The position numbers and the translations under genes were made by a program. The notes beneath the pieces are model-generated. The model had not been told where the DNA came from. It made no database searches and was given only the letters and a program-made list of their open reading frames with translations. A DNA stretch of 43,002 nt from positions 1-43,002 of the IMG/VR virus record IMGVR_UViG_3300005095_000169; one strand, written 5' to 3'. Source of the stretch: a virus. Position 1 is the first letter of the stretch, and every line of letters begins with the position of its first letter. Positions 1-43,002 of the stretch are shown here, piece after piece.

Positions 1-1261
1 GTACTTGAATTCTCGAACAAGTCTTTTTTATAATATAGAAGATGAGAACTATATCACCTTTAATAGGTTAACGGGAGAGCTAAAGAAGTATAATAATAAA
101 ACAAGTTTGATGAGCTTATTAAATGCGAACTACAAGAATATAACCTCCTATAAGAAGATAATATCAAACATTCAAAGCGTGTGTGTAACTTTCAATCCTC
201 ATCAAAAAAATGTCTTTGTGAATGATGAGAATATCAAATACCTAAACACCTACATTCCCCCTCATTTCTTATCTACATGCAAAAAAGAGAAGCAAATAGA
301 AAGTATTGATTACAATAAATATAAAAACATAAACACAATCTTAATGAATCTATTTGTAAAAGAAGAATATAGAGATTATTTTGTTAATTGGTTGGGGTAT
401 GGATTGCAATATAGAGACAAATCTGGAGTAGCGATAATTAGTAAAGGGGTCGAAGGTGCTGGGAAAGGACTATTCTATGAGACAATTATAGAGAAAGCTT
501 ACGGCTCGGAGTATTGTACTATCCTTGATAATGAATCCATGAAGTCCAATTTCAACAACATTTTAGTTAAAAAACTATTCGTGTTGATGAACGAAGTTAA
601 GCCCGATTTTAGAGATTTCAGCACCATTCACGAACGCTTAAAGATGTATGTTACAGATAAGTATATACCGATAGAGGGAAAACACAAAGATACAAGGTTA
701 GAAAGAACTTATTTTAACGCTTGGTTACATACTAATCATGCTATCCCCCTGCAAATAACCCCAACCGATAGACGATACACTGTATTCAACACGGCAAAAA
801 CTCCCCTAAAAAAAGTGATTGATACTGATATATTCTCCTTTATAGGCTCTCTTAAAGAAGAATCCGAAGAGTTTATTAGAGACTTGTATCGCTTAAAAGT
901 TGATAAAGTAAGTGCTACAAATCCTTTAATGACCGAAGCTAAACAACATATAATATCCTCAACTCAAAACAGACTCCAGCACTTAGCCAACACGATAAAA
1001 GCTAAAGAACACAATACTCTATGTAACTTTATCAGCGAATATATAGATAGTAGTGAGAGTGCATATAGAGAGATATGTAGTGAATTACATGAGCAACTAA
1101 AAGAAGACTTTATATCTAATAAAATATTGAGGATATTATATAAAGCATACATTGATACAATGGAGAAGAATAACGCTAAGATAAGTAAGTATTTTTCTTA
1201 TTACTTGCCAAGAAATATGAATAGTGGGAGACGGTGGGGGAGAGGGAGAAGTATCTTATAG
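1..1261 (+). CDS. SF3-type helicase (DUF5906/primase-helicase style), 3' part of gene split by window edge
   Basis: This is the C-terminal 418-419 residues of a 455-residue protein whose start is at 42805; the two pieces join in frame across the circular junction. Visible in full-length numbering: a Walker A motif GVEGAGKG near residues 185-192, a Walker B-like LFVLMNEV near 228-235, and TPTDRRY downstream, a typical SF3 arrangement. Proteins of this style (NrS-1 polymerase-like helicase domain, P4-type primase C-terminus) unwind phage or plasmid origins. No primase-polymerase active site is evident in the N-terminal part, so priming is probably left to the TOPRIM protein next door. Its last codons are G-rich (SGRRWGRGR). 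It ends 6 nt inside the convergent primase gene. The domain call is strong; the role as origin helicase is inferred from the iterons upstream of its start. Confidence 0.82.
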   Translation, partial: YLNSRTSLFYNIEDENYITFNRLTGELKKYNNKTSLMSLLNANYKNITSYKKIISNIQSVCVTFNPHQKNVFVNDENIKYLNTYIPPHFLSTCKKEKQIESIDYNKYKNINTILMNLFVKEEYRDYFVNWLGYGLQYRDKSGVAIISKGVEGAGKGLFYETIIEKAYGSEYCTILDNESMKSNFNNILVKKLFVLMNEVKPDFRDFSTIHERLKMYVTDKYIPIEGKHKDTRLERTYFNAWLHTNHAIPLQITPTDRRYTVFNTAKTPLKKVIDTDIFSFIGSLKEESEEFIRDLYRLKVDKVSATNPLMTEAKQHIISSTQNRLQHLANTIKAKEHNTLCNFISEYIDSSESAYREICSELHEQLKEDFISNKILRILYKAYIDTMEKNNAKISKYFSYYLPRNMNSGRRWGRGRSIL

Positions 1262-2284
1262 AGTATATAAGAACTTAAGTATTTCTTCCTCTTTTTCAGT
1301 AAGTTCTCTTTTATTATTGAAGTATAGCTCCCCTTTCACCTCATCTATAACTACAAAATCAAGTTCATTAAGAATGTAATTAAAAAAAGAGTTTTCTTTC
1401 TCTAGCATCTTTTTCTCTCCTAGAGAGAGAAGTTTGTAAGGGATTGAGAGGGCTATATTAGCTAAAGTTTTGTATTTGAGGATAATGATATGCTTTTGCA
1501 TATTATCCTGATAAGTTATCTCTTTTAATGACATTTGAGAAAGATTTAATCCTTCAAACAACTCTTTAAAAGTTTTAGCTTTTTTAAAAGGCTCTTTAAT
1601 AGCTTGAAATATCTTATTTCTGTATGCAAAAGGTGAGATAAGAGAGATAGTATTTTTGTCTATATGCTTAAGCTCTCCTAAGTCTTTACCTCCTTTAAAA
1701 GTGCCTATCTTGCAATATAAATCTAAAGAGAGAATAAGCTTAGAAGCTTGTAGATTAAATTTAGTACCTGCTTTGTCTCTATCTCCAACTATAATAAATT
1801 CATCTATCCCCATTAAGACTAGGTTCTCAATAACCTCTTTAGAGATGTATGAGCCTAATGGTGCAATAGATGCATAACCTGTGTTTTGATAGTGTAAGAT
1901 AGCATCTATTTGCCCCTCGAAAATATAAACTCTCTTAGTGTCTTCTTTGATGGTCTGAATACCGAAGAAGTCTCTTTTGGTAAGGTGTCTCGATTTGAGG
2001 TATTTTACGCTATTATTATCATCTAAGGCACGGCAACTATATCCTACCACCTTAAGATTTTGATTAAGGACTGGAATTGTAAGGCGATTAAAGAAAAAAG
2101 GGATAGTTTTGTTATCTTTTTTGTTTTTATCAAAAACTCTTTTGCTTTTTACATTGTTTAATTCTGTGTAAAAGTCTAGAGCTTCACCTAATTTAAAAAA
2201 ATCGATAGATTCATCATTAATACCCCTAGAATAGAGGTATTGTTTTGTTTTAGGGGTTAATTGTGTTTGGTAGATGTGTTTCAT
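1256..2284 (-). CDS. DnaG-type primase core with TOPRIM domain, no zinc finger
   Basis: 342 residues. The N-terminal part has the bacterial primase core signature RLTIPVLNQNLKVVGYSCRAL (about residues 67-87). The TOPRIM domain follows, with the catalytic glutamate in EGQID (123-127) and the metal-binding DRD (168-170), then GKDLGE (199-204) in place of the usual DPDE-type tail. No N-terminal zinc-binding domain or helicase domain is present, so it is shorter than cellular DnaG. It should make RNA primers at the phage fork, working with the SF3 helicase. Its start overlaps the stop of the exonuclease gene in ATGA, so the two are translationally coupled. It is the last gene of the minus-strand operon. 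Confidence 0.85.
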   Translation of the reverse strand: MKHIYQTQLTPKTKQYLYSRGINDESIDFFKLGEALDFYTELNNVKSKRVFDKNKKDNKTIPFFFNRLTIPVLNQNLKVVGYSCRALDDNNSVKYLKSRHLTKRDFFGIQTIKEDTKRVYIFEGQIDAILHYQNTGYASIAPLGSYISKEVIENLVLMGIDEFIIVGDRDKAGTKFNLQASKLILSLDLYCKIGTFKGGKDLGELKHIDKNTISLISPFAYRNKIFQAIKEPFKKAKTFKELFEGLNLSQMSLKEITYQDNMQKHIIILKYKTLANIALSIPYKLLSLGEKKMLEKENSFFNYILNELDFVVIDEVKGELYFNNKRELTEKEEEILKFLYTL

Positions 2285-3123
2285 AATTGATATTCCCTAT
2301 CTATCTCTAAAAGCTCTTTAAAATAAGATTCTAAAATCTTTAGAGACTCAAACATATTTACAATGAAGTTATCATCTCTCTTTACCCTCCTAATGTGCAA
2401 CTTTCTGTTAGGGAAATAAGTTATAAGTTTGGCTTCCTTAGCACCTAACACATACATTTGTGTTTGCGTTTGGGTATAATATCTCTTTGTTAATATGTCC
2501 TCTTTAATTTGCAAAATAAAGTTTCTATGTGATGGACACTTAACCTCTAAAACTATATCATCTGTATCATGCTCGATAGCATCTAAGGAAACTAATATGT
2601 CCCCTTTCTTCATTACAAGCCCTCGACTGATAAAATTGTCTGTTAAACTTTCATACTCATCTAGAGCCTGTGATTCAAGCTCATTACCTCTAGTCATCAT
2701 ATCTGTTTGATATATTCTTTTAGAAGTCCTATCTAATTCAGCTTTAAACATGACATCTTCTGAAATAGAGAGCAAATGTCTCTCTAATCTTTCAGCTAGA
2801 AATTCCCTCCATGTCGTAATAAGTGTTCCTTTGGTTGTGAACGGAGTGTTAGAACCTGTTAACAAAAAAGAGTCTCTAACCCTTAACCATTCTTCACTTC
2901 CTTGCTTTACATCCACTACCGAAGTAGGGATATTTTTAATTTCTTTTTCGATATTATCTTTTTTGTATTCTAAGATAGTAGCATCTAAAAGAGAGATAAT
3001 CTCTTTTTCTTTAGAAGAACTTATTTCTAAGTCCTCACTCAATTTTACAGCTTTTGCTAATAAAGGCGATAGCTTATAGAATCTCTTACCTCTCTCTTTT
3101 TTATCAAGTTTTGTGTATTTCAT
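2281..3123 (-). CDS. YqaJ/lambda-exonuclease-type viral recombinase nuclease
   Basis: 280 residues. Motifs of the YqaJ nuclease family appear in order: QGSEEWLRVR (74-83), RGNELE (145-150), the acidic residue in SLDAI (D181), the catalytic LEVK (E193, K195), then YTQTQTQMYV (about 216-225), the glutamine-rich helix of the family. Such enzymes resect double-stranded ends 5' to 3' to give single strands for an annealing protein. The ERF-like partner is two genes upstream in the same operon, so this is a Red-type recombination pair. The ATG at 3123 is preceded by a good GGAGG site. About 60 extra N-terminal residues before the nuclease domain are of unknown role. Confidence 0.88.
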   Translation of the reverse strand: MKYTKLDKKERGKRFYKLSPLLAKAVKLSEDLEISSSKEKEIISLLDATILEYKKDNIEKEIKNIPTSVVDVKQGSEEWLRVRDSFLLTGSNTPFTTKGTLITTWREFLAERLERHLLSISEDVMFKAELDRTSKRIYQTDMMTRGNELESQALDEYESLTDNFISRGLVMKKGDILVSLDAIEHDTDDIVLEVKCPSHRNFILQIKEDILTKRYYTQTQTQMYVLGAKEAKLITYFPNRKLHIRRVKRDDNFIVNMFESLKILESYFKELLEIDREYQL

Positions 3124-3124
3124 T

Positions 3125-3385
3125 TTATGCCTCCTGTAACATATCTATCATTTCGATTTGAAATCGAATAGAATCTATTGTGTCATCAGCACTAAGCGTA
3201 AAATTATAGTCATAGTTATTGTAAAAACTTCTATAATCACATTGTGCTACTCTAACATCATCAACAGATGTAGCATCTTTATCAAATGCTACTGTTATAA
3301 GGTCATTCACAAACCCATATTCATCTATATATCCTGCATTTTCGATAGCTTCAAATGCTATCTCTGATAGTTCTTGCTTGTTCAT
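3125..3385 (-). CDS. Small acidic protein of unknown function
   Basis: 86 residues, acidic, with no motif I recognise. It lies between the annealing protein and the exonuclease. Its start overlaps the upstream stop as TAATG, and its stop is one base before the exonuclease ATG, so it is clearly part of the translated operon. A role in recombination, such as a nuclease inhibitor or partner, is only a guess from position. Confidence 0.8.
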   Translation of the reverse strand: MNKQELSEIAFEAIENAGYIDEYGFVNDLITVAFDKDATSVDDVRVAQCDYRSFYNNYDYNFTLSADDTIDSIRFQIEMIDMLQEA

Positions 3386-3996
3386 TACTTTGCTCCTTTT
3401 GCTCTCATTTTGTTATAAACTGCGTTGATAGCAGTTCTAATCTTAGGTAAATCTGCAATATTTATATCATCCTTGTTAATTTTATTATCTCTAAAGATAT
3501 AATTTTCTACTCTCTCTTTATCTTTTACTTTGCTAAGTAGTATCTCAATATCTTTCTTAATGTCCTCTATTTTTTCCTCATCACTTTTACCCAACTCTTC
3601 AACCTTAGCAGTCATAGAGCCATCTAAATCAGGCTCTGTGTTTAGGTTAAAAAGAGCAACAAGCATATATCTTTTAAGATATGTTATCTGTGAGCCTCTA
3701 TCTTGCAAAGTTGCGTAAGGCTTTAATACTTGTTTAGAGGTCACAACTTCTTCTCCATGAACAACCGTAAGAACCAAGTATTCTATTGGCTCACCTGTCA
3801 CTAAATTCGGCTCATAGCTTGTTGTAAATGAGAAATAAATCTCATTTCTGTTACAAATTGGCAACAAAATCGGTAAAATATCTTTATTTAAATCAGCATA
3901 AGAAATAGTTGCTTTCTTGTACTGAATAGCCCCACTTTTGTTGATTTTTCCTAAAGTCTCTAATGAGACCTTTGCTATTTTTTGATATATTTTCAT
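3385..3996 (-). CDS. ERF-family single-strand annealing protein
   Basis: 203 residues. The central part has the ERF-type pattern: a run of beta strands with TGEPIEYLVLTVVHGEEV, then GSQITYLKRYMLVALFNL (101-118) and an acidic EPDLDG (121-126), matching the family's G-x-x-x-TY-x-x-RY...DxDG block. ERF proteins anneal complementary single strands during phage recombination and genome circularisation. Its neighbour is a YqaJ nuclease, the usual partner. ATGA overlaps the preceding small gene and TAATG couples it to the next. The C-terminal third is lysine-rich and variable, as in other family members. Confidence 0.82.
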   Translation of the reverse strand: MKIYQKIAKVSLETLGKINKSGAIQYKKATISYADLNKDILPILLPICNRNEIYFSFTTSYEPNLVTGEPIEYLVLTVVHGEEVVTSKQVLKPYATLQDRGSQITYLKRYMLVALFNLNTEPDLDGSMTAKVEELGKSDEEKIEDIKKDIEILLSKVKDKERVENYIFRDNKINKDDINIADLPKIRTAINAVYNKMRAKGAK

Positions 3997-4223
3997 TTTT
4001 CACTCTCCTTTACAAATATCATATTTGGGCGTTCACTGTCGCCATCAATTACCTCTAACTTACCAATGAGATGTCTAGGTATCTCTATAAAATCATAATA
4101 CCCAAAATAATGTTTATCCTCTCTCGGATAATTGCCGATAGACTCATTGTACCTTACCAGCTCCTCGATACATTTACTTTCAAATCTGCTTGTGCAAATC
4201 TCAACAAAACCTCTAATTTTCAC
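3993..4223 (-). CDS. Small hypothetical protein, first gene behind a strong promoter
   Basis: 76 residues, unknown function. A GTG start is chosen because it lies 5 nt after the conserved leader GAAAGGAATACA, which supplies the ribosome binding site. The protein has two cysteines and several aromatic residues but no recognisable domain. It is the first gene read from the TTGACA promoter at 4251-4279 and overlaps the annealing-protein gene by 4 bases (ATGA), so it leads the recombination and primase operon. Confidence 0.8.
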   Translation of the reverse strand: MKIRGFVEICTSRFESKCIEELVRYNESIGNYPREDKHYFGYYDFIEIPRHLIGKLEVIDGDSERPNMIFVKESEK

Positions 4224-4250
4224 TGTATTCCTTTCATGTTTTATAAGTGT

Positions 4251-4279
4251 ATCATATCATACTTCTTAAAGTTTGTCAA
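4251..4279 (-). promoter_or_regulatory. Strong sigma70-type promoter for the recombination/primase operon
   Basis: On the minus strand, TTGACA (4274-4279), a 17-nt spacer and TATGAT (4251-4256), followed by ACAC, TTATAAAA and a leader carrying AAAGGAATACA before the GTG at 4223. The -35 is a perfect match to consensus. It starts within 10 nt of the end of the SF2 helicase gene. The same leader occurs at the promoter at 41828-41856. Confidence 0.85.
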
Positions 4280-4288
4280 GAAAAGGTG

Positions 4289-6040
4289 TTACTTTTTTCC
4301 CTTTTTTAAATAATTAGCGTAACTTTTTGCAAACTTGAGTGGATTGGACTTAAGGTTTCTTGTTTTTCTTTGAGATGCACGGGCTATAAGTCGGTGGATT
4401 GGTTGAGCTGTTTCTAGCATGATATTAAATGCTTCAATATCAAAGTCTAGTAATTCTATCAGTTTTTCGTGAGCTTCATTGAATCTACTATTAAACTCCT
4501 TGATTCTTTTTTCTATTTTGCTTATAGAAGATTGAGAATAGTTATGACCTAAATATCCGAACGCCTCTAAAAGAAAAGCTAACTTCTCCTTATCTGCAAA
4601 TTTAAGGAATTTTATAAGCTCCAAAGTATTGACTCTATCATTATTTAGTGCTACAATTTCCTGTTTCGTGTGTGCTATATTTCCCAGCATAAGCACAAGT
4701 TCGCGTGGTGCAACCTTCCCCATTTCCCCAGCCTTTGCACCACACATAGGGCAAAGCTTATAGATGATATGCTTATCCTTTTTAGTGATGTACTCAGTCC
4801 CTTTATAGCCACACGGACATTCTATTATGTCCTTAGCTGTTATATCCACATCCTCAAAACCACACTCATTGCAGACTTTTATTTTAGCCACCTCATCATC
4901 ACTCTCTTTAATCTCAACTGTTACCATTCTACCCTTACTGCATTCTGGGCAGTTTAATAACTTCTTTCTCTTTTTTGTTTCTTTTGGTGGCATAGGTTTG
5001 AAGTCGAAAGGGTGTCCCCATAGTTCAACAGTTCCAAATAAATCGATGAGATTACAATGAGTTTTACCCTCAAAAGCTCTTAATCCTCTCCCTACAAACT
5101 GCATAAACTCCACAATAGAGCCAAACTTGGTGGCAAGAACTAAGTTTCCTATCTTTGGAATGTCTATACCAGTAGTTAGCATCTTTACACTAACTAACAT
5201 GTCCAAAACGCCTCTATCTAAGCCCTTTAAAAGGGTATCTGGATTCACATCTTTCATCTGTGAATGTATGACCTTTGCCCTAAAACCTGCTTGGATATAT
5301 TCTTCTGTGAGTTCTTCAGCATGTTTGATATTTTGAGCTACTACAAGGGTTGGAAAGCGTCTATCTATCTTTTTTATAGAGGTTTGGACTATATCTATAT
5401 TTGAGTCTTTAATTGCCTGATAAAGCTCTTTATCGTTAAACTCGTTATCTTTATTGAGCTTTATCCCTGAAGTATCTAAGTTTCCTACCTGATAGATTCT
5501 TAGAGGGACTAAGTAGCCTTTTTCTATCATATAGTAATAATCAAATTCGCTACCTATGATATTTTTAGATAGGTAATTTTTGTATTCCCCTTTGCCGTTA
5601 AAAGGGGTTGCAGTTAAGAATACTACCTTTTGATAAGGTTTGAGCTTTGAGAGAAGTTTTTTAATCTTCTTTTCCTCTTTATGTGCTTCATCAATAAAAA
5701 TATAATCAAAGCGATTTATTTTAAATCTATCTTTCATAACTCCTTGATTATGTACGGTCTGAATAGTGCCTATTACTACCCTCTTAGCAAGTCCTCTCTT
5801 ACTTGAACCTTGAATGTATCCTACCTCTAAATGTCTTTGCTTGGCTGTTTGCTTAGCAAGATTTATTTGAGGTGCTAAAAATAGAAAGCTTTTAGAAGGT
5901 AGAAAGTCGAAAGCAAAACTAAAAAATGTGATTGTCTTTCCACCACCCGTAACGAATTGAATAGTTGTGCTAGTGGTGTTTAAATGCATCATTAAGGACT
6001 TAATCACACTTGTTTGATTGGGTCTAAGGGTGTATAACAT
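4289..6040 (-). CDS. SF2 DEAH-box helicase with C-terminal zinc ribbons
   Basis: 583 residues. Helicase motifs in order: Q-type start RPNQ, Walker A TGGGKT (31-36), DEAH (117-120), TAT (143-145), and motif VI QFVGRGLR (314-321). The core resembles UvsW/RecG-like and type III restriction ATPases of phages. After the core come two likely zinc ribbons: CPEC/CNEC (C364, C367, C390, C393) and CPC/CPMC (C408, C410, C430, C433). A lysine-rich C-terminus follows. It probably remodels DNA branches during replication or recombination; a restriction subunit is unlikely because no nuclease or methylase partner is nearby. Its start overlaps the 97-residue gene by 17 bases. Confidence 0.87.
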   Translation of the reverse strand: MLYTLRPNQTSVIKSLMMHLNTTSTTIQFVTGGGKTITFFSFAFDFLPSKSFLFLAPQINLAKQTAKQRHLEVGYIQGSSKRGLAKRVVIGTIQTVHNQGVMKDRFKINRFDYIFIDEAHKEEKKIKKLLSKLKPYQKVVFLTATPFNGKGEYKNYLSKNIIGSEFDYYYMIEKGYLVPLRIYQVGNLDTSGIKLNKDNEFNDKELYQAIKDSNIDIVQTSIKKIDRRFPTLVVAQNIKHAEELTEEYIQAGFRAKVIHSQMKDVNPDTLLKGLDRGVLDMLVSVKMLTTGIDIPKIGNLVLATKFGSIVEFMQFVGRGLRAFEGKTHCNLIDLFGTVELWGHPFDFKPMPPKETKKRKKLLNCPECSKGRMVTVEIKESDDEVAKIKVCNECGFEDVDITAKDIIECPCGYKGTEYITKKDKHIIYKLCPMCGAKAGEMGKVAPRELVLMLGNIAHTKQEIVALNNDRVNTLELIKFLKFADKEKLAFLLEAFGYLGHNYSQSSISKIEKRIKEFNSRFNEAHEKLIELLDFDIEAFNIMLETAQPIHRLIARASQRKTRNLKSNPLKFAKSYANYLKKGKK

Positions 6041-6317
6041 GATAATACCTTTTTCCAGCTCTAATATATTTGAGGTGTCTAAAAGCTGATATTATATCCA
6101 TTGTCTGTCCGAAGCTGATAGTTTTATCAACTCCTATTACTTGATAACCTCTTATTCTTGCATCTAAAGAGAGAATAGTTACTATATCTCTCCTATTTGC
6201 TTTTAATTTAACTTCTGTATCTCTATCAAAATTTGTTGAGATAATATAATAGTCATCTCTTTTCCTTATAAAGAGAATATTCTTAATGCTTGGAACATTT
6301 GTTAATTCTATCTTCAT
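6024..6317 (-). CDS. Hypothetical protein, first gene of the leftward helicase operon
   Basis: 97 residues, basic, unknown function. The ATG at 6317 follows a leader with AAAAAGGATACAA, the same style as other phage leaders. The last 17 bases overlap the helicase gene, so the two are coupled. No domain is recognisable; the pattern of strands and basic residues would suit a small nucleic-acid-binding protein, but that is conjecture. Confidence 0.75.
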   Translation of the reverse strand: MKIELTNVPSIKNILFIRKRDDYYIISTNFDRDTEVKLKANRRDIVTILSLDARIRGYQVIGVDKTISFGQTMDIISAFRHLKYIRAGKRYYHVIHP

Positions 6318-6346
6318 TTGTATCCTTTTTCATATTTTACAACCTT

Positions 6347-6352
6347 ATGATA
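6347..6352 (-). promoter_or_regulatory. Promoter -10 element for the leftward helicase operon
   Basis: On the minus strand, TTTATGTATCAT then AAGG, TTGTAAAA and a leader ending AAAGGATACAA before the ATG at 6317. The TATCAT -10 and downstream spacing match the shared phage promoter layout (-10, four bases, TTATAAAA-like). There is no clear -35 element. Confidence 0.6.
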
Positions 6353-6431
6353 CATAAACTTTTCTTGCCCCCTGCTTAAAACATCACCACCAGCACCAGC
6401 AACCATTAAAAAGGGTAACATAGAGAAATAA

Positions 6432-6616
6432 GGCAAAATAAGCCGTTTTTGCCCTCAACTAAGCTCATACTACTCTTAACTAAATTTAAGCCTCCTATGA
6501 GCATTTAAAATAGAAAAGTGAGCTTGTTAGCAATATCTTCTTTATATGCTACCTAACAAGCTTTTATTTCATAATAGACTTCATTAGGAAAGCAAGTAAA
6601 AGATGAAGTCTATTAT
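6432..6616. other. Array of four consecutive perfect hairpins (origin-like or structured RNA)
   Basis: Four inverted repeats follow one another without a gene. Arms: 6432-6438/6447-6453 (7 bp), 6463-6469/6496-6502 (7 bp, with a nested 5-bp stem 6474-6478/6486-6490), 6521-6530/6553-6562 (10 bp) and 6571-6584/6603-6616 (14 bp, 18-nt loop). All arms are perfect. They lie in the divergent region between two helicase-type genes. Possible roles are single-strand priming sites, a structured RNA or insulating terminators; the sequence cannot decide between them. Confidence 0.7.
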
Positions 6617-6626
6617 TATATATTTA

Positions 6627-7023
6627 GTAACCTAAATATGTTTGAGCTTTTGTAAGTTACCGTGTAACCTAAAAAAGTCAAATCTTTTTATATATATATA
6701 TTATATTATTTATATTTTTTTTTAGAGAAATATAGGTAATATAGTAACTTATATAAAAAAGGAGAGAGAGAAGCCCGTGGTGATGGGATTTGGGGGGAGT
6801 CGGGGGGAGTTTCAATATGGTTTCTTTTTGGACACCTTGTTACCAAAAAAAGCGATAGTTACTACTTTTGTAAACTATTTTTTGACAACATGTTAATATA
6901 TATAATTAAAAATAAACATATTTAGTTAAAATAGTCAAAGGTTACTAAAAATAATGAGTAACTCTACCGAATGGTTTTATTGTAGTTGATTTCATGGTAA
7001 CTCAAAAAGGTTACCAAGTTACC
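6627..7023. repeat. Cluster of eleven GTTAC/GTAAC elements
   Basis: GTTAC or its complement GTAAC starts at 6627, 6656, 6664, 6744, 6839, 6858, 6941, 6958, 6997, 7010 and 7018; most are extended to GTTACC or GGTTAC. 6656-6668 is a dyad, GTTAC-CGT-GTAAC. By composition alone less than one would be expected here. The cluster sits directly upstream of the second SF3-like ATPase and could be binding sites of a replication initiator or a repressor. A G-rich stretch, GGGATTTGGGGGGAGTCGGG (6785-6804), lies inside. Nothing in 6318-7093 looks like a gene. Confidence 0.7.
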
Positions 7024-7032
7024 AAAGGTTAA

Positions 7033-7061
7033 TTGTAGTTTAAGTATAAAATAGGTATAAT
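7033..7061 (+). promoter_or_regulatory. Promoter for the second SF3-like ATPase
   Basis: TTGTAG (7033-7038), a 17-nt spacer and TATAAT (7056-7061), then ATTG and TTATAAAA, leading to AACATGAAAGGATATATC before the GTG at 7094. It matches the layout of the other phage promoters. GTTAC elements end just upstream. Confidence 0.72.
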
Positions 7062-7093
7062 ATTGTTATAAAAAAAACATGAAAGGATATATC

Positions 7094-8521
7094 GTGAACG
7101 AGATAATAAAATTAGCAATCAGACAAATGTTGTCAAAAAATAGTTTGTTAGAAATAGATGAACAAAAAAAAATATATGAGGAATCTTTTAACACTTTCTT
7201 TTTTATAAGAGAAAAGATGTATTTCTTAAAAGAGGGTAATTTATTGCAAATTCAAACTCAAAAAGCTTTCAAGGATATGCTACTGTTAGTGTTCCCAGAG
7301 GTAGAACTTGTAACAAGTGGTGACTGGAATATTAATACTAATGCTCTTTGGCATAGACTATCAACCCTGAATAAAATGGATAATATTGCTTATAGGGATG
7401 ACATTTTTGGGAGTGGAAAAATTAAAGTAGATAGAGATACTCTAACTATATATATATATAAAAACAAATTGATACTTGGAGACACTTCTAATATTGATAT
7501 GACAGACAAACAAGTTGATATGGTTGCCAATGATTTCAAGGAGCATTTTCCACAATTTGATGAGGTAATAGATTTTATTGCCAATACAAGGATAGCTAGT
7601 GACAGAAAGGCATCGTGGCTACATATATTAGCACCAAGCAGTTTTGGTAAATCTTTTCTTAGTAGCCTTTTTGAGGAGTTAAACATAGGGTTAGAGGTGG
7701 ACTACAAGGATATAAGTAAGACAGAGGCAAGTGCATTAAATCCAAACATATTGAGAAATTCGCTTGTTATGTTTATAGATGAGTTCAAAAGCTTTACTCA
7801 CGATATGAAAAAAATGAGTTTTAAGATAGACATTGCCCCAAAATACGGCATGAAAGAGACAGTTCCACTATTTGCTAAAATAACATTTTCGGCAGAAATG
7901 CCAACCTCTTTTAGTGGTGCAGTAGATGACCAAATAAAAGAGAGAGTTAGTATTATAAAAGCAGAATCCAAAACCCCTATATATGAAAGAAGCCTCTATA
8001 AGAAAGTAGGAAACCTTTTTTATAGAGATGCCTTGAAAGTGTATATAGATAAAAAAATAAGAAGTAGAATTAATGACTTTTTAGCTAAAGGGAAATATCA
8101 AGCGACAGAAGAAGCAAATAAATTTCTAAAAGATTTTAATCTTAAATATAGAATAAAGGCTCAAAAGATAGATACAGAAATTCATTCTATTGTTCTTGAT
8201 AAAATAGATAATAGAGATGAAAATATCGAGTATATTGATTCTGGAAAAAATAAAGGGAAATATGTAATCAGGAAGTTCAAAAAAACCATAGATGAATGGT
8301 TGAAAAATGAGCTTGATGATAATGAGTATAAGAAATTTAAATATAAAATTACAGATTTAGAGGCTATCCTAGATGGAGAATATAAGGTTATAAAAAATAA
8401 CGGTAGAACCGTAAAAGGGTTAATCGTTGACAAAAATAAACTGAATACTGGATTAATCGAAATTAGTTATGAAGATAAGAACGGGAAAGTTATTGATACA
8501 GAATATATAAATAAAGGGTAG
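7094..8521 (+). CDS. SF3/AAA-type P-loop ATPase, putative second replication helicase
   Basis: 475 residues from the GTG at 7094. An in-frame ATG at 7079 exists, but it falls inside the conserved leader (CATGAAAGGA) whose AAAGGA is the ribosome binding site for the GTG, so the GTG is preferred. Walker A APSSFGKS near residues 180-187, Walker B LVMFIDEF near 224-231, a sensor-like KITFSAEMP, then QIKERVSII with a candidate arginine finger. This order suits SF3 helicases of phages and plasmids. The N-terminal 170 residues and the charged C-terminus are unassigned. It is probably an origin helicase or initiator acting at the GTTAC cluster upstream. Confidence 0.75.
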   Translation: MNEIIKLAIRQMLSKNSLLEIDEQKKIYEESFNTFFFIREKMYFLKEGNLLQIQTQKAFKDMLLLVFPEVELVTSGDWNINTNALWHRLSTLNKMDNIAYRDDIFGSGKIKVDRDTLTIYIYKNKLILGDTSNIDMTDKQVDMVANDFKEHFPQFDEVIDFIANTRIASDRKASWLHILAPSSFGKSFLSSLFEELNIGLEVDYKDISKTEASALNPNILRNSLVMFIDEFKSFTHDMKKMSFKIDIAPKYGMKETVPLFAKITFSAEMPTSFSGAVDDQIKERVSIIKAESKTPIYERSLYKKVGNLFYRDALKVYIDKKIRSRINDFLAKGKYQATEEANKFLKDFNLKYRIKAQKIDTEIHSIVLDKIDNRDENIEYIDSGKNKGKYVIRKFKKTIDEWLKNELDDNEYKKFKYKITDLEAILDGEYKVIKNNGRTVKGLIVDKNKLNTGLIEISYEDKNGKVIDTEYINKG

Positions 8522-8574
8522 CTATTTAAAGCTACCACAAAAGGAATAATAAGAGACATATAAGCCTCTTATTA
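8517..8574. terminator. Two hairpins between convergent genes
   Basis: GGTAGCT (8517-8523) pairs with AGCTACC (8530-8536), overlapping the stop of the ATPase gene. TAATAAGAG (8547-8555) pairs with CTCTTATTA (8566-8574). They lie between genes facing each other, the normal place for a bidirectional terminator. There is no long T-run, so the second is the better candidate. Confidence 0.6.
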
Positions 8575-8612
8575 TCCTACCCCTTTAAGGTATGTTTCTC
8601 ATGCAGTTAGTA

Positions 8613-9071
8613 TTATACAGAAATGTATCTTAGTTGTTTCTGTATATACATAGCAATCAAGATAGCATCTGCTATTCCATCTTCTTTTTTAGTAAGGTTT
8701 AATCCCCAGTAATCATTAACATAGTCTATGTGGTGCTTTTTGGTTCTTCTTTGCCCTACTGGAACTAATGGAAAAGCGTTCATCCACTTTTGAGGAAGTA
8801 TCTCTTTAAAATTACTATTTCTACATGCCCATAAAAGCATATAATAATTCCCACCAATAGCCATAGCACCACCTTGATTACCCCTTATGTGTTGCTTTTC
8901 TATACCGACTATATCACAATCCCTTATTGCATATTCCAGACTGCTACTATCTACTACATTATACTTTCCTATCTTTTGAATAGGCATCTTATAATATTCG
9001 ATACTATTTGTAACAGTATCGATAATAGCTATCCCACCTTTTAATCCAGCATCTATGCCAACTATTTTCAT
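8613..9071 (-). CDS. RuvC-type Holliday junction resolvase
   Basis: 152 residues with an RNase H-fold nuclease pattern. First acidic residue D7 in KIVGIDAG, second E58 in IVGIEKQ, and the C-terminal pair D131 and D135 in KKEDGIADAILIA, the four metal-binding positions of RuvC. A lysine-rich stretch, QRRTKKHH, precedes the last motif as in RuvC proteins that dimerise on four-way junctions. It probably cuts branched replication or recombination intermediates before packaging. It faces the neighbouring ATPase gene and diverges from the Csx20-like gene. Leader AAAGGATAATAA precedes the ATG. Confidence 0.87.
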   Translation of the reverse strand: MKIVGIDAGLKGGIAIIDTVTNSIEYYKMPIQKIGKYNVVDSSSLEYAIRDCDIVGIEKQHIRGNQGGAMAIGGNYYMLLWACRNSNFKEILPQKWMNAFPLVPVGQRRTKKHHIDYVNDYWGLNLTKKEDGIADAILIAMYIQKQLRYISV

Positions 9072-9102
9072 TTATTATCCTTTATATATTGATTTAAAGT
9101 TT

Positions 9103-9108
9103 ATTGTA
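9103..9108 (-). promoter_or_regulatory. -10 element for the resolvase gene
   Basis: On the minus strand TACAAT, then AAAC and TTTAAATC, and a leader ending ATAAAGGATAATAA before the ATG at 9071. The spacing fits the shared phage promoter layout. No -35 is evident. Confidence 0.45.
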
Positions 9109-9131
9109 CTTTAATATTTCTTTAAGATGAC

Positions 9132-9143
9132 TTACTGTATAAT
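9132..9143 (+). promoter_or_regulatory. Promoter of the Csx20-like / 2H-phosphoesterase pair
   Basis: TTACTGTATAAT (-10 TATAAT at 9138-9143), then AAAC, TTACAAAA and a leader AAAAGGATACAACA before the ATG at 9174. The TTACTGTAT word recurs at the promoters at 9959 and 16931. The gene pair therefore has its own promoter and is divergent from the resolvase gene. Confidence 0.65.
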
Positions 9144-9173
9144 AAACTTACAAAACTATAAAAGGATACAACA

Positions 9174-9578
9174 ATGAAAAGAAGAATGTTTTTAGTGTTT
9201 TCACATACGCTTACAAAAGCCCAAGAGAGAGATGCAAAAGAGAGATTTGGTATTGAAGATTTTATAAATATGCCAGATAAGTTAAAGTATCTTTGGAGTA
9301 ATGTGAATCCAAACAGTCAGTTAGCACCACTTAGACTTGCGAATGAGGTGTCAAACTGGCTAATTAGTCAACAATTAGACAAAAATGATGTTTGTCTAGT
9401 TCAGGGAGACTTTGTTGCGACTTATATTCTGGTTGATTGGCTAAAAAGAAGCGGCGTAAAAGCCGTTTATGCCACAACAAAAAGAAATGTAGTAGAAAAG
9501 AAAGTTCACGGCAAAATAGTTAAAACTTCAGTTTTTGAACATATAATGTTTAGAGAATATAGAGGTGCTAATGAGTAA
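9174..9578 (+). CDS. Csx20-like protein, candidate cyclic-oligoadenylate ring nuclease (anti-type III CRISPR)
   Basis: 134 residues. Patterns I associate with the type III CRISPR ancillary family Csx20 are present in order: FSHTLT (9-14), Q17-x-x-DA (to 21), LKYLWSNVNP (37-46), VQGDF-x-ATYILVDW (76-89), YATTKR (99-104), E108, then FEHIMFREY (121-129). The Csx15/Csx16/Csx20 group has been reported to bind or cleave cyclic tetra-adenylate. In a host CRISPR locus it would tune the response; on a phage with no cas genes it would be expected to erase the alarm signal, like the viral ring nuclease AcrIII-1. The family call rests on remembered motifs, not a search. It overlaps the next gene by 8 bases (ATGAGTAA). 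Confidence 0.72.
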   Translation: MKRRMFLVFSHTLTKAQERDAKERFGIEDFINMPDKLKYLWSNVNPNSQLAPLRLANEVSNWLISQQLDKNDVCLVQGDFVATYILVDWLKRSGVKAVYATTKRNVVEKKVHGKIVKTSVFEHIMFREYRGANE

Positions 9579-9942
9579 CTTCACACCTATTTATACAGGG
9601 GTATTTTTACCCCAAGCTAACTATCATATAACTTACCACTTCAACCCAACAAGTCCAACCTTTCCAAACAATTCAATCATAGAGGCAACTAAGGCTAAAA
9701 TAGCCATCGTAGGTGAATACGAAGATTCACAGGTGAGGTGCTACATATGCGAAATTCACCTTAAATCTGGAATAGTGTTGAAGACTCAAAAGGATAGTGA
9801 TAGGTTGCTGCATATCACTGTATGGACTGCTAAAGGAGTCAAGCCAGTCCAATCAGGAATAAATGCCACTAATCATCAAGATAAAATAAAAAAAATACCA
9901 ACTATCTACTTAATTGGATATTGGAGAACTTTCTACAACTAG
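9571..9942 (+). CDS. 2H-phosphoesterase-like protein, candidate cyclic-nucleotide or RNA-end phosphodiesterase
   Basis: 123 residues from the ATG at 9571, which has AGAGG upstream; a GTG at 9565 is less likely. Two copies of the 2H signature (hydrophobic-H-hydrophobic-T-hydrophobic) are visible: YHITY (H19, T21) and LHITV (H81, T83), 62 residues apart, a spacing usual for this fold. WTAKGVKPVQSG follows the second. 2H enzymes include RNA-end cyclic phosphodiesterases and the phage anti-CBASS enzyme Acb1. The tight coupling to a Csx20-like gene favours a role against signalling nucleotides, but tRNA or RNA repair is a real alternative. No search was possible. Confidence 0.62.
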   Translation: MSNFTPIYTGVFLPQANYHITYHFNPTSPTFPNNSIIEATKAKIAIVGEYEDSQVRCYICEIHLKSGIVLKTQKDSDRLLHITVWTAKGVKPVQSGINATNHQDKIKKIPTIYLIGYWRTFYN

Positions 9943-9955
9943 CTAATCTTACATT

Positions 9956-10001
9956 AAGTTACTGTATGCTAATGTTATAAAAACATAAAAGGATACAGTA
10001 A
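9956..10001 (+). promoter_or_regulatory. Promoter with inverted repeat over the FtsK-like gene start
   Basis: TTACTGTATGCT with -10 TATGCT at 9965-9970, then AATG, TTATAAAA and the AAAAGGATACAGTA leader. TTACTGTAT (9959-9967) is the exact complement of ATACAGTAA (9993-10001), which overlaps the start codon. AAGTTACTGT (9956-9965) recurs in complement at 15351 and 34432. Confidence 0.62.
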
Positions 10002-10882
10002 TGAGTTTCACAGAAAAAATAATCAATTCAATCCACAATATACTATTTGAGACAAAACATGAGCAAATAGAAAAGCCACAGTTACCACAGTTAAGTTTAG
10101 AAGAACCAAAAGAGGGAGAAACAGTTTTAAAGATTCCTCTAAATGATGAATTAACATTAGATATGTTTTCGTTCTACCATGCTCTAATTTCTGGTAGAAC
10201 TGGGAGTGGTAAAGGTGTATTTATTCAATACTGTTTAGCTAAAGCAGTAGCAAATAAGGAGAATAGTCCATTCGACATTATCATAATTGATAAAAAAGGA
10301 GTTGATTTTAAATTTCTAAAGACGGCAGGTAAGGCTGAAATTATCCCAAACATAAAAGTTAAAGATATAAGCAAGAAAGACCAAGTTCTCATTAAATTGA
10401 GGGAACTATGGGAAGAAAAAGAGCGTAGAGCTGAAATAATATGGGATGAAGATTGTCTTAATATTCAGCATTATAATAGCGAAAATAAAGATAAATACAT
10501 GAAACCTATATGGGTTATTATAGATGAATATGCAGGTTTTAAAAGCGAATATGGAGATGAAGCAGATGATATAGTATCAAGACTTCTTGCTGAAGCTAGA
10601 AGTTATGGTATCTTTGTGTGGATAGCTACACAGTACGCATTAGCTAGTATAGTTTCATCAGACAAAAGAATAAATTGTGGAATGTTTGCATCTGGCAAGT
10701 TGGAGACAGAGCAAGAATCAAGTGTTGTTCGTATTCCAACAGCACATACGATAGATGTTGATGGAATGCTACATATAAAACTACCAAAGACAGATAGAAA
10801 GAAGCCTATAAAATTTGTGACTCCATATATGGGAAGCAATACAGGACAAATTGAATTTTTAAAAAAAATAATAGGCTTATGA
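10001..10882 (+). CDS. FtsK/SpoIIIE-like DNA-translocase ATPase
   Basis: 293 residues. Walker A GRTGSGKG (65-72), a strand IIIIDKKG (94-100), Walker B WVIIDEY (171-177), then the FtsK hallmark EARSYGIFVWIATQ (198-211). The length equals a bare FtsK motor domain with no membrane segments and no gamma DNA-reading domain. Such motors pump double-stranded DNA in division, conjugation or, in some membrane-containing viruses, packaging. This phage also has a T7-type terminase, so packaging is probably not its job; DNA entry, segregation or transfer are possible. It has its own promoter and precedes the virion genes. Confidence 0.83.
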   Translation: MSFTEKIINSIHNILFETKHEQIEKPQLPQLSLEEPKEGETVLKIPLNDELTLDMFSFYHALISGRTGSGKGVFIQYCLAKAVANKENSPFDIIIIDKKGVDFKFLKTAGKAEIIPNIKVKDISKKDQVLIKLRELWEEKERRAEIIWDEDCLNIQHYNSENKDKYMKPIWVIIDEYAGFKSEYGDEADDIVSRLLAEARSYGIFVWIATQYALASIVSSDKRINCGMFASGKLETEQESSVVRIPTAHTIDVDGMLHIKLPKTDRKKPIKFVTPYMGSNTGQIEFLKKIIGL

Positions 10883-10912
10883 TATAATTCTCCTATATAC
10901 TTTATAGGAGAA
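10880..10912 (+). promoter_or_regulatory. Extended -10 promoter overlapping an RBS-hiding hairpin
   Basis: TGATATAAT (10880-10888) is a perfect extended -10. TTCTCCTATA (10888-10897) is the exact complement of TATAGGAGAA (10903-10912), which contains the ribosome binding site of the gene at 10917. A transcript starting near 10895 would lack most of the left arm, leaving the site open; a read-through transcript would fold and hide it. This resembles control of the T4 lysozyme gene. Confidence 0.72.
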
Positions 10913-10916
10913 ACAA

Positions 10917-11117
10917 ATGATACTAAACACACTAATCAGGCTTAAAGAAAAAATACTTTTAACTTACCCCCACTTAAATACTCACCCAACTAAAACAATT
11001 TCAACACAAGAAGATTTAGCACTGTATAATAAAGATGTTGGAAGATGTGATATAATTGCACTAATAGATAAAGAGATAGCCAAAATAAAAGCAGAACACA
11101 AACACAAGGAGCAATAA
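10917..11117 (+). CDS. Small hypothetical protein, first gene of the virion module
   Basis: 66 residues, basic, unknown function, with a helical lysine-rich C-terminus. A good AGGAG lies 7 nt before the ATG and is the right arm of the hairpin described at 10880-10912. It begins the rightward virion operon and is followed at once by the 51-residue gene and the portal gene. Confidence 0.75.
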   Translation: MILNTLIRLKEKILLTYPHLNTHPTKTISTQEDLALYNKDVGRCDIIALIDKEIAKIKAEHKHKEQ

Positions 11118-11273
11118 ATGGGTGGATTATTCTCAACTCCAAAGATGAACACAGGGCAGGTAGTAGATACAGATAAGAAGCTTAAAAATATCTCTCTATA
11201 TGCCCCAAAAAACAAGAAGAAGCCGACATATTCGGATAAAATTTTTACGATAGATTTAAGTAGTATGAAATGA
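11118..11273 (+). CDS. Small basic protein before the portal gene
   Basis: 51 residues, starting MGGLFSTPKM and rich in lysine. AAGGAG lies 7 nt before the ATG, and the stop overlaps the portal start (ATGA), so the frame is almost certainly translated. Many podophages carry a short protein with a similar MGxLF-xxPK start beside the portal gene; its role is unknown. Confidence 0.78.
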   Translation: MGGLFSTPKMNTGQVVDTDKKLKNISLYAPKNKKKPTYSDKIFTIDLSSMK

Positions 11274-12706
11274 TTTATTCAAACTATACACAGCTTGTGT
11301 CAGATAGGGATGTATATGAGAATATAGCAGAGGAACTAGAACATTACATATTTCCTACTTTAAAGGAGTCCTTATCTAGTGATGAAACGATAGTTAGAAA
11401 TCAGTCCTTAGGTGCAGACCTAATAAGCTCACTCTCATCAAAGTTAATAAAATCTATCTTTCCATTTGGTCAAAAGTTTTTTAGGTTATATATGGATGAA
11501 AGCAATGAAAAAATTGAAAACATGCTGATAATCCTTGAAGATACACTTCTTAAGCAGTCAAACGCCTTAAATATAAGGGGAGTAGTTACGCAAGTAATAG
11601 AGCATCTCCTTATTACTGGGAATGTTCTATTAGACTTAACATCTGATTTTGTTAATTTTTATCGCTTAGATGAGTATGTAGTGGCAAGAAGAGAAGATGG
11701 AGAGTGGTATCAAATCATAATAAATAAAAAAATGGTAATTCTACCAGATGATGATTCAATTTATAGTAAGTATGCATCTAGTCAGGGCGACACGGACTAC
11801 TATTCTACTAATCCATTTGAGTATGACTTCTATATAGATATAAGAAAGCCTCTAAAAGGTAATATAGTCATAAGGGAGTTTATAAATGATATAGAAGTTG
11901 TTGAAAAGAAAAGAGAGGTATCGCGAGACTATCCTATTTATCCTATACGCTTATATGAAGAGGCTGGGGATAATTATTCTCACTCTTACGCATTTAGGCA
12001 CATTGGAGACTTAAGGTTTTATGATGACTTATCAAAAGTTGTTAGGCAGTCGGCACTGATAGACTCAAAAGTTATACATCTTGTAAATCCTGCTTCAGTT
12101 CTTGCTGATAATTTAAAAGAGTTAGCAAGTGCAAGGAATGGGGATTTTGTTGTAGGTAATGATGGTGATGTAGTACCATATTCTCCGAACCATAAGTATT
12201 CTATTCAGTTTCTTATAGGGGTTATGGAGCAAGTAGAAAGAAGGCTATCAATCGCTTATCTTAGAGGCTTAGGCGTAATTAGGGAACGCCAAACCACAGC
12301 ATATGAAGTCCAAACTCTTATAAATGAGATGAGTGAGAAATTTGGTGGGTTCTATATTACTATCTCTCACTCACTCCAGCAACCAATATTTGATTTTATG
12401 CTAAAGACATTAAAACTTGATAAGAAGCTAAAAGATGTAAAAGTGGAATTTCTAAATGGTATAGACACCCTAAGAGATGCTGATAAGTTCCAAAAGCTCA
12501 CTCAACTTGTTCCTTTAGAGGCTATTTACTCATCTGGGCAAGTAGGATACATATCTTTTGAAAAAGTATTCAAATTATATGCACAAGCTTTAGGATTAAA
12601 TACAGAGGAGCTTATAAAAGATGAGCAAGAAATTCAAGCAGAAGAGCAATATCAAGCTACACAAGCAGTATTTGCACAAAAATTACAACAAGGACAGCAA
12701 CAATGA
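11270..12706 (+). CDS. Portal protein (T7-type head-tail connector)
   Basis: 478 residues, close to T7 connector size. Family landmarks: an N-terminal helical region with FPFGQKFFRLYMD, YPIYPIRLYEEAGDNYSHSYA, HIGDLRFYDDLSKVVRQ, HLVNPAS, GDFVVGNDGDVVPY, and RERQTTAYEVQTLINEMSEKFGGFY near the C-terminus, matching the E-R-x-TA-x-E helix of T7-type portals. It forms the dodecameric ring at the packaging vertex and binds the tail tube and terminase. It is coupled to the genes on both sides by 4-base overlaps. Confidence 0.92.
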   Translation: MIYSNYTQLVSDRDVYENIAEELEHYIFPTLKESLSSDETIVRNQSLGADLISSLSSKLIKSIFPFGQKFFRLYMDESNEKIENMLIILEDTLLKQSNALNIRGVVTQVIEHLLITGNVLLDLTSDFVNFYRLDEYVVARREDGEWYQIIINKKMVILPDDDSIYSKYASSQGDTDYYSTNPFEYDFYIDIRKPLKGNIVIREFINDIEVVEKKREVSRDYPIYPIRLYEEAGDNYSHSYAFRHIGDLRFYDDLSKVVRQSALIDSKVIHLVNPASVLADNLKELASARNGDFVVGNDGDVVPYSPNHKYSIQFLIGVMEQVERRLSIAYLRGLGVIRERQTTAYEVQTLINEMSEKFGGFYITISHSLQQPIFDFMLKTLKLDKKLKDVKVEFLNGIDTLRDADKFQKLTQLVPLEAIYSSGQVGYISFEKVFKLYAQALGLNTEELIKDEQEIQAEEQYQATQAVFAQKLQQGQQQ

Positions 12707-12915
12707 CAAAGAAAGATTTAGAGAAGAAAACTAAAGCAGAGTTAATAGATATGATTTTACTCTTAAATGAGAAAAAGAAAGGTACTAATATAGCAGTTGC
12801 ACATTCTGCTAAAGTAGTAGATGCTAAAGAAATATATAAAGATAGAATAGTTATCCCATCTTCTAAGGATAAGAGAATGCAAGTTAAGCTAAATAAGGAG
12901 AGTAAGACATGGTAG
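12703..12915 (+). CDS. Small lysine-rich hypothetical protein
   Basis: 70 residues, strongly basic, with an N-terminal helix (TKKDLEKKTKAELIDMILLLNEKKK) that resembles a short coiled coil. ATGA overlap with the portal gene, and a 7-base overlap with the next gene. It lies between connector and scaffold, so a small head-assembly role is plausible but unproven. Confidence 0.75.
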   Translation: MTKKDLEKKTKAELIDMILLLNEKKKGTNIAVAHSAKVVDAKEIYKDRIVIPSSKDKRMQVKLNKESKTW

Positions 12916-13100
12916 GGTCAATAATTGATGATAGTTGTAAATTAGTATATACTACTAATAGGATAGGAAGACCAAATGAGCAGTGTCTAGGAGATAGTAA
13001 ATATGACACTGGAATATACAATAATAGAAAATTTGAGATAAATGGTTGTTCTAAAGTAGATAGACCTAATACATGTAATCAGACACTTTTTAGGGGTTAA
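12909..13100 (+). CDS. Small cysteine-containing hypothetical protein
   Basis: 63 residues with four cysteines (positions 10, 26, 47, 56) and no recognisable fold. A GGAG site precedes the ATG. It is packed tightly between neighbours in the virion module, which supports it being real. The cysteines could hold a metal or disulphides. Confidence 0.65.
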   Translation: MVGSIIDDSCKLVYTTNRIGRPNEQCLGDSKYDTGIYNNRKFEINGCSKVDRPNTCNQTLFRG

Positions 13101-13101
13101 T

Positions 13102-13293
13102 ATGATTTTAAAAGCAGAAGAAATTTATCAACAAAGAGGAAAAGTACACAGAAGTACTCATAAATTTATGGATGATAGAACACTCACAATAGAAGTTAAA
13201 AGAATGAAAAAAAGAGGTAAAGAGGTTGAGGAGATAGCTATTGAACTTGGTATCTCCAACGATGAAGTGAATAAAATTTTAAAGAGAGGATAG
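13102..13293 (+). CDS. Small protein with helix-turn-helix-like C-terminus
   Basis: 63 residues, basic. The last 30 residues (KRGKEVEEIAIELGISNDEVNKILKRG) resemble a short helix-turn-helix of the sigma-factor region 4 type. It could bind DNA in the virion module, or be a small assembly factor. AGGGG precedes the ATG at 13102. Confidence 0.7.
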   Translation: MILKAEEIYQQRGKVHRSTHKFMDDRTLTIEVKRMKKRGKEVEEIAIELGISNDEVNKILKRG

Positions 13294-13301
13294 TAAAAAA
13301 A

Positions 13302-14039
13302 ATGTCAGAAAATGAAGTAAAAAATGTTCAATCAACCGAACAAAATGAGGCTCAAAATGTTCACTATGAAAAACAAACTCAACCTGAAAATGAGCTAATA
13401 TTAGGCAGATTTAAGAGCTATGATGACCTTGCAAAAAGCTATCAGGAGCTAGAAAAAACTCATTATCAGAAGTTAAACGAGTTTCAGAACATCAAAAAAG
13501 AATATGAAGCATTAAAGAATCCAAAAATCCCATTAACAGAATTAGTCCAACAAAAATTAGAGGAAAATAATGGAATTTTAGATTATGATGAGTTCAAAAA
13601 GGCAGGATATGACCCTGAGGTTGTTGATATTGTAAAGGGTAATATAGAGGCTCAAAAGGCTTTAGAGGAAACAAGAAAGGCTCAAAAACTCCTTGAAGCA
13701 GAGAAAATATTAGGCGAAAACAAGAATGAAATAGTGCAATTTTCAAACGATTTGTTCAATTCTGATACATTTGCAGATGAAGAAAAGGCACTTATAGCTC
13801 AACTAAATGAAGAAAATCCTACTTTACTTGCTAAGATTTCTACCTTTTTATATGAGGGATACAAGGCAAATTCTGACAAAGGACTATTTAATCCTTATAC
13901 AAGTAGGTTACAAAACAGCACAGATTTATATAAATCAGAAAAAGAATTTCAAGCAGATATGAGACGCCCAGAGTTCAAAAACGACAAAGCATTTAGAGAA
14001 AGAATACTAGCAAAAGCCTCACGCTCTTTTAATAATTAA
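13302..14039 (+). CDS. Scaffolding (capsid assembly) protein
   Basis: 245 residues, acidic and almost all helix. ILGRFKSYDDLAKSYQELEKT (about residues 33-53) is the signature found near the N-terminus of T7-type scaffolds, followed by a long coiled region. It should guide capsid shell assembly and be lost on maturation. In relatives the major capsid gene follows at once; here it is nearly 4 kb further on, after an insert. Confidence 0.85.
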   Translation: MSENEVKNVQSTEQNEAQNVHYEKQTQPENELILGRFKSYDDLAKSYQELEKTHYQKLNEFQNIKKEYEALKNPKIPLTELVQQKLEENNGILDYDEFKKAGYDPEVVDIVKGNIEAQKALEETRKAQKLLEAEKILGENKNEIVQFSNDLFNSDTFADEEKALIAQLNEENPTLLAKISTFLYEGYKANSDKGLFNPYTSRLQNSTDLYKSEKEFQADMRRPEFKNDKAFRERILAKASRSFNN

Positions 14040-14050
14040 CACAAAATGTT

Positions 14051-14083
14051 TTAGATTGTATGTATAAAAAATATACAATCTAA
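14051..14083. terminator. Hairpin after the scaffold gene
   Basis: TTAGATTGTAT (14051-14061) is the perfect complement of ATACAATCTAA (14073-14083), 11 bp with an 11-nt loop. It lies 12 nt after the scaffold stop. AT-rich and without a long T-run, it may end or slow transcription, or protect the 3' end of the connector-scaffold mRNA. Confidence 0.55.
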
Positions 14084-14339
14084 TCTTACTTATATTAAAA
14101 ATTGTATAAAATATACATGTTGATTTGTTGTGATTATTCTTTTAACATTTTTTGTATATCAAAAGCTAGTATCAGCATTAACTTTGTGTCCTCCTTTGAT
14201 GTTTTTTGAGATGATACATTTTGGCAAATCAACGCAAAATTTTATTCATGAGACTCCTATTTAAATTCAAAGAACTCACAAAAGGAGATGTTCGGAGATT
14301 AAGGATAAATTCTCCGTACTCTCTTTTTGAGTCTCCATG

Positions 14340-14361
14340 GCATCTCCGTAGCATCTCCGTA
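14340..14361 (+). repeat. Tandem 11-bp repeat
   Basis: GCATCTCCGTA occurs twice without spacer (14340-14350, 14351-14361), followed by a run of A. The TCTCCGT core recurs at 14311 and 14925, and as its complement in the hairpin at 14293. Possible binding sites for a regulator. Confidence 0.6.
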
Positions 14362-14583
14362 AAAAAAATAATTGTGTAGTGTTCCAAAAAGTAGCACCTT
14401 TACTAATCTAAATAAACATAAATAAACATAAATGTTGTACTGTTTATTTATATCTAAATAGTGCCAAAAAAATATCAAATTTCGATTAAGAAAACTATAT
14501 ATTTTTGCCAAAAAATGGATGATTATACTCTATATTATATGCTAAAAATACCAACATTTGCTCTAAACCTTAAACGCGAGTTC

Positions 14584-14766
14584 AAGCTGGAACTTCCAGC
14601 ACCAGCATCGATTCTAACTATGCTAAAACAACTACTTTTCTTAAACAAATAAACTAACTTAAATATTAATATATCAACATGGTAAAAATGATAAAAATAA
14701 CCATTAATAATCATCTGCGAAAAAATTAAAACCTTAAAGTGGTGCGAGTCCTGAAAGTTCCAGCTT
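14584..14766. repeat. 12-bp inverted repeat flanking 159 nt
   Basis: AAGCTGGAACTT (14584-14595) is the perfect complement of AAGTTCCAGCTT (14755-14766). The left copy overlaps the palindrome at 14586-14600. The pair could close a large RNA stem-loop or mark the ends of an old insertion; no transposase lies inside. Confidence 0.5.
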
Positions 14767-15052
14767 TTAGAGGCATCTAGAAAGGTATAAAATGCTATAA
14801 TTTCTTAAGGTGAAGAACTAACTTGTTTTAAAAGTATCAATATGAGTCCATAGCACCACCACAAATCGATTTAAAAATAAAAATCGTGAAATATATCAAA
14901 AGTGGTGTTTTTGGCGAAAAAAACTCTCCGTGAGTGATTTCTCCTATTGACTTTTATATTAAAATATGGTAGCACTTTTCACCTAACAAATAAATACAAT
15001 TTTTGTTTATTTTATATTTAAACACTAATTGTTAAAATTAATGGAGGACAAA

Positions 15053-15325
15053 ATGAAAATGTGGATTTGGGTTATAGCTTTGTTTGGAGTCAGCTTTATT
15101 ATGTATCTTTTAGATGGACTTTGGAAGTGTTCAAAAAATAGGCAACTTTCTATTCGAATGTTAGTATTTGTTAATAATGTAGTTAACGCTATGCTATATA
15201 TTTTTGTAGTTATTGGAGTTCCTTACTCAATAATAGTGTGGGCAGGTAGGATACTATTTTCTCCAATCTATTTGATAATAATAATTTTTAATAGGTTAGA
15301 GTATCACTATTTAAGTAAACAGTAA
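15053..15325 (+). CDS. Small integral membrane protein
   Basis: 90 residues from the ATG at 15053, chosen because GGAGGA lies 5 nt upstream; earlier in-frame TTG and ATG codons lack such a site. Hydrophobic stretches at about 2-20, 34-53 and 55-76 suggest two or three membrane spans. No family recognised. It opens the insert between scaffold and capsid and could act at the host membrane, for instance in superinfection exclusion; that is only inference. Confidence 0.75.
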   Translation: MKMWIWVIALFGVSFIMYLLDGLWKCSKNRQLSIRMLVFVNNVVNAMLYIFVVIGVPYSIIVWAGRILFSPIYLIIIIFNRLEYHYLSKQ

Positions 15326-15347
15326 GTTTATGTTTTCTATAATACGC

Positions 15348-15360
15348 GTAACAGTAACTT
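15348..15360 (+). promoter_or_regulatory. GTAAC elements upstream of the 362-residue membrane gene
   Basis: GTAACAGTAACTT contains two GTAAC words and the decamer ACAGTAACTT, which recurs at 34432-34441 and in complement at 9956-9965. It lies 40 nt before the ATG at 15400; a weak -10 (TATGGT) sits between. Confidence 0.45.
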
Positions 15361-15399
15361 TAAATAAAAATAAAATATGGTATATAAAAAAGGAATAAA

Positions 15400-16488
15400 A
15401 TGAGAATATTAAAATTTCAGGAACTTATATCTTTACTTGCTACTGCTTACGCTACTTATCTAATAGGGGAGAAGAGCATACACGCTAATCCTCTAATCTA
15501 TTCTTTAGTAGGAGTTGTGTTTTCACTTTTTATGTATCGTGTTGTATTTGATAGAGTTAAAGCATCAAGAAATTCTTTTCTACTTGTTTTATTTTCATTG
15601 TTCTTTGTAGGTAGTTGGTATTTTACAGCACCTACTGCTTATGAGTGGTACTTGGGTTTATCAATGGGAGTTGATACAAAAAAAGTCCAACATGAAATAA
15701 ATAATCTTAAAGTTAAGATTTCAAAAATGAAAAAAGAGATAGATGAAGCAGAGGATAAATATCTTTCTTTTAAGGCAAGTAAGGAAGATTTTATAAATGC
15801 TCAAAAAATGAAGATTCTACCTTTAAGAGAAGAATATTTCAAGCTAAAAAAATATAAAGATAAAATAAACCACCCTTATTATTCCTATATAAAGAGGTGG
15901 AGTGATTTGGGTAGTGGTATTATTGCCGTAGATAGAATTGCAGAGCATTTATATAGAGAGAAATTAGATAATATAAATCCTTATGAGCTAAAAAAGAATC
16001 TAAGCAGTAGAATATCTTCTCTAGAGGCAAAAATAAGAGCATTAAGCAGTCAAGTTAAGGTTGATATACCTCTAAGTACTTTTTATGCAGTTATGTTGAT
16101 TGTAGGGGTGCTTATAGAGGTATTGATTACACATATAGATTACTGGGTTAGACCTAATATACAAAAGAAAGATTTTCAGCATATAAAAGTTGAAGACACT
16201 GTTGTTGATTTAGAGCTACTAGATAGTCCTAGAGAATTTCTAAATGCTTTAGGAGTAGAAAAACCTAATCAGGCTATCGCTTTTCTATACGCTTCTTTTA
16301 GGGCGTATGCTAAATTTGGAGAGGTGAACAAGAAAACAGTTGAGAGAGCTATGGTGCTTAGAACTAATAGGGGAAACCTATATAAAGTTTCTAACCACTT
16401 TTATTCAATTAAAAAGAAATTTGAACAAGCTGGTGGTACTTTTAACTCAATTTCTGCTAATATAGATATTATCAAACAGTTCATTTAG
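15400..16488 (+). CDS. Membrane protein with long cytosolic coiled coil
   Basis: 362 residues, unknown family. Three likely membrane spans near 7-23, 31-50 and 58-76, a lysine- and glutamate-rich coiled coil at about 97-160, a further span near 222-245, then a soluble C-terminal domain of about 110 residues. A GGAATAAA leader precedes the ATG. It is the largest gene of the insert between scaffold and capsid. The make-up (anchor, coiled rod, soluble end) would suit a membrane sensor or exclusion protein, or a membrane-associated structural factor. I cannot choose between them. Confidence 0.78.
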   Translation: MRILKFQELISLLATAYATYLIGEKSIHANPLIYSLVGVVFSLFMYRVVFDRVKASRNSFLLVLFSLFFVGSWYFTAPTAYEWYLGLSMGVDTKKVQHEINNLKVKISKMKKEIDEAEDKYLSFKASKEDFINAQKMKILPLREEYFKLKKYKDKINHPYYSYIKRWSDLGSGIIAVDRIAEHLYREKLDNINPYELKKNLSSRISSLEAKIRALSSQVKVDIPLSTFYAVMLIVGVLIEVLITHIDYWVRPNIQKKDFQHIKVEDTVVDLELLDSPREFLNALGVEKPNQAIAFLYASFRAYAKFGEVNKKTVERAMVLRTNRGNLYKVSNHFYSIKKKFEQAGGTFNSISANIDIIKQFI

Positions 16489-16499
16489 GATACATAAAT

Positions 16500-16514
16500 A
16501 AAGTGATACACTTT
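16500..16514 (+). terminator. Short hairpin followed by T residues
   Basis: AAAGTG (16500-16505) pairs with CACTTT (16509-16514) with a 3-nt loop and further T residues, 11 nt after the stop of the membrane gene. A weak factor-independent terminator is plausible. Confidence 0.45.
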
Positions 16515-16661
16515 TTACTCTATATATATAGGACACTTTTTGTGAATCCTTTATAAATCCCACAGTTAAATCATATACAAGCATTTTGTAGTGTATAATA
16601 TCATTTCCACTACTGGGTAATTCATTTTCCCATTAACAACAATAAATAAAAGGCAAAAAAG

Positions 16662-16928
16662 TTGAAGAAACTAATAAAAGAGTCGACAGTCTCTTATACT
16701 ATCTTAAATGAAGAGACTGGGGAAATAAGTGTTAAAAATTTTAAGGAGTCAAAGTATAGCACAAGGACAATTAAGGGAGGTTTTAGAGTGGAATATAATG
16801 AGTACGATTTAGCATTTTTAAATTTTGTAAAAATAGATAAAGTTAGAATTTTTATACATAACAAAGCTGATGGTGTAGAACTTCAAAAAGAGTGGCTTAA
16901 TTTTGTGAATAAGGAAACATTAAGTTAA
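16662..16928 (+). CDS. Small hypothetical protein with TTG start
   Basis: 88 residues, basic. TTG at 16662 is preceded by AAAAGG at 8 nt and by a TATAAT at 16597. No domain recognised; the strand-rich pattern with conserved-looking aromatic residues could be a small beta protein. It belongs to the insert between scaffold and capsid. Confidence 0.65.
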   Translation: MKKLIKESTVSYTILNEETGEISVKNFKESKYSTRTIKGGFRVEYNEYDLAFLNFVKIDKVRIFIHNKADGVELQKEWLNFVNKETLS

Positions 16929-16930
16929 CT

Positions 16931-16947
16931 TACTGTATCATACAGTT
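16931..16947 (+). promoter_or_regulatory. Promoter with 15-bp operator-like palindrome
   Basis: ACTGTATCATACAGT (16933-16947) is a perfect palindrome around one central base and contains the -10 TATCAT (16937-16942). Then come TTATAAAA and the AAAAGGAATACA leader before the ATG at 16972. A repressor bound here would block the promoter. Confidence 0.62.
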
Positions 16948-16971
16948 ATAAAATAATATAAAAGGAATACA

Positions 16972-17199
16972 ATGGACACAAGCAAAGAAAAAATATCTTT
17001 TAAAGATATTATGGAAGTTGAGCAAGTAAAGAGAGTTGCAAGTGAAACGAAAAGCAGTACAATTAGTACTACAATTGGACTTGGAGTTGGGATTGCTATG
17101 GCAATGTCAGGGTATAGTATGTTGGCAATTCCAACATTTGGCATCATAGGATGGTCAATTGATACAGCCGTGAATGCAAAACTTAGAGGGGAGGCTTAA
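16972..17199 (+). CDS. Small membrane protein
   Basis: 75 residues: a charged N-terminal 30, then a glycine-rich hydrophobic hairpin (TIGLGVGIAMAMSGYSMLAIPTFGIIGWSI condensed over about 37-66) that could span the membrane once or twice. No family recognised. It has its own promoter with a palindromic operator and heads a three-gene group. Confidence 0.75.
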   Translation: MDTSKEKISFKDIMEVEQVKRVASETKSSTISTTIGLGVGIAMAMSGYSMLAIPTFGIIGWSIDTAVNAKLRGEA

Positions 17200-17203
17200 G
17201 GAT

Positions 17204-17416
17204 ATGTTTGGATTTTTTAAAAAGAAAAAAACTAACAAAAAGGTCAAGAAAGAAGTAAAAAAAGATGAAGAGTTTCAAATGGGTATGATGCCTCAAATGG
17301 GTATGATGCCTAAAATTCAAGAGCCAAACCAACAAGCAGTAAAAGAAGATAAAGAAAAAAAGATAGACTATACAAACTGTGTCAGATGTGGCACTGGATA
17401 TATAGAATTAAGATAA
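17204..17416 (+). CDS. Small lysine- and methionine-rich protein
   Basis: 70 residues from the ATG at 17204, which has GGGGAGG upstream; an earlier in-frame ATG at 17174 lies inside the previous gene. Strongly basic N-terminus (MFGFFKKKKTNKK), a tandem repeat QMGMMPQMGMMPK, and a C-terminal CVRC pair. Unknown function. Confidence 0.7.
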   Translation: MFGFFKKKKTNKKVKKEVKKDEEFQMGMMPQMGMMPKIQEPNQQAVKEDKEKKIDYTNCVRCGTGYIELR

Positions 17417-17427
17417 AAGGACAAAAT

Positions 17428-17781
17428 ATGAGCAATACACTAATTCTAACACTAGGAGGATTTGCCCTTCTAGTTGTTGCACTTATGCCAACAAAAAAAG
17501 ATGAGGAGGACATTTACAAATATGATGAAGATGCTTCAACATACGGTAGGTATGAGAAGGTATTTTATGGAGAAAACGGTGAGGTTTATTTTAGAGAAGT
17601 GGCAGGAGATACAAGCAGGATTTGCCCACAACCAGCAATTGAGCCAGAAGTTGTTAGTGAAGAGCCACACATGATTTACATGAATAATATAGCAACAAAC
17701 GAGAATATCATTGATGCTGAAATAGTTAATGATGACGAACTTCAGCAAAGAGTTATAGAAAATATTCTATTTAATAAATAA
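17428..17781 (+). CDS. Small protein with N-terminal membrane anchor
   Basis: 117 residues from the ATG at 17428, with AAAAGG 7 nt upstream; an earlier ATG at 17386 lies inside the preceding gene and lacks a site. Residues 3-20 form a hydrophobic anchor (LILTLGGFALLVVALM), followed by a soluble acidic domain. Unknown function. Last gene of the insert between scaffold and capsid. Confidence 0.7.
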   Translation: MSNTLILTLGGFALLVVALMPTKKDEEDIYKYDEDASTYGRYEKVFYGENGEVYFREVAGDTSRICPQPAIEPEVVSEEPHMIYMNNIATNENIIDAEIVNDDELQQRVIENILFNK

Positions 17782-17788
17782 AATTTAA

Positions 17789-17889
17789 GGACACATATAA
17801 TACAATAATATGCGTCCATTAAAAATCTGGAATTTTTTTTATAAATTATTCCTTTTAAAAACCTTACTCCTTAGAATCTCTTTCTAAGG
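17789..17889. other. Three successive hairpins before the capsid gene
   Basis: GGACACATAT/ATATGCGTCC (17789-17817, one mismatch), GGAAT/ATTCC (17829-17852) and CCTTAGAA/TTCTAAGG (17869-17889, perfect 8 bp). They lie in the 210-nt gap between the insert and the major capsid gene. They could end transcription from the insert or shape and stabilise the capsid mRNA. Confidence 0.55.
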
Positions 17890-17991
17890 TGTTCCTTCAA
17901 AAGAGCCTATTCGGTAATCTTTCCAATTTTTTAAAGTGCAAATGTTAAGTAAAAAAAAATAAAAATAAATTTTTAGAAAGGTTACAAAAAA

Positions 17992-18885
17992 ATGGGAACA
18001 TTTAACACCCAAAATAATAATAAAACAAATACTTTAGAGGATATTCTATTATATTTTAGGAATAGAACTATTGTAGCATATGAAGATAGATTAAAGCTAG
18101 TAAGAACTATAAATAGGAGTCCATCAGTATCAGGACTTGGATACTCTTTCCCTTTAGTAGGTAATCCAGACCTTGCAGATATAGCACAACATACAGCAGG
18201 TACACAAGTAGATACAAAGACCATAGAGACAGACCATGTGTTTTTATCATATGATGATAATGTCACATACTACTCAATATTTGCAGATTCAAATCAAGTT
18301 GACCTTAACGATTTTGGAATCCTTGATAAATATTCTCAAAAAATAGGATATATACTTGCCCAGAAATACGATATAAGAGTACTTGATACAATACAAACAG
18401 CTATGAGTACAAACGGTAAAGTTGGAATGGGGAATGCATCTGTTGTAGTCCGTAACGGCATTGCTACTGCTACAAGCGAAGAGGAGAGAGGGAATGAGAT
18501 AGTATTGGGTATAATTGAGGCTATGGATGACCGTCATGACCGTTCTATTTGGGACGAAGTTACAATAGTAACAAATGCTACAAATTACTCTCATATTCTT
18601 CTTAGTAAGTATTTTGCAAATAGAGATTATAGAGATGTTCTTGCTAGGTTTGGAATTAAAGAGATTATAGTATCAAACACATTTAATCAGCAAAGAGATA
18701 GCGAGAATACAGTAGCGTTCATATACGGGGAAGATGTAGCTGGTAGGCTAGACTTATATAATGGGATTAAAACAAGTATAGACTACCTACCAGACTATTT
18801 AGGTAATCTACTACTTGGTAAGTTCTTTATTGGATTAGGTGTACTAGTACCTTCTCAACTAACAGAATTAAGAAGTGCAGTATAA
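17992..18885 (+). CDS. Major capsid protein (HK97 fold, T7-type)
   Basis: 297 residues. Typical order: N-terminal arm, VSGLGYSFPLVGNPDL (E-loop side), HTAGTQVDTKTIETDHVFLSYDD, then a P-domain helix YSQKIGYILAQKYDIRVLDTIQTAM, and a C-terminal ADVAGRLDLYNGIKT-like A-domain segment. The pattern matches short-tailed phage capsids of the T7 group. AAAGG lies before the ATG. It is followed immediately by the tail-tube genes. Its separation from the scaffold gene by the insert is unusual. Confidence 0.88.
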   Translation: MGTFNTQNNNKTNTLEDILLYFRNRTIVAYEDRLKLVRTINRSPSVSGLGYSFPLVGNPDLADIAQHTAGTQVDTKTIETDHVFLSYDDNVTYYSIFADSNQVDLNDFGILDKYSQKIGYILAQKYDIRVLDTIQTAMSTNGKVGMGNASVVVRNGIATATSEEERGNEIVLGIIEAMDDRHDRSIWDEVTIVTNATNYSHILLSKYFANRDYRDVLARFGIKEIIVSNTFNQQRDSENTVAFIYGEDVAGRLDLYNGIKTSIDYLPDYLGNLLLGKFFIGLGVLVPSQLTELRSAV

Positions 18886-18888
18886 TAT

Positions 18889-19470
18889 ATGATATATAGT
18901 GACAGTAGGGAGATAGAGAAAGTTCTATCTCTACTTAGCCTACCAGTGAATTCAACTAACCCCGATTGGATTATAGACAGCAGAGAAGCTCAAATAGTCC
19001 TAAAGAAATTAGATGAGGTGAGACTTGAGTTGCTACAAGTAGGGTGGAATTTTAATACAGTTGAGAGAGAATACACACCTACTGTTACAGGCGAAATATA
19101 CCTACCTGATGTATTTTCTTTTAGATTTAAGCAGGAGCAATATAAGCTTATAGGGGATAAACTATACGATATAATAAATCAAACAGATAAATTTGATGAG
19201 CCAGTAACACTTATAGTTATAGAAGATGTGCAGATTCAAAATTGCCCAATATATTTTATAAATTTAGTTACAGCTCAAACAGCTTGGGAATTAAGAAGTA
19301 CTCTTGGAGGAAATAGAGAGAGTTTACTTTCTTCTTTACAAGATAATTGGATTAGATATAAAGCTATTGCAGTACAAAGAGACATTGATGAACAAGGACT
19401 AAACTATGGGAACTACCTCACAAGGGATTATGCATCCAGTCGGTGGGATAAGTACTTTACCACTTTCTAA
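18889..19470 (+). CDS. Tail tubular protein A (T7 gp11-like adaptor)
   Basis: 193 residues, T7 gp11 size. The start (REIEKVLSLLSLPVNS), VGWNFNTVEREYTPTVTGEIYLPDVF, and the helical end agree with the gp11 family, which forms the ring between portal and nozzle. Its last 65 bases are shared in another frame with the next gene. Only 3 nt separate it from the capsid gene. Confidence 0.87.
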   Translation: MIYSDSREIEKVLSLLSLPVNSTNPDWIIDSREAQIVLKKLDEVRLELLQVGWNFNTVEREYTPTVTGEIYLPDVFSFRFKQEQYKLIGDKLYDIINQTDKFDEPVTLIVIEDVQIQNCPIYFINLVTAQTAWELRSTLGGNRESLLSSLQDNWIRYKAIAVQRDIDEQGLNYGNYLTRDYASSRWDKYFTTF

Positions 19471-21577
19471 ACATTCATCAAATCAATCTTCTATATCAAC
19501 AAATTTCTGGATAGATGATGATTTTAATCTATCTAGAAGAAATGCTACAATATTACAAAGTGATTTTGTTTCAGACAAATATGAGCCTTATACATATGCA
19601 TATGATAGAGGAGATGGCGAATATGCTTATCTAATAGTGATAGATTCTGCCCCAATAGACTTTAATCCTGATATTAGGCAAGGTCAAGTCACAGTTATAG
19701 ACCAAGATGGCAACACATATAATCCTGCTTTAAGGGCTGATATTTACACTCCGACTGAAATGCTAGACTATCTAAAATTTCCTGCTAATAAGACTCCAAA
19801 AGAGGTGTTCAAGGTAGTAACAATCAAAGATACTGCTTTTATTGTGAACACCACTAAAAAAGTGCTACCTTTAGAAACTGATAGATGCTCAATAGAGAGT
19901 TATCTATCTAATTGGGCTATATGGGTAAAGCAAGTAAATACGGCTAGTCCTTGGAACTACAAACTGTATTTTAATGGTGACTTTGCAGAAAAAAGAAGTG
20001 ATAATTCTTGGGAAATTCTAATTGATATAGGCTTATCTATGCCACAAGGAACAATTAGAATGAACCAAGAGGGAAATGTTGGATTCGGTAAGAGTGGAAT
20101 GGTAAATGAGTTGACATGGACTGATGATGCTGGAGGTGTAGCTACATCACTATTATATAAGTATATAGACAGACTTGAAGACACACCATCACATCTAGAC
20201 GAAATAGAATATGACTGGTTTTATGAGGAAAGAAATGATGGAGAGCCTTTTTATGTTGTTTGGGAGTGGACTAACGAGAAAGAAGAATGGATAATAACAG
20301 AAGTAACAAGAACAGAGCCAGAAGGATTGAAGTTGCCAACTGGAACTACTTTGCCACCTCAATCCGATTATGATACAAATAAGAAATACATTATTCTAAA
20401 TGTAAAAGAGGGACTTGATGATGGATATTACATTTGTCACGATAGAGGTGAATGGAGAGAATGTCCAGACCCATATGATAAGATAAAAAGAATAGATAAG
20501 AGAACCATGCCTTTGATGCTTAAACCTGCTGATGTAAAGAATGCAGATTCTTTTGCATTATATTGGATGGAGTTAGCAGAAAAATATGCTGATGTGGTTA
20601 GTCCACCTTTCATAAATGACTATATACATAATATCGTTTATACAGAGGGTAGATTAGGTTTACTTACTTCTAACTATATATCATTATCGCAAGTAATAGA
20701 TAACCCTCAAATCAATTTCTTTAATAGGACTGCTAGAGATGTACTGCCAGATGACCCACTTTTTTATGGAATAGCAACATCTAAAAATGAAAAAATAATT
20801 GAAACAAGAACTTTTCAGTTTGGTCTATACATCTTTACGACAGATGGTATTTATATAAATAGGTTAAACAATAATGAGGGTAATCTATCTAACCAAATAG
20901 TAAAAGTTCTAGATTTAAAGATAGAACATGTAGAGGTATATGGTAGTGCAGTAGTATTTGTAAGTAAAAATAGATTATATATTGCAGATGAACAAGGTCA
21001 AATAAGAGAAATATCACAACATTTTAGAAAGCTAATATCAGGCGTTAGAGATTTAGTGACTTATAAAGAAAGGGATATGATTTTCATTCTAGTCGGAGAT
21101 AATAATATCTTACTTGTGCAAAATTTAGAGTCATGCTTTGAGTGGACAATTTACACAGGAAAGATATACTCAATAGAGGTAGCTAATGACTCTCTAGTAT
21201 TAGTTAATGAAAATGGAATATCATATATACCTTTAGACCAAAAAGACACAACAAATTACAAAGATGACGGGACAGATATATTTGAATCAACAATAGAATT
21301 ACCTTCTAATTTGCTTGGTGACGGCAAAACATGGGGTAAATTCTGGTGGAAAAGATTAGAAGTTTTTGGAAAAGATTCATCATATAAAGTAGAGATTTCG
21401 AGAAAAGATGATACATTTTCAGGTACTGAAGTAGATACAAGCATGAATGAAACTGTATTGAATGGGAATAATTTTGATACTAGCATATTTATAAAAAGTG
21501 TTGATGATTCACCATTAGATATAGAGCTAATAAGATTCACAGTAGATATTGAGCCTCAAATAAGGATTTTTAAATGA
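19406..21577 (+). CDS. Tail tubular protein B (T7 gp12-like nozzle)
   Basis: 723 residues, near T7 gp12 length. The N-terminus (SQGIMHPVGGISTLPLSKHSSNQS) matches the conserved gp12 start SQSI...GGISQQP, which requires a start inside the end of the adaptor gene; AAGGA lies before the ATG at 19406. The body is beta-rich, with a region ILVGDNNILLVQN near the C-terminus like gp12 propeller blades. It forms the tail nozzle to which fibres attach. It overlaps the next gene by 4 bases. Confidence 0.86.
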   Translation: MGTTSQGIMHPVGGISTLPLSKHSSNQSSISTNFWIDDDFNLSRRNATILQSDFVSDKYEPYTYAYDRGDGEYAYLIVIDSAPIDFNPDIRQGQVTVIDQDGNTYNPALRADIYTPTEMLDYLKFPANKTPKEVFKVVTIKDTAFIVNTTKKVLPLETDRCSIESYLSNWAIWVKQVNTASPWNYKLYFNGDFAEKRSDNSWEILIDIGLSMPQGTIRMNQEGNVGFGKSGMVNELTWTDDAGGVATSLLYKYIDRLEDTPSHLDEIEYDWFYEERNDGEPFYVVWEWTNEKEEWIITEVTRTEPEGLKLPTGTTLPPQSDYDTNKKYIILNVKEGLDDGYYICHDRGEWRECPDPYDKIKRIDKRTMPLMLKPADVKNADSFALYWMELAEKYADVVSPPFINDYIHNIVYTEGRLGLLTSNYISLSQVIDNPQINFFNRTARDVLPDDPLFYGIATSKNEKIIETRTFQFGLYIFTTDGIYINRLNNNEGNLSNQIVKVLDLKIEHVEVYGSAVVFVSKNRLYIADEQGQIREISQHFRKLISGVRDLVTYKERDMIFILVGDNNILLVQNLESCFEWTIYTGKIYSIEVANDSLVLVNENGISYIPLDQKDTTNYKDDGTDIFESTIELPSNLLGDGKTWGKFWWKRLEVFGKDSSYKVEISRKDDTFSGTEVDTSMNETVLNGNNFDTSIFIKSVDDSPLDIELIRFTVDIEPQIRIFK

Positions 21578-22416
21578 CATATAGTTTTGAATACAAAGAA
21601 GTTATACATGTACCAACAAAAGCAAATTTTATTGTGTTTGTTGATTATGAATATGTTGAATATAATATTCTAAATAATAATATTCACTTGCCAAAGATAG
21701 ATGGTGCTAAAATTGTGCAAATAGTTGAATATTGGACTAATGAAGAAAAGATACAAATTCTAGAAAAGTATAATGCTTTACTTGCAAATAAAAAGATAAG
21801 AGTAGAGTTAGAAGAGCTAAGAAACATAAATAAATCTATACTAGATACTAAAGATACAGTATCAAAACTAGATAACATCAAAAAAGATTATATAGACCTC
21901 CTAAAAGATATAAAAAAAGAATTTGATGATTTATATCAATTAAAGCATATAGTAGTAGAGCTAACTCATAAGCTAGAGGCTAACAGAAGCAAATATGAGA
22001 GAGAGTTGGACTCAATAGGAACTAGTGTAAAAACTGAACTAGATAGTAAAATAGCTCAAATTCAAGTAATACTAAAAGATATTAAAAACGCTACATCAAG
22101 TTTTAATACAACACATGTAGAGGCTAAGAAAATACTTGATAATTATACAAGTCTTATAGGAAAAATTAGTAAAGATATAGAAAATAAGAAGAATTCATAT
22201 ATAAAAGAATTAGAGAAAATAGGTGCTGATTATCTGCTAAAATTAAAGAAACAGGCAGATAGTAAAATGATAGATATAGACCTAAAAGCAAAAGAAAAGA
22301 TAAGCAAGATAGATAATATATCTATAAATCCTAGAAATGTAACATTGATAGGAGACAATAACAAGAAGTACTCTATTGGAATAAAAAACGGCAGATTGCA
22401 AGTAAAGGAGATTTAA
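21574..22416 (+). CDS. Coiled-coil tail/fibre protein
   Basis: 280 residues. A beta N-terminal part (about 1-65) is followed by a long lysine- and glutamate-rich coiled coil (about 70-245) and a short beta end (NPRNVTLIGDNNKKYSIGIKNGRLQV). This suggests a trimeric rod, perhaps the fibre shaft or an adaptor between nozzle and fibres. ATGA overlap with the nozzle gene; 1 nt before the next fibre gene. Confidence 0.75.
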   Translation: MTYSFEYKEVIHVPTKANFIVFVDYEYVEYNILNNNIHLPKIDGAKIVQIVEYWTNEEKIQILEKYNALLANKKIRVELEELRNINKSILDTKDTVSKLDNIKKDYIDLLKDIKKEFDDLYQLKHIVVELTHKLEANRSKYERELDSIGTSVKTELDSKIAQIQVILKDIKNATSSFNTTHVEAKKILDNYTSLIGKISKDIENKKNSYIKELEKIGADYLLKLKKQADSKMIDIDLKAKEKISKIDNISINPRNVTLIGDNNKKYSIGIKNGRLQVKEI

Positions 22417-22417
22417 A

Positions 22418-24514
22418 ATGGCAGAAACACTATATGTAACAGACCAAGAGTTGCAAGATGGATTAGATACAAAAGTAGATAAATCATCAATTGATGCAGA
22501 AATTATAACGACTGCTAAAGATAGAATACCTTCTTCTTATATAGTTAACAAAAGGTTAACAGAAGTTGAGATTCCAGCAGATTTAAAAGAGTGTATAGAG
22601 CAGTTTGATAATATGTATCTTGGGTACAAGGCTACACACCCAACACAAGATATAAATGGAGCTTCACTATCTACTGGGTTAATGTATTGGAATACAACTG
22701 ATAAGATTTTATATATATATCAAGAGGGAAGTGGCTGGATTCCAAGTATATCAACAACTCCAACAGTGATGCCGATGCCAGTAACTATAAAAAAATTCGA
22801 TGTTCTAGTTACAACTACAACAGATAAGGTAGTAGTTGGTACTTATAATCCAGATAATGTTGTGGTATATCTAAATGGCTTTCTTATGGCAAAAGATGAC
22901 TATGAAGCAACAGATGGTACAAGCATCACATTTGAAGAAGATTTGAAAGATGGAGATGTAGTATCTGGGTTTAGTTCAAATGATGATGTTATAAATAAGT
23001 TTGATATATTAGCTACTGATGGTCAAACAGAAGTTTCAGTTCCATCTGGATACGACCCTACATCTTTAAATGTATTTATAAATGGTATATTGATGTCAGT
23101 TCAAGATTATACAGCCACAGATGGTTCAATAATAATATTTGAAGAGCCTCTAAGTGATGGAGATGTAGTATCTGGATTCAGTCTAAAAAATATAGATGAA
23201 TTAGTTCCAATAGTTACTGAATATCCAACAATAGAAGATGCACCAAACCCAGCAAAAAACGGTGCATTAGCGTTCGACCTAAAAAGAGGTGAACTTTATT
23301 ACTACTCAACCGAATATAATGGGTGGATTGGCTGGAAAGGAAAAGGTGAGATTGGGTTCTATGATAAATATGATGATTTTGAAGACCCGACAGTAGCAAA
23401 AGAAGATAAGCTTTACATTGACCGTCAGGAAAAGAATGCTTGGTTATTTGATGGTTCTCAATATATCCCGTTCGGTGTATGGAGTGGAGAATTGCTACCA
23501 CCTCTCTCTAAAGGCGTTAAAGGTAATCTTTATATTGAGGGTAAATCTGGTATTTTATATAGATTTGATGGAACAGAATACAAAGTAGTATCAGACCCGA
23601 ATAGAGATGAGGTGCAAGTAGAAGATTCTAAGAGTAATTTTATCTACACAGGTAAACAAGATTTATTCTTGGCGAAAGATGAGAATAGACTTTACAGTTA
23701 CAATGGTAGAGACTTTATACCAATCTCAAACGCTGGAGTTGGAGAAGTAAAATTTGTAGAATCTGAAGATGATTTTCAAGAAACTGAAGAGCTACTACAA
23801 GTTGTAAAAGAGAATGGAAAAGTCTATTACTATGATGATGATAAAAAGAAGAGAGCCAATAAAGAGGTTTATAGAGTTCCAACTAAAACAGATTTACAGA
23901 ATGCAACTAAAGATGAAGACTTTATATATATAGTTGATGATGATAACACTCTATGGAAGTGGGATAATGGAACAGAAGAGTTTGAGCCTATTGGTACTTC
24001 TATTGTATCACACACATTTGCTAAAGAGTCTGATATATCTCATACTAATCCAACTCCAACTAGAGATGAGGTAGAAAAGTATGCAAGTGATAATGGACTA
24101 AATAATACTATTATATGGGGTAACCTTACAAACGATTCATCTATATCTGCTACATGGGGGTATAGTGTAGATGTAGATGGTAAGGCAGTTATAGTTTACT
24201 CTAAAGAAGAGGTTCATATTGCAGGGTTTGCAGTAATAGATGGGGAACAGGATTTCGATGGAGTTTTAAATGTTAGAGTAGAAAATAACTTAGTAGAAAT
24301 TACGGACGGTTCAGGAAAAACAATAAATGTTAAAGATGTAACAAGTAATGGTGCATTATCTAATGGTACTGGTTCTCTAATGGCATTCTATAATGGGCAG
24401 AAATTCCCTAATGTTGATGTAAATCAAGATGGGAACTATGCAAATATAGATGCTACTAGAGTTACAAATGATAATATTCTATTTGATAATGATTTTATAG
24501 AAATAATTAAATAA
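22418..24514 (+). CDS. Tail fibre protein with duplicated beta module
   Basis: 698 residues. Residues about 127-186 and 195-254 are two copies of one module with VYLNGFLM/VFINGILM, DYEATDGTSITFEE/DYTATDGSIIIFEE and DGDVVSGFS in each; this matches the phage fibre repeat ending in a GD-V motif. Later segments repeat a theme of short strands ending in YRFDGTEY, YSYNGRDF, YYYDDDK, like beads of a fibre shaft. An N-terminal 30 residues may attach it to the tail. Confidence 0.78.
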   Translation: MAETLYVTDQELQDGLDTKVDKSSIDAEIITTAKDRIPSSYIVNKRLTEVEIPADLKECIEQFDNMYLGYKATHPTQDINGASLSTGLMYWNTTDKILYIYQEGSGWIPSISTTPTVMPMPVTIKKFDVLVTTTTDKVVVGTYNPDNVVVYLNGFLMAKDDYEATDGTSITFEEDLKDGDVVSGFSSNDDVINKFDILATDGQTEVSVPSGYDPTSLNVFINGILMSVQDYTATDGSIIIFEEPLSDGDVVSGFSLKNIDELVPIVTEYPTIEDAPNPAKNGALAFDLKRGELYYYSTEYNGWIGWKGKGEIGFYDKYDDFEDPTVAKEDKLYIDRQEKNAWLFDGSQYIPFGVWSGELLPPLSKGVKGNLYIEGKSGILYRFDGTEYKVVSDPNRDEVQVEDSKSNFIYTGKQDLFLAKDENRLYSYNGRDFIPISNAGVGEVKFVESEDDFQETEELLQVVKENGKVYYYDDDKKKRANKEVYRVPTKTDLQNATKDEDFIYIVDDDNTLWKWDNGTEEFEPIGTSIVSHTFAKESDISHTNPTPTRDEVEKYASDNGLNNTIIWGNLTNDSSISATWGYSVDVDGKAVIVYSKEEVHIAGFAVIDGEQDFDGVLNVRVENNLVEITDGSGKTINVKDVTSNGALSNGTGSLMAFYNGQKFPNVDVNQDGNYANIDATRVTNDNILFDNDFIEIIK

Positions 24515-24530
24515 AAACAAGGAGATTTAG

Positions 24531-25499
24531 ATGTTTAATTCAAACCAAGTAAAAACAAGATTAGGAACAAGAAAATCAGATAGTAAACCAGAGTATGGGA
24601 GATTGCAAGATATTATTACTCCAATCACACCAGTTATGGGAGAGAATGTAAGTTTTACTCTAAGTGCAGATTCTAATACTTATGCTATTACAGGATTAAG
24701 TGGTGCAGTATATAAGAGTGGAGACTATTATGAAGCTATTAATGGTGGTGTAATTTGCTCAGATGCACCAACTGAAACAAAAGAGGTAGCTGGAAGAGTT
24801 GCAAACATCAGTAGAGTTATAGATTCTAATGATGATGAGGTAATAGATATTGTCTTAGATGCGACTGGCAAAGTAGAGAAAAGAAGGTTTGTATATGGAT
24901 TAGCTTATTCATCTAAAGAGGATGGAGACACTATAAGCGACAATGACATTTCATTTTCATTTGTGGCATGGGATGATGAGAATCAAACTTTTGAACAAGT
25001 TGATATTCCTGCTGGAGATTATAAGTGTGCTATTAACCAAGCATACAACAACGGCACATTAGCATTAGCTCAAAAGAATGGAGTTGTACTATCAGCATAT
25101 GATGTAGGTGGATATGCTCAAGATGAGCTATTGGATTTGCAAGATAATAAACCTATGCTTTATGAGCTAAATGTAGATACAGAAACAGACCTACAAGATG
25201 ATAAGATTATTATCTTCACTATTGGTGCAGATTCTTCTGCTAGTTCTATTACTGATAGTGCAGGTAACACATTGTCAGGTACTTCAACACAAATAGAGAC
25301 AGTTGTATTTGATTCAGGAGATGTTGGTAAAACTGTTTATGAATTAAATGGTGGTATAGTAACATATAATGGTGCTATTGTCCAACCTACAATGGTAACA
25401 ATAGAAGATACAAACAAGATAAAAGCAGACCTTAGCAACACACTAGCTGGGAATACAGTATATGAAGAGGACTTTATCACTCTTTCTTTAGGAGCATAA
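24531..25499 (+). CDS. Virion structural protein, fibre- or decoration-like
   Basis: 322 residues, beta-rich, no family recognised. Glycine, serine and threonine rich, with repeated short strands; GGVICSDAPTE and DSSASSITDSAGNTLSGTSTQ are typical of fibre or head-decoration surfaces. A GGAGA site lies before the ATG. Its place between two fibre genes implies a tail role. Confidence 0.65.
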   Translation: MFNSNQVKTRLGTRKSDSKPEYGRLQDIITPITPVMGENVSFTLSADSNTYAITGLSGAVYKSGDYYEAINGGVICSDAPTETKEVAGRVANISRVIDSNDDEVIDIVLDATGKVEKRRFVYGLAYSSKEDGDTISDNDISFSFVAWDDENQTFEQVDIPAGDYKCAINQAYNNGTLALAQKNGVVLSAYDVGGYAQDELLDLQDNKPMLYELNVDTETDLQDDKIIIFTIGADSSASSITDSAGNTLSGTSTQIETVVFDSGDVGKTVYELNGGIVTYNGAIVQPTMVTIEDTNKIKADLSNTLAGNTVYEEDFITLSLGA

Positions 25500-25500
25500 T

Positions 25501-28077
25501 ATGCTAAATATCCATAACCAAACAAGAATCGACAAAAACTATTTAGTTGTTGGATTCGACCCTAAGCTTGGGTCGATATATGGAACAGACGGAGTTAGAT
25601 TTGCAGTAGATAGCAACACTGGAAACATCTTTAGGGCTTTAAAGTCAAAGGCAGATATGGCATTAGATTTGTCTGATTCTGAATCTTGGGCTAAGACCGA
25701 CCTTGTAGAGAATCAAGATTTGCTAAACAGTACAATAGGTGCAGTAAGGATTGGAGTAGATATTGTTACTACTGATGACTTAAAGCTAAATATAAGTTCA
25801 GGATATTTTATTGCCTATAACTCCGATAGAATGGGTTTTGAAAGATATGATATACCTGAAGTAAACGGAGCCACATTTGACTATATAGATAAATATGGTA
25901 ATGTTATAGATGCTGGAGTTAGTGAAATTGACCCTATTAATTGGTACGATGGTACTAATAAAATAGAGCTTGGAAGAACATACTATTCTACTTTCCAAAA
26001 GGTTTATATAGATATATATGGCAACATAAAAGTAATAAGAGGGGATATAGAATATACTAGCATAGATAAGGCTACATATCGCTCAATAGCAGAGCAAATC
26101 CCACAAATAGATGGGTTATATTATATAGGTGGTTATATCCTCTCTAAAAGTTGTGCAACACTAGATTCAAGCAGATGTAGAGTTGTTTATTCATCTAAAT
26201 TGGGAGAGTCACAAGTTGGAACTCCTGCTGGTACAATCTCAAAACTAAAAGAGCCAGTAACAGACTTGATAGCACTTAAAGAGATAGAGACTCCAGAAAC
26301 TGGAGAGATGCGTCAAGATTTATCAACACTACCTAGTGTTACTATGTGGGTATTCAATGCAGAAGCTACAAGTGGAGAAGCACCAAATGATGGCACTACT
26401 GGATACTGGAACAAGCTAGAAGCATCAGGTAAAAGAGAGATAGTAGATACAAATAGTAACACAGATATAGAGGCAGATAAGGACTATATAGTTGACTCTA
26501 GTGCCGATAATGTGTTACTAAATTTACAAGAAATAAATGATGACAATATTGGAAAGATTTTTTCTGTAACAAAAGAGTCGGCAGATGATAACACAGTATC
26601 AATAGTATATGACTCAAATACTATCCACACATTAGATACACAATATCAGTCAGCAGAGTACATTATTACAGAAGATAATATTAGAATCCTAAATGAATAC
26701 TACCCAGAGTCTCAAAAGAATATAGATTATAGTGCAGTAGGTAGGATAGTATTTCAGCTACCTCAACCTAATAAAGGGATTTATCCTTTAGATGGAGGAA
26801 CATATAAAGATAAACTACTAGCAGAGCATATATCAGCTAATAGTGATAAATTTGTAGGCTTCACAGTTGATGGAGACAATGTTACAACTCCAGATTGGAG
26901 AGGTCATATCTTATATGGTGCTGGTGGACTTGGGCTAGATGATACTATTGGTCAATTTGTTGAGCAAGATTTACAAGAACACTCACATACTATACCTACT
27001 AATAGTGGTTGGGTATATGAAGATAATAGTGGAAGTGAACATGTATTAAAAAGAGTTGATGGAAATACAGGTACATTTGGTGGAGAATACACAAGAGTAA
27101 AAGGTTATACAGCTCAATTATGCATACTTGGTACTACATATATCAGACTAGATGAGAATACTACTCTAGCAACAGCAGTTACAGCAACATTTAATGGTGC
27201 AACTGTTAATGGTGGTGATACATCTGTAACTATATATGAAGGCGTATATGCATTTATGGTACATGTTGATTTAGATACAACAGAAAGCATAGACTCGGTA
27301 ACAAATGCAACTATAATGGATGCAGATAAAGGTATTATCCTTATTCAACAATCTATGGGTGGTGGAGACTTTACAGTAGATATAGTTAAGAAAACTAACT
27401 TGGATTTAAGTTTATTCCCTCTATTGGATAATGGCACAGAGAGACACCTATTTTATGGTGAAATGAAGAGTGCTATGGATGAAAACCATTTAACTAAATT
27501 TGTTATCCCAAAAGATGGTGCATATCCAACAGCAGTTAGAGTGTTCAATAATAGATGGGGAGTAAATTATGGGTTTGGAAGTAGAGACGATTTAATAGTG
27601 GACGGTGGGATAGATTTGAACACTATTAATTTCGAGTTCTCTACATGGTGTAGGGTAGTAGTAGAACAAGATAGTAACTACTATATAGGAAATTCTACTA
27701 CTGCCACAGCTCAAAAGACACTACATATAGGATTTAGAGATAGCGATACATTCACAGTAGCATTTTGGGCAAGTGATGTCAACTTCGATGGGATTTATCA
27801 AACTGATTTTATGGATACGCTACATCATATTTTTGTATCTCACGATGCATCTACAAAGAACACTTCTCTTTTTATAGATAATACATTTATAGGAGAACTA
27901 ACACACGCCAGTAACTACCTAAGCAATTATGATAGAATTCTATCTGCCAATAATGGAGATAGAAAAGGAAAGGTTGAGGTATGTCTTCTTAGATGCCATA
28001 CTAACACTGATTATACAAAAGCTAGTGAAAATTGTGATATAATATATAACTATGAAAAAGAATTACTAGGTATCTAA
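25501..28077 (+). CDS. Tail fibre with collar-type domain and C-terminal lectin-like domain
   Basis: 858 residues. Residues about 413-500 look like a phage tail-collar domain: GRIVFQLP, PLDGGTY, TPDWRGHILYGAGG and QDLQEHSHTI (compare LPD-x-RG...Q...SHSH). The last 150 residues (about 700-850) form a LamG or concanavalin-like beta sandwich, with FSTWCRVVV, TFTVAFWASD, HHIFVSHDASTKNTSLFIDN. It probably binds host surface sugars and decides host range. Confidence 0.78.
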   Translation: MLNIHNQTRIDKNYLVVGFDPKLGSIYGTDGVRFAVDSNTGNIFRALKSKADMALDLSDSESWAKTDLVENQDLLNSTIGAVRIGVDIVTTDDLKLNISSGYFIAYNSDRMGFERYDIPEVNGATFDYIDKYGNVIDAGVSEIDPINWYDGTNKIELGRTYYSTFQKVYIDIYGNIKVIRGDIEYTSIDKATYRSIAEQIPQIDGLYYIGGYILSKSCATLDSSRCRVVYSSKLGESQVGTPAGTISKLKEPVTDLIALKEIETPETGEMRQDLSTLPSVTMWVFNAEATSGEAPNDGTTGYWNKLEASGKREIVDTNSNTDIEADKDYIVDSSADNVLLNLQEINDDNIGKIFSVTKESADDNTVSIVYDSNTIHTLDTQYQSAEYIITEDNIRILNEYYPESQKNIDYSAVGRIVFQLPQPNKGIYPLDGGTYKDKLLAEHISANSDKFVGFTVDGDNVTTPDWRGHILYGAGGLGLDDTIGQFVEQDLQEHSHTIPTNSGWVYEDNSGSEHVLKRVDGNTGTFGGEYTRVKGYTAQLCILGTTYIRLDENTTLATAVTATFNGATVNGGDTSVTIYEGVYAFMVHVDLDTTESIDSVTNATIMDADKGIILIQQSMGGGDFTVDIVKKTNLDLSLFPLLDNGTERHLFYGEMKSAMDENHLTKFVIPKDGAYPTAVRVFNNRWGVNYGFGSRDDLIVDGGIDLNTINFEFSTWCRVVVEQDSNYYIGNSTTATAQKTLHIGFRDSDTFTVAFWASDVNFDGIYQTDFMDTLHHIFVSHDASTKNTSLFIDNTFIGELTHASNYLSNYDRILSANNGDRKGKVEVCLLRCHTNTDYTKASENCDIIYNYEKELLGI

Positions 28078-28079
28078 AA

Positions 28080-28328
28080 ATGAAAAATACTATCTTGATT
28101 GCAATATTATTTACAGGTTGTACAGTTCAATATCCAAATCAACAACAATATAAACAGCAATACCAAGGAAGCCTTCAGCAACCTCAGCAAGTATCAGGAG
28201 TTAATACTTGCTGGGACGGTTCAGATACTGTTAATTGCAGAATAAAATCAATCAAGAAAAATTTAAGAATACTTGATTTTAGAGTCAAGGATTCTTTGAA
28301 TGGATGGGGTGATTGTTGTGGAGGATGA
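28080..28328 (+). CDS. Small predicted lipoprotein (possible spanin-like)
   Basis: 82 residues. A short signal peptide ends in LFTGC, a lipobox with the cysteine at residue 14, so the mature part would be anchored in a membrane. It is glutamine-rich at first and has three further cysteines near the end. It starts the lysis cassette, where an outer-membrane spanin is common, but no paired inner subunit is obvious. It overlaps the next gene by 29 bases. Confidence 0.65.
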   Translation: MKNTILIAILFTGCTVQYPNQQQYKQQYQGSLQQPQQVSGVNTCWDGSDTVNCRIKSIKKNLRILDFRVKDSLNGWGDCCGG

Positions 28329-28605
28329 TGTAAGAAAGCTATTTGATAAAATAAGTAGTGATGTTCAAGAGTTAAAGAATATGCAATTAGAAATAGTAAA
28401 GGTTTTTTCTAAACAAAATGAGCTTGATAATCTGATAAACTATCAAACAGAAAGGGCAGATGAAGCAAGAAAAGTAATACATAAGCGTATAGACAGATTA
28501 GAGGCAGATGTAGAGAGAGTTGAAGGGACTATATATAAAGTGATTTTTGGCGTCATAACTGCTCTAGTAGGTGTTGTTACAACTGTTTTCATGGAGAAAC
28601 TTTAA
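28300..28605 (+). CDS. XhlA-like lysis protein
   Basis: 101 residues. A coiled coil (about 8-75, with HKRIDRLEADVERVEGT) followed by a C-terminal membrane span (IYKVIFGVITALVGVVTTVFM), the layout of XhlA haemolysin-type proteins found in phage lysis cassettes. It may support the holin or act as an inner-membrane spanin. Its stop overlaps the amidase start (TAATG). Confidence 0.7.
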   Translation: MDGVIVVEDDVRKLFDKISSDVQELKNMQLEIVKVFSKQNELDNLINYQTERADEARKVIHKRIDRLEADVERVEGTIYKVIFGVITALVGVVTTVFMEKL

Positions 28606-29051
28606 TGAGAAAGATAACATTCATATCCGTTCACACTTCAGATAGTGTTTATGGTTCAGCAACAGCTATCAGGGCGTGGCACAAACAAAGAGGGTGGAAT
28701 GATATAGGTTATCATTTTGTTATTTTAAATGGACTAATAAAACATGATTTATACTTTCAAAGTATGAATGGTTCTATTGAGTATGGAAGACCTATCGAAT
28801 TTATTCCTGCTTCTATAAAAGGACATAATGAGGGGCAAATTGCTATATGCTTGGTTGGGAAAGGTGGAAAATATACAGTTAAGCAAATGGAGTCTTTAAC
28901 ATCTTTACTTGCAGAACTTTTAAAGAAATATAATCTAAGAGTTAAAGATATAAAAGGGCATTATGAACTCAACAAAAACAAAACATGTCCTGATATAGAT
29001 ATGAATAAATTAAGAGCGTATATGGAGGTACTAGTAAATGAAAGTAAGTGA
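28605..29051 (+). CDS. Endolysin, T7-lysozyme-type N-acetylmuramoyl-L-alanine amidase
   Basis: 148 residues, T7 lysozyme size. Zinc ligands H10 (SVHTS), H119 (KGHYEL) and C128 (TCPD), with Y36 (IGYHF) and K126 (NKNKTC) in the catalytic positions. GHNEGQIAICLVG matches the family core. It cuts the bond between glycan and peptide in the cell wall. With no signal peptide it needs the holin. No phage RNA polymerase is present, so the polymerase-inhibiting role of T7 lysozyme is not expected. Confidence 0.92.
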   Translation: MRKITFISVHTSDSVYGSATAIRAWHKQRGWNDIGYHFVILNGLIKHDLYFQSMNGSIEYGRPIEFIPASIKGHNEGQIAICLVGKGGKYTVKQMESLTSLLAELLKKYNLRVKDIKGHYELNKNKTCPDIDMNKLRAYMEVLVNESK

Positions 29052-29460
29052 TATACTAGGATATGATAATGTAATACAGGCTGGAATTGAAGGTATCTCA
29101 AAGTGGGCTAATAAAGACTTAGAAAAGCTTAAAATAGAACAAGAATATTATAATAAGCTTATAGAATCGCAAGATAAGCAATTACAAGGGCAAGTAGAAG
29201 TAAATAAGATTGAAGCAAAAAACCCATCCATATTTATAGCAGGGTGGAGACCTTTTATAGGTTGGGTATCAGGATTTGCACTATTTTTCACATTTATTTG
29301 TGAACCTTTCTTACATGCTTTACTTGGAATATGGAATATAGATTTTGATGTAGCATTAGATACAGCTACTCTTTATAATTTGGTTATTGCAATGCTAGGA
29401 ATTGCAGGACTTAGAACATATGAAAAATATAAAAAAATAGATACAAAGGAGATAAAATAA
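29038..29460 (+). CDS. Holin (3TM family)
   Basis: 140 residues. An N-terminal helical region, then AGWRPFIGWVSGFALFF (about 68-84) and a second hydrophobic region ending GIAGLRTYEKYKK, the pattern of the 3TM holin family (WRP...GLRT-x-EK). It forms the membrane holes that release the amidase. It overlaps the amidase gene by 14 bases. Confidence 0.85.
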   Translation: MKVSDILGYDNVIQAGIEGISKWANKDLEKLKIEQEYYNKLIESQDKQLQGQVEVNKIEAKNPSIFIAGWRPFIGWVSGFALFFTFICEPFLHALLGIWNIDFDVALDTATLYNLVIAMLGIAGLRTYEKYKKIDTKEIK

Positions 29461-30866
29461 TGGCAAATAATGGACTTAGAAATAGAGATTATGAGCAAAT
29501 GATTGGAAAAGCCGATAGCATAGAAGCAAATGGTAAAGATTTGGAGTTACAAGCAGATTCAGGATATAAAGTAGTCATAAAAGATGGGAATGGAGATAAT
29601 ATTCTTGTAGGTGATGAAAATGGTATTGAATTAAGTAAGGACGCAGTAGCGAAAGAAGATTTTGAAGTTGATGGAGATTTAGTTGTAGGAACAGACAATA
29701 CAGATACTATGCTTGTAAAAAGTACATCTACATTTAAAGAAAATGTTACATTAGATAAAGATTTATCAGTTAAAGGAAATACATCACTTGGTGACAGTTC
29801 AAGTGACACTATAGATATTGCTGGAACTTCTACATTTGCAGAAAACGCAACATTTGAAAAAGATGTAACTATTAAGGGAGATTTAAACCTTGAAGATAAT
29901 AGTGGAGTAGGTGGAATAATAAAGGTTGATTCAGCTACAAGACCAACTGAAGTTAAAGCAGGTGAGCTTTGGTACGACAATGGAAATTCTAATCTTTGGT
30001 ACTATGATGGAACTAATGATTTACCTGCTTCTGATTCAAGACCAAGTGGACTTAGTGACGGAGATAGATGGTATAACTATGAAGCAGGGGCAGTTGTTGA
30101 AGTATATGCAAGTATATTTGACCTTAACACATCAAATGACGGTTCAGGTGGTTTTTTAGTTACAGATGGAGACAGAAAGACGCTTGGAACAAAATATGGT
30201 GTTGCAGTATATGCAGATGAAAGTGATAGTTCAAATTCTAAAAAGAGTGCATTTCACATAGACCCTGATGAAAACACAGCATATATAACTTTATATCAAA
30301 AAGGAAATAATGGATACGCTCAAACAGAGTTGCAATTAAAAGATGACAAGAGGGGATATATAAATAACAAGCCGATAATGGTTTTAGAATATGACCCAAA
30401 TGTAACACATACAGAGATAACAGATGACGCAACAATCAAGAACTATGTAACAGTTCCAACACAATATGGTACAGGAACAAAGTGCGATAGACTTATGGTT
30501 AACATTGTTAGAATAGGGGATGTATGCCAAATAAATGGTAGGCTATATATGTCAAATATGAGCTTTGATTCTGAAAATGATGATTCGATTCTTGTGCCTA
30601 TAAAGATAATGGATTTTATCAGAGACCAAGGGTGGTTTGATGCAGATATTGAGGTAGCAGGGTATGGTGCTTTAACAATATTATATGTTACAGATTCATC
30701 AGATGTTAGAATGATGAGCGAATTACTATTTACAAGAGACAAAACAGATAGTTCAAATCCAAATCAGGTTGTATTTTACAATGGTGAGGCTATTCTTGGA
30801 TGGAATCAAACTATAGAACAGAAAAGATGGTGGTTTAATGTTACATTTGTTGTTAAAGACAAATAA
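29460..30866 (+). CDS. Fibre-like structural protein after the lysis cassette
   Basis: 468 residues. Residues about 65-150 carry a repeated strand pattern (TLDKDLSVKGNTSLGDSSS / TFEKDVTIKGDLNLEDNSG), as in beta-helix stems of phage fibres. ELWYDNGNSNLWYYDG and RWYN follow. The C-terminal half is a mixed beta domain. The TAATG overlap with the holin gene means fibre and lysis genes are translated together. Confidence 0.72.
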   Translation: MANNGLRNRDYEQMIGKADSIEANGKDLELQADSGYKVVIKDGNGDNILVGDENGIELSKDAVAKEDFEVDGDLVVGTDNTDTMLVKSTSTFKENVTLDKDLSVKGNTSLGDSSSDTIDIAGTSTFAENATFEKDVTIKGDLNLEDNSGVGGIIKVDSATRPTEVKAGELWYDNGNSNLWYYDGTNDLPASDSRPSGLSDGDRWYNYEAGAVVEVYASIFDLNTSNDGSGGFLVTDGDRKTLGTKYGVAVYADESDSSNSKKSAFHIDPDENTAYITLYQKGNNGYAQTELQLKDDKRGYINNKPIMVLEYDPNVTHTEITDDATIKNYVTVPTQYGTGTKCDRLMVNIVRIGDVCQINGRLYMSNMSFDSENDDSILVPIKIMDFIRDQGWFDADIEVAGYGALTILYVTDSSDVRMMSELLFTRDKTDSSNPNQVVFYNGEAILGWNQTIEQKRWWFNVTFVVKDK

Positions 30867-31110
30867 TATAATACTTTTCCCTACTAAATTAGATAGTGGG
30901 GAAGTTGTACTATACTTATATTGGATAGAGGGCAATATAAACAAGAAAACGCTTATTGACTTCTATCAAGTATATAAACATTATGAATGTGATGTATATT
31001 TTGCAGATAAGAGAGATATATGGAATATGGAGAGAGTGAAAGGAGATTTAAAAGTATGCCGACACAAACGGATTACTTCACTTATGCGAATGTTGCGAAT
31101 CAAGGATTAA
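30838..31110 (+). CDS. Small hypothetical protein at the T7 gp13 position
   Basis: 90 residues, overlapping the end of the fibre gene by 29 bases and the start of the next gene by 55. Not recognised. The spacing (it fills an otherwise empty 190 nt) and the order before the internal virion proteins support it. T7 gp13 occupies the same place, but similarity cannot be claimed from the sequence. Confidence 0.55.
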   Translation: MLHLLLKTNNIILFPTKLDSGEVVLYLYWIEGNINKKTLIDFYQVYKHYECDVYFADKRDIWNMERVKGDLKVCRHKRITSLMRMLRIKD

Positions 31111-31505
31111 GTTTCGCAAACACTCTTATTAGTGGGCAGATAAACAAGAAAAACATAGCACAAAGTTATAACTCAACTCAAACACAATATAAAAACAACT
31201 TTAATAAATTGATGGTTGATTTTGGGGCAAGTATGAGTGAAGTAAGCCTTTCAGCTACTGCTTTATATGGAATGGAGAAACAGTTAGACCAATTCAAAGG
31301 AGTTGTTAATGTGGGAGAAAAGAAAGACTATGGAAGACCTCAAAGACTCCAATTACTCCAACAATTTGATGATACAGCTAACCAGTTAGCTTTAGATAAT
31401 TCATACGCTTATGCTAATGCAAAAGCTCAACAACAAGCTATTACACAGCAACAGAGAGTATCTGCTTTGACATCTGCTATGTCCATGGCTATTATGTTTT
31501 TATAG
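31056..31505 (+). CDS. Internal virion protein (T7 gp14-like)
   Basis: 149 residues from the ATG at 31056, with AAAGGAG upstream; an earlier in-frame ATG at 31020 is less likely. The asparagine-, glutamine- and alanine-rich helical make-up, ANVANQGLSFANTLISG near the start and the C-terminal hydrophobic SALTSAMSMAIMFL resemble gp14-type ejection proteins, which enter the host envelope during DNA delivery. The two larger ejection proteins follow. Confidence 0.7.
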   Translation: MPTQTDYFTYANVANQGLSFANTLISGQINKKNIAQSYNSTQTQYKNNFNKLMVDFGASMSEVSLSATALYGMEKQLDQFKGVVNVGEKKDYGRPQRLQLLQQFDDTANQLALDNSYAYANAKAQQQAITQQQRVSALTSAMSMAIMFL

Positions 31506-31514
31506 GGGTGAAAT

Positions 31515-33500
31515 ATGCTTACATATAACGGACTTGGTGCAAGAAGTTATACAAAACCTCAACAAGATTTTTCACAACAAGCTAACCAACTTGCAAATGC
31601 CATAAACTACTTAGCAACTAAGAAGACTAAAGAACAGAAGGAATTAGCTAGAAGGAATAAGGAGCTACTAGCAGTTCAAGCATCAGACATACATCAAAGA
31701 TACAAACTAACTAAATTAGATATAGTCAATAATCAAGATTTAAATCCAAATCAAAAGCTAGAAGAACTACATAATCTTGGCATTCAATCATTAGAGCAGT
31801 TAGAGAAAATATCTGGAGACAGTAAAGAGGTATATAATACATACAAAGCTATCCAACTTGATAACAAAGATTCTCTATATAAGCTAAGAGATGTATTTAA
31901 TAAGCAGATAAAAGATGAGCAAAAGAAAGATTTTACATCTAAGCTGAATCTTGGTGGATTTGGCTCTTTAGAAGAAGCAAGAGATTATAATAAGACATTA
32001 AAGTTGGGGTTTAGTGAATTAGATTTGGTAAAAGGATTTGAGAATGCAGGTAATAGGAGGGCTTTGGAGTTTATCCAGCAATCAACAATAGATGGGATAC
32101 CATCTGAATTATTGAAATTTAATACCCGTGATGATGTAATAAAATCTTTCTATAAAGAATTAGGAACTCACGCTAAGATTCAAAAAGGAATTATAAATGC
32201 AATAGCGTCAGCTCACAAATGGAAACTTTCACAGATAGAAAAAGCTAAAAAAGAGCGTGAGAAGAAAGCAAGAGAGGCAAAAAGTACAACAAATAAGGAA
32301 ATAAATGCACTATTAGCAAGATTGGAATCTGAAGTTAGGAGAGCTAATATTAATGGTGTTCCAGTGCCTGATTCGATTGGCAATTCTATGAAGTTGCTAA
32401 ACGGAGTAGTTAATACTCCTAACCAAAAACTAAGACTTGAGAATCTATCAAAGAAGTTTACAGACAATAAGAGTATCACGGCTTTTATTCAGCAAGGGTT
32501 TAATTCTGGTATGAGTAAGGATGATATAGTCAATAAATTAAAAGGCTATACATCTATATCAGATACTGATAAAATGGGGCTTATAAATAAGGCATTCGAT
32601 AGAACTGTATCGCAGTTAGAAGACGGCATTACCTCATCTCTAAAAGCAGGTGATAAGAATTCAGCAGGGCAGTATTTTCAAAAATTATACCAACTTGATA
32701 TAGACACAGGTTCTAAAGTTGCAGGAGACATAATAAAGAGAGAACTATCAAGAATAACTCCAACTACTTTAGATTCAACCATAAACGCTTTAGAGCTTTA
32801 CATTAATGCAGAGCAAAATGCAGGAAATCCAACGCCACTATTGGAACAAACTTTCTTAAATGAGCTAAGAGGTGCTAAAAGTTTGGGTGCAAGAGGTGAG
32901 AGTCAAAAAGACTTGATTAATTATCTATCTACTAAGAAGAATGAATACTTAGAGAGAAAAAGGACTAAATTTCTAAAAGATTTAACAACTAAAGAGTTAG
33001 AGATAAGAAATCAAATGAAAGACCAGTGGTTAGAATTTGATAATGAGGCTACATCTAAAGATATAAGAAATTTCCTAATAAATAATCCAGATATACCAAC
33101 AAATAGAGTATATGATGCTTTTGTGAAGCAAACCACAGATATTGACACAACAGATGTACCATTCTTTAACGATTTTGGCAAGTATGAGTTATCAGACCAA
33201 ATAAGGAATGGTAAGATATTAATCCCAGATGATAGAGAACTTGGTGATAAATCTATAAGTTCTTATCTTAGAAGCTACATTCCACAGCATTCAGATAAGT
33301 TTGTTAGAGCTATGCTAAAAAAGATTGATACAAACACTAAAGGGTATAAAGATATAGAGGAAGTGTATTTTACTTTCAATAAAACTCCAAATGGGGAATT
33401 ACAATTACAGGTGTATGGTACTCCAAAAGGTGACTTTAATGAAGAGTTATTAGGTATAATAAACCACAAAGAGCTATATGATTTTTTAAACAAGGAGTAA
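31515..33500 (+). CDS. Internal virion protein (T7 gp15-like)
   Basis: 661 residues, mostly helical and charged, with many short repeats of helical hairpins and no membrane span. The size, position after the gp14-like gene, and YTKPQQDFSQQANQLANAINYLA at the N-terminus fit gp15-type core proteins that form the periplasmic channel in DNA ejection. The sequence itself is highly diverged, so the call leans on order. Confidence 0.68.
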   Translation: MLTYNGLGARSYTKPQQDFSQQANQLANAINYLATKKTKEQKELARRNKELLAVQASDIHQRYKLTKLDIVNNQDLNPNQKLEELHNLGIQSLEQLEKISGDSKEVYNTYKAIQLDNKDSLYKLRDVFNKQIKDEQKKDFTSKLNLGGFGSLEEARDYNKTLKLGFSELDLVKGFENAGNRRALEFIQQSTIDGIPSELLKFNTRDDVIKSFYKELGTHAKIQKGIINAIASAHKWKLSQIEKAKKEREKKAREAKSTTNKEINALLARLESEVRRANINGVPVPDSIGNSMKLLNGVVNTPNQKLRLENLSKKFTDNKSITAFIQQGFNSGMSKDDIVNKLKGYTSISDTDKMGLINKAFDRTVSQLEDGITSSLKAGDKNSAGQYFQKLYQLDIDTGSKVAGDIIKRELSRITPTTLDSTINALELYINAEQNAGNPTPLLEQTFLNELRGAKSLGARGESQKDLINYLSTKKNEYLERKRTKFLKDLTTKELEIRNQMKDQWLEFDNEATSKDIRNFLINNPDIPTNRVYDAFVKQTTDIDTTDVPFFNDFGKYELSDQIRNGKILIPDDRELGDKSISSYLRSYIPQHSDKFVRAMLKKIDTNTKGYKDIEEVYFTFNKTPNGELQLQVYGTPKGDFNEELLGIINHKELYDFLNKE

Positions 33501-33503
33501 TTT

Positions 33504-33743
33504 ATGATTATAGATGATATAAATGATAAAATAAAGCATATAATAGTGAGTATGTTCATGGTGCTAATGTTCGCTTGGTTTGTTGGGGCATTAATGGCGA
33601 TAGCTATCGTTGCAGTAGTTGGCTTATCTAAGGAGTATATATGGGATAGGCTATTAAGGCGAGGAAAGTTTGATTATTGCGATTTAATGGCTGATTTTAC
33701 AGGTATTTTGATAGGAGTAGTTATATATATGTTGGTGGTGTAG
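33504..33743 (+). CDS. Small two-span membrane protein
   Basis: 79 residues with spans at about 13-40 and 62-79, and a loop LSKEYIWDRLLRRGKFDYCDLMAD. The KE-x-x-D...D-x-x-AD-x-x-G pattern recurs in small phage and bacterial membrane proteins of the YfiM-like type, without known activity. It lies between two ejection-protein genes and faces the recombinase gene. Confidence 0.72.
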   Translation: MIIDDINDKIKHIIVSMFMVLMFAWFVGALMAIAIVAVVGLSKEYIWDRLLRRGKFDYCDLMADFTGILIGVVIYMLVV

Positions 33744-33759
33744 GATTATATTCCTACAC
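33738..33759. terminator. Bidirectional terminator hairpin
   Basis: GTGTAGGA (33738-33745) is the exact complement of TCCTACAC (33752-33759), with a 6-nt loop. It covers the stop codons of two genes that face each other, a compact two-way terminator. Confidence 0.68.
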
Positions 33760-34390
33760 AATGCTCTTTATAAAAAGCTATAATACCATTATTATCTAAT
33801 GTATTATAATAATGTTCTTTCATCATTCTCCTTATATCACACTCATATTTATCGGTCAGTAGGTTAATATAGTAGCCTCTCCTTAATTCTCTAATTGTAA
33901 AAGAATTTAGATTCATATATTCCTTTATTTTGTTTAGTCTATTTGTTATTGCAACATCTGATACATTACAGCATTTATATTTGTCTCTTATCTGTCTGAC
34001 TGTTAGACCTTCATGATATATTCCCTCTAGAAGCACCTTTGTCTCTTGTGCTATGTTGTACTTAAATATATCATCTATTTCATCAACTATTTTATTGAAA
34101 GTCTCCTTGTTTATATACTTTTTTGTCTCTCTAATTTTTGGAGTTCTTATATTTATATAGAAAAATTCATTTACTTTTTGACCCTTATAGTCAGCAAAAT
34201 ATTTTCTAATATTAGCCTTATATCTTCTGATAGACTGCTTTGTTAGTTTCTTGCTTTTGATAGATTCTTCAGCAGTTTTTTGATTACTCAAATCTATTCT
34301 TCTAAGAGACCTAATTATTGTTGATATAGATGAATCCTTCAATCTGGTGTTACTCTTTAGCCACGCCTTAAACAAATCAAGTTCTTTCAT
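33746..34390 (-). CDS. Diverged tyrosine-recombinase-like protein
   Basis: 214 residues. The N-terminal 70 residues look like a core-binding (SAM-like) domain: WLKSNTRLKDSSISTIIRSLRRID and IRRYKANIRKYFADYKG. The C-terminal part could supply the active site: R132 in GLTVRQI, R170 in the box RELRR (usual H-x-x-R), H193 in KEHYY, Y207 in IIAFYKEH. It is short and the first box residue is R, not H. It may be an integrase, a dimer resolvase or an inactive DNA-binding relative. It runs against the virion genes. Confidence 0.52.
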   Translation of the reverse strand: MKELDLFKAWLKSNTRLKDSSISTIIRSLRRIDLSNQKTAEESIKSKKLTKQSIRRYKANIRKYFADYKGQKVNEFFYINIRTPKIRETKKYINKETFNKIVDEIDDIFKYNIAQETKVLLEGIYHEGLTVRQIRDKYKCCNVSDVAITNRLNKIKEYMNLNSFTIRELRRGYYINLLTDKYECDIRRMMKEHYYNTLDNNGIIAFYKEHCVGI

Positions 34391-34412
34391 ATTTTTCCTT
34401 TTATATTTTTAT

Positions 34413-34451
34413 GTAACTAAAATTGTAACAAACAGTAACTTTATTGTTACT
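34413..34451. repeat. GTAAC/GTTAC cluster upstream of the recombinase-like gene
   Basis: Four copies in 38 nt (34413, 34425, 34435, 34446). AGTAAC-TTTATT-GTTACT (34434-34451) is an inverted pair around six bases, the shape of a tyrosine-recombinase core site, but it could equally be an operator for the two divergent genes. The decamer ACAGTAACTT (34432-34441) recurs at 15351. Confidence 0.5.
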
Positions 34452-34479
34452 TAGTTAATGTTTTTCAAGTTAAAATATA

Positions 34480-34488
34480 TGTTATAAT
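34480..34488 (+). promoter_or_regulatory. Extended -10 promoter for the large ejection-protein gene
   Basis: TGTTATAAT (34480-34488), then TACA and TTTAAAAAAGG before the ATG at 34511. No -35 is evident. It restarts transcription after the reversed recombinase-like gene. Confidence 0.6.
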
Positions 34489-34510
34489 TACATTTAAAAA
34501 AGGCAAAAAC

Positions 34511-37500
34511 ATGCCGTTTATACTAAATTCTGGTACAAATATAGATAAGCAACAATTATTAGGTGAGATATTAGAAAGAGATAGCTATGTAGATAAGAGT
34601 ACATTTGAAAAATCTAAGATTATATTGAACAACTCTTTACATAGTTGGGAAAATGTAATAAATGGTGCAAAAGAACTAACAAAAGATGAGATTATCGATA
34701 ATGATTTTGTAAATGAGATTGGGAAAAAAGGTAACATAGATTTATCAAAAGAGTATGGAGTAAATATAAATCATGTACCACTACTAAGAGATAGTAAGAA
34801 TAGAAATGAGTTTGAGGAAAGATTAGAGCGTATAAAAAGACAGGAAAAAGAAGAAAGAGAAGCTGGATTTGTTTCAGAAACTTCTGACTTGTGGGCTACT
34901 GCTAATGTTGCAACAAATATACTTACAGACCCTCTATTAGTACCTTCAATAGTTATTCCACCTTTAGCACTTAGTAGGCTTGGAGTTGCAGGTAAGATAA
35001 TAGGTGGTGCAACATTAGATATGGGTATGTATGGATTAACTGATACACTGTCTTTACTTGCTACTAAAGAAGAAAAAGACAGGGGTGATGTGGTTGGAGA
35101 GTTGTTAATTAATGGTTTTTTAGGTGGTGCAACTTCTATTATCCCTACTCCAAAGTCTGTAAAAGAGCTAAAAGAAGTAGAGGATAATTTAGTGGATTGG
35201 ACTCTAAAATACACTAATAAGGAAAAAAACTACAATATTAAGTTTAAAAATAAATTGAATTTAGCCCCTGAACCTCTAGACCTCAGCAGATACACTAAAA
35301 AATCTGCTGATGAAACTATACCTAATTATTCATTAAAAATAGAAGAACTTAATACTATAAGAAGAAATATATCAGATAATGTGATAAAGCATTTTGAGGG
35401 AGGAGATATTGAAGTTGAATTCATAAAGGATGAATTAGGTAACATAGAAGAGGTATATACAAATTCAAAGCTATCGAAGGAAGCATACAACAGGATAGTA
35501 TCTGGTAAAGGAACTAAAGAGGACTTAAAAGCTTTAGATGAAGAGATAGCAAAGCTAAAAGATAGTAACTATTATAAAGCACCAAAAGCTACATTGGATA
35601 GCGAAGTGATTGAAATGAGCGATATAGACTGGGTCAAAAAGATAAAAGATAGATTTCCTCAATATTTCGCACAAGATACACAGATAGCAGAAACTCAAAT
35701 ACTTTTATCTACTAAAGGTAAAAGAAACTACCAACTATCTATTGTACAAGAAGCTACAAAGCTAAACCCTACAACTAAAGAGATAGAACAAGCTATCACA
35801 GAATCAGGAGTCAAACTTTCTAAAAAACAGTCAAACAAAATTAAAAAGCTAATAGCTGGTGGTGGAGCAGTAGCACTCCTTACTTCTAACTTACAAGCTG
35901 GAACAGGCTCAAACGAAGATATTGGAGTTATTGATGCTTTAGTAATGATTGGGGCTGGATTACTTGCTATCAAGTATAGAAAAGGGCTTAGTAAAGTTAG
36001 AAAAAGGTTAGAAGAAAAAGCTAAAAAGAATAAATCTAAACTATCCATACTATCACCAAAAGAGATGATAGGGATAGTTGGAGGTACTAAGAAATTAGAT
36101 AAGGCAGTATCAAAACTATCTAAAAAGTTCTATCCAAACACAAAAAGACTGCATGAGATACTATTTGAGAATATTCAAGCTCTTATGAGCAAAGGTGCAA
36201 CTAAAGAGGCAGTATCTCAAACAAAAGACATTGCAAGAAATAAAGTAGTAGGAGATGCAATATCAAAGATAACACCTCTAATAAAGGACTATTTCAAAGA
36301 AACTAATTTTAAATCACTCAACCCTATTAAGCATGTAAAAAAGAGAGTTGAGTTTTATGAGGGAATTGGACTAGCTTATACCAAAAAGGACTTTTCTAAT
36401 CTAACAAAGTCGCAAATGAAAGCAGTGACTCATTTTGACGAAATGTTTGAGAAGATTAGAAAAATGATGAAAGAGGCTGGAGTTGAGGGAGTAGATGAGA
36501 TGAAACTTATAGATAAGTATTTCCCTAGATTCCATAAACCTCAAGCTTATGATTATGTCTCAACCCTTAATAGGAGACAATTAATGTTCGTTGAAATGTG
36601 GTATGCAGATGCTATAAAGAGAGGTTTTAGGGAAGAGGGAGTTAAGATTGAACTTAAAACATCTCTAAATTTAGCTCAAAAATTACTTAGAAGTGGAAGA
36701 AGTGATAGCTACTATGACATTCTAAAGCAAGATAATCTATTTATAGGTAAACCTGATGATACAGAAGATTTTTTCAATAGAGCTAAGTTTAGAATCCCAA
36801 TCGATTTTAATGTGAAACCACTTACGCTTGAAAATGGTGTAACTTTAAATATGACAGACTTTGTAGAAACAAATGCTTTTAATGTAATGAATAGATATGC
36901 AAACATGAGCTTAGGGCATTATGCATTCGGCAAGGCTGGAATATCTAATATAAATAACTATATAAAACATGTAAGAGATGAATTTATTAAAAATGGTGGA
37001 GATAAAAAGATATTACAAGATTTAGAGGACTATACAAATGTTATAATTGGTAAACCTATCTCAGACATTTCAGATTCAGGATTACATGATTTCTTCACAT
37101 TGCTTTCAAAAGCTACCACAGCTCAATTGTTGCACCTATCAGGGTTGAGTGCATTATCTGAAGTTGTAGCATCAGGTGCAAGTTCACTACTAAGAGGAGA
37201 CTTTGGAGAGGCTATATCAACTTTTAGAAAGACTTCTAAAGAGATGATAGGAGAGAATACAGACTCTATTACAGATGAGATAGTTGAACTAGTAGGGTAT
37301 GGAGAGAAAAGGATTATAGGTAAAGAGACTATCAGAATGCCTAAAACTGGACTTGATGAACAGTTCACAGTTGGTGGTAAACTTATTGATGAGTTGGACA
37401 TACTATTAACTGCTCAACAAAAAGTAACATTCTTTTTAAACCAATTACCTGCCTTAGAGGATTTGACAAATATTCTAACTATTAAAGGTAACAATACAAA

Positions 37501-38224
37501 GCTAAAAGACCATATAACAGGTAAAAAAAGAATGAACTCTAGAAGAGCTGAAACTATCGGTCTAGATAGAAAAAGTGAAGATATATTAAGAGAAGCTTTC
37601 AAAAAAACTACAAATAAGTCAATGAACTTTGAAAAGTGGACTGATGATGAAAAGAGAGTATATACTAATATAATAAGAGGTATGCAAAAAGCTACAACTG
37701 GTCAGTCAGTTATGGGTGACATTCCTCTGTTTATCCAAAAATCACCTCTTTTAAAGGCTTTAACTACACTCCTTTCTTTCCCTATACAATCTTTCGATAA
37801 TCTACTTTTAAGAGACTTGTATAGCTTTGATGCAGAGTCTATATTTAGGTTTAATACCATGCTGGTTGGTACTGCTATGAATAGAATAATAAGAGACCAT
37901 ATAAACGATAAAGACAGAACAGATGAGGAGTTTATGAGAAAGGTAATAGAGGATATGCCACACATTGCACTACTTAAGATAGCAAAAGACATATTTGACC
38001 CAGAACAAAAAGTAAAGATTACTAATATATTTCCTACACTATCAGTATTAGAGAATGCTATAAATGTACCTTCTGCTACTGTCAAAGGGGACTATATGCC
38101 ACTCCTTCAAACGCTATCAGTTCCTATATTTATAGGTAAACTTATGACTGAAACAGCTAAGAAACCTAAAACTAACCAAGAAGCACTAGAACAACTTGGA
38201 GCTACAATAGGGGGATTAAAGTGA
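34511..38224 (+). CDS. Large internal virion/ejection protein (T7 gp16-like position)
   Basis: 1237 residues, the largest gene. Mostly helical, with hydrophobic stretches near 135-185 (LVPSIVIPPLALSRLGVAGKIIGGATLDMGMYGLTD condensed) and 471-485 (VMIGAGLLAIKY). I see no lytic-transglycosylase motif of the kind T7 gp16 carries. Order (after gp14- and gp15-like genes, before terminases), size and composition point to an ejection protein that enters the host with the genome. The N-terminal boundary is supported by AAAAAAGG before the ATG. Confidence 0.72.
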   Translation: MPFILNSGTNIDKQQLLGEILERDSYVDKSTFEKSKIILNNSLHSWENVINGAKELTKDEIIDNDFVNEIGKKGNIDLSKEYGVNINHVPLLRDSKNRNEFEERLERIKRQEKEEREAGFVSETSDLWATANVATNILTDPLLVPSIVIPPLALSRLGVAGKIIGGATLDMGMYGLTDTLSLLATKEEKDRGDVVGELLINGFLGGATSIIPTPKSVKELKEVEDNLVDWTLKYTNKEKNYNIKFKNKLNLAPEPLDLSRYTKKSADETIPNYSLKIEELNTIRRNISDNVIKHFEGGDIEVEFIKDELGNIEEVYTNSKLSKEAYNRIVSGKGTKEDLKALDEEIAKLKDSNYYKAPKATLDSEVIEMSDIDWVKKIKDRFPQYFAQDTQIAETQILLSTKGKRNYQLSIVQEATKLNPTTKEIEQAITESGVKLSKKQSNKIKKLIAGGGAVALLTSNLQAGTGSNEDIGVIDALVMIGAGLLAIKYRKGLSKVRKRLEEKAKKNKSKLSILSPKEMIGIVGGTKKLDKAVSKLSKKFYPNTKRLHEILFENIQALMSKGATKEAVSQTKDIARNKVVGDAISKITPLIKDYFKETNFKSLNPIKHVKKRVEFYEGIGLAYTKKDFSNLTKSQMKAVTHFDEMFEKIRKMMKEAGVEGVDEMKLIDKYFPRFHKPQAYDYVSTLNRRQLMFVEMWYADAIKRGFREEGVKIELKTSLNLAQKLLRSGRSDSYYDILKQDNLFIGKPDDTEDFFNRAKFRIPIDFNVKPLTLENGVTLNMTDFVETNAFNVMNRYANMSLGHYAFGKAGISNINNYIKHVRDEFIKNGGDKKILQDLEDYTNVIIGKPISDISDSGLHDFFTLLSKATTAQLLHLSGLSALSEVVASGASSLLRGDFGEAISTFRKTSKEMIGENTDSITDEIVELVGYGEKRIIGKETIRMPKTGLDEQFTVGGKLIDELDILLTAQQKVTFFLNQLPALEDLTNILTIKGNNTKLKDHITGKKRMNSRRAETIGLDRKSEDILREAFKKTTNKSMNFEKWTDDEKRVYTNIIRGMQKATTGQSVMGDIPLFIQKSPLLKALTTLLSFPIQSFDNLLLRDLYSFDAESIFRFNTMLVGTAMNRIIRDHINDKDRTDEEFMRKVIEDMPHIALLKIAKDIFDPEQKVKITNIFPTLSVLENAINVPSATVKGDYMPLLQTLSVPIFIGKLMTETAKKPKTNQEALEQLGATIGGLK

Positions 38225-38700
38225 AAGATTTAGTTGCAAATATAAAGAGAGAGGGTAGCAATAATTTACCTAAAGCACTTCTCCGTTATCAGCTAATAGA
38301 CATTCTTAGAGAGACATATAGTGAAGATGCTCAATCAGATAGAGTGCATAATAAAGTAATTGGTGGGGTACATAAGATAATTTACAGAATGAAAGTACCT
38401 GAAAATATAGAAGAGACAAACAGATTGGCAATAGAGACAAAGTTTGATAAGGTGTTTGATTTTATAAATGAGAACAATCTTGATGAGAGAGAGATACTTT
38501 TCTTAATTGCTAACAGAATGGTATTTTTAACTGCTACTGGTATAAAAGAGTTTGGAGATATTTTTCCTCAAAAAACTATAAACTTCATTATGCCATTATC
38601 TTTTTCTATGAGTGAGCTATTAGAAGAACAAGGTAAAACTCAAGAAGTCGATATGCTAACTGACTTAATAAATAGATATAAGATTGATGTGAATAGTTAA
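38221..38700 (+). CDS. Putative small terminase subunit
   Basis: 159 residues from a GTG that overlaps the preceding stop (GTGA). Helical and charged, no strong motif. It directly precedes the large terminase, where the small subunit sits in T7-type genomes, and its size is right for a DNA-recognition ring protein. The call rests on position. Confidence 0.58.
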   Translation: MKDLVANIKREGSNNLPKALLRYQLIDILRETYSEDAQSDRVHNKVIGGVHKIIYRMKVPENIEETNRLAIETKFDKVFDFINENNLDEREILFLIANRMVFLTATGIKEFGDIFPQKTINFIMPLSFSMSELLEEQGKTQEVDMLTDLINRYKIDVNS

Positions 38701-38703
38701 CAG

Positions 38704-40392
38704 ATGATTAATGAGAAAGATTTTGTTAGATACTTAACAGACTTTGAGAGTTGTGTTGAGTATGTCTTTAGAGAGATAGGGCTTGGAGCTATTACAACAG
38801 TTCAGCGATTTATATGTAGAGATTTGCAAAGAGCATATAAGAATGAGGAAAACTTAATAATTGAACAATTTAGAGGTATAGGAAAGTCTCTAATCACTTC
38901 TATTTTTGCAATGTGGATACTTGCTAAGAATAGGGATTTAAAGATACTTGTAATATCTGGTACTTCATCTAAGGCTAAAAACTTTGTAAGGTTTTGTTAT
39001 CTCTTGATGGCTAAAACTGAATTCTTTTCTATTATCAAAATAAAAGAGAGGAGTGGTAGCAGAACTTCAGTAGAGGCGTTTGATGTTGTTGGTGCATCTC
39101 CAGCACAAGACCCATCACTCAAATCTCTCGGAGTGACTGGAACTGTAACATCAGCTAGAGCTAACATAATAATAGTTGATGATATGGAGACTAAAAAGAA
39201 TGCAAGAAGTCCTACTCAAAGAGAGTTATTATATGAAATTTCAACTGAATTTGAAGCACTACTTACTGCTGGTGCTAAGCAATTCATAGTCTATCTTGGA
39301 ACAAGGCATCACAGAGAGTCTGTTTACCACAGAATAAGAGAAGAGAGAGGATTCACTCATTACATATGTCCAGTTTTCTTTCCAGAATCAAAGGAGAAGT
39401 TAGATGAATATAAAGGTTTACTAGCACCTCATATATATTATAGGCTTTACTTTAACGGGCTTATAGATGATAGTTATTTAAGGGATAAAGATAAACTTGG
39501 AGATACATATATAGAGGCATGTAAAAAGAAAAAGGGAACATGGGGTGAACCTACCGATGAAAGATTTTCAAAAGATGAGATTGAGAAGAAAATAAAAGGT
39601 ATGGGTAGGACTGCTTTTGATATGCAAATGATGCTTAGAATTGAGCAATCAGAAGAGATTTACCCTCTCTCTTTTTCAGACTTACTTATCACAAACTTTC
39701 CTCCGACTAAAGTATTAGAATATATATATCTTGATGAGAACAAAAAATCAGATATACATATAGCAGGTAAGAGAGTAGATGATGAGGTTAATTGCTACTT
39801 TGATATAGGTAAACTCACAAAGCCTAATTATACTATCATGAGCGTTGACCCTAGTGGTAGAGGTGAGGATTTATTTGCTTACTCAATAATTTCTGTTTAT
39901 ATGGGGAAGATGTTTATTCATAAAGTTAACGGGTTGCAAGGTGGATATAAAGATGATAATTTGTTTACTATAATAGATGAGTGTAAGCTTTTTAGGGTTA
40001 ACAAGGTTGTTATAGAAGATAACTTTGGTGACGGGGCAATCACTCAACTTCTTTTAAAGGCTATGGACTCTATTGGTTATAGAGTTAATGTTGAGGAAGT
40101 AAAGAATCTTGCAAGTAAGACTGATAGAATGATTGATACACTAGAGCCACTTTTTAATCAGCATAGAGTTATATTTGATAGGCATGTAATAGAATATAGT
40201 AATAGAATATCTAACTTGTATGGAGTAGAACACTCACTTGCCTACCAACTTTCAAGGCTTGTAAGAGATGAGCCTTTGGCTCATGATGACTGCTTGGATT
40301 CGTTGGAGTTGGGGCTTGGGTGGGTTGTTCGGATTGGGGGGGGTTTGTCGGTCGGTCAAAAATTCGTCTCCATTGATGGGGGGGTGCGTTAA
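38704..40392 (+). CDS. Large terminase subunit (T7 gp19-like)
   Basis: 562 residues. ATPase: Walker A FRGIGKS (56-62), Walker B NIIIVDDME (about 154-162), then FEALLTAGAKQFIVYLGTRHH. Nuclease: SVDPSGRGED (about 380-389), VVIEDNFGDGAI and AHDDCLDSLELGLG near the C-terminus, carrying the acidic metal-binding residues. It packages DNA into the head through the portal and cuts it. The last 25 codons are unusually G-rich and encode a glycine-rich tail (WVVRIGGGLSVG, SIDGGVR). No other motor in the window fits this job better. Confidence 0.92.
   Translation: MINEKDFVRYLTDFESCVEYVFREIGLGAITTVQRFICRDLQRAYKNEENLIIEQFRGIGKSLITSIFAMWILAKNRDLKILVISGTSSKAKNFVRFCYLLMAKTEFFSIIKIKERSGSRTSVEAFDVVGASPAQDPSLKSLGVTGTVTSARANIIIVDDMETKKNARSPTQRELLYEISTEFEALLTAGAKQFIVYLGTRHHRESVYHRIREERGFTHYICPVFFPESKEKLDEYKGLLAPHIYYRLYFNGLIDDSYLRDKDKLGDTYIEACKKKKGTWGEPTDERFSKDEIEKKIKGMGRTAFDMQMMLRIEQSEEIYPLSFSDLLITNFPPTKVLEYIYLDENKKSDIHIAGKRVDDEVNCYFDIGKLTKPNYTIMSVDPSGRGEDLFAYSIISVYMGKMFIHKVNGLQGGYKDDNLFTIIDECKLFRVNKVVIEDNFGDGAITQLLLKAMDSIGYRVNVEEVKNLASKTDRMIDTLEPLFNQHRVIFDRHVIEYSNRISNLYGVEHSLAYQLSRLVRDEPLAHDDCLDSLELGLGWVVRIGGGLSVGQKFVSIDGGVR
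40311..40343 (+). other. G-rich tract with quadruplex potential at the end of the terminase gene
   Basis: GGGG-CTT-GGG-T-GGG-11 nt-GGGGGGGG within a very AT-rich genome; another run of G lies at 40378-40384. The runs could form a G-quadruplex on the plus strand. Position at the terminase 3' end invites comparison with packaging sites, without proof. Confidence 0.5.
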
Positions 40393-40456
40393 TGATTGTG
40401 TATTTTTATATGTTTTTTGATACAATTATGAAACTACAACATATGGAAATGGAAAA

Positions 40457-40987
40457 ATGATACTAGCAAATAAAAGAACAATTGAATCAATTAAAAGAGA
40501 AAAGGTCAGCACTAATGAATGTATCTTCTTGGGTGCAATAGGATTGATACATTATAGAGCAAATACAACAACAACACATAAAGAAAAAGAATGGCGAAGA
40601 GTATCGCGAAACCTCATCAATAAGGCTACAAAACACTACAACCAACCTAAAATAAACTATGGTACAGATGAGATAAAGAAAGCAGTTAGGGAGTTAAATA
40701 GCTACTATAAAGATATAGAGATAGATACTGGATTGCTGGGTATATTCTTGCTTGATAGAGTATATGATATAAGTAAGAAAGTATTTGGAATTGATTTTCT
40801 TTTACTTGCTGAAGTGATACCAAAAGTAACAAATGAGTTTGGCAAGGATAATATAAATAAGTATTACTGGATAGCTGATAACTTGGAGAGGGTTTTAAAA
40901 GGTGATAAGCCGATAAGTTTTGAAGAGTTTGAAGAAAAAGCCCTTAAAGTTAAGAGCCTTTTTTCTTCAATTCGTAAAGTTCACTAA
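40457..40987 (+). CDS. Hypothetical protein after the terminase
   Basis: 176 residues, helical, no recognised family. A TACAAT -10 lies at 40427-40432 and GGAAATGGA before the ATG. It ends in a hairpin terminator. It may be an early or regulatory gene, since it has its own promoter-like sequence and stands apart from the virion genes. Confidence 0.75.
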   Translation: MILANKRTIESIKREKVSTNECIFLGAIGLIHYRANTTTTHKEKEWRRVSRNLINKATKHYNQPKINYGTDEIKKAVRELNSYYKDIEIDTGLLGIFLLDRVYDISKKVFGIDFLLLAEVIPKVTNEFGKDNINKYYWIADNLERVLKGDKPISFEEFEEKALKVKSLFSSIRKVH

Positions 40988-41008
40988 CCCTAAAAAAAAT
41001 CAGGGTTA
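40985..41008. terminator. Bidirectional terminator hairpin
   Basis: TAACCCT (40985-40991) pairs with AGGGTTA (41002-41008) around AAAAAAAATC; the left arm begins with the stop codon of the 176-residue gene. It separates that gene from the convergent minus-strand operon. Confidence 0.65.
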
Positions 41009-41044
41009 TATTCATTAGCCTCAAAGTATGCTATAATTTCTTCT

Positions 41045-41281
41045 TTACAGCAACTCATCTTCTGCTTCCTCGATTTCTGTAACACTCATAAGGCGATAAT
41101 AATCTTTCTCACTGTTAGCCTTTACAGCACAATAAACGGCTCTAAAAAGCTCACTTTGAGGGTGATTCTTAGTGTTTTCACCTGCTAAGTCATAATCGCT
41201 TATGAAATCGACTAGTTCCCTTTCATGAGGGTCTTCTCTGTATGCCTCTAAGAGGCATTTTGCTTCATAAAAAGTTATCAT
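41045..41281 (-). CDS. Small acidic hypothetical protein
   Basis: 78 residues from the ATG at 41281, which is preceded by GGAGGT; an upstream in-frame ATG at 41305 lies before that site and is not used here. Acidic and helical, unknown function. Third gene of a coupled operon: its start overlaps the previous stop as TAATG. Confidence 0.75.
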   Translation of the reverse strand: MITFYEAKCLLEAYREDPHERELVDFISDYDLAGENTKNHPQSELFRAVYCAVKANSEKDYYRLMSVTEIEEAEDELL

Positions 41282-41463
41282 TATAGTACCTCCATATTTT
41301 CGCATAGCTTAAATAAGCTATGTGCTATTTCTTCCGTTGTTTCTATCCCTTCTAAAAGAATCTCATTTGTTAGAGATACAGCTATGTTATGTGCTGTATC
41401 TCTTTTTATACCTTTGCTATGTCTAACTATTTCGTTATATATCCTAAAAAACTTTATATTCAT
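41281..41463 (-). CDS. Small hypothetical protein
   Basis: 60 residues from the ATG at 41463 with GGGGGG upstream; an ATG at 41478 lies inside the preceding gene. Helical, unknown function. It overlaps both neighbours by TAATG, which supports translation of all three in series. Confidence 0.7.
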   Translation of the reverse strand: MNIKFFRIYNEIVRHSKGIKRDTAHNIAVSLTNEILLEGIETTEEIAHSLFKLCENMEVL

Positions 41464-41798
41464 TATATTGCCCCCCACATTTTAGCACCATAAAGTATAT
41501 ACATAACTTCAACACATTGCTTAAAATATGCTTCACCAGACAAATTAAACTTTTCCTCAATCTCATAATTCATATAAGGTATTGGCAAAGCTAAACCTCT
41601 GATATATTTATCATATCCTATATCATTAGCCTCATCTATGATATTGAAGACCTCTTTTTGAATTGTTGTTCCTTCATATTCTGCCCTTTCTTCAGCTTCT
41701 GTTATTATTGCTTCAACAACTGCAACTCTTACACTTCTTCTTAAATATACTCCCTTTGTAACCTCTAACATTTTTTGTTTTAATATTGTTGCGTCCAT
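41463..41798 (-). CDS. Hypothetical protein, first gene of a strongly promoted operon
   Basis: 111 residues, helical, no recognised family. The ATG at 41798 follows the shared leader GAAAGGAATACACA. The promoter has a perfect TTGACA, so it is probably expressed early from host RNA polymerase. Small proteins in such positions often redirect the host, but nothing in the sequence shows how. Confidence 0.78.
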   Translation of the reverse strand: MDATILKQKMLEVTKGVYLRRSVRVAVVEAIITEAEERAEYEGTTIQKEVFNIIDEANDIGYDKYIRGLALPIPYMNYEIEEKFNLSGEAYFKQCVEVMYILYGAKMWGAI

Positions 41799-41827
41799 TG
41801 TGTATTCCTTTCATGTTTTATAAGTGT

Positions 41828-41856
41828 ATTATTACATAAAATTTTTATTTTGTCAA
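41828..41856 (-). promoter_or_regulatory. Strong sigma70-type promoter of the small-gene operon
   Basis: On the minus strand TTGACA (41851-41856), a 17-nt spacer and AATAAT (41828-41833), then ACAC, TTATAAAA and CATGAAAGGAATACA. From ACAC through AATACA it is identical to the promoter region before 4223. Confidence 0.8.
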
Positions 41857-41998
41857 GGGGTTTTGTGTATTTTGTTTATTTTTTTTAATCTTTTTGGGAT
41901 TACTTACTATATATAAGAGTTTTAAATTATGAATATGATACTAACAGTGATAGACTCAACTATCTTGACTTACAGTATGTATATCAATACAAGTTGAT

Positions 41999-42612
41999 TG
42001 TAAACGCTTCATGGTTGCTATGAGTGTATCACTTTAACCTTGAAAAAAAACTTAAAATCATTTCTTAAGGATTTGATTAGTTAGAGTAATTTATATTCGT
42101 TTTAGAGTTTAATAAATGATAGTAAGTAGATACACGGTTGGACTCTTTAGCTAAAGCATAGGCTCTCATTCTCTAAAGGCTTATATTTGGGCATTTAGGA
42201 AAGGTAATTTGCACTAATCACCTCTTTGGCTAAAGCACAACTAATCATCACTGAAAAATTCTCTTTAACTAAATCTTAAAACAAAAAAATACTTAAATTC
42301 CTCTGTAACATTTTTTAATATGTAACATTAACAACACTTTTTTAACGAATACTGTAAACGCTATAAAAGCCTATATTTCTATATATATCTCTTAGTTGTA
42401 AACATTAAAAGTGCTGTCTTATGTCGAAGACATTTTTTCAAAACTTTTTTTGAGAGCGTTTACAAATGGGGGGTACTGCCCACAATCTCGGTCACGAAAG
42501 CGTTTACACTTTTGTTATCAGAGAACTTTAAGTTTCAAAACCCCGATATTTAGGGATTTAAAACACTTAAAAGAACCTTAAGCGTTTACAAAGCGTTTAC
42601 AAAGCGTTTACA
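41999..42612. repeat. GCGTTTACA iterons (seven copies)
   Basis: Exact copies of GCGTTTACA at 42456, 42500, 42582, 42593 and 42604, and of its complement TGTAAACGC at 41999 and 42353; a partial TGTAAACA is at 42397. The last three are tandem with an 11-bp period, one helical turn, so one protein could bind them side by side. Confidence 0.78.
42143..42237 (+). repeat. 16-bp direct repeat
   Basis: CTCTTTAGCTAAAGCA (42143-42158) and CTCTTTGGCTAAAGCA (42222-42237) differ by one base and lie 79 bp apart. The first contains a palindrome TTTAGCTAAA. Possibly protein binding sites in the origin-like region. Confidence 0.55.
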
Positions 42613-42804
42613 AATCTGTATTTCTATATGTAAATTCACTCTTTTCATTAAAATCTAAACCGAATATTAATAAAAAAGGTTAATTATTTAATTTTAATTA
42701 TCGATACAGTAATTTCTTAAACAGAAACATGGATAGAATACACTTTTACATAGAATATTGATGTTAGATGATATAATTAGAGTAAAAAAGAGAGAAAATA
42801 AAAG

Positions 42805-43002
42805 ATGATAGAAAAGATAAAGAAAGAATTAAAGAATCTAAGTGATTCAAAATTCATAGATGCAAATAGAGAGAAGATTGAGAATCTGTATATAGAGTTA
42901 ATAAAGCAAGGGTACTTGAATTCTCGAACAAGTCTTTTTTATAATATAGAAGATGAGAACTATATCACCTTTAATAGGTTAACGGGAGAGCTAAAGAAGT
43001 AT
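42805..43002 (+). CDS. 5' part of the SF3-type helicase gene (continues at 1-1261)
   Basis: ATG at 42805 begins a frame that runs off the window and continues in frame at base 1, since 42912 equals 1. The 37 residues before the join (starting MIEKIKKELKNLSD) complete a 455-residue protein. TATAAT at 42772-42777 lies upstream, and the iterons end about 190 nt before the start. The ribosome binding site is weak (AGAGAGAAAATAAAAG). Confidence 0.82.
   Translation, partial: MIEKIKKELKNLSDSKFIDANREKIENLYIELIKQGYLNSRTSLFYNIEDENYITFNRLTGELKKY
42912..43002 (+). repeat. Terminal duplicate of bases 1-91
   Basis: Bases 42912-43002 equal 1-91 without a mismatch, as when a circular or terminally redundant genome is opened by an assembler. 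The length of 91 would suit a k-mer overlap. The unique length is 42,911 bp. Confidence 0.92.

Follow-up and report, generated by a model that had tools for sequence, protein, structure and literature searches.

A stand-alone Csx20-family gene on a complete T7-like phage genome, a probable captured off-switch of type III CRISPR signalling

Introduction

Why would a phage carry a csx20 gene, which in cells usually belongs to a type III CRISPR locus? The question arises from the IMG/VR virus record IMGVR_UViG_3300005095_000169, taken here over the whole stretch of 43,002 nucleotides (the window), in which a first-pass annotation of the bare sequence had pointed out an open reading frame (ORF) as a candidate viral ring nuclease. 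The Csx20 tested in the literature cleaves cyclic tetra-adenylate (cA4), degrades cA3 fully at a ten-fold higher enzyme concentration and leaves cA6 uncleaved (PMC12409355). The annotation had listed cA6 next to cA4 as a substrate to assay, and this choice is contradicted by the same data, in which cA3 was cut at high enzyme concentration and cA6 was spared (PMC12409355). It had also presented the gene as a new carrier of anti-type III activity, which goes too far, as Csx20 has been counted in 4 of 28,114 phage genomes (Hoikkala et al. 2025, PMC12409355). Phage-borne Csx20 as a counter-defence had been described before, in a small number of phages (PMC12409355). The present analysis adds a T7-like carrier with a complete genome, a further circular phage, unrelated to the first, that has csx20, and the putative phage promoter module in front of the gene.

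Results

Family membership of the csx20 product

The ORF extends from an ATG start to a TAA stop and encodes 134 amino acids (Table 1). The product matches the curated equivalog NF040559 (NCBIfam CAS_Csx20, cut-off 70 bits) with 135.2 bits and an E-value of 1.5e-39 along the entire profile (1-124 of 124), which is far beyond chance. The PADLOC Csx20 models agree, with an E-value of about 1e-40 (1.9e-40), and the product is also matched by the Csx20 domain of the PADLOC CARF-HEPN-Csx20 fusion model and by the joint Csx15/20 model. Judged by these profiles, the phage ORF is a full-length Csx20, and the identity first proposed from the letters alone is upheld. Two other identities were rejected on family scores: Csx15/Csx16, because the highest scores come from the models specific to Csx20 and the equivalog matched in NCBIfam is also that of Csx20, and AcrIII-1, whose DUF1874 domain is absent from the product. 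Searches of Pfam up to E 1, DUF1874 included, and of the PHROGs returned no match, in agreement with the earlier statement that the protein is unrelated to AcrIII-1.

Table 1. Positions of the features discussed, in window coordinates.
Feature	Position	Strand	Evidence
Terminal repeat, left copy, 91 bp, exact	1..91		sequence repeat
RuvC-like Holliday junction resolvase, divergent from csx20	8613..9071	-	phrog_1770, E 1e-19
Leader before csx20, repeated putative promoter/ribosome-site module TTACTGTAT-NNTA-...-AAAAGGATAC	9132..9169	+	38-bp composite pattern
csx20, Csx20-family ring nuclease, stand-alone	9174..9578	+	NF040559, PADLOC, conserved residues, AF2 model
ORF of no known family, downstream of csx20	9571..9942	+	sequence; profile searches negative
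Leader module, second copy, before FtsK-like gene	9959..9996	+	38-bp composite pattern
FtsK/SpoIIIE-like ATPase	10001..10882	+	PF01580, E 6.5e-13; phrog_1358, E 3e-26
Head-tail connector (T7-like portal)	11270..12706	+	phrog_449, E 1.2e-75; PF12236, E 7.7e-27
Leader module, further copy, before ORF 16972-17199	16934..16966	+	looser pattern
T7-like terminase large subunit	38704..40392	+	PF22530, E 2.3e-28
Terminal repeat, right copy, 91 bp, exact	42912..43002		sequence repeat

Conserved residues and predicted structure of the phage Csx20

The motifs quoted in the first-pass annotation are present in the product, namely FSHTLT (with H11), QGDFVATY (D79), YATTKR (T101, T102 and R104) and FEHIMFREY (H123 and R127), and the alignment of Csx20 proteins shows conservation of H11, D79 and the YATTKR region, which had been named beforehand as the signs to look for. 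The residues invariant across 42 Csx20 proteins (H11, L13, Q17, D72, G78, F121 and R127) are all kept in the phage copy, together with Q77, D79, F80, Y99, T101, T102, R104, E108, H123 and F126. The set retained in this way includes a putative cA4-site/core consisting of H11, Q17, D72, QGDF, YATT, R104, FxH and R127. The sole change among the columns conserved at 90% or more is Gly81 to Val in the QGDFG loop, where the glycine is 93% conserved among Csx20 proteins; this replacement adjoins, but falls outside, the putative cA4-site/core set. The phage protein is about 50% identical to cellular copies at best, and its branch in the tree of 42 proteins is long (2.01). Because of the Gly81Val replacement and the long branch, the activity or specificity of the phage Csx20 may have shifted.

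The AlphaFold2 model, which was built with 11 homologues, has a pLDDT of 93.5 and predicts a Rossmann/CARF-like fold for the monomer, with a weak likeness to CARF and ring-nuclease folds. The best PDB matches include Cam1 (its cA4-bound CARF domain), SAVED domains, Crn1 (Sso2081 and Sis0455), Can2 and Csm6; every one is weak by itself (E > 0.001; TM of about 0.5 at most), and CARF, SAVED and ring-nuclease chains are over-represented among the matches. The prediction, weak as all its matches are, thus accords with the Rossmann-like ring-nuclease fold expected earlier. No solved Csx20 was found by PDB sequence searches. Among the viral structure models of BFVD, three matches to the Csx20 model pass E 0.001, with a best TM of 0.67-0.70. 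These uncharacterised viral proteins (A0A5Q2WBQ4, A0A6J5NYB9 and A0A1S5Y369) are candidates for further viral ring nucleases on the strength of their modelled structures, so other viruses may hold Csx20 relatives that sequence searches miss.

The carrier phage and the surroundings of csx20

The first 91 bp of the window are repeated exactly at its end. Owing to this terminal repeat the record represents a complete phage genome, of 42,911 bp when closed, and the carrier is a complete T7-like podovirus genome. It encodes a T7-like connector, capsid, tail tube, nozzle, terminase, holin and amidase for structure and lysis, and a primase, helicase, exonuclease, Erf-like annealing protein and RuvC-like resolvase for replication. 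An FtsK/SpoIIIE-like ATPase is present besides the T7-like terminase. No relatives of the terminase were found in the viral contigs, and one viral contig (L002) with a portal 63% identical to that of the phage lacks csx20 in the 4.5 kb that precede this portal.

Searches for Cas10 and Csx1/Csm6 gave no match anywhere in the record, and the repeat scan detected no CRISPR-like array, which bears out the earlier observation that the phage has no cas genes, CRISPR repeats or CARF effectors. The gene therefore lies outside any cas locus, on a mobile element, and the usual association of cellular csx20 with a type III CRISPR locus is absent, as expected of a viral copy. Since no integrase was found among the larger ORFs scanned, a lytic lifestyle is probable. 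Of the first-pass description as a free-standing copy on a lytic-type phage, the free-standing part stands on the complete genome and the lack of Cas10 and Csx1, whereas the lytic part is only probable, given that the scan covered the larger ORFs.

The ORF downstream begins with an ATG at 9571, in an 8-nt overlap with the csx20 stop, and is probably co-translated with csx20, judging from this arrangement. It has nothing above the Pfam cut-off, no NCBIfam, PADLOC or PHROG match and no relatives in the viral contigs.

A 38-bp composite pattern precedes csx20 and occurs twice in the phage against 0.00 expected. A looser form, TGTAT..TA..TTATAAAA..AAAGGA, is present at seven positions (simulated mean 0.47), namely at 9136, 9963, 16934 and 7054 on the plus strand and at 6323, 4229 and 41806 on the minus strand. 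All seven copies directly precede a listed ORF on the same strand, and the module is probably the promoter and ribosome site of the phage itself. With one copy before csx20 and others before further phage ORFs, csx20 appears to be wired into the expression signals of the phage.

Cellular relatives and origin of the gene

The cellular relatives of the phage Csx20 are mostly from Campylobacterota. Among 397 genomes of the class to which the closest of them belong, Cas10 is present in 37 of the 40 genomes with csx20 above the cut-off versus 18 of the 357 without (p about 7e-35); in cells, therefore, csx20 and type III CRISPR go together, a pattern from which the phage departs. In the tree, the phage protein pairs with the copy of genome G151 (support 99/79), where csx20 heads a Cas10/Csm operon and Csx1 adjoins divergently. 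Similarly, csx20 lies directly before a Csx1-type gene in the loci L008 and L012. When the first 20 kb of the phage DNA were searched against the 397 genomes, the two best matches were csx20 (76% over 108 bp, E 6.5e-14), which fits capture from a host of this class. We consider that the gene was probably captured from a Campylobacterota host, out of its type III CRISPR locus. Spacer evidence for a host was dropped: besides csx20, the same search gave only short AT-rich, chance-like matches, and the loci around them contain no CRISPR-like arrays.

Other arrangements were also seen among cellular copies. In three Campylobacterota loci (L062 9120-10456, L064 8225-9554 and L013 9033-10378), csx20 is situated beside a WYL-domain regulator with no visible cas operon, and the genome of L062 (G405) carries Cas10 on a separate contig; from this gene order, a csx20-WYL module acting in trans is possible. 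Outside the Campylobacterota, in a Clostridia MAG (L016 1036-1409), csx20 is split over two reading frames.

Further viral copies of csx20

An identical csx20 is present in the IMG/VR records 3300026382_000071 and 3300026488_000003; in the latter, which has 46,225 bp and a 28-bp terminal repeat, the gene crosses the junction. The second Csx20 phage (46 kb, circular) has a terminase of phrog_38 versus the T7 type in the first phage, and searches of it for Cas10 and Csx1 were negative. Its csx20 groups with the copy of a Nautiliaceae genome that adjoins a Csx1 (support 100/99). That the copies of two unrelated phages group with different cellular relatives suggests a separate capture, and hence two captures or more; a single origin is, however, also compatible with the tree.

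Single-sequence scans found no Csx20 relatives in the viral and genome contigs; they were obtained with alignment queries and with the protein of the second phage. Searching 50,697 phage records by tblastn with three Csx20 queries gave no matches, and the four published phage copies were not recovered. A Csx20-like protein that has diverged strongly (PADLOC Csx20, E 2e-5) is encoded by the viral contig IMGVR_UViG_3300043395_001531 (L070 9698-10099).

Discussion

In the class surveyed, csx20 almost always accompanies Cas10. The solitary phage copy is best read as an off-switch, and we hold it likely that this gene is a captured viral ring nuclease that destroys cA4 and thereby blinds type III CRISPR. 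In such a mechanism, csx20, taken from the type III locus of a Campylobacterota host, would be expressed from the phage promoter module upon infection, while the Cas10 of the host would sense phage RNA and make cA4. The phage Csx20 would form a CARF-like dimer that binds cA4 and cuts it to linear products; with cA4 gone, effectors of the Csx1-type CARF-HEPN kind would stay inactive, and the phage would escape abortive RNA degradation.

The divergence of the phage protein bears on two other readings. Given its long branch and the Gly81Val replacement within the conserved QGDFG loop, the phage Csx20, with catalysis lost or slowed, could serve chiefly to bind and sequester cA4 as a sponge, which is largely how the related Csx15 family behaves (PMC13148439). 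We regard this as unlikely, since the phage protein keeps all invariant residues, the authors of the Csx15 study hold sponging to be poor against the large cA4 amounts of type III systems, and Csx15 was not seen in phages (PMC13148439). The same divergence, together with the full degradation of cA3 by the tested Csx20 at ten-fold higher enzyme (PMC12409355), would allow for another target, such as the cA3 of CBASS or NucC-type CRISPR, with the main use not being against cA4 systems. That is improbable in our judgement, as the enzyme that degraded cA3 prefers cA4 (PMC12409355) and as Csx1, a cA4 effector, is the neighbour of several of the cellular relatives that were inspected.

A role outside the conflict with type III immunity, with csx20 as bystander cargo that aids the host or as a passing acquisition, seems very improbable. 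No close phage relatives carrying csx20 were found by which its persistence could be judged, and some cellular csx20 genes are solitary too. Against these points, the ORF is intact, the phage leader module is present and the conserved core is kept; the same gene occurs in a second, unrelated phage, and a phage without integration genes would profit little from curing host signalling other than during its own infection. The capture of a cA4-destroying off-switch remains the reading that we prefer.

A complete stand-alone viral Csx20 is of a kind for which the literature surveyed gives counts in phages but no characterisation. The Campylobacterota, in which csx20 tracks Cas10, are a place to test repeated phage capture of a host off-switch, and such repetition is directly testable because two unrelated phages carry csx20 copies with different cellular relatives.

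Compared with cellular Csx20 (NF040559; cA4 cleavage in PMC12409355), the phage protein has the same size, full-length profile match, invariant residues and predicted CARF-like fold, but it stands alone rather than beside cas10 or csx1, carries Val in place of Gly81 and reaches about half identity at best. It shares its family, phage location and presumed anti-CRISPR role with the phage Csx20 of four genomes (PMC12409355); its own carrier is a T7-like podovirus with a complete genome, and the gene itself is Campylobacterota-like. AcrIII-1 (Crn2), the DUF1874 viral ring nuclease, has the same presumed job of viral cA4 destruction but belongs to another protein family, the phage Csx20 having no DUF1874. 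Csx15 and Csx16 are neighbouring CARF-like families, and the joint Csx15/20 model of PADLOC is common to Csx15 and Csx20.
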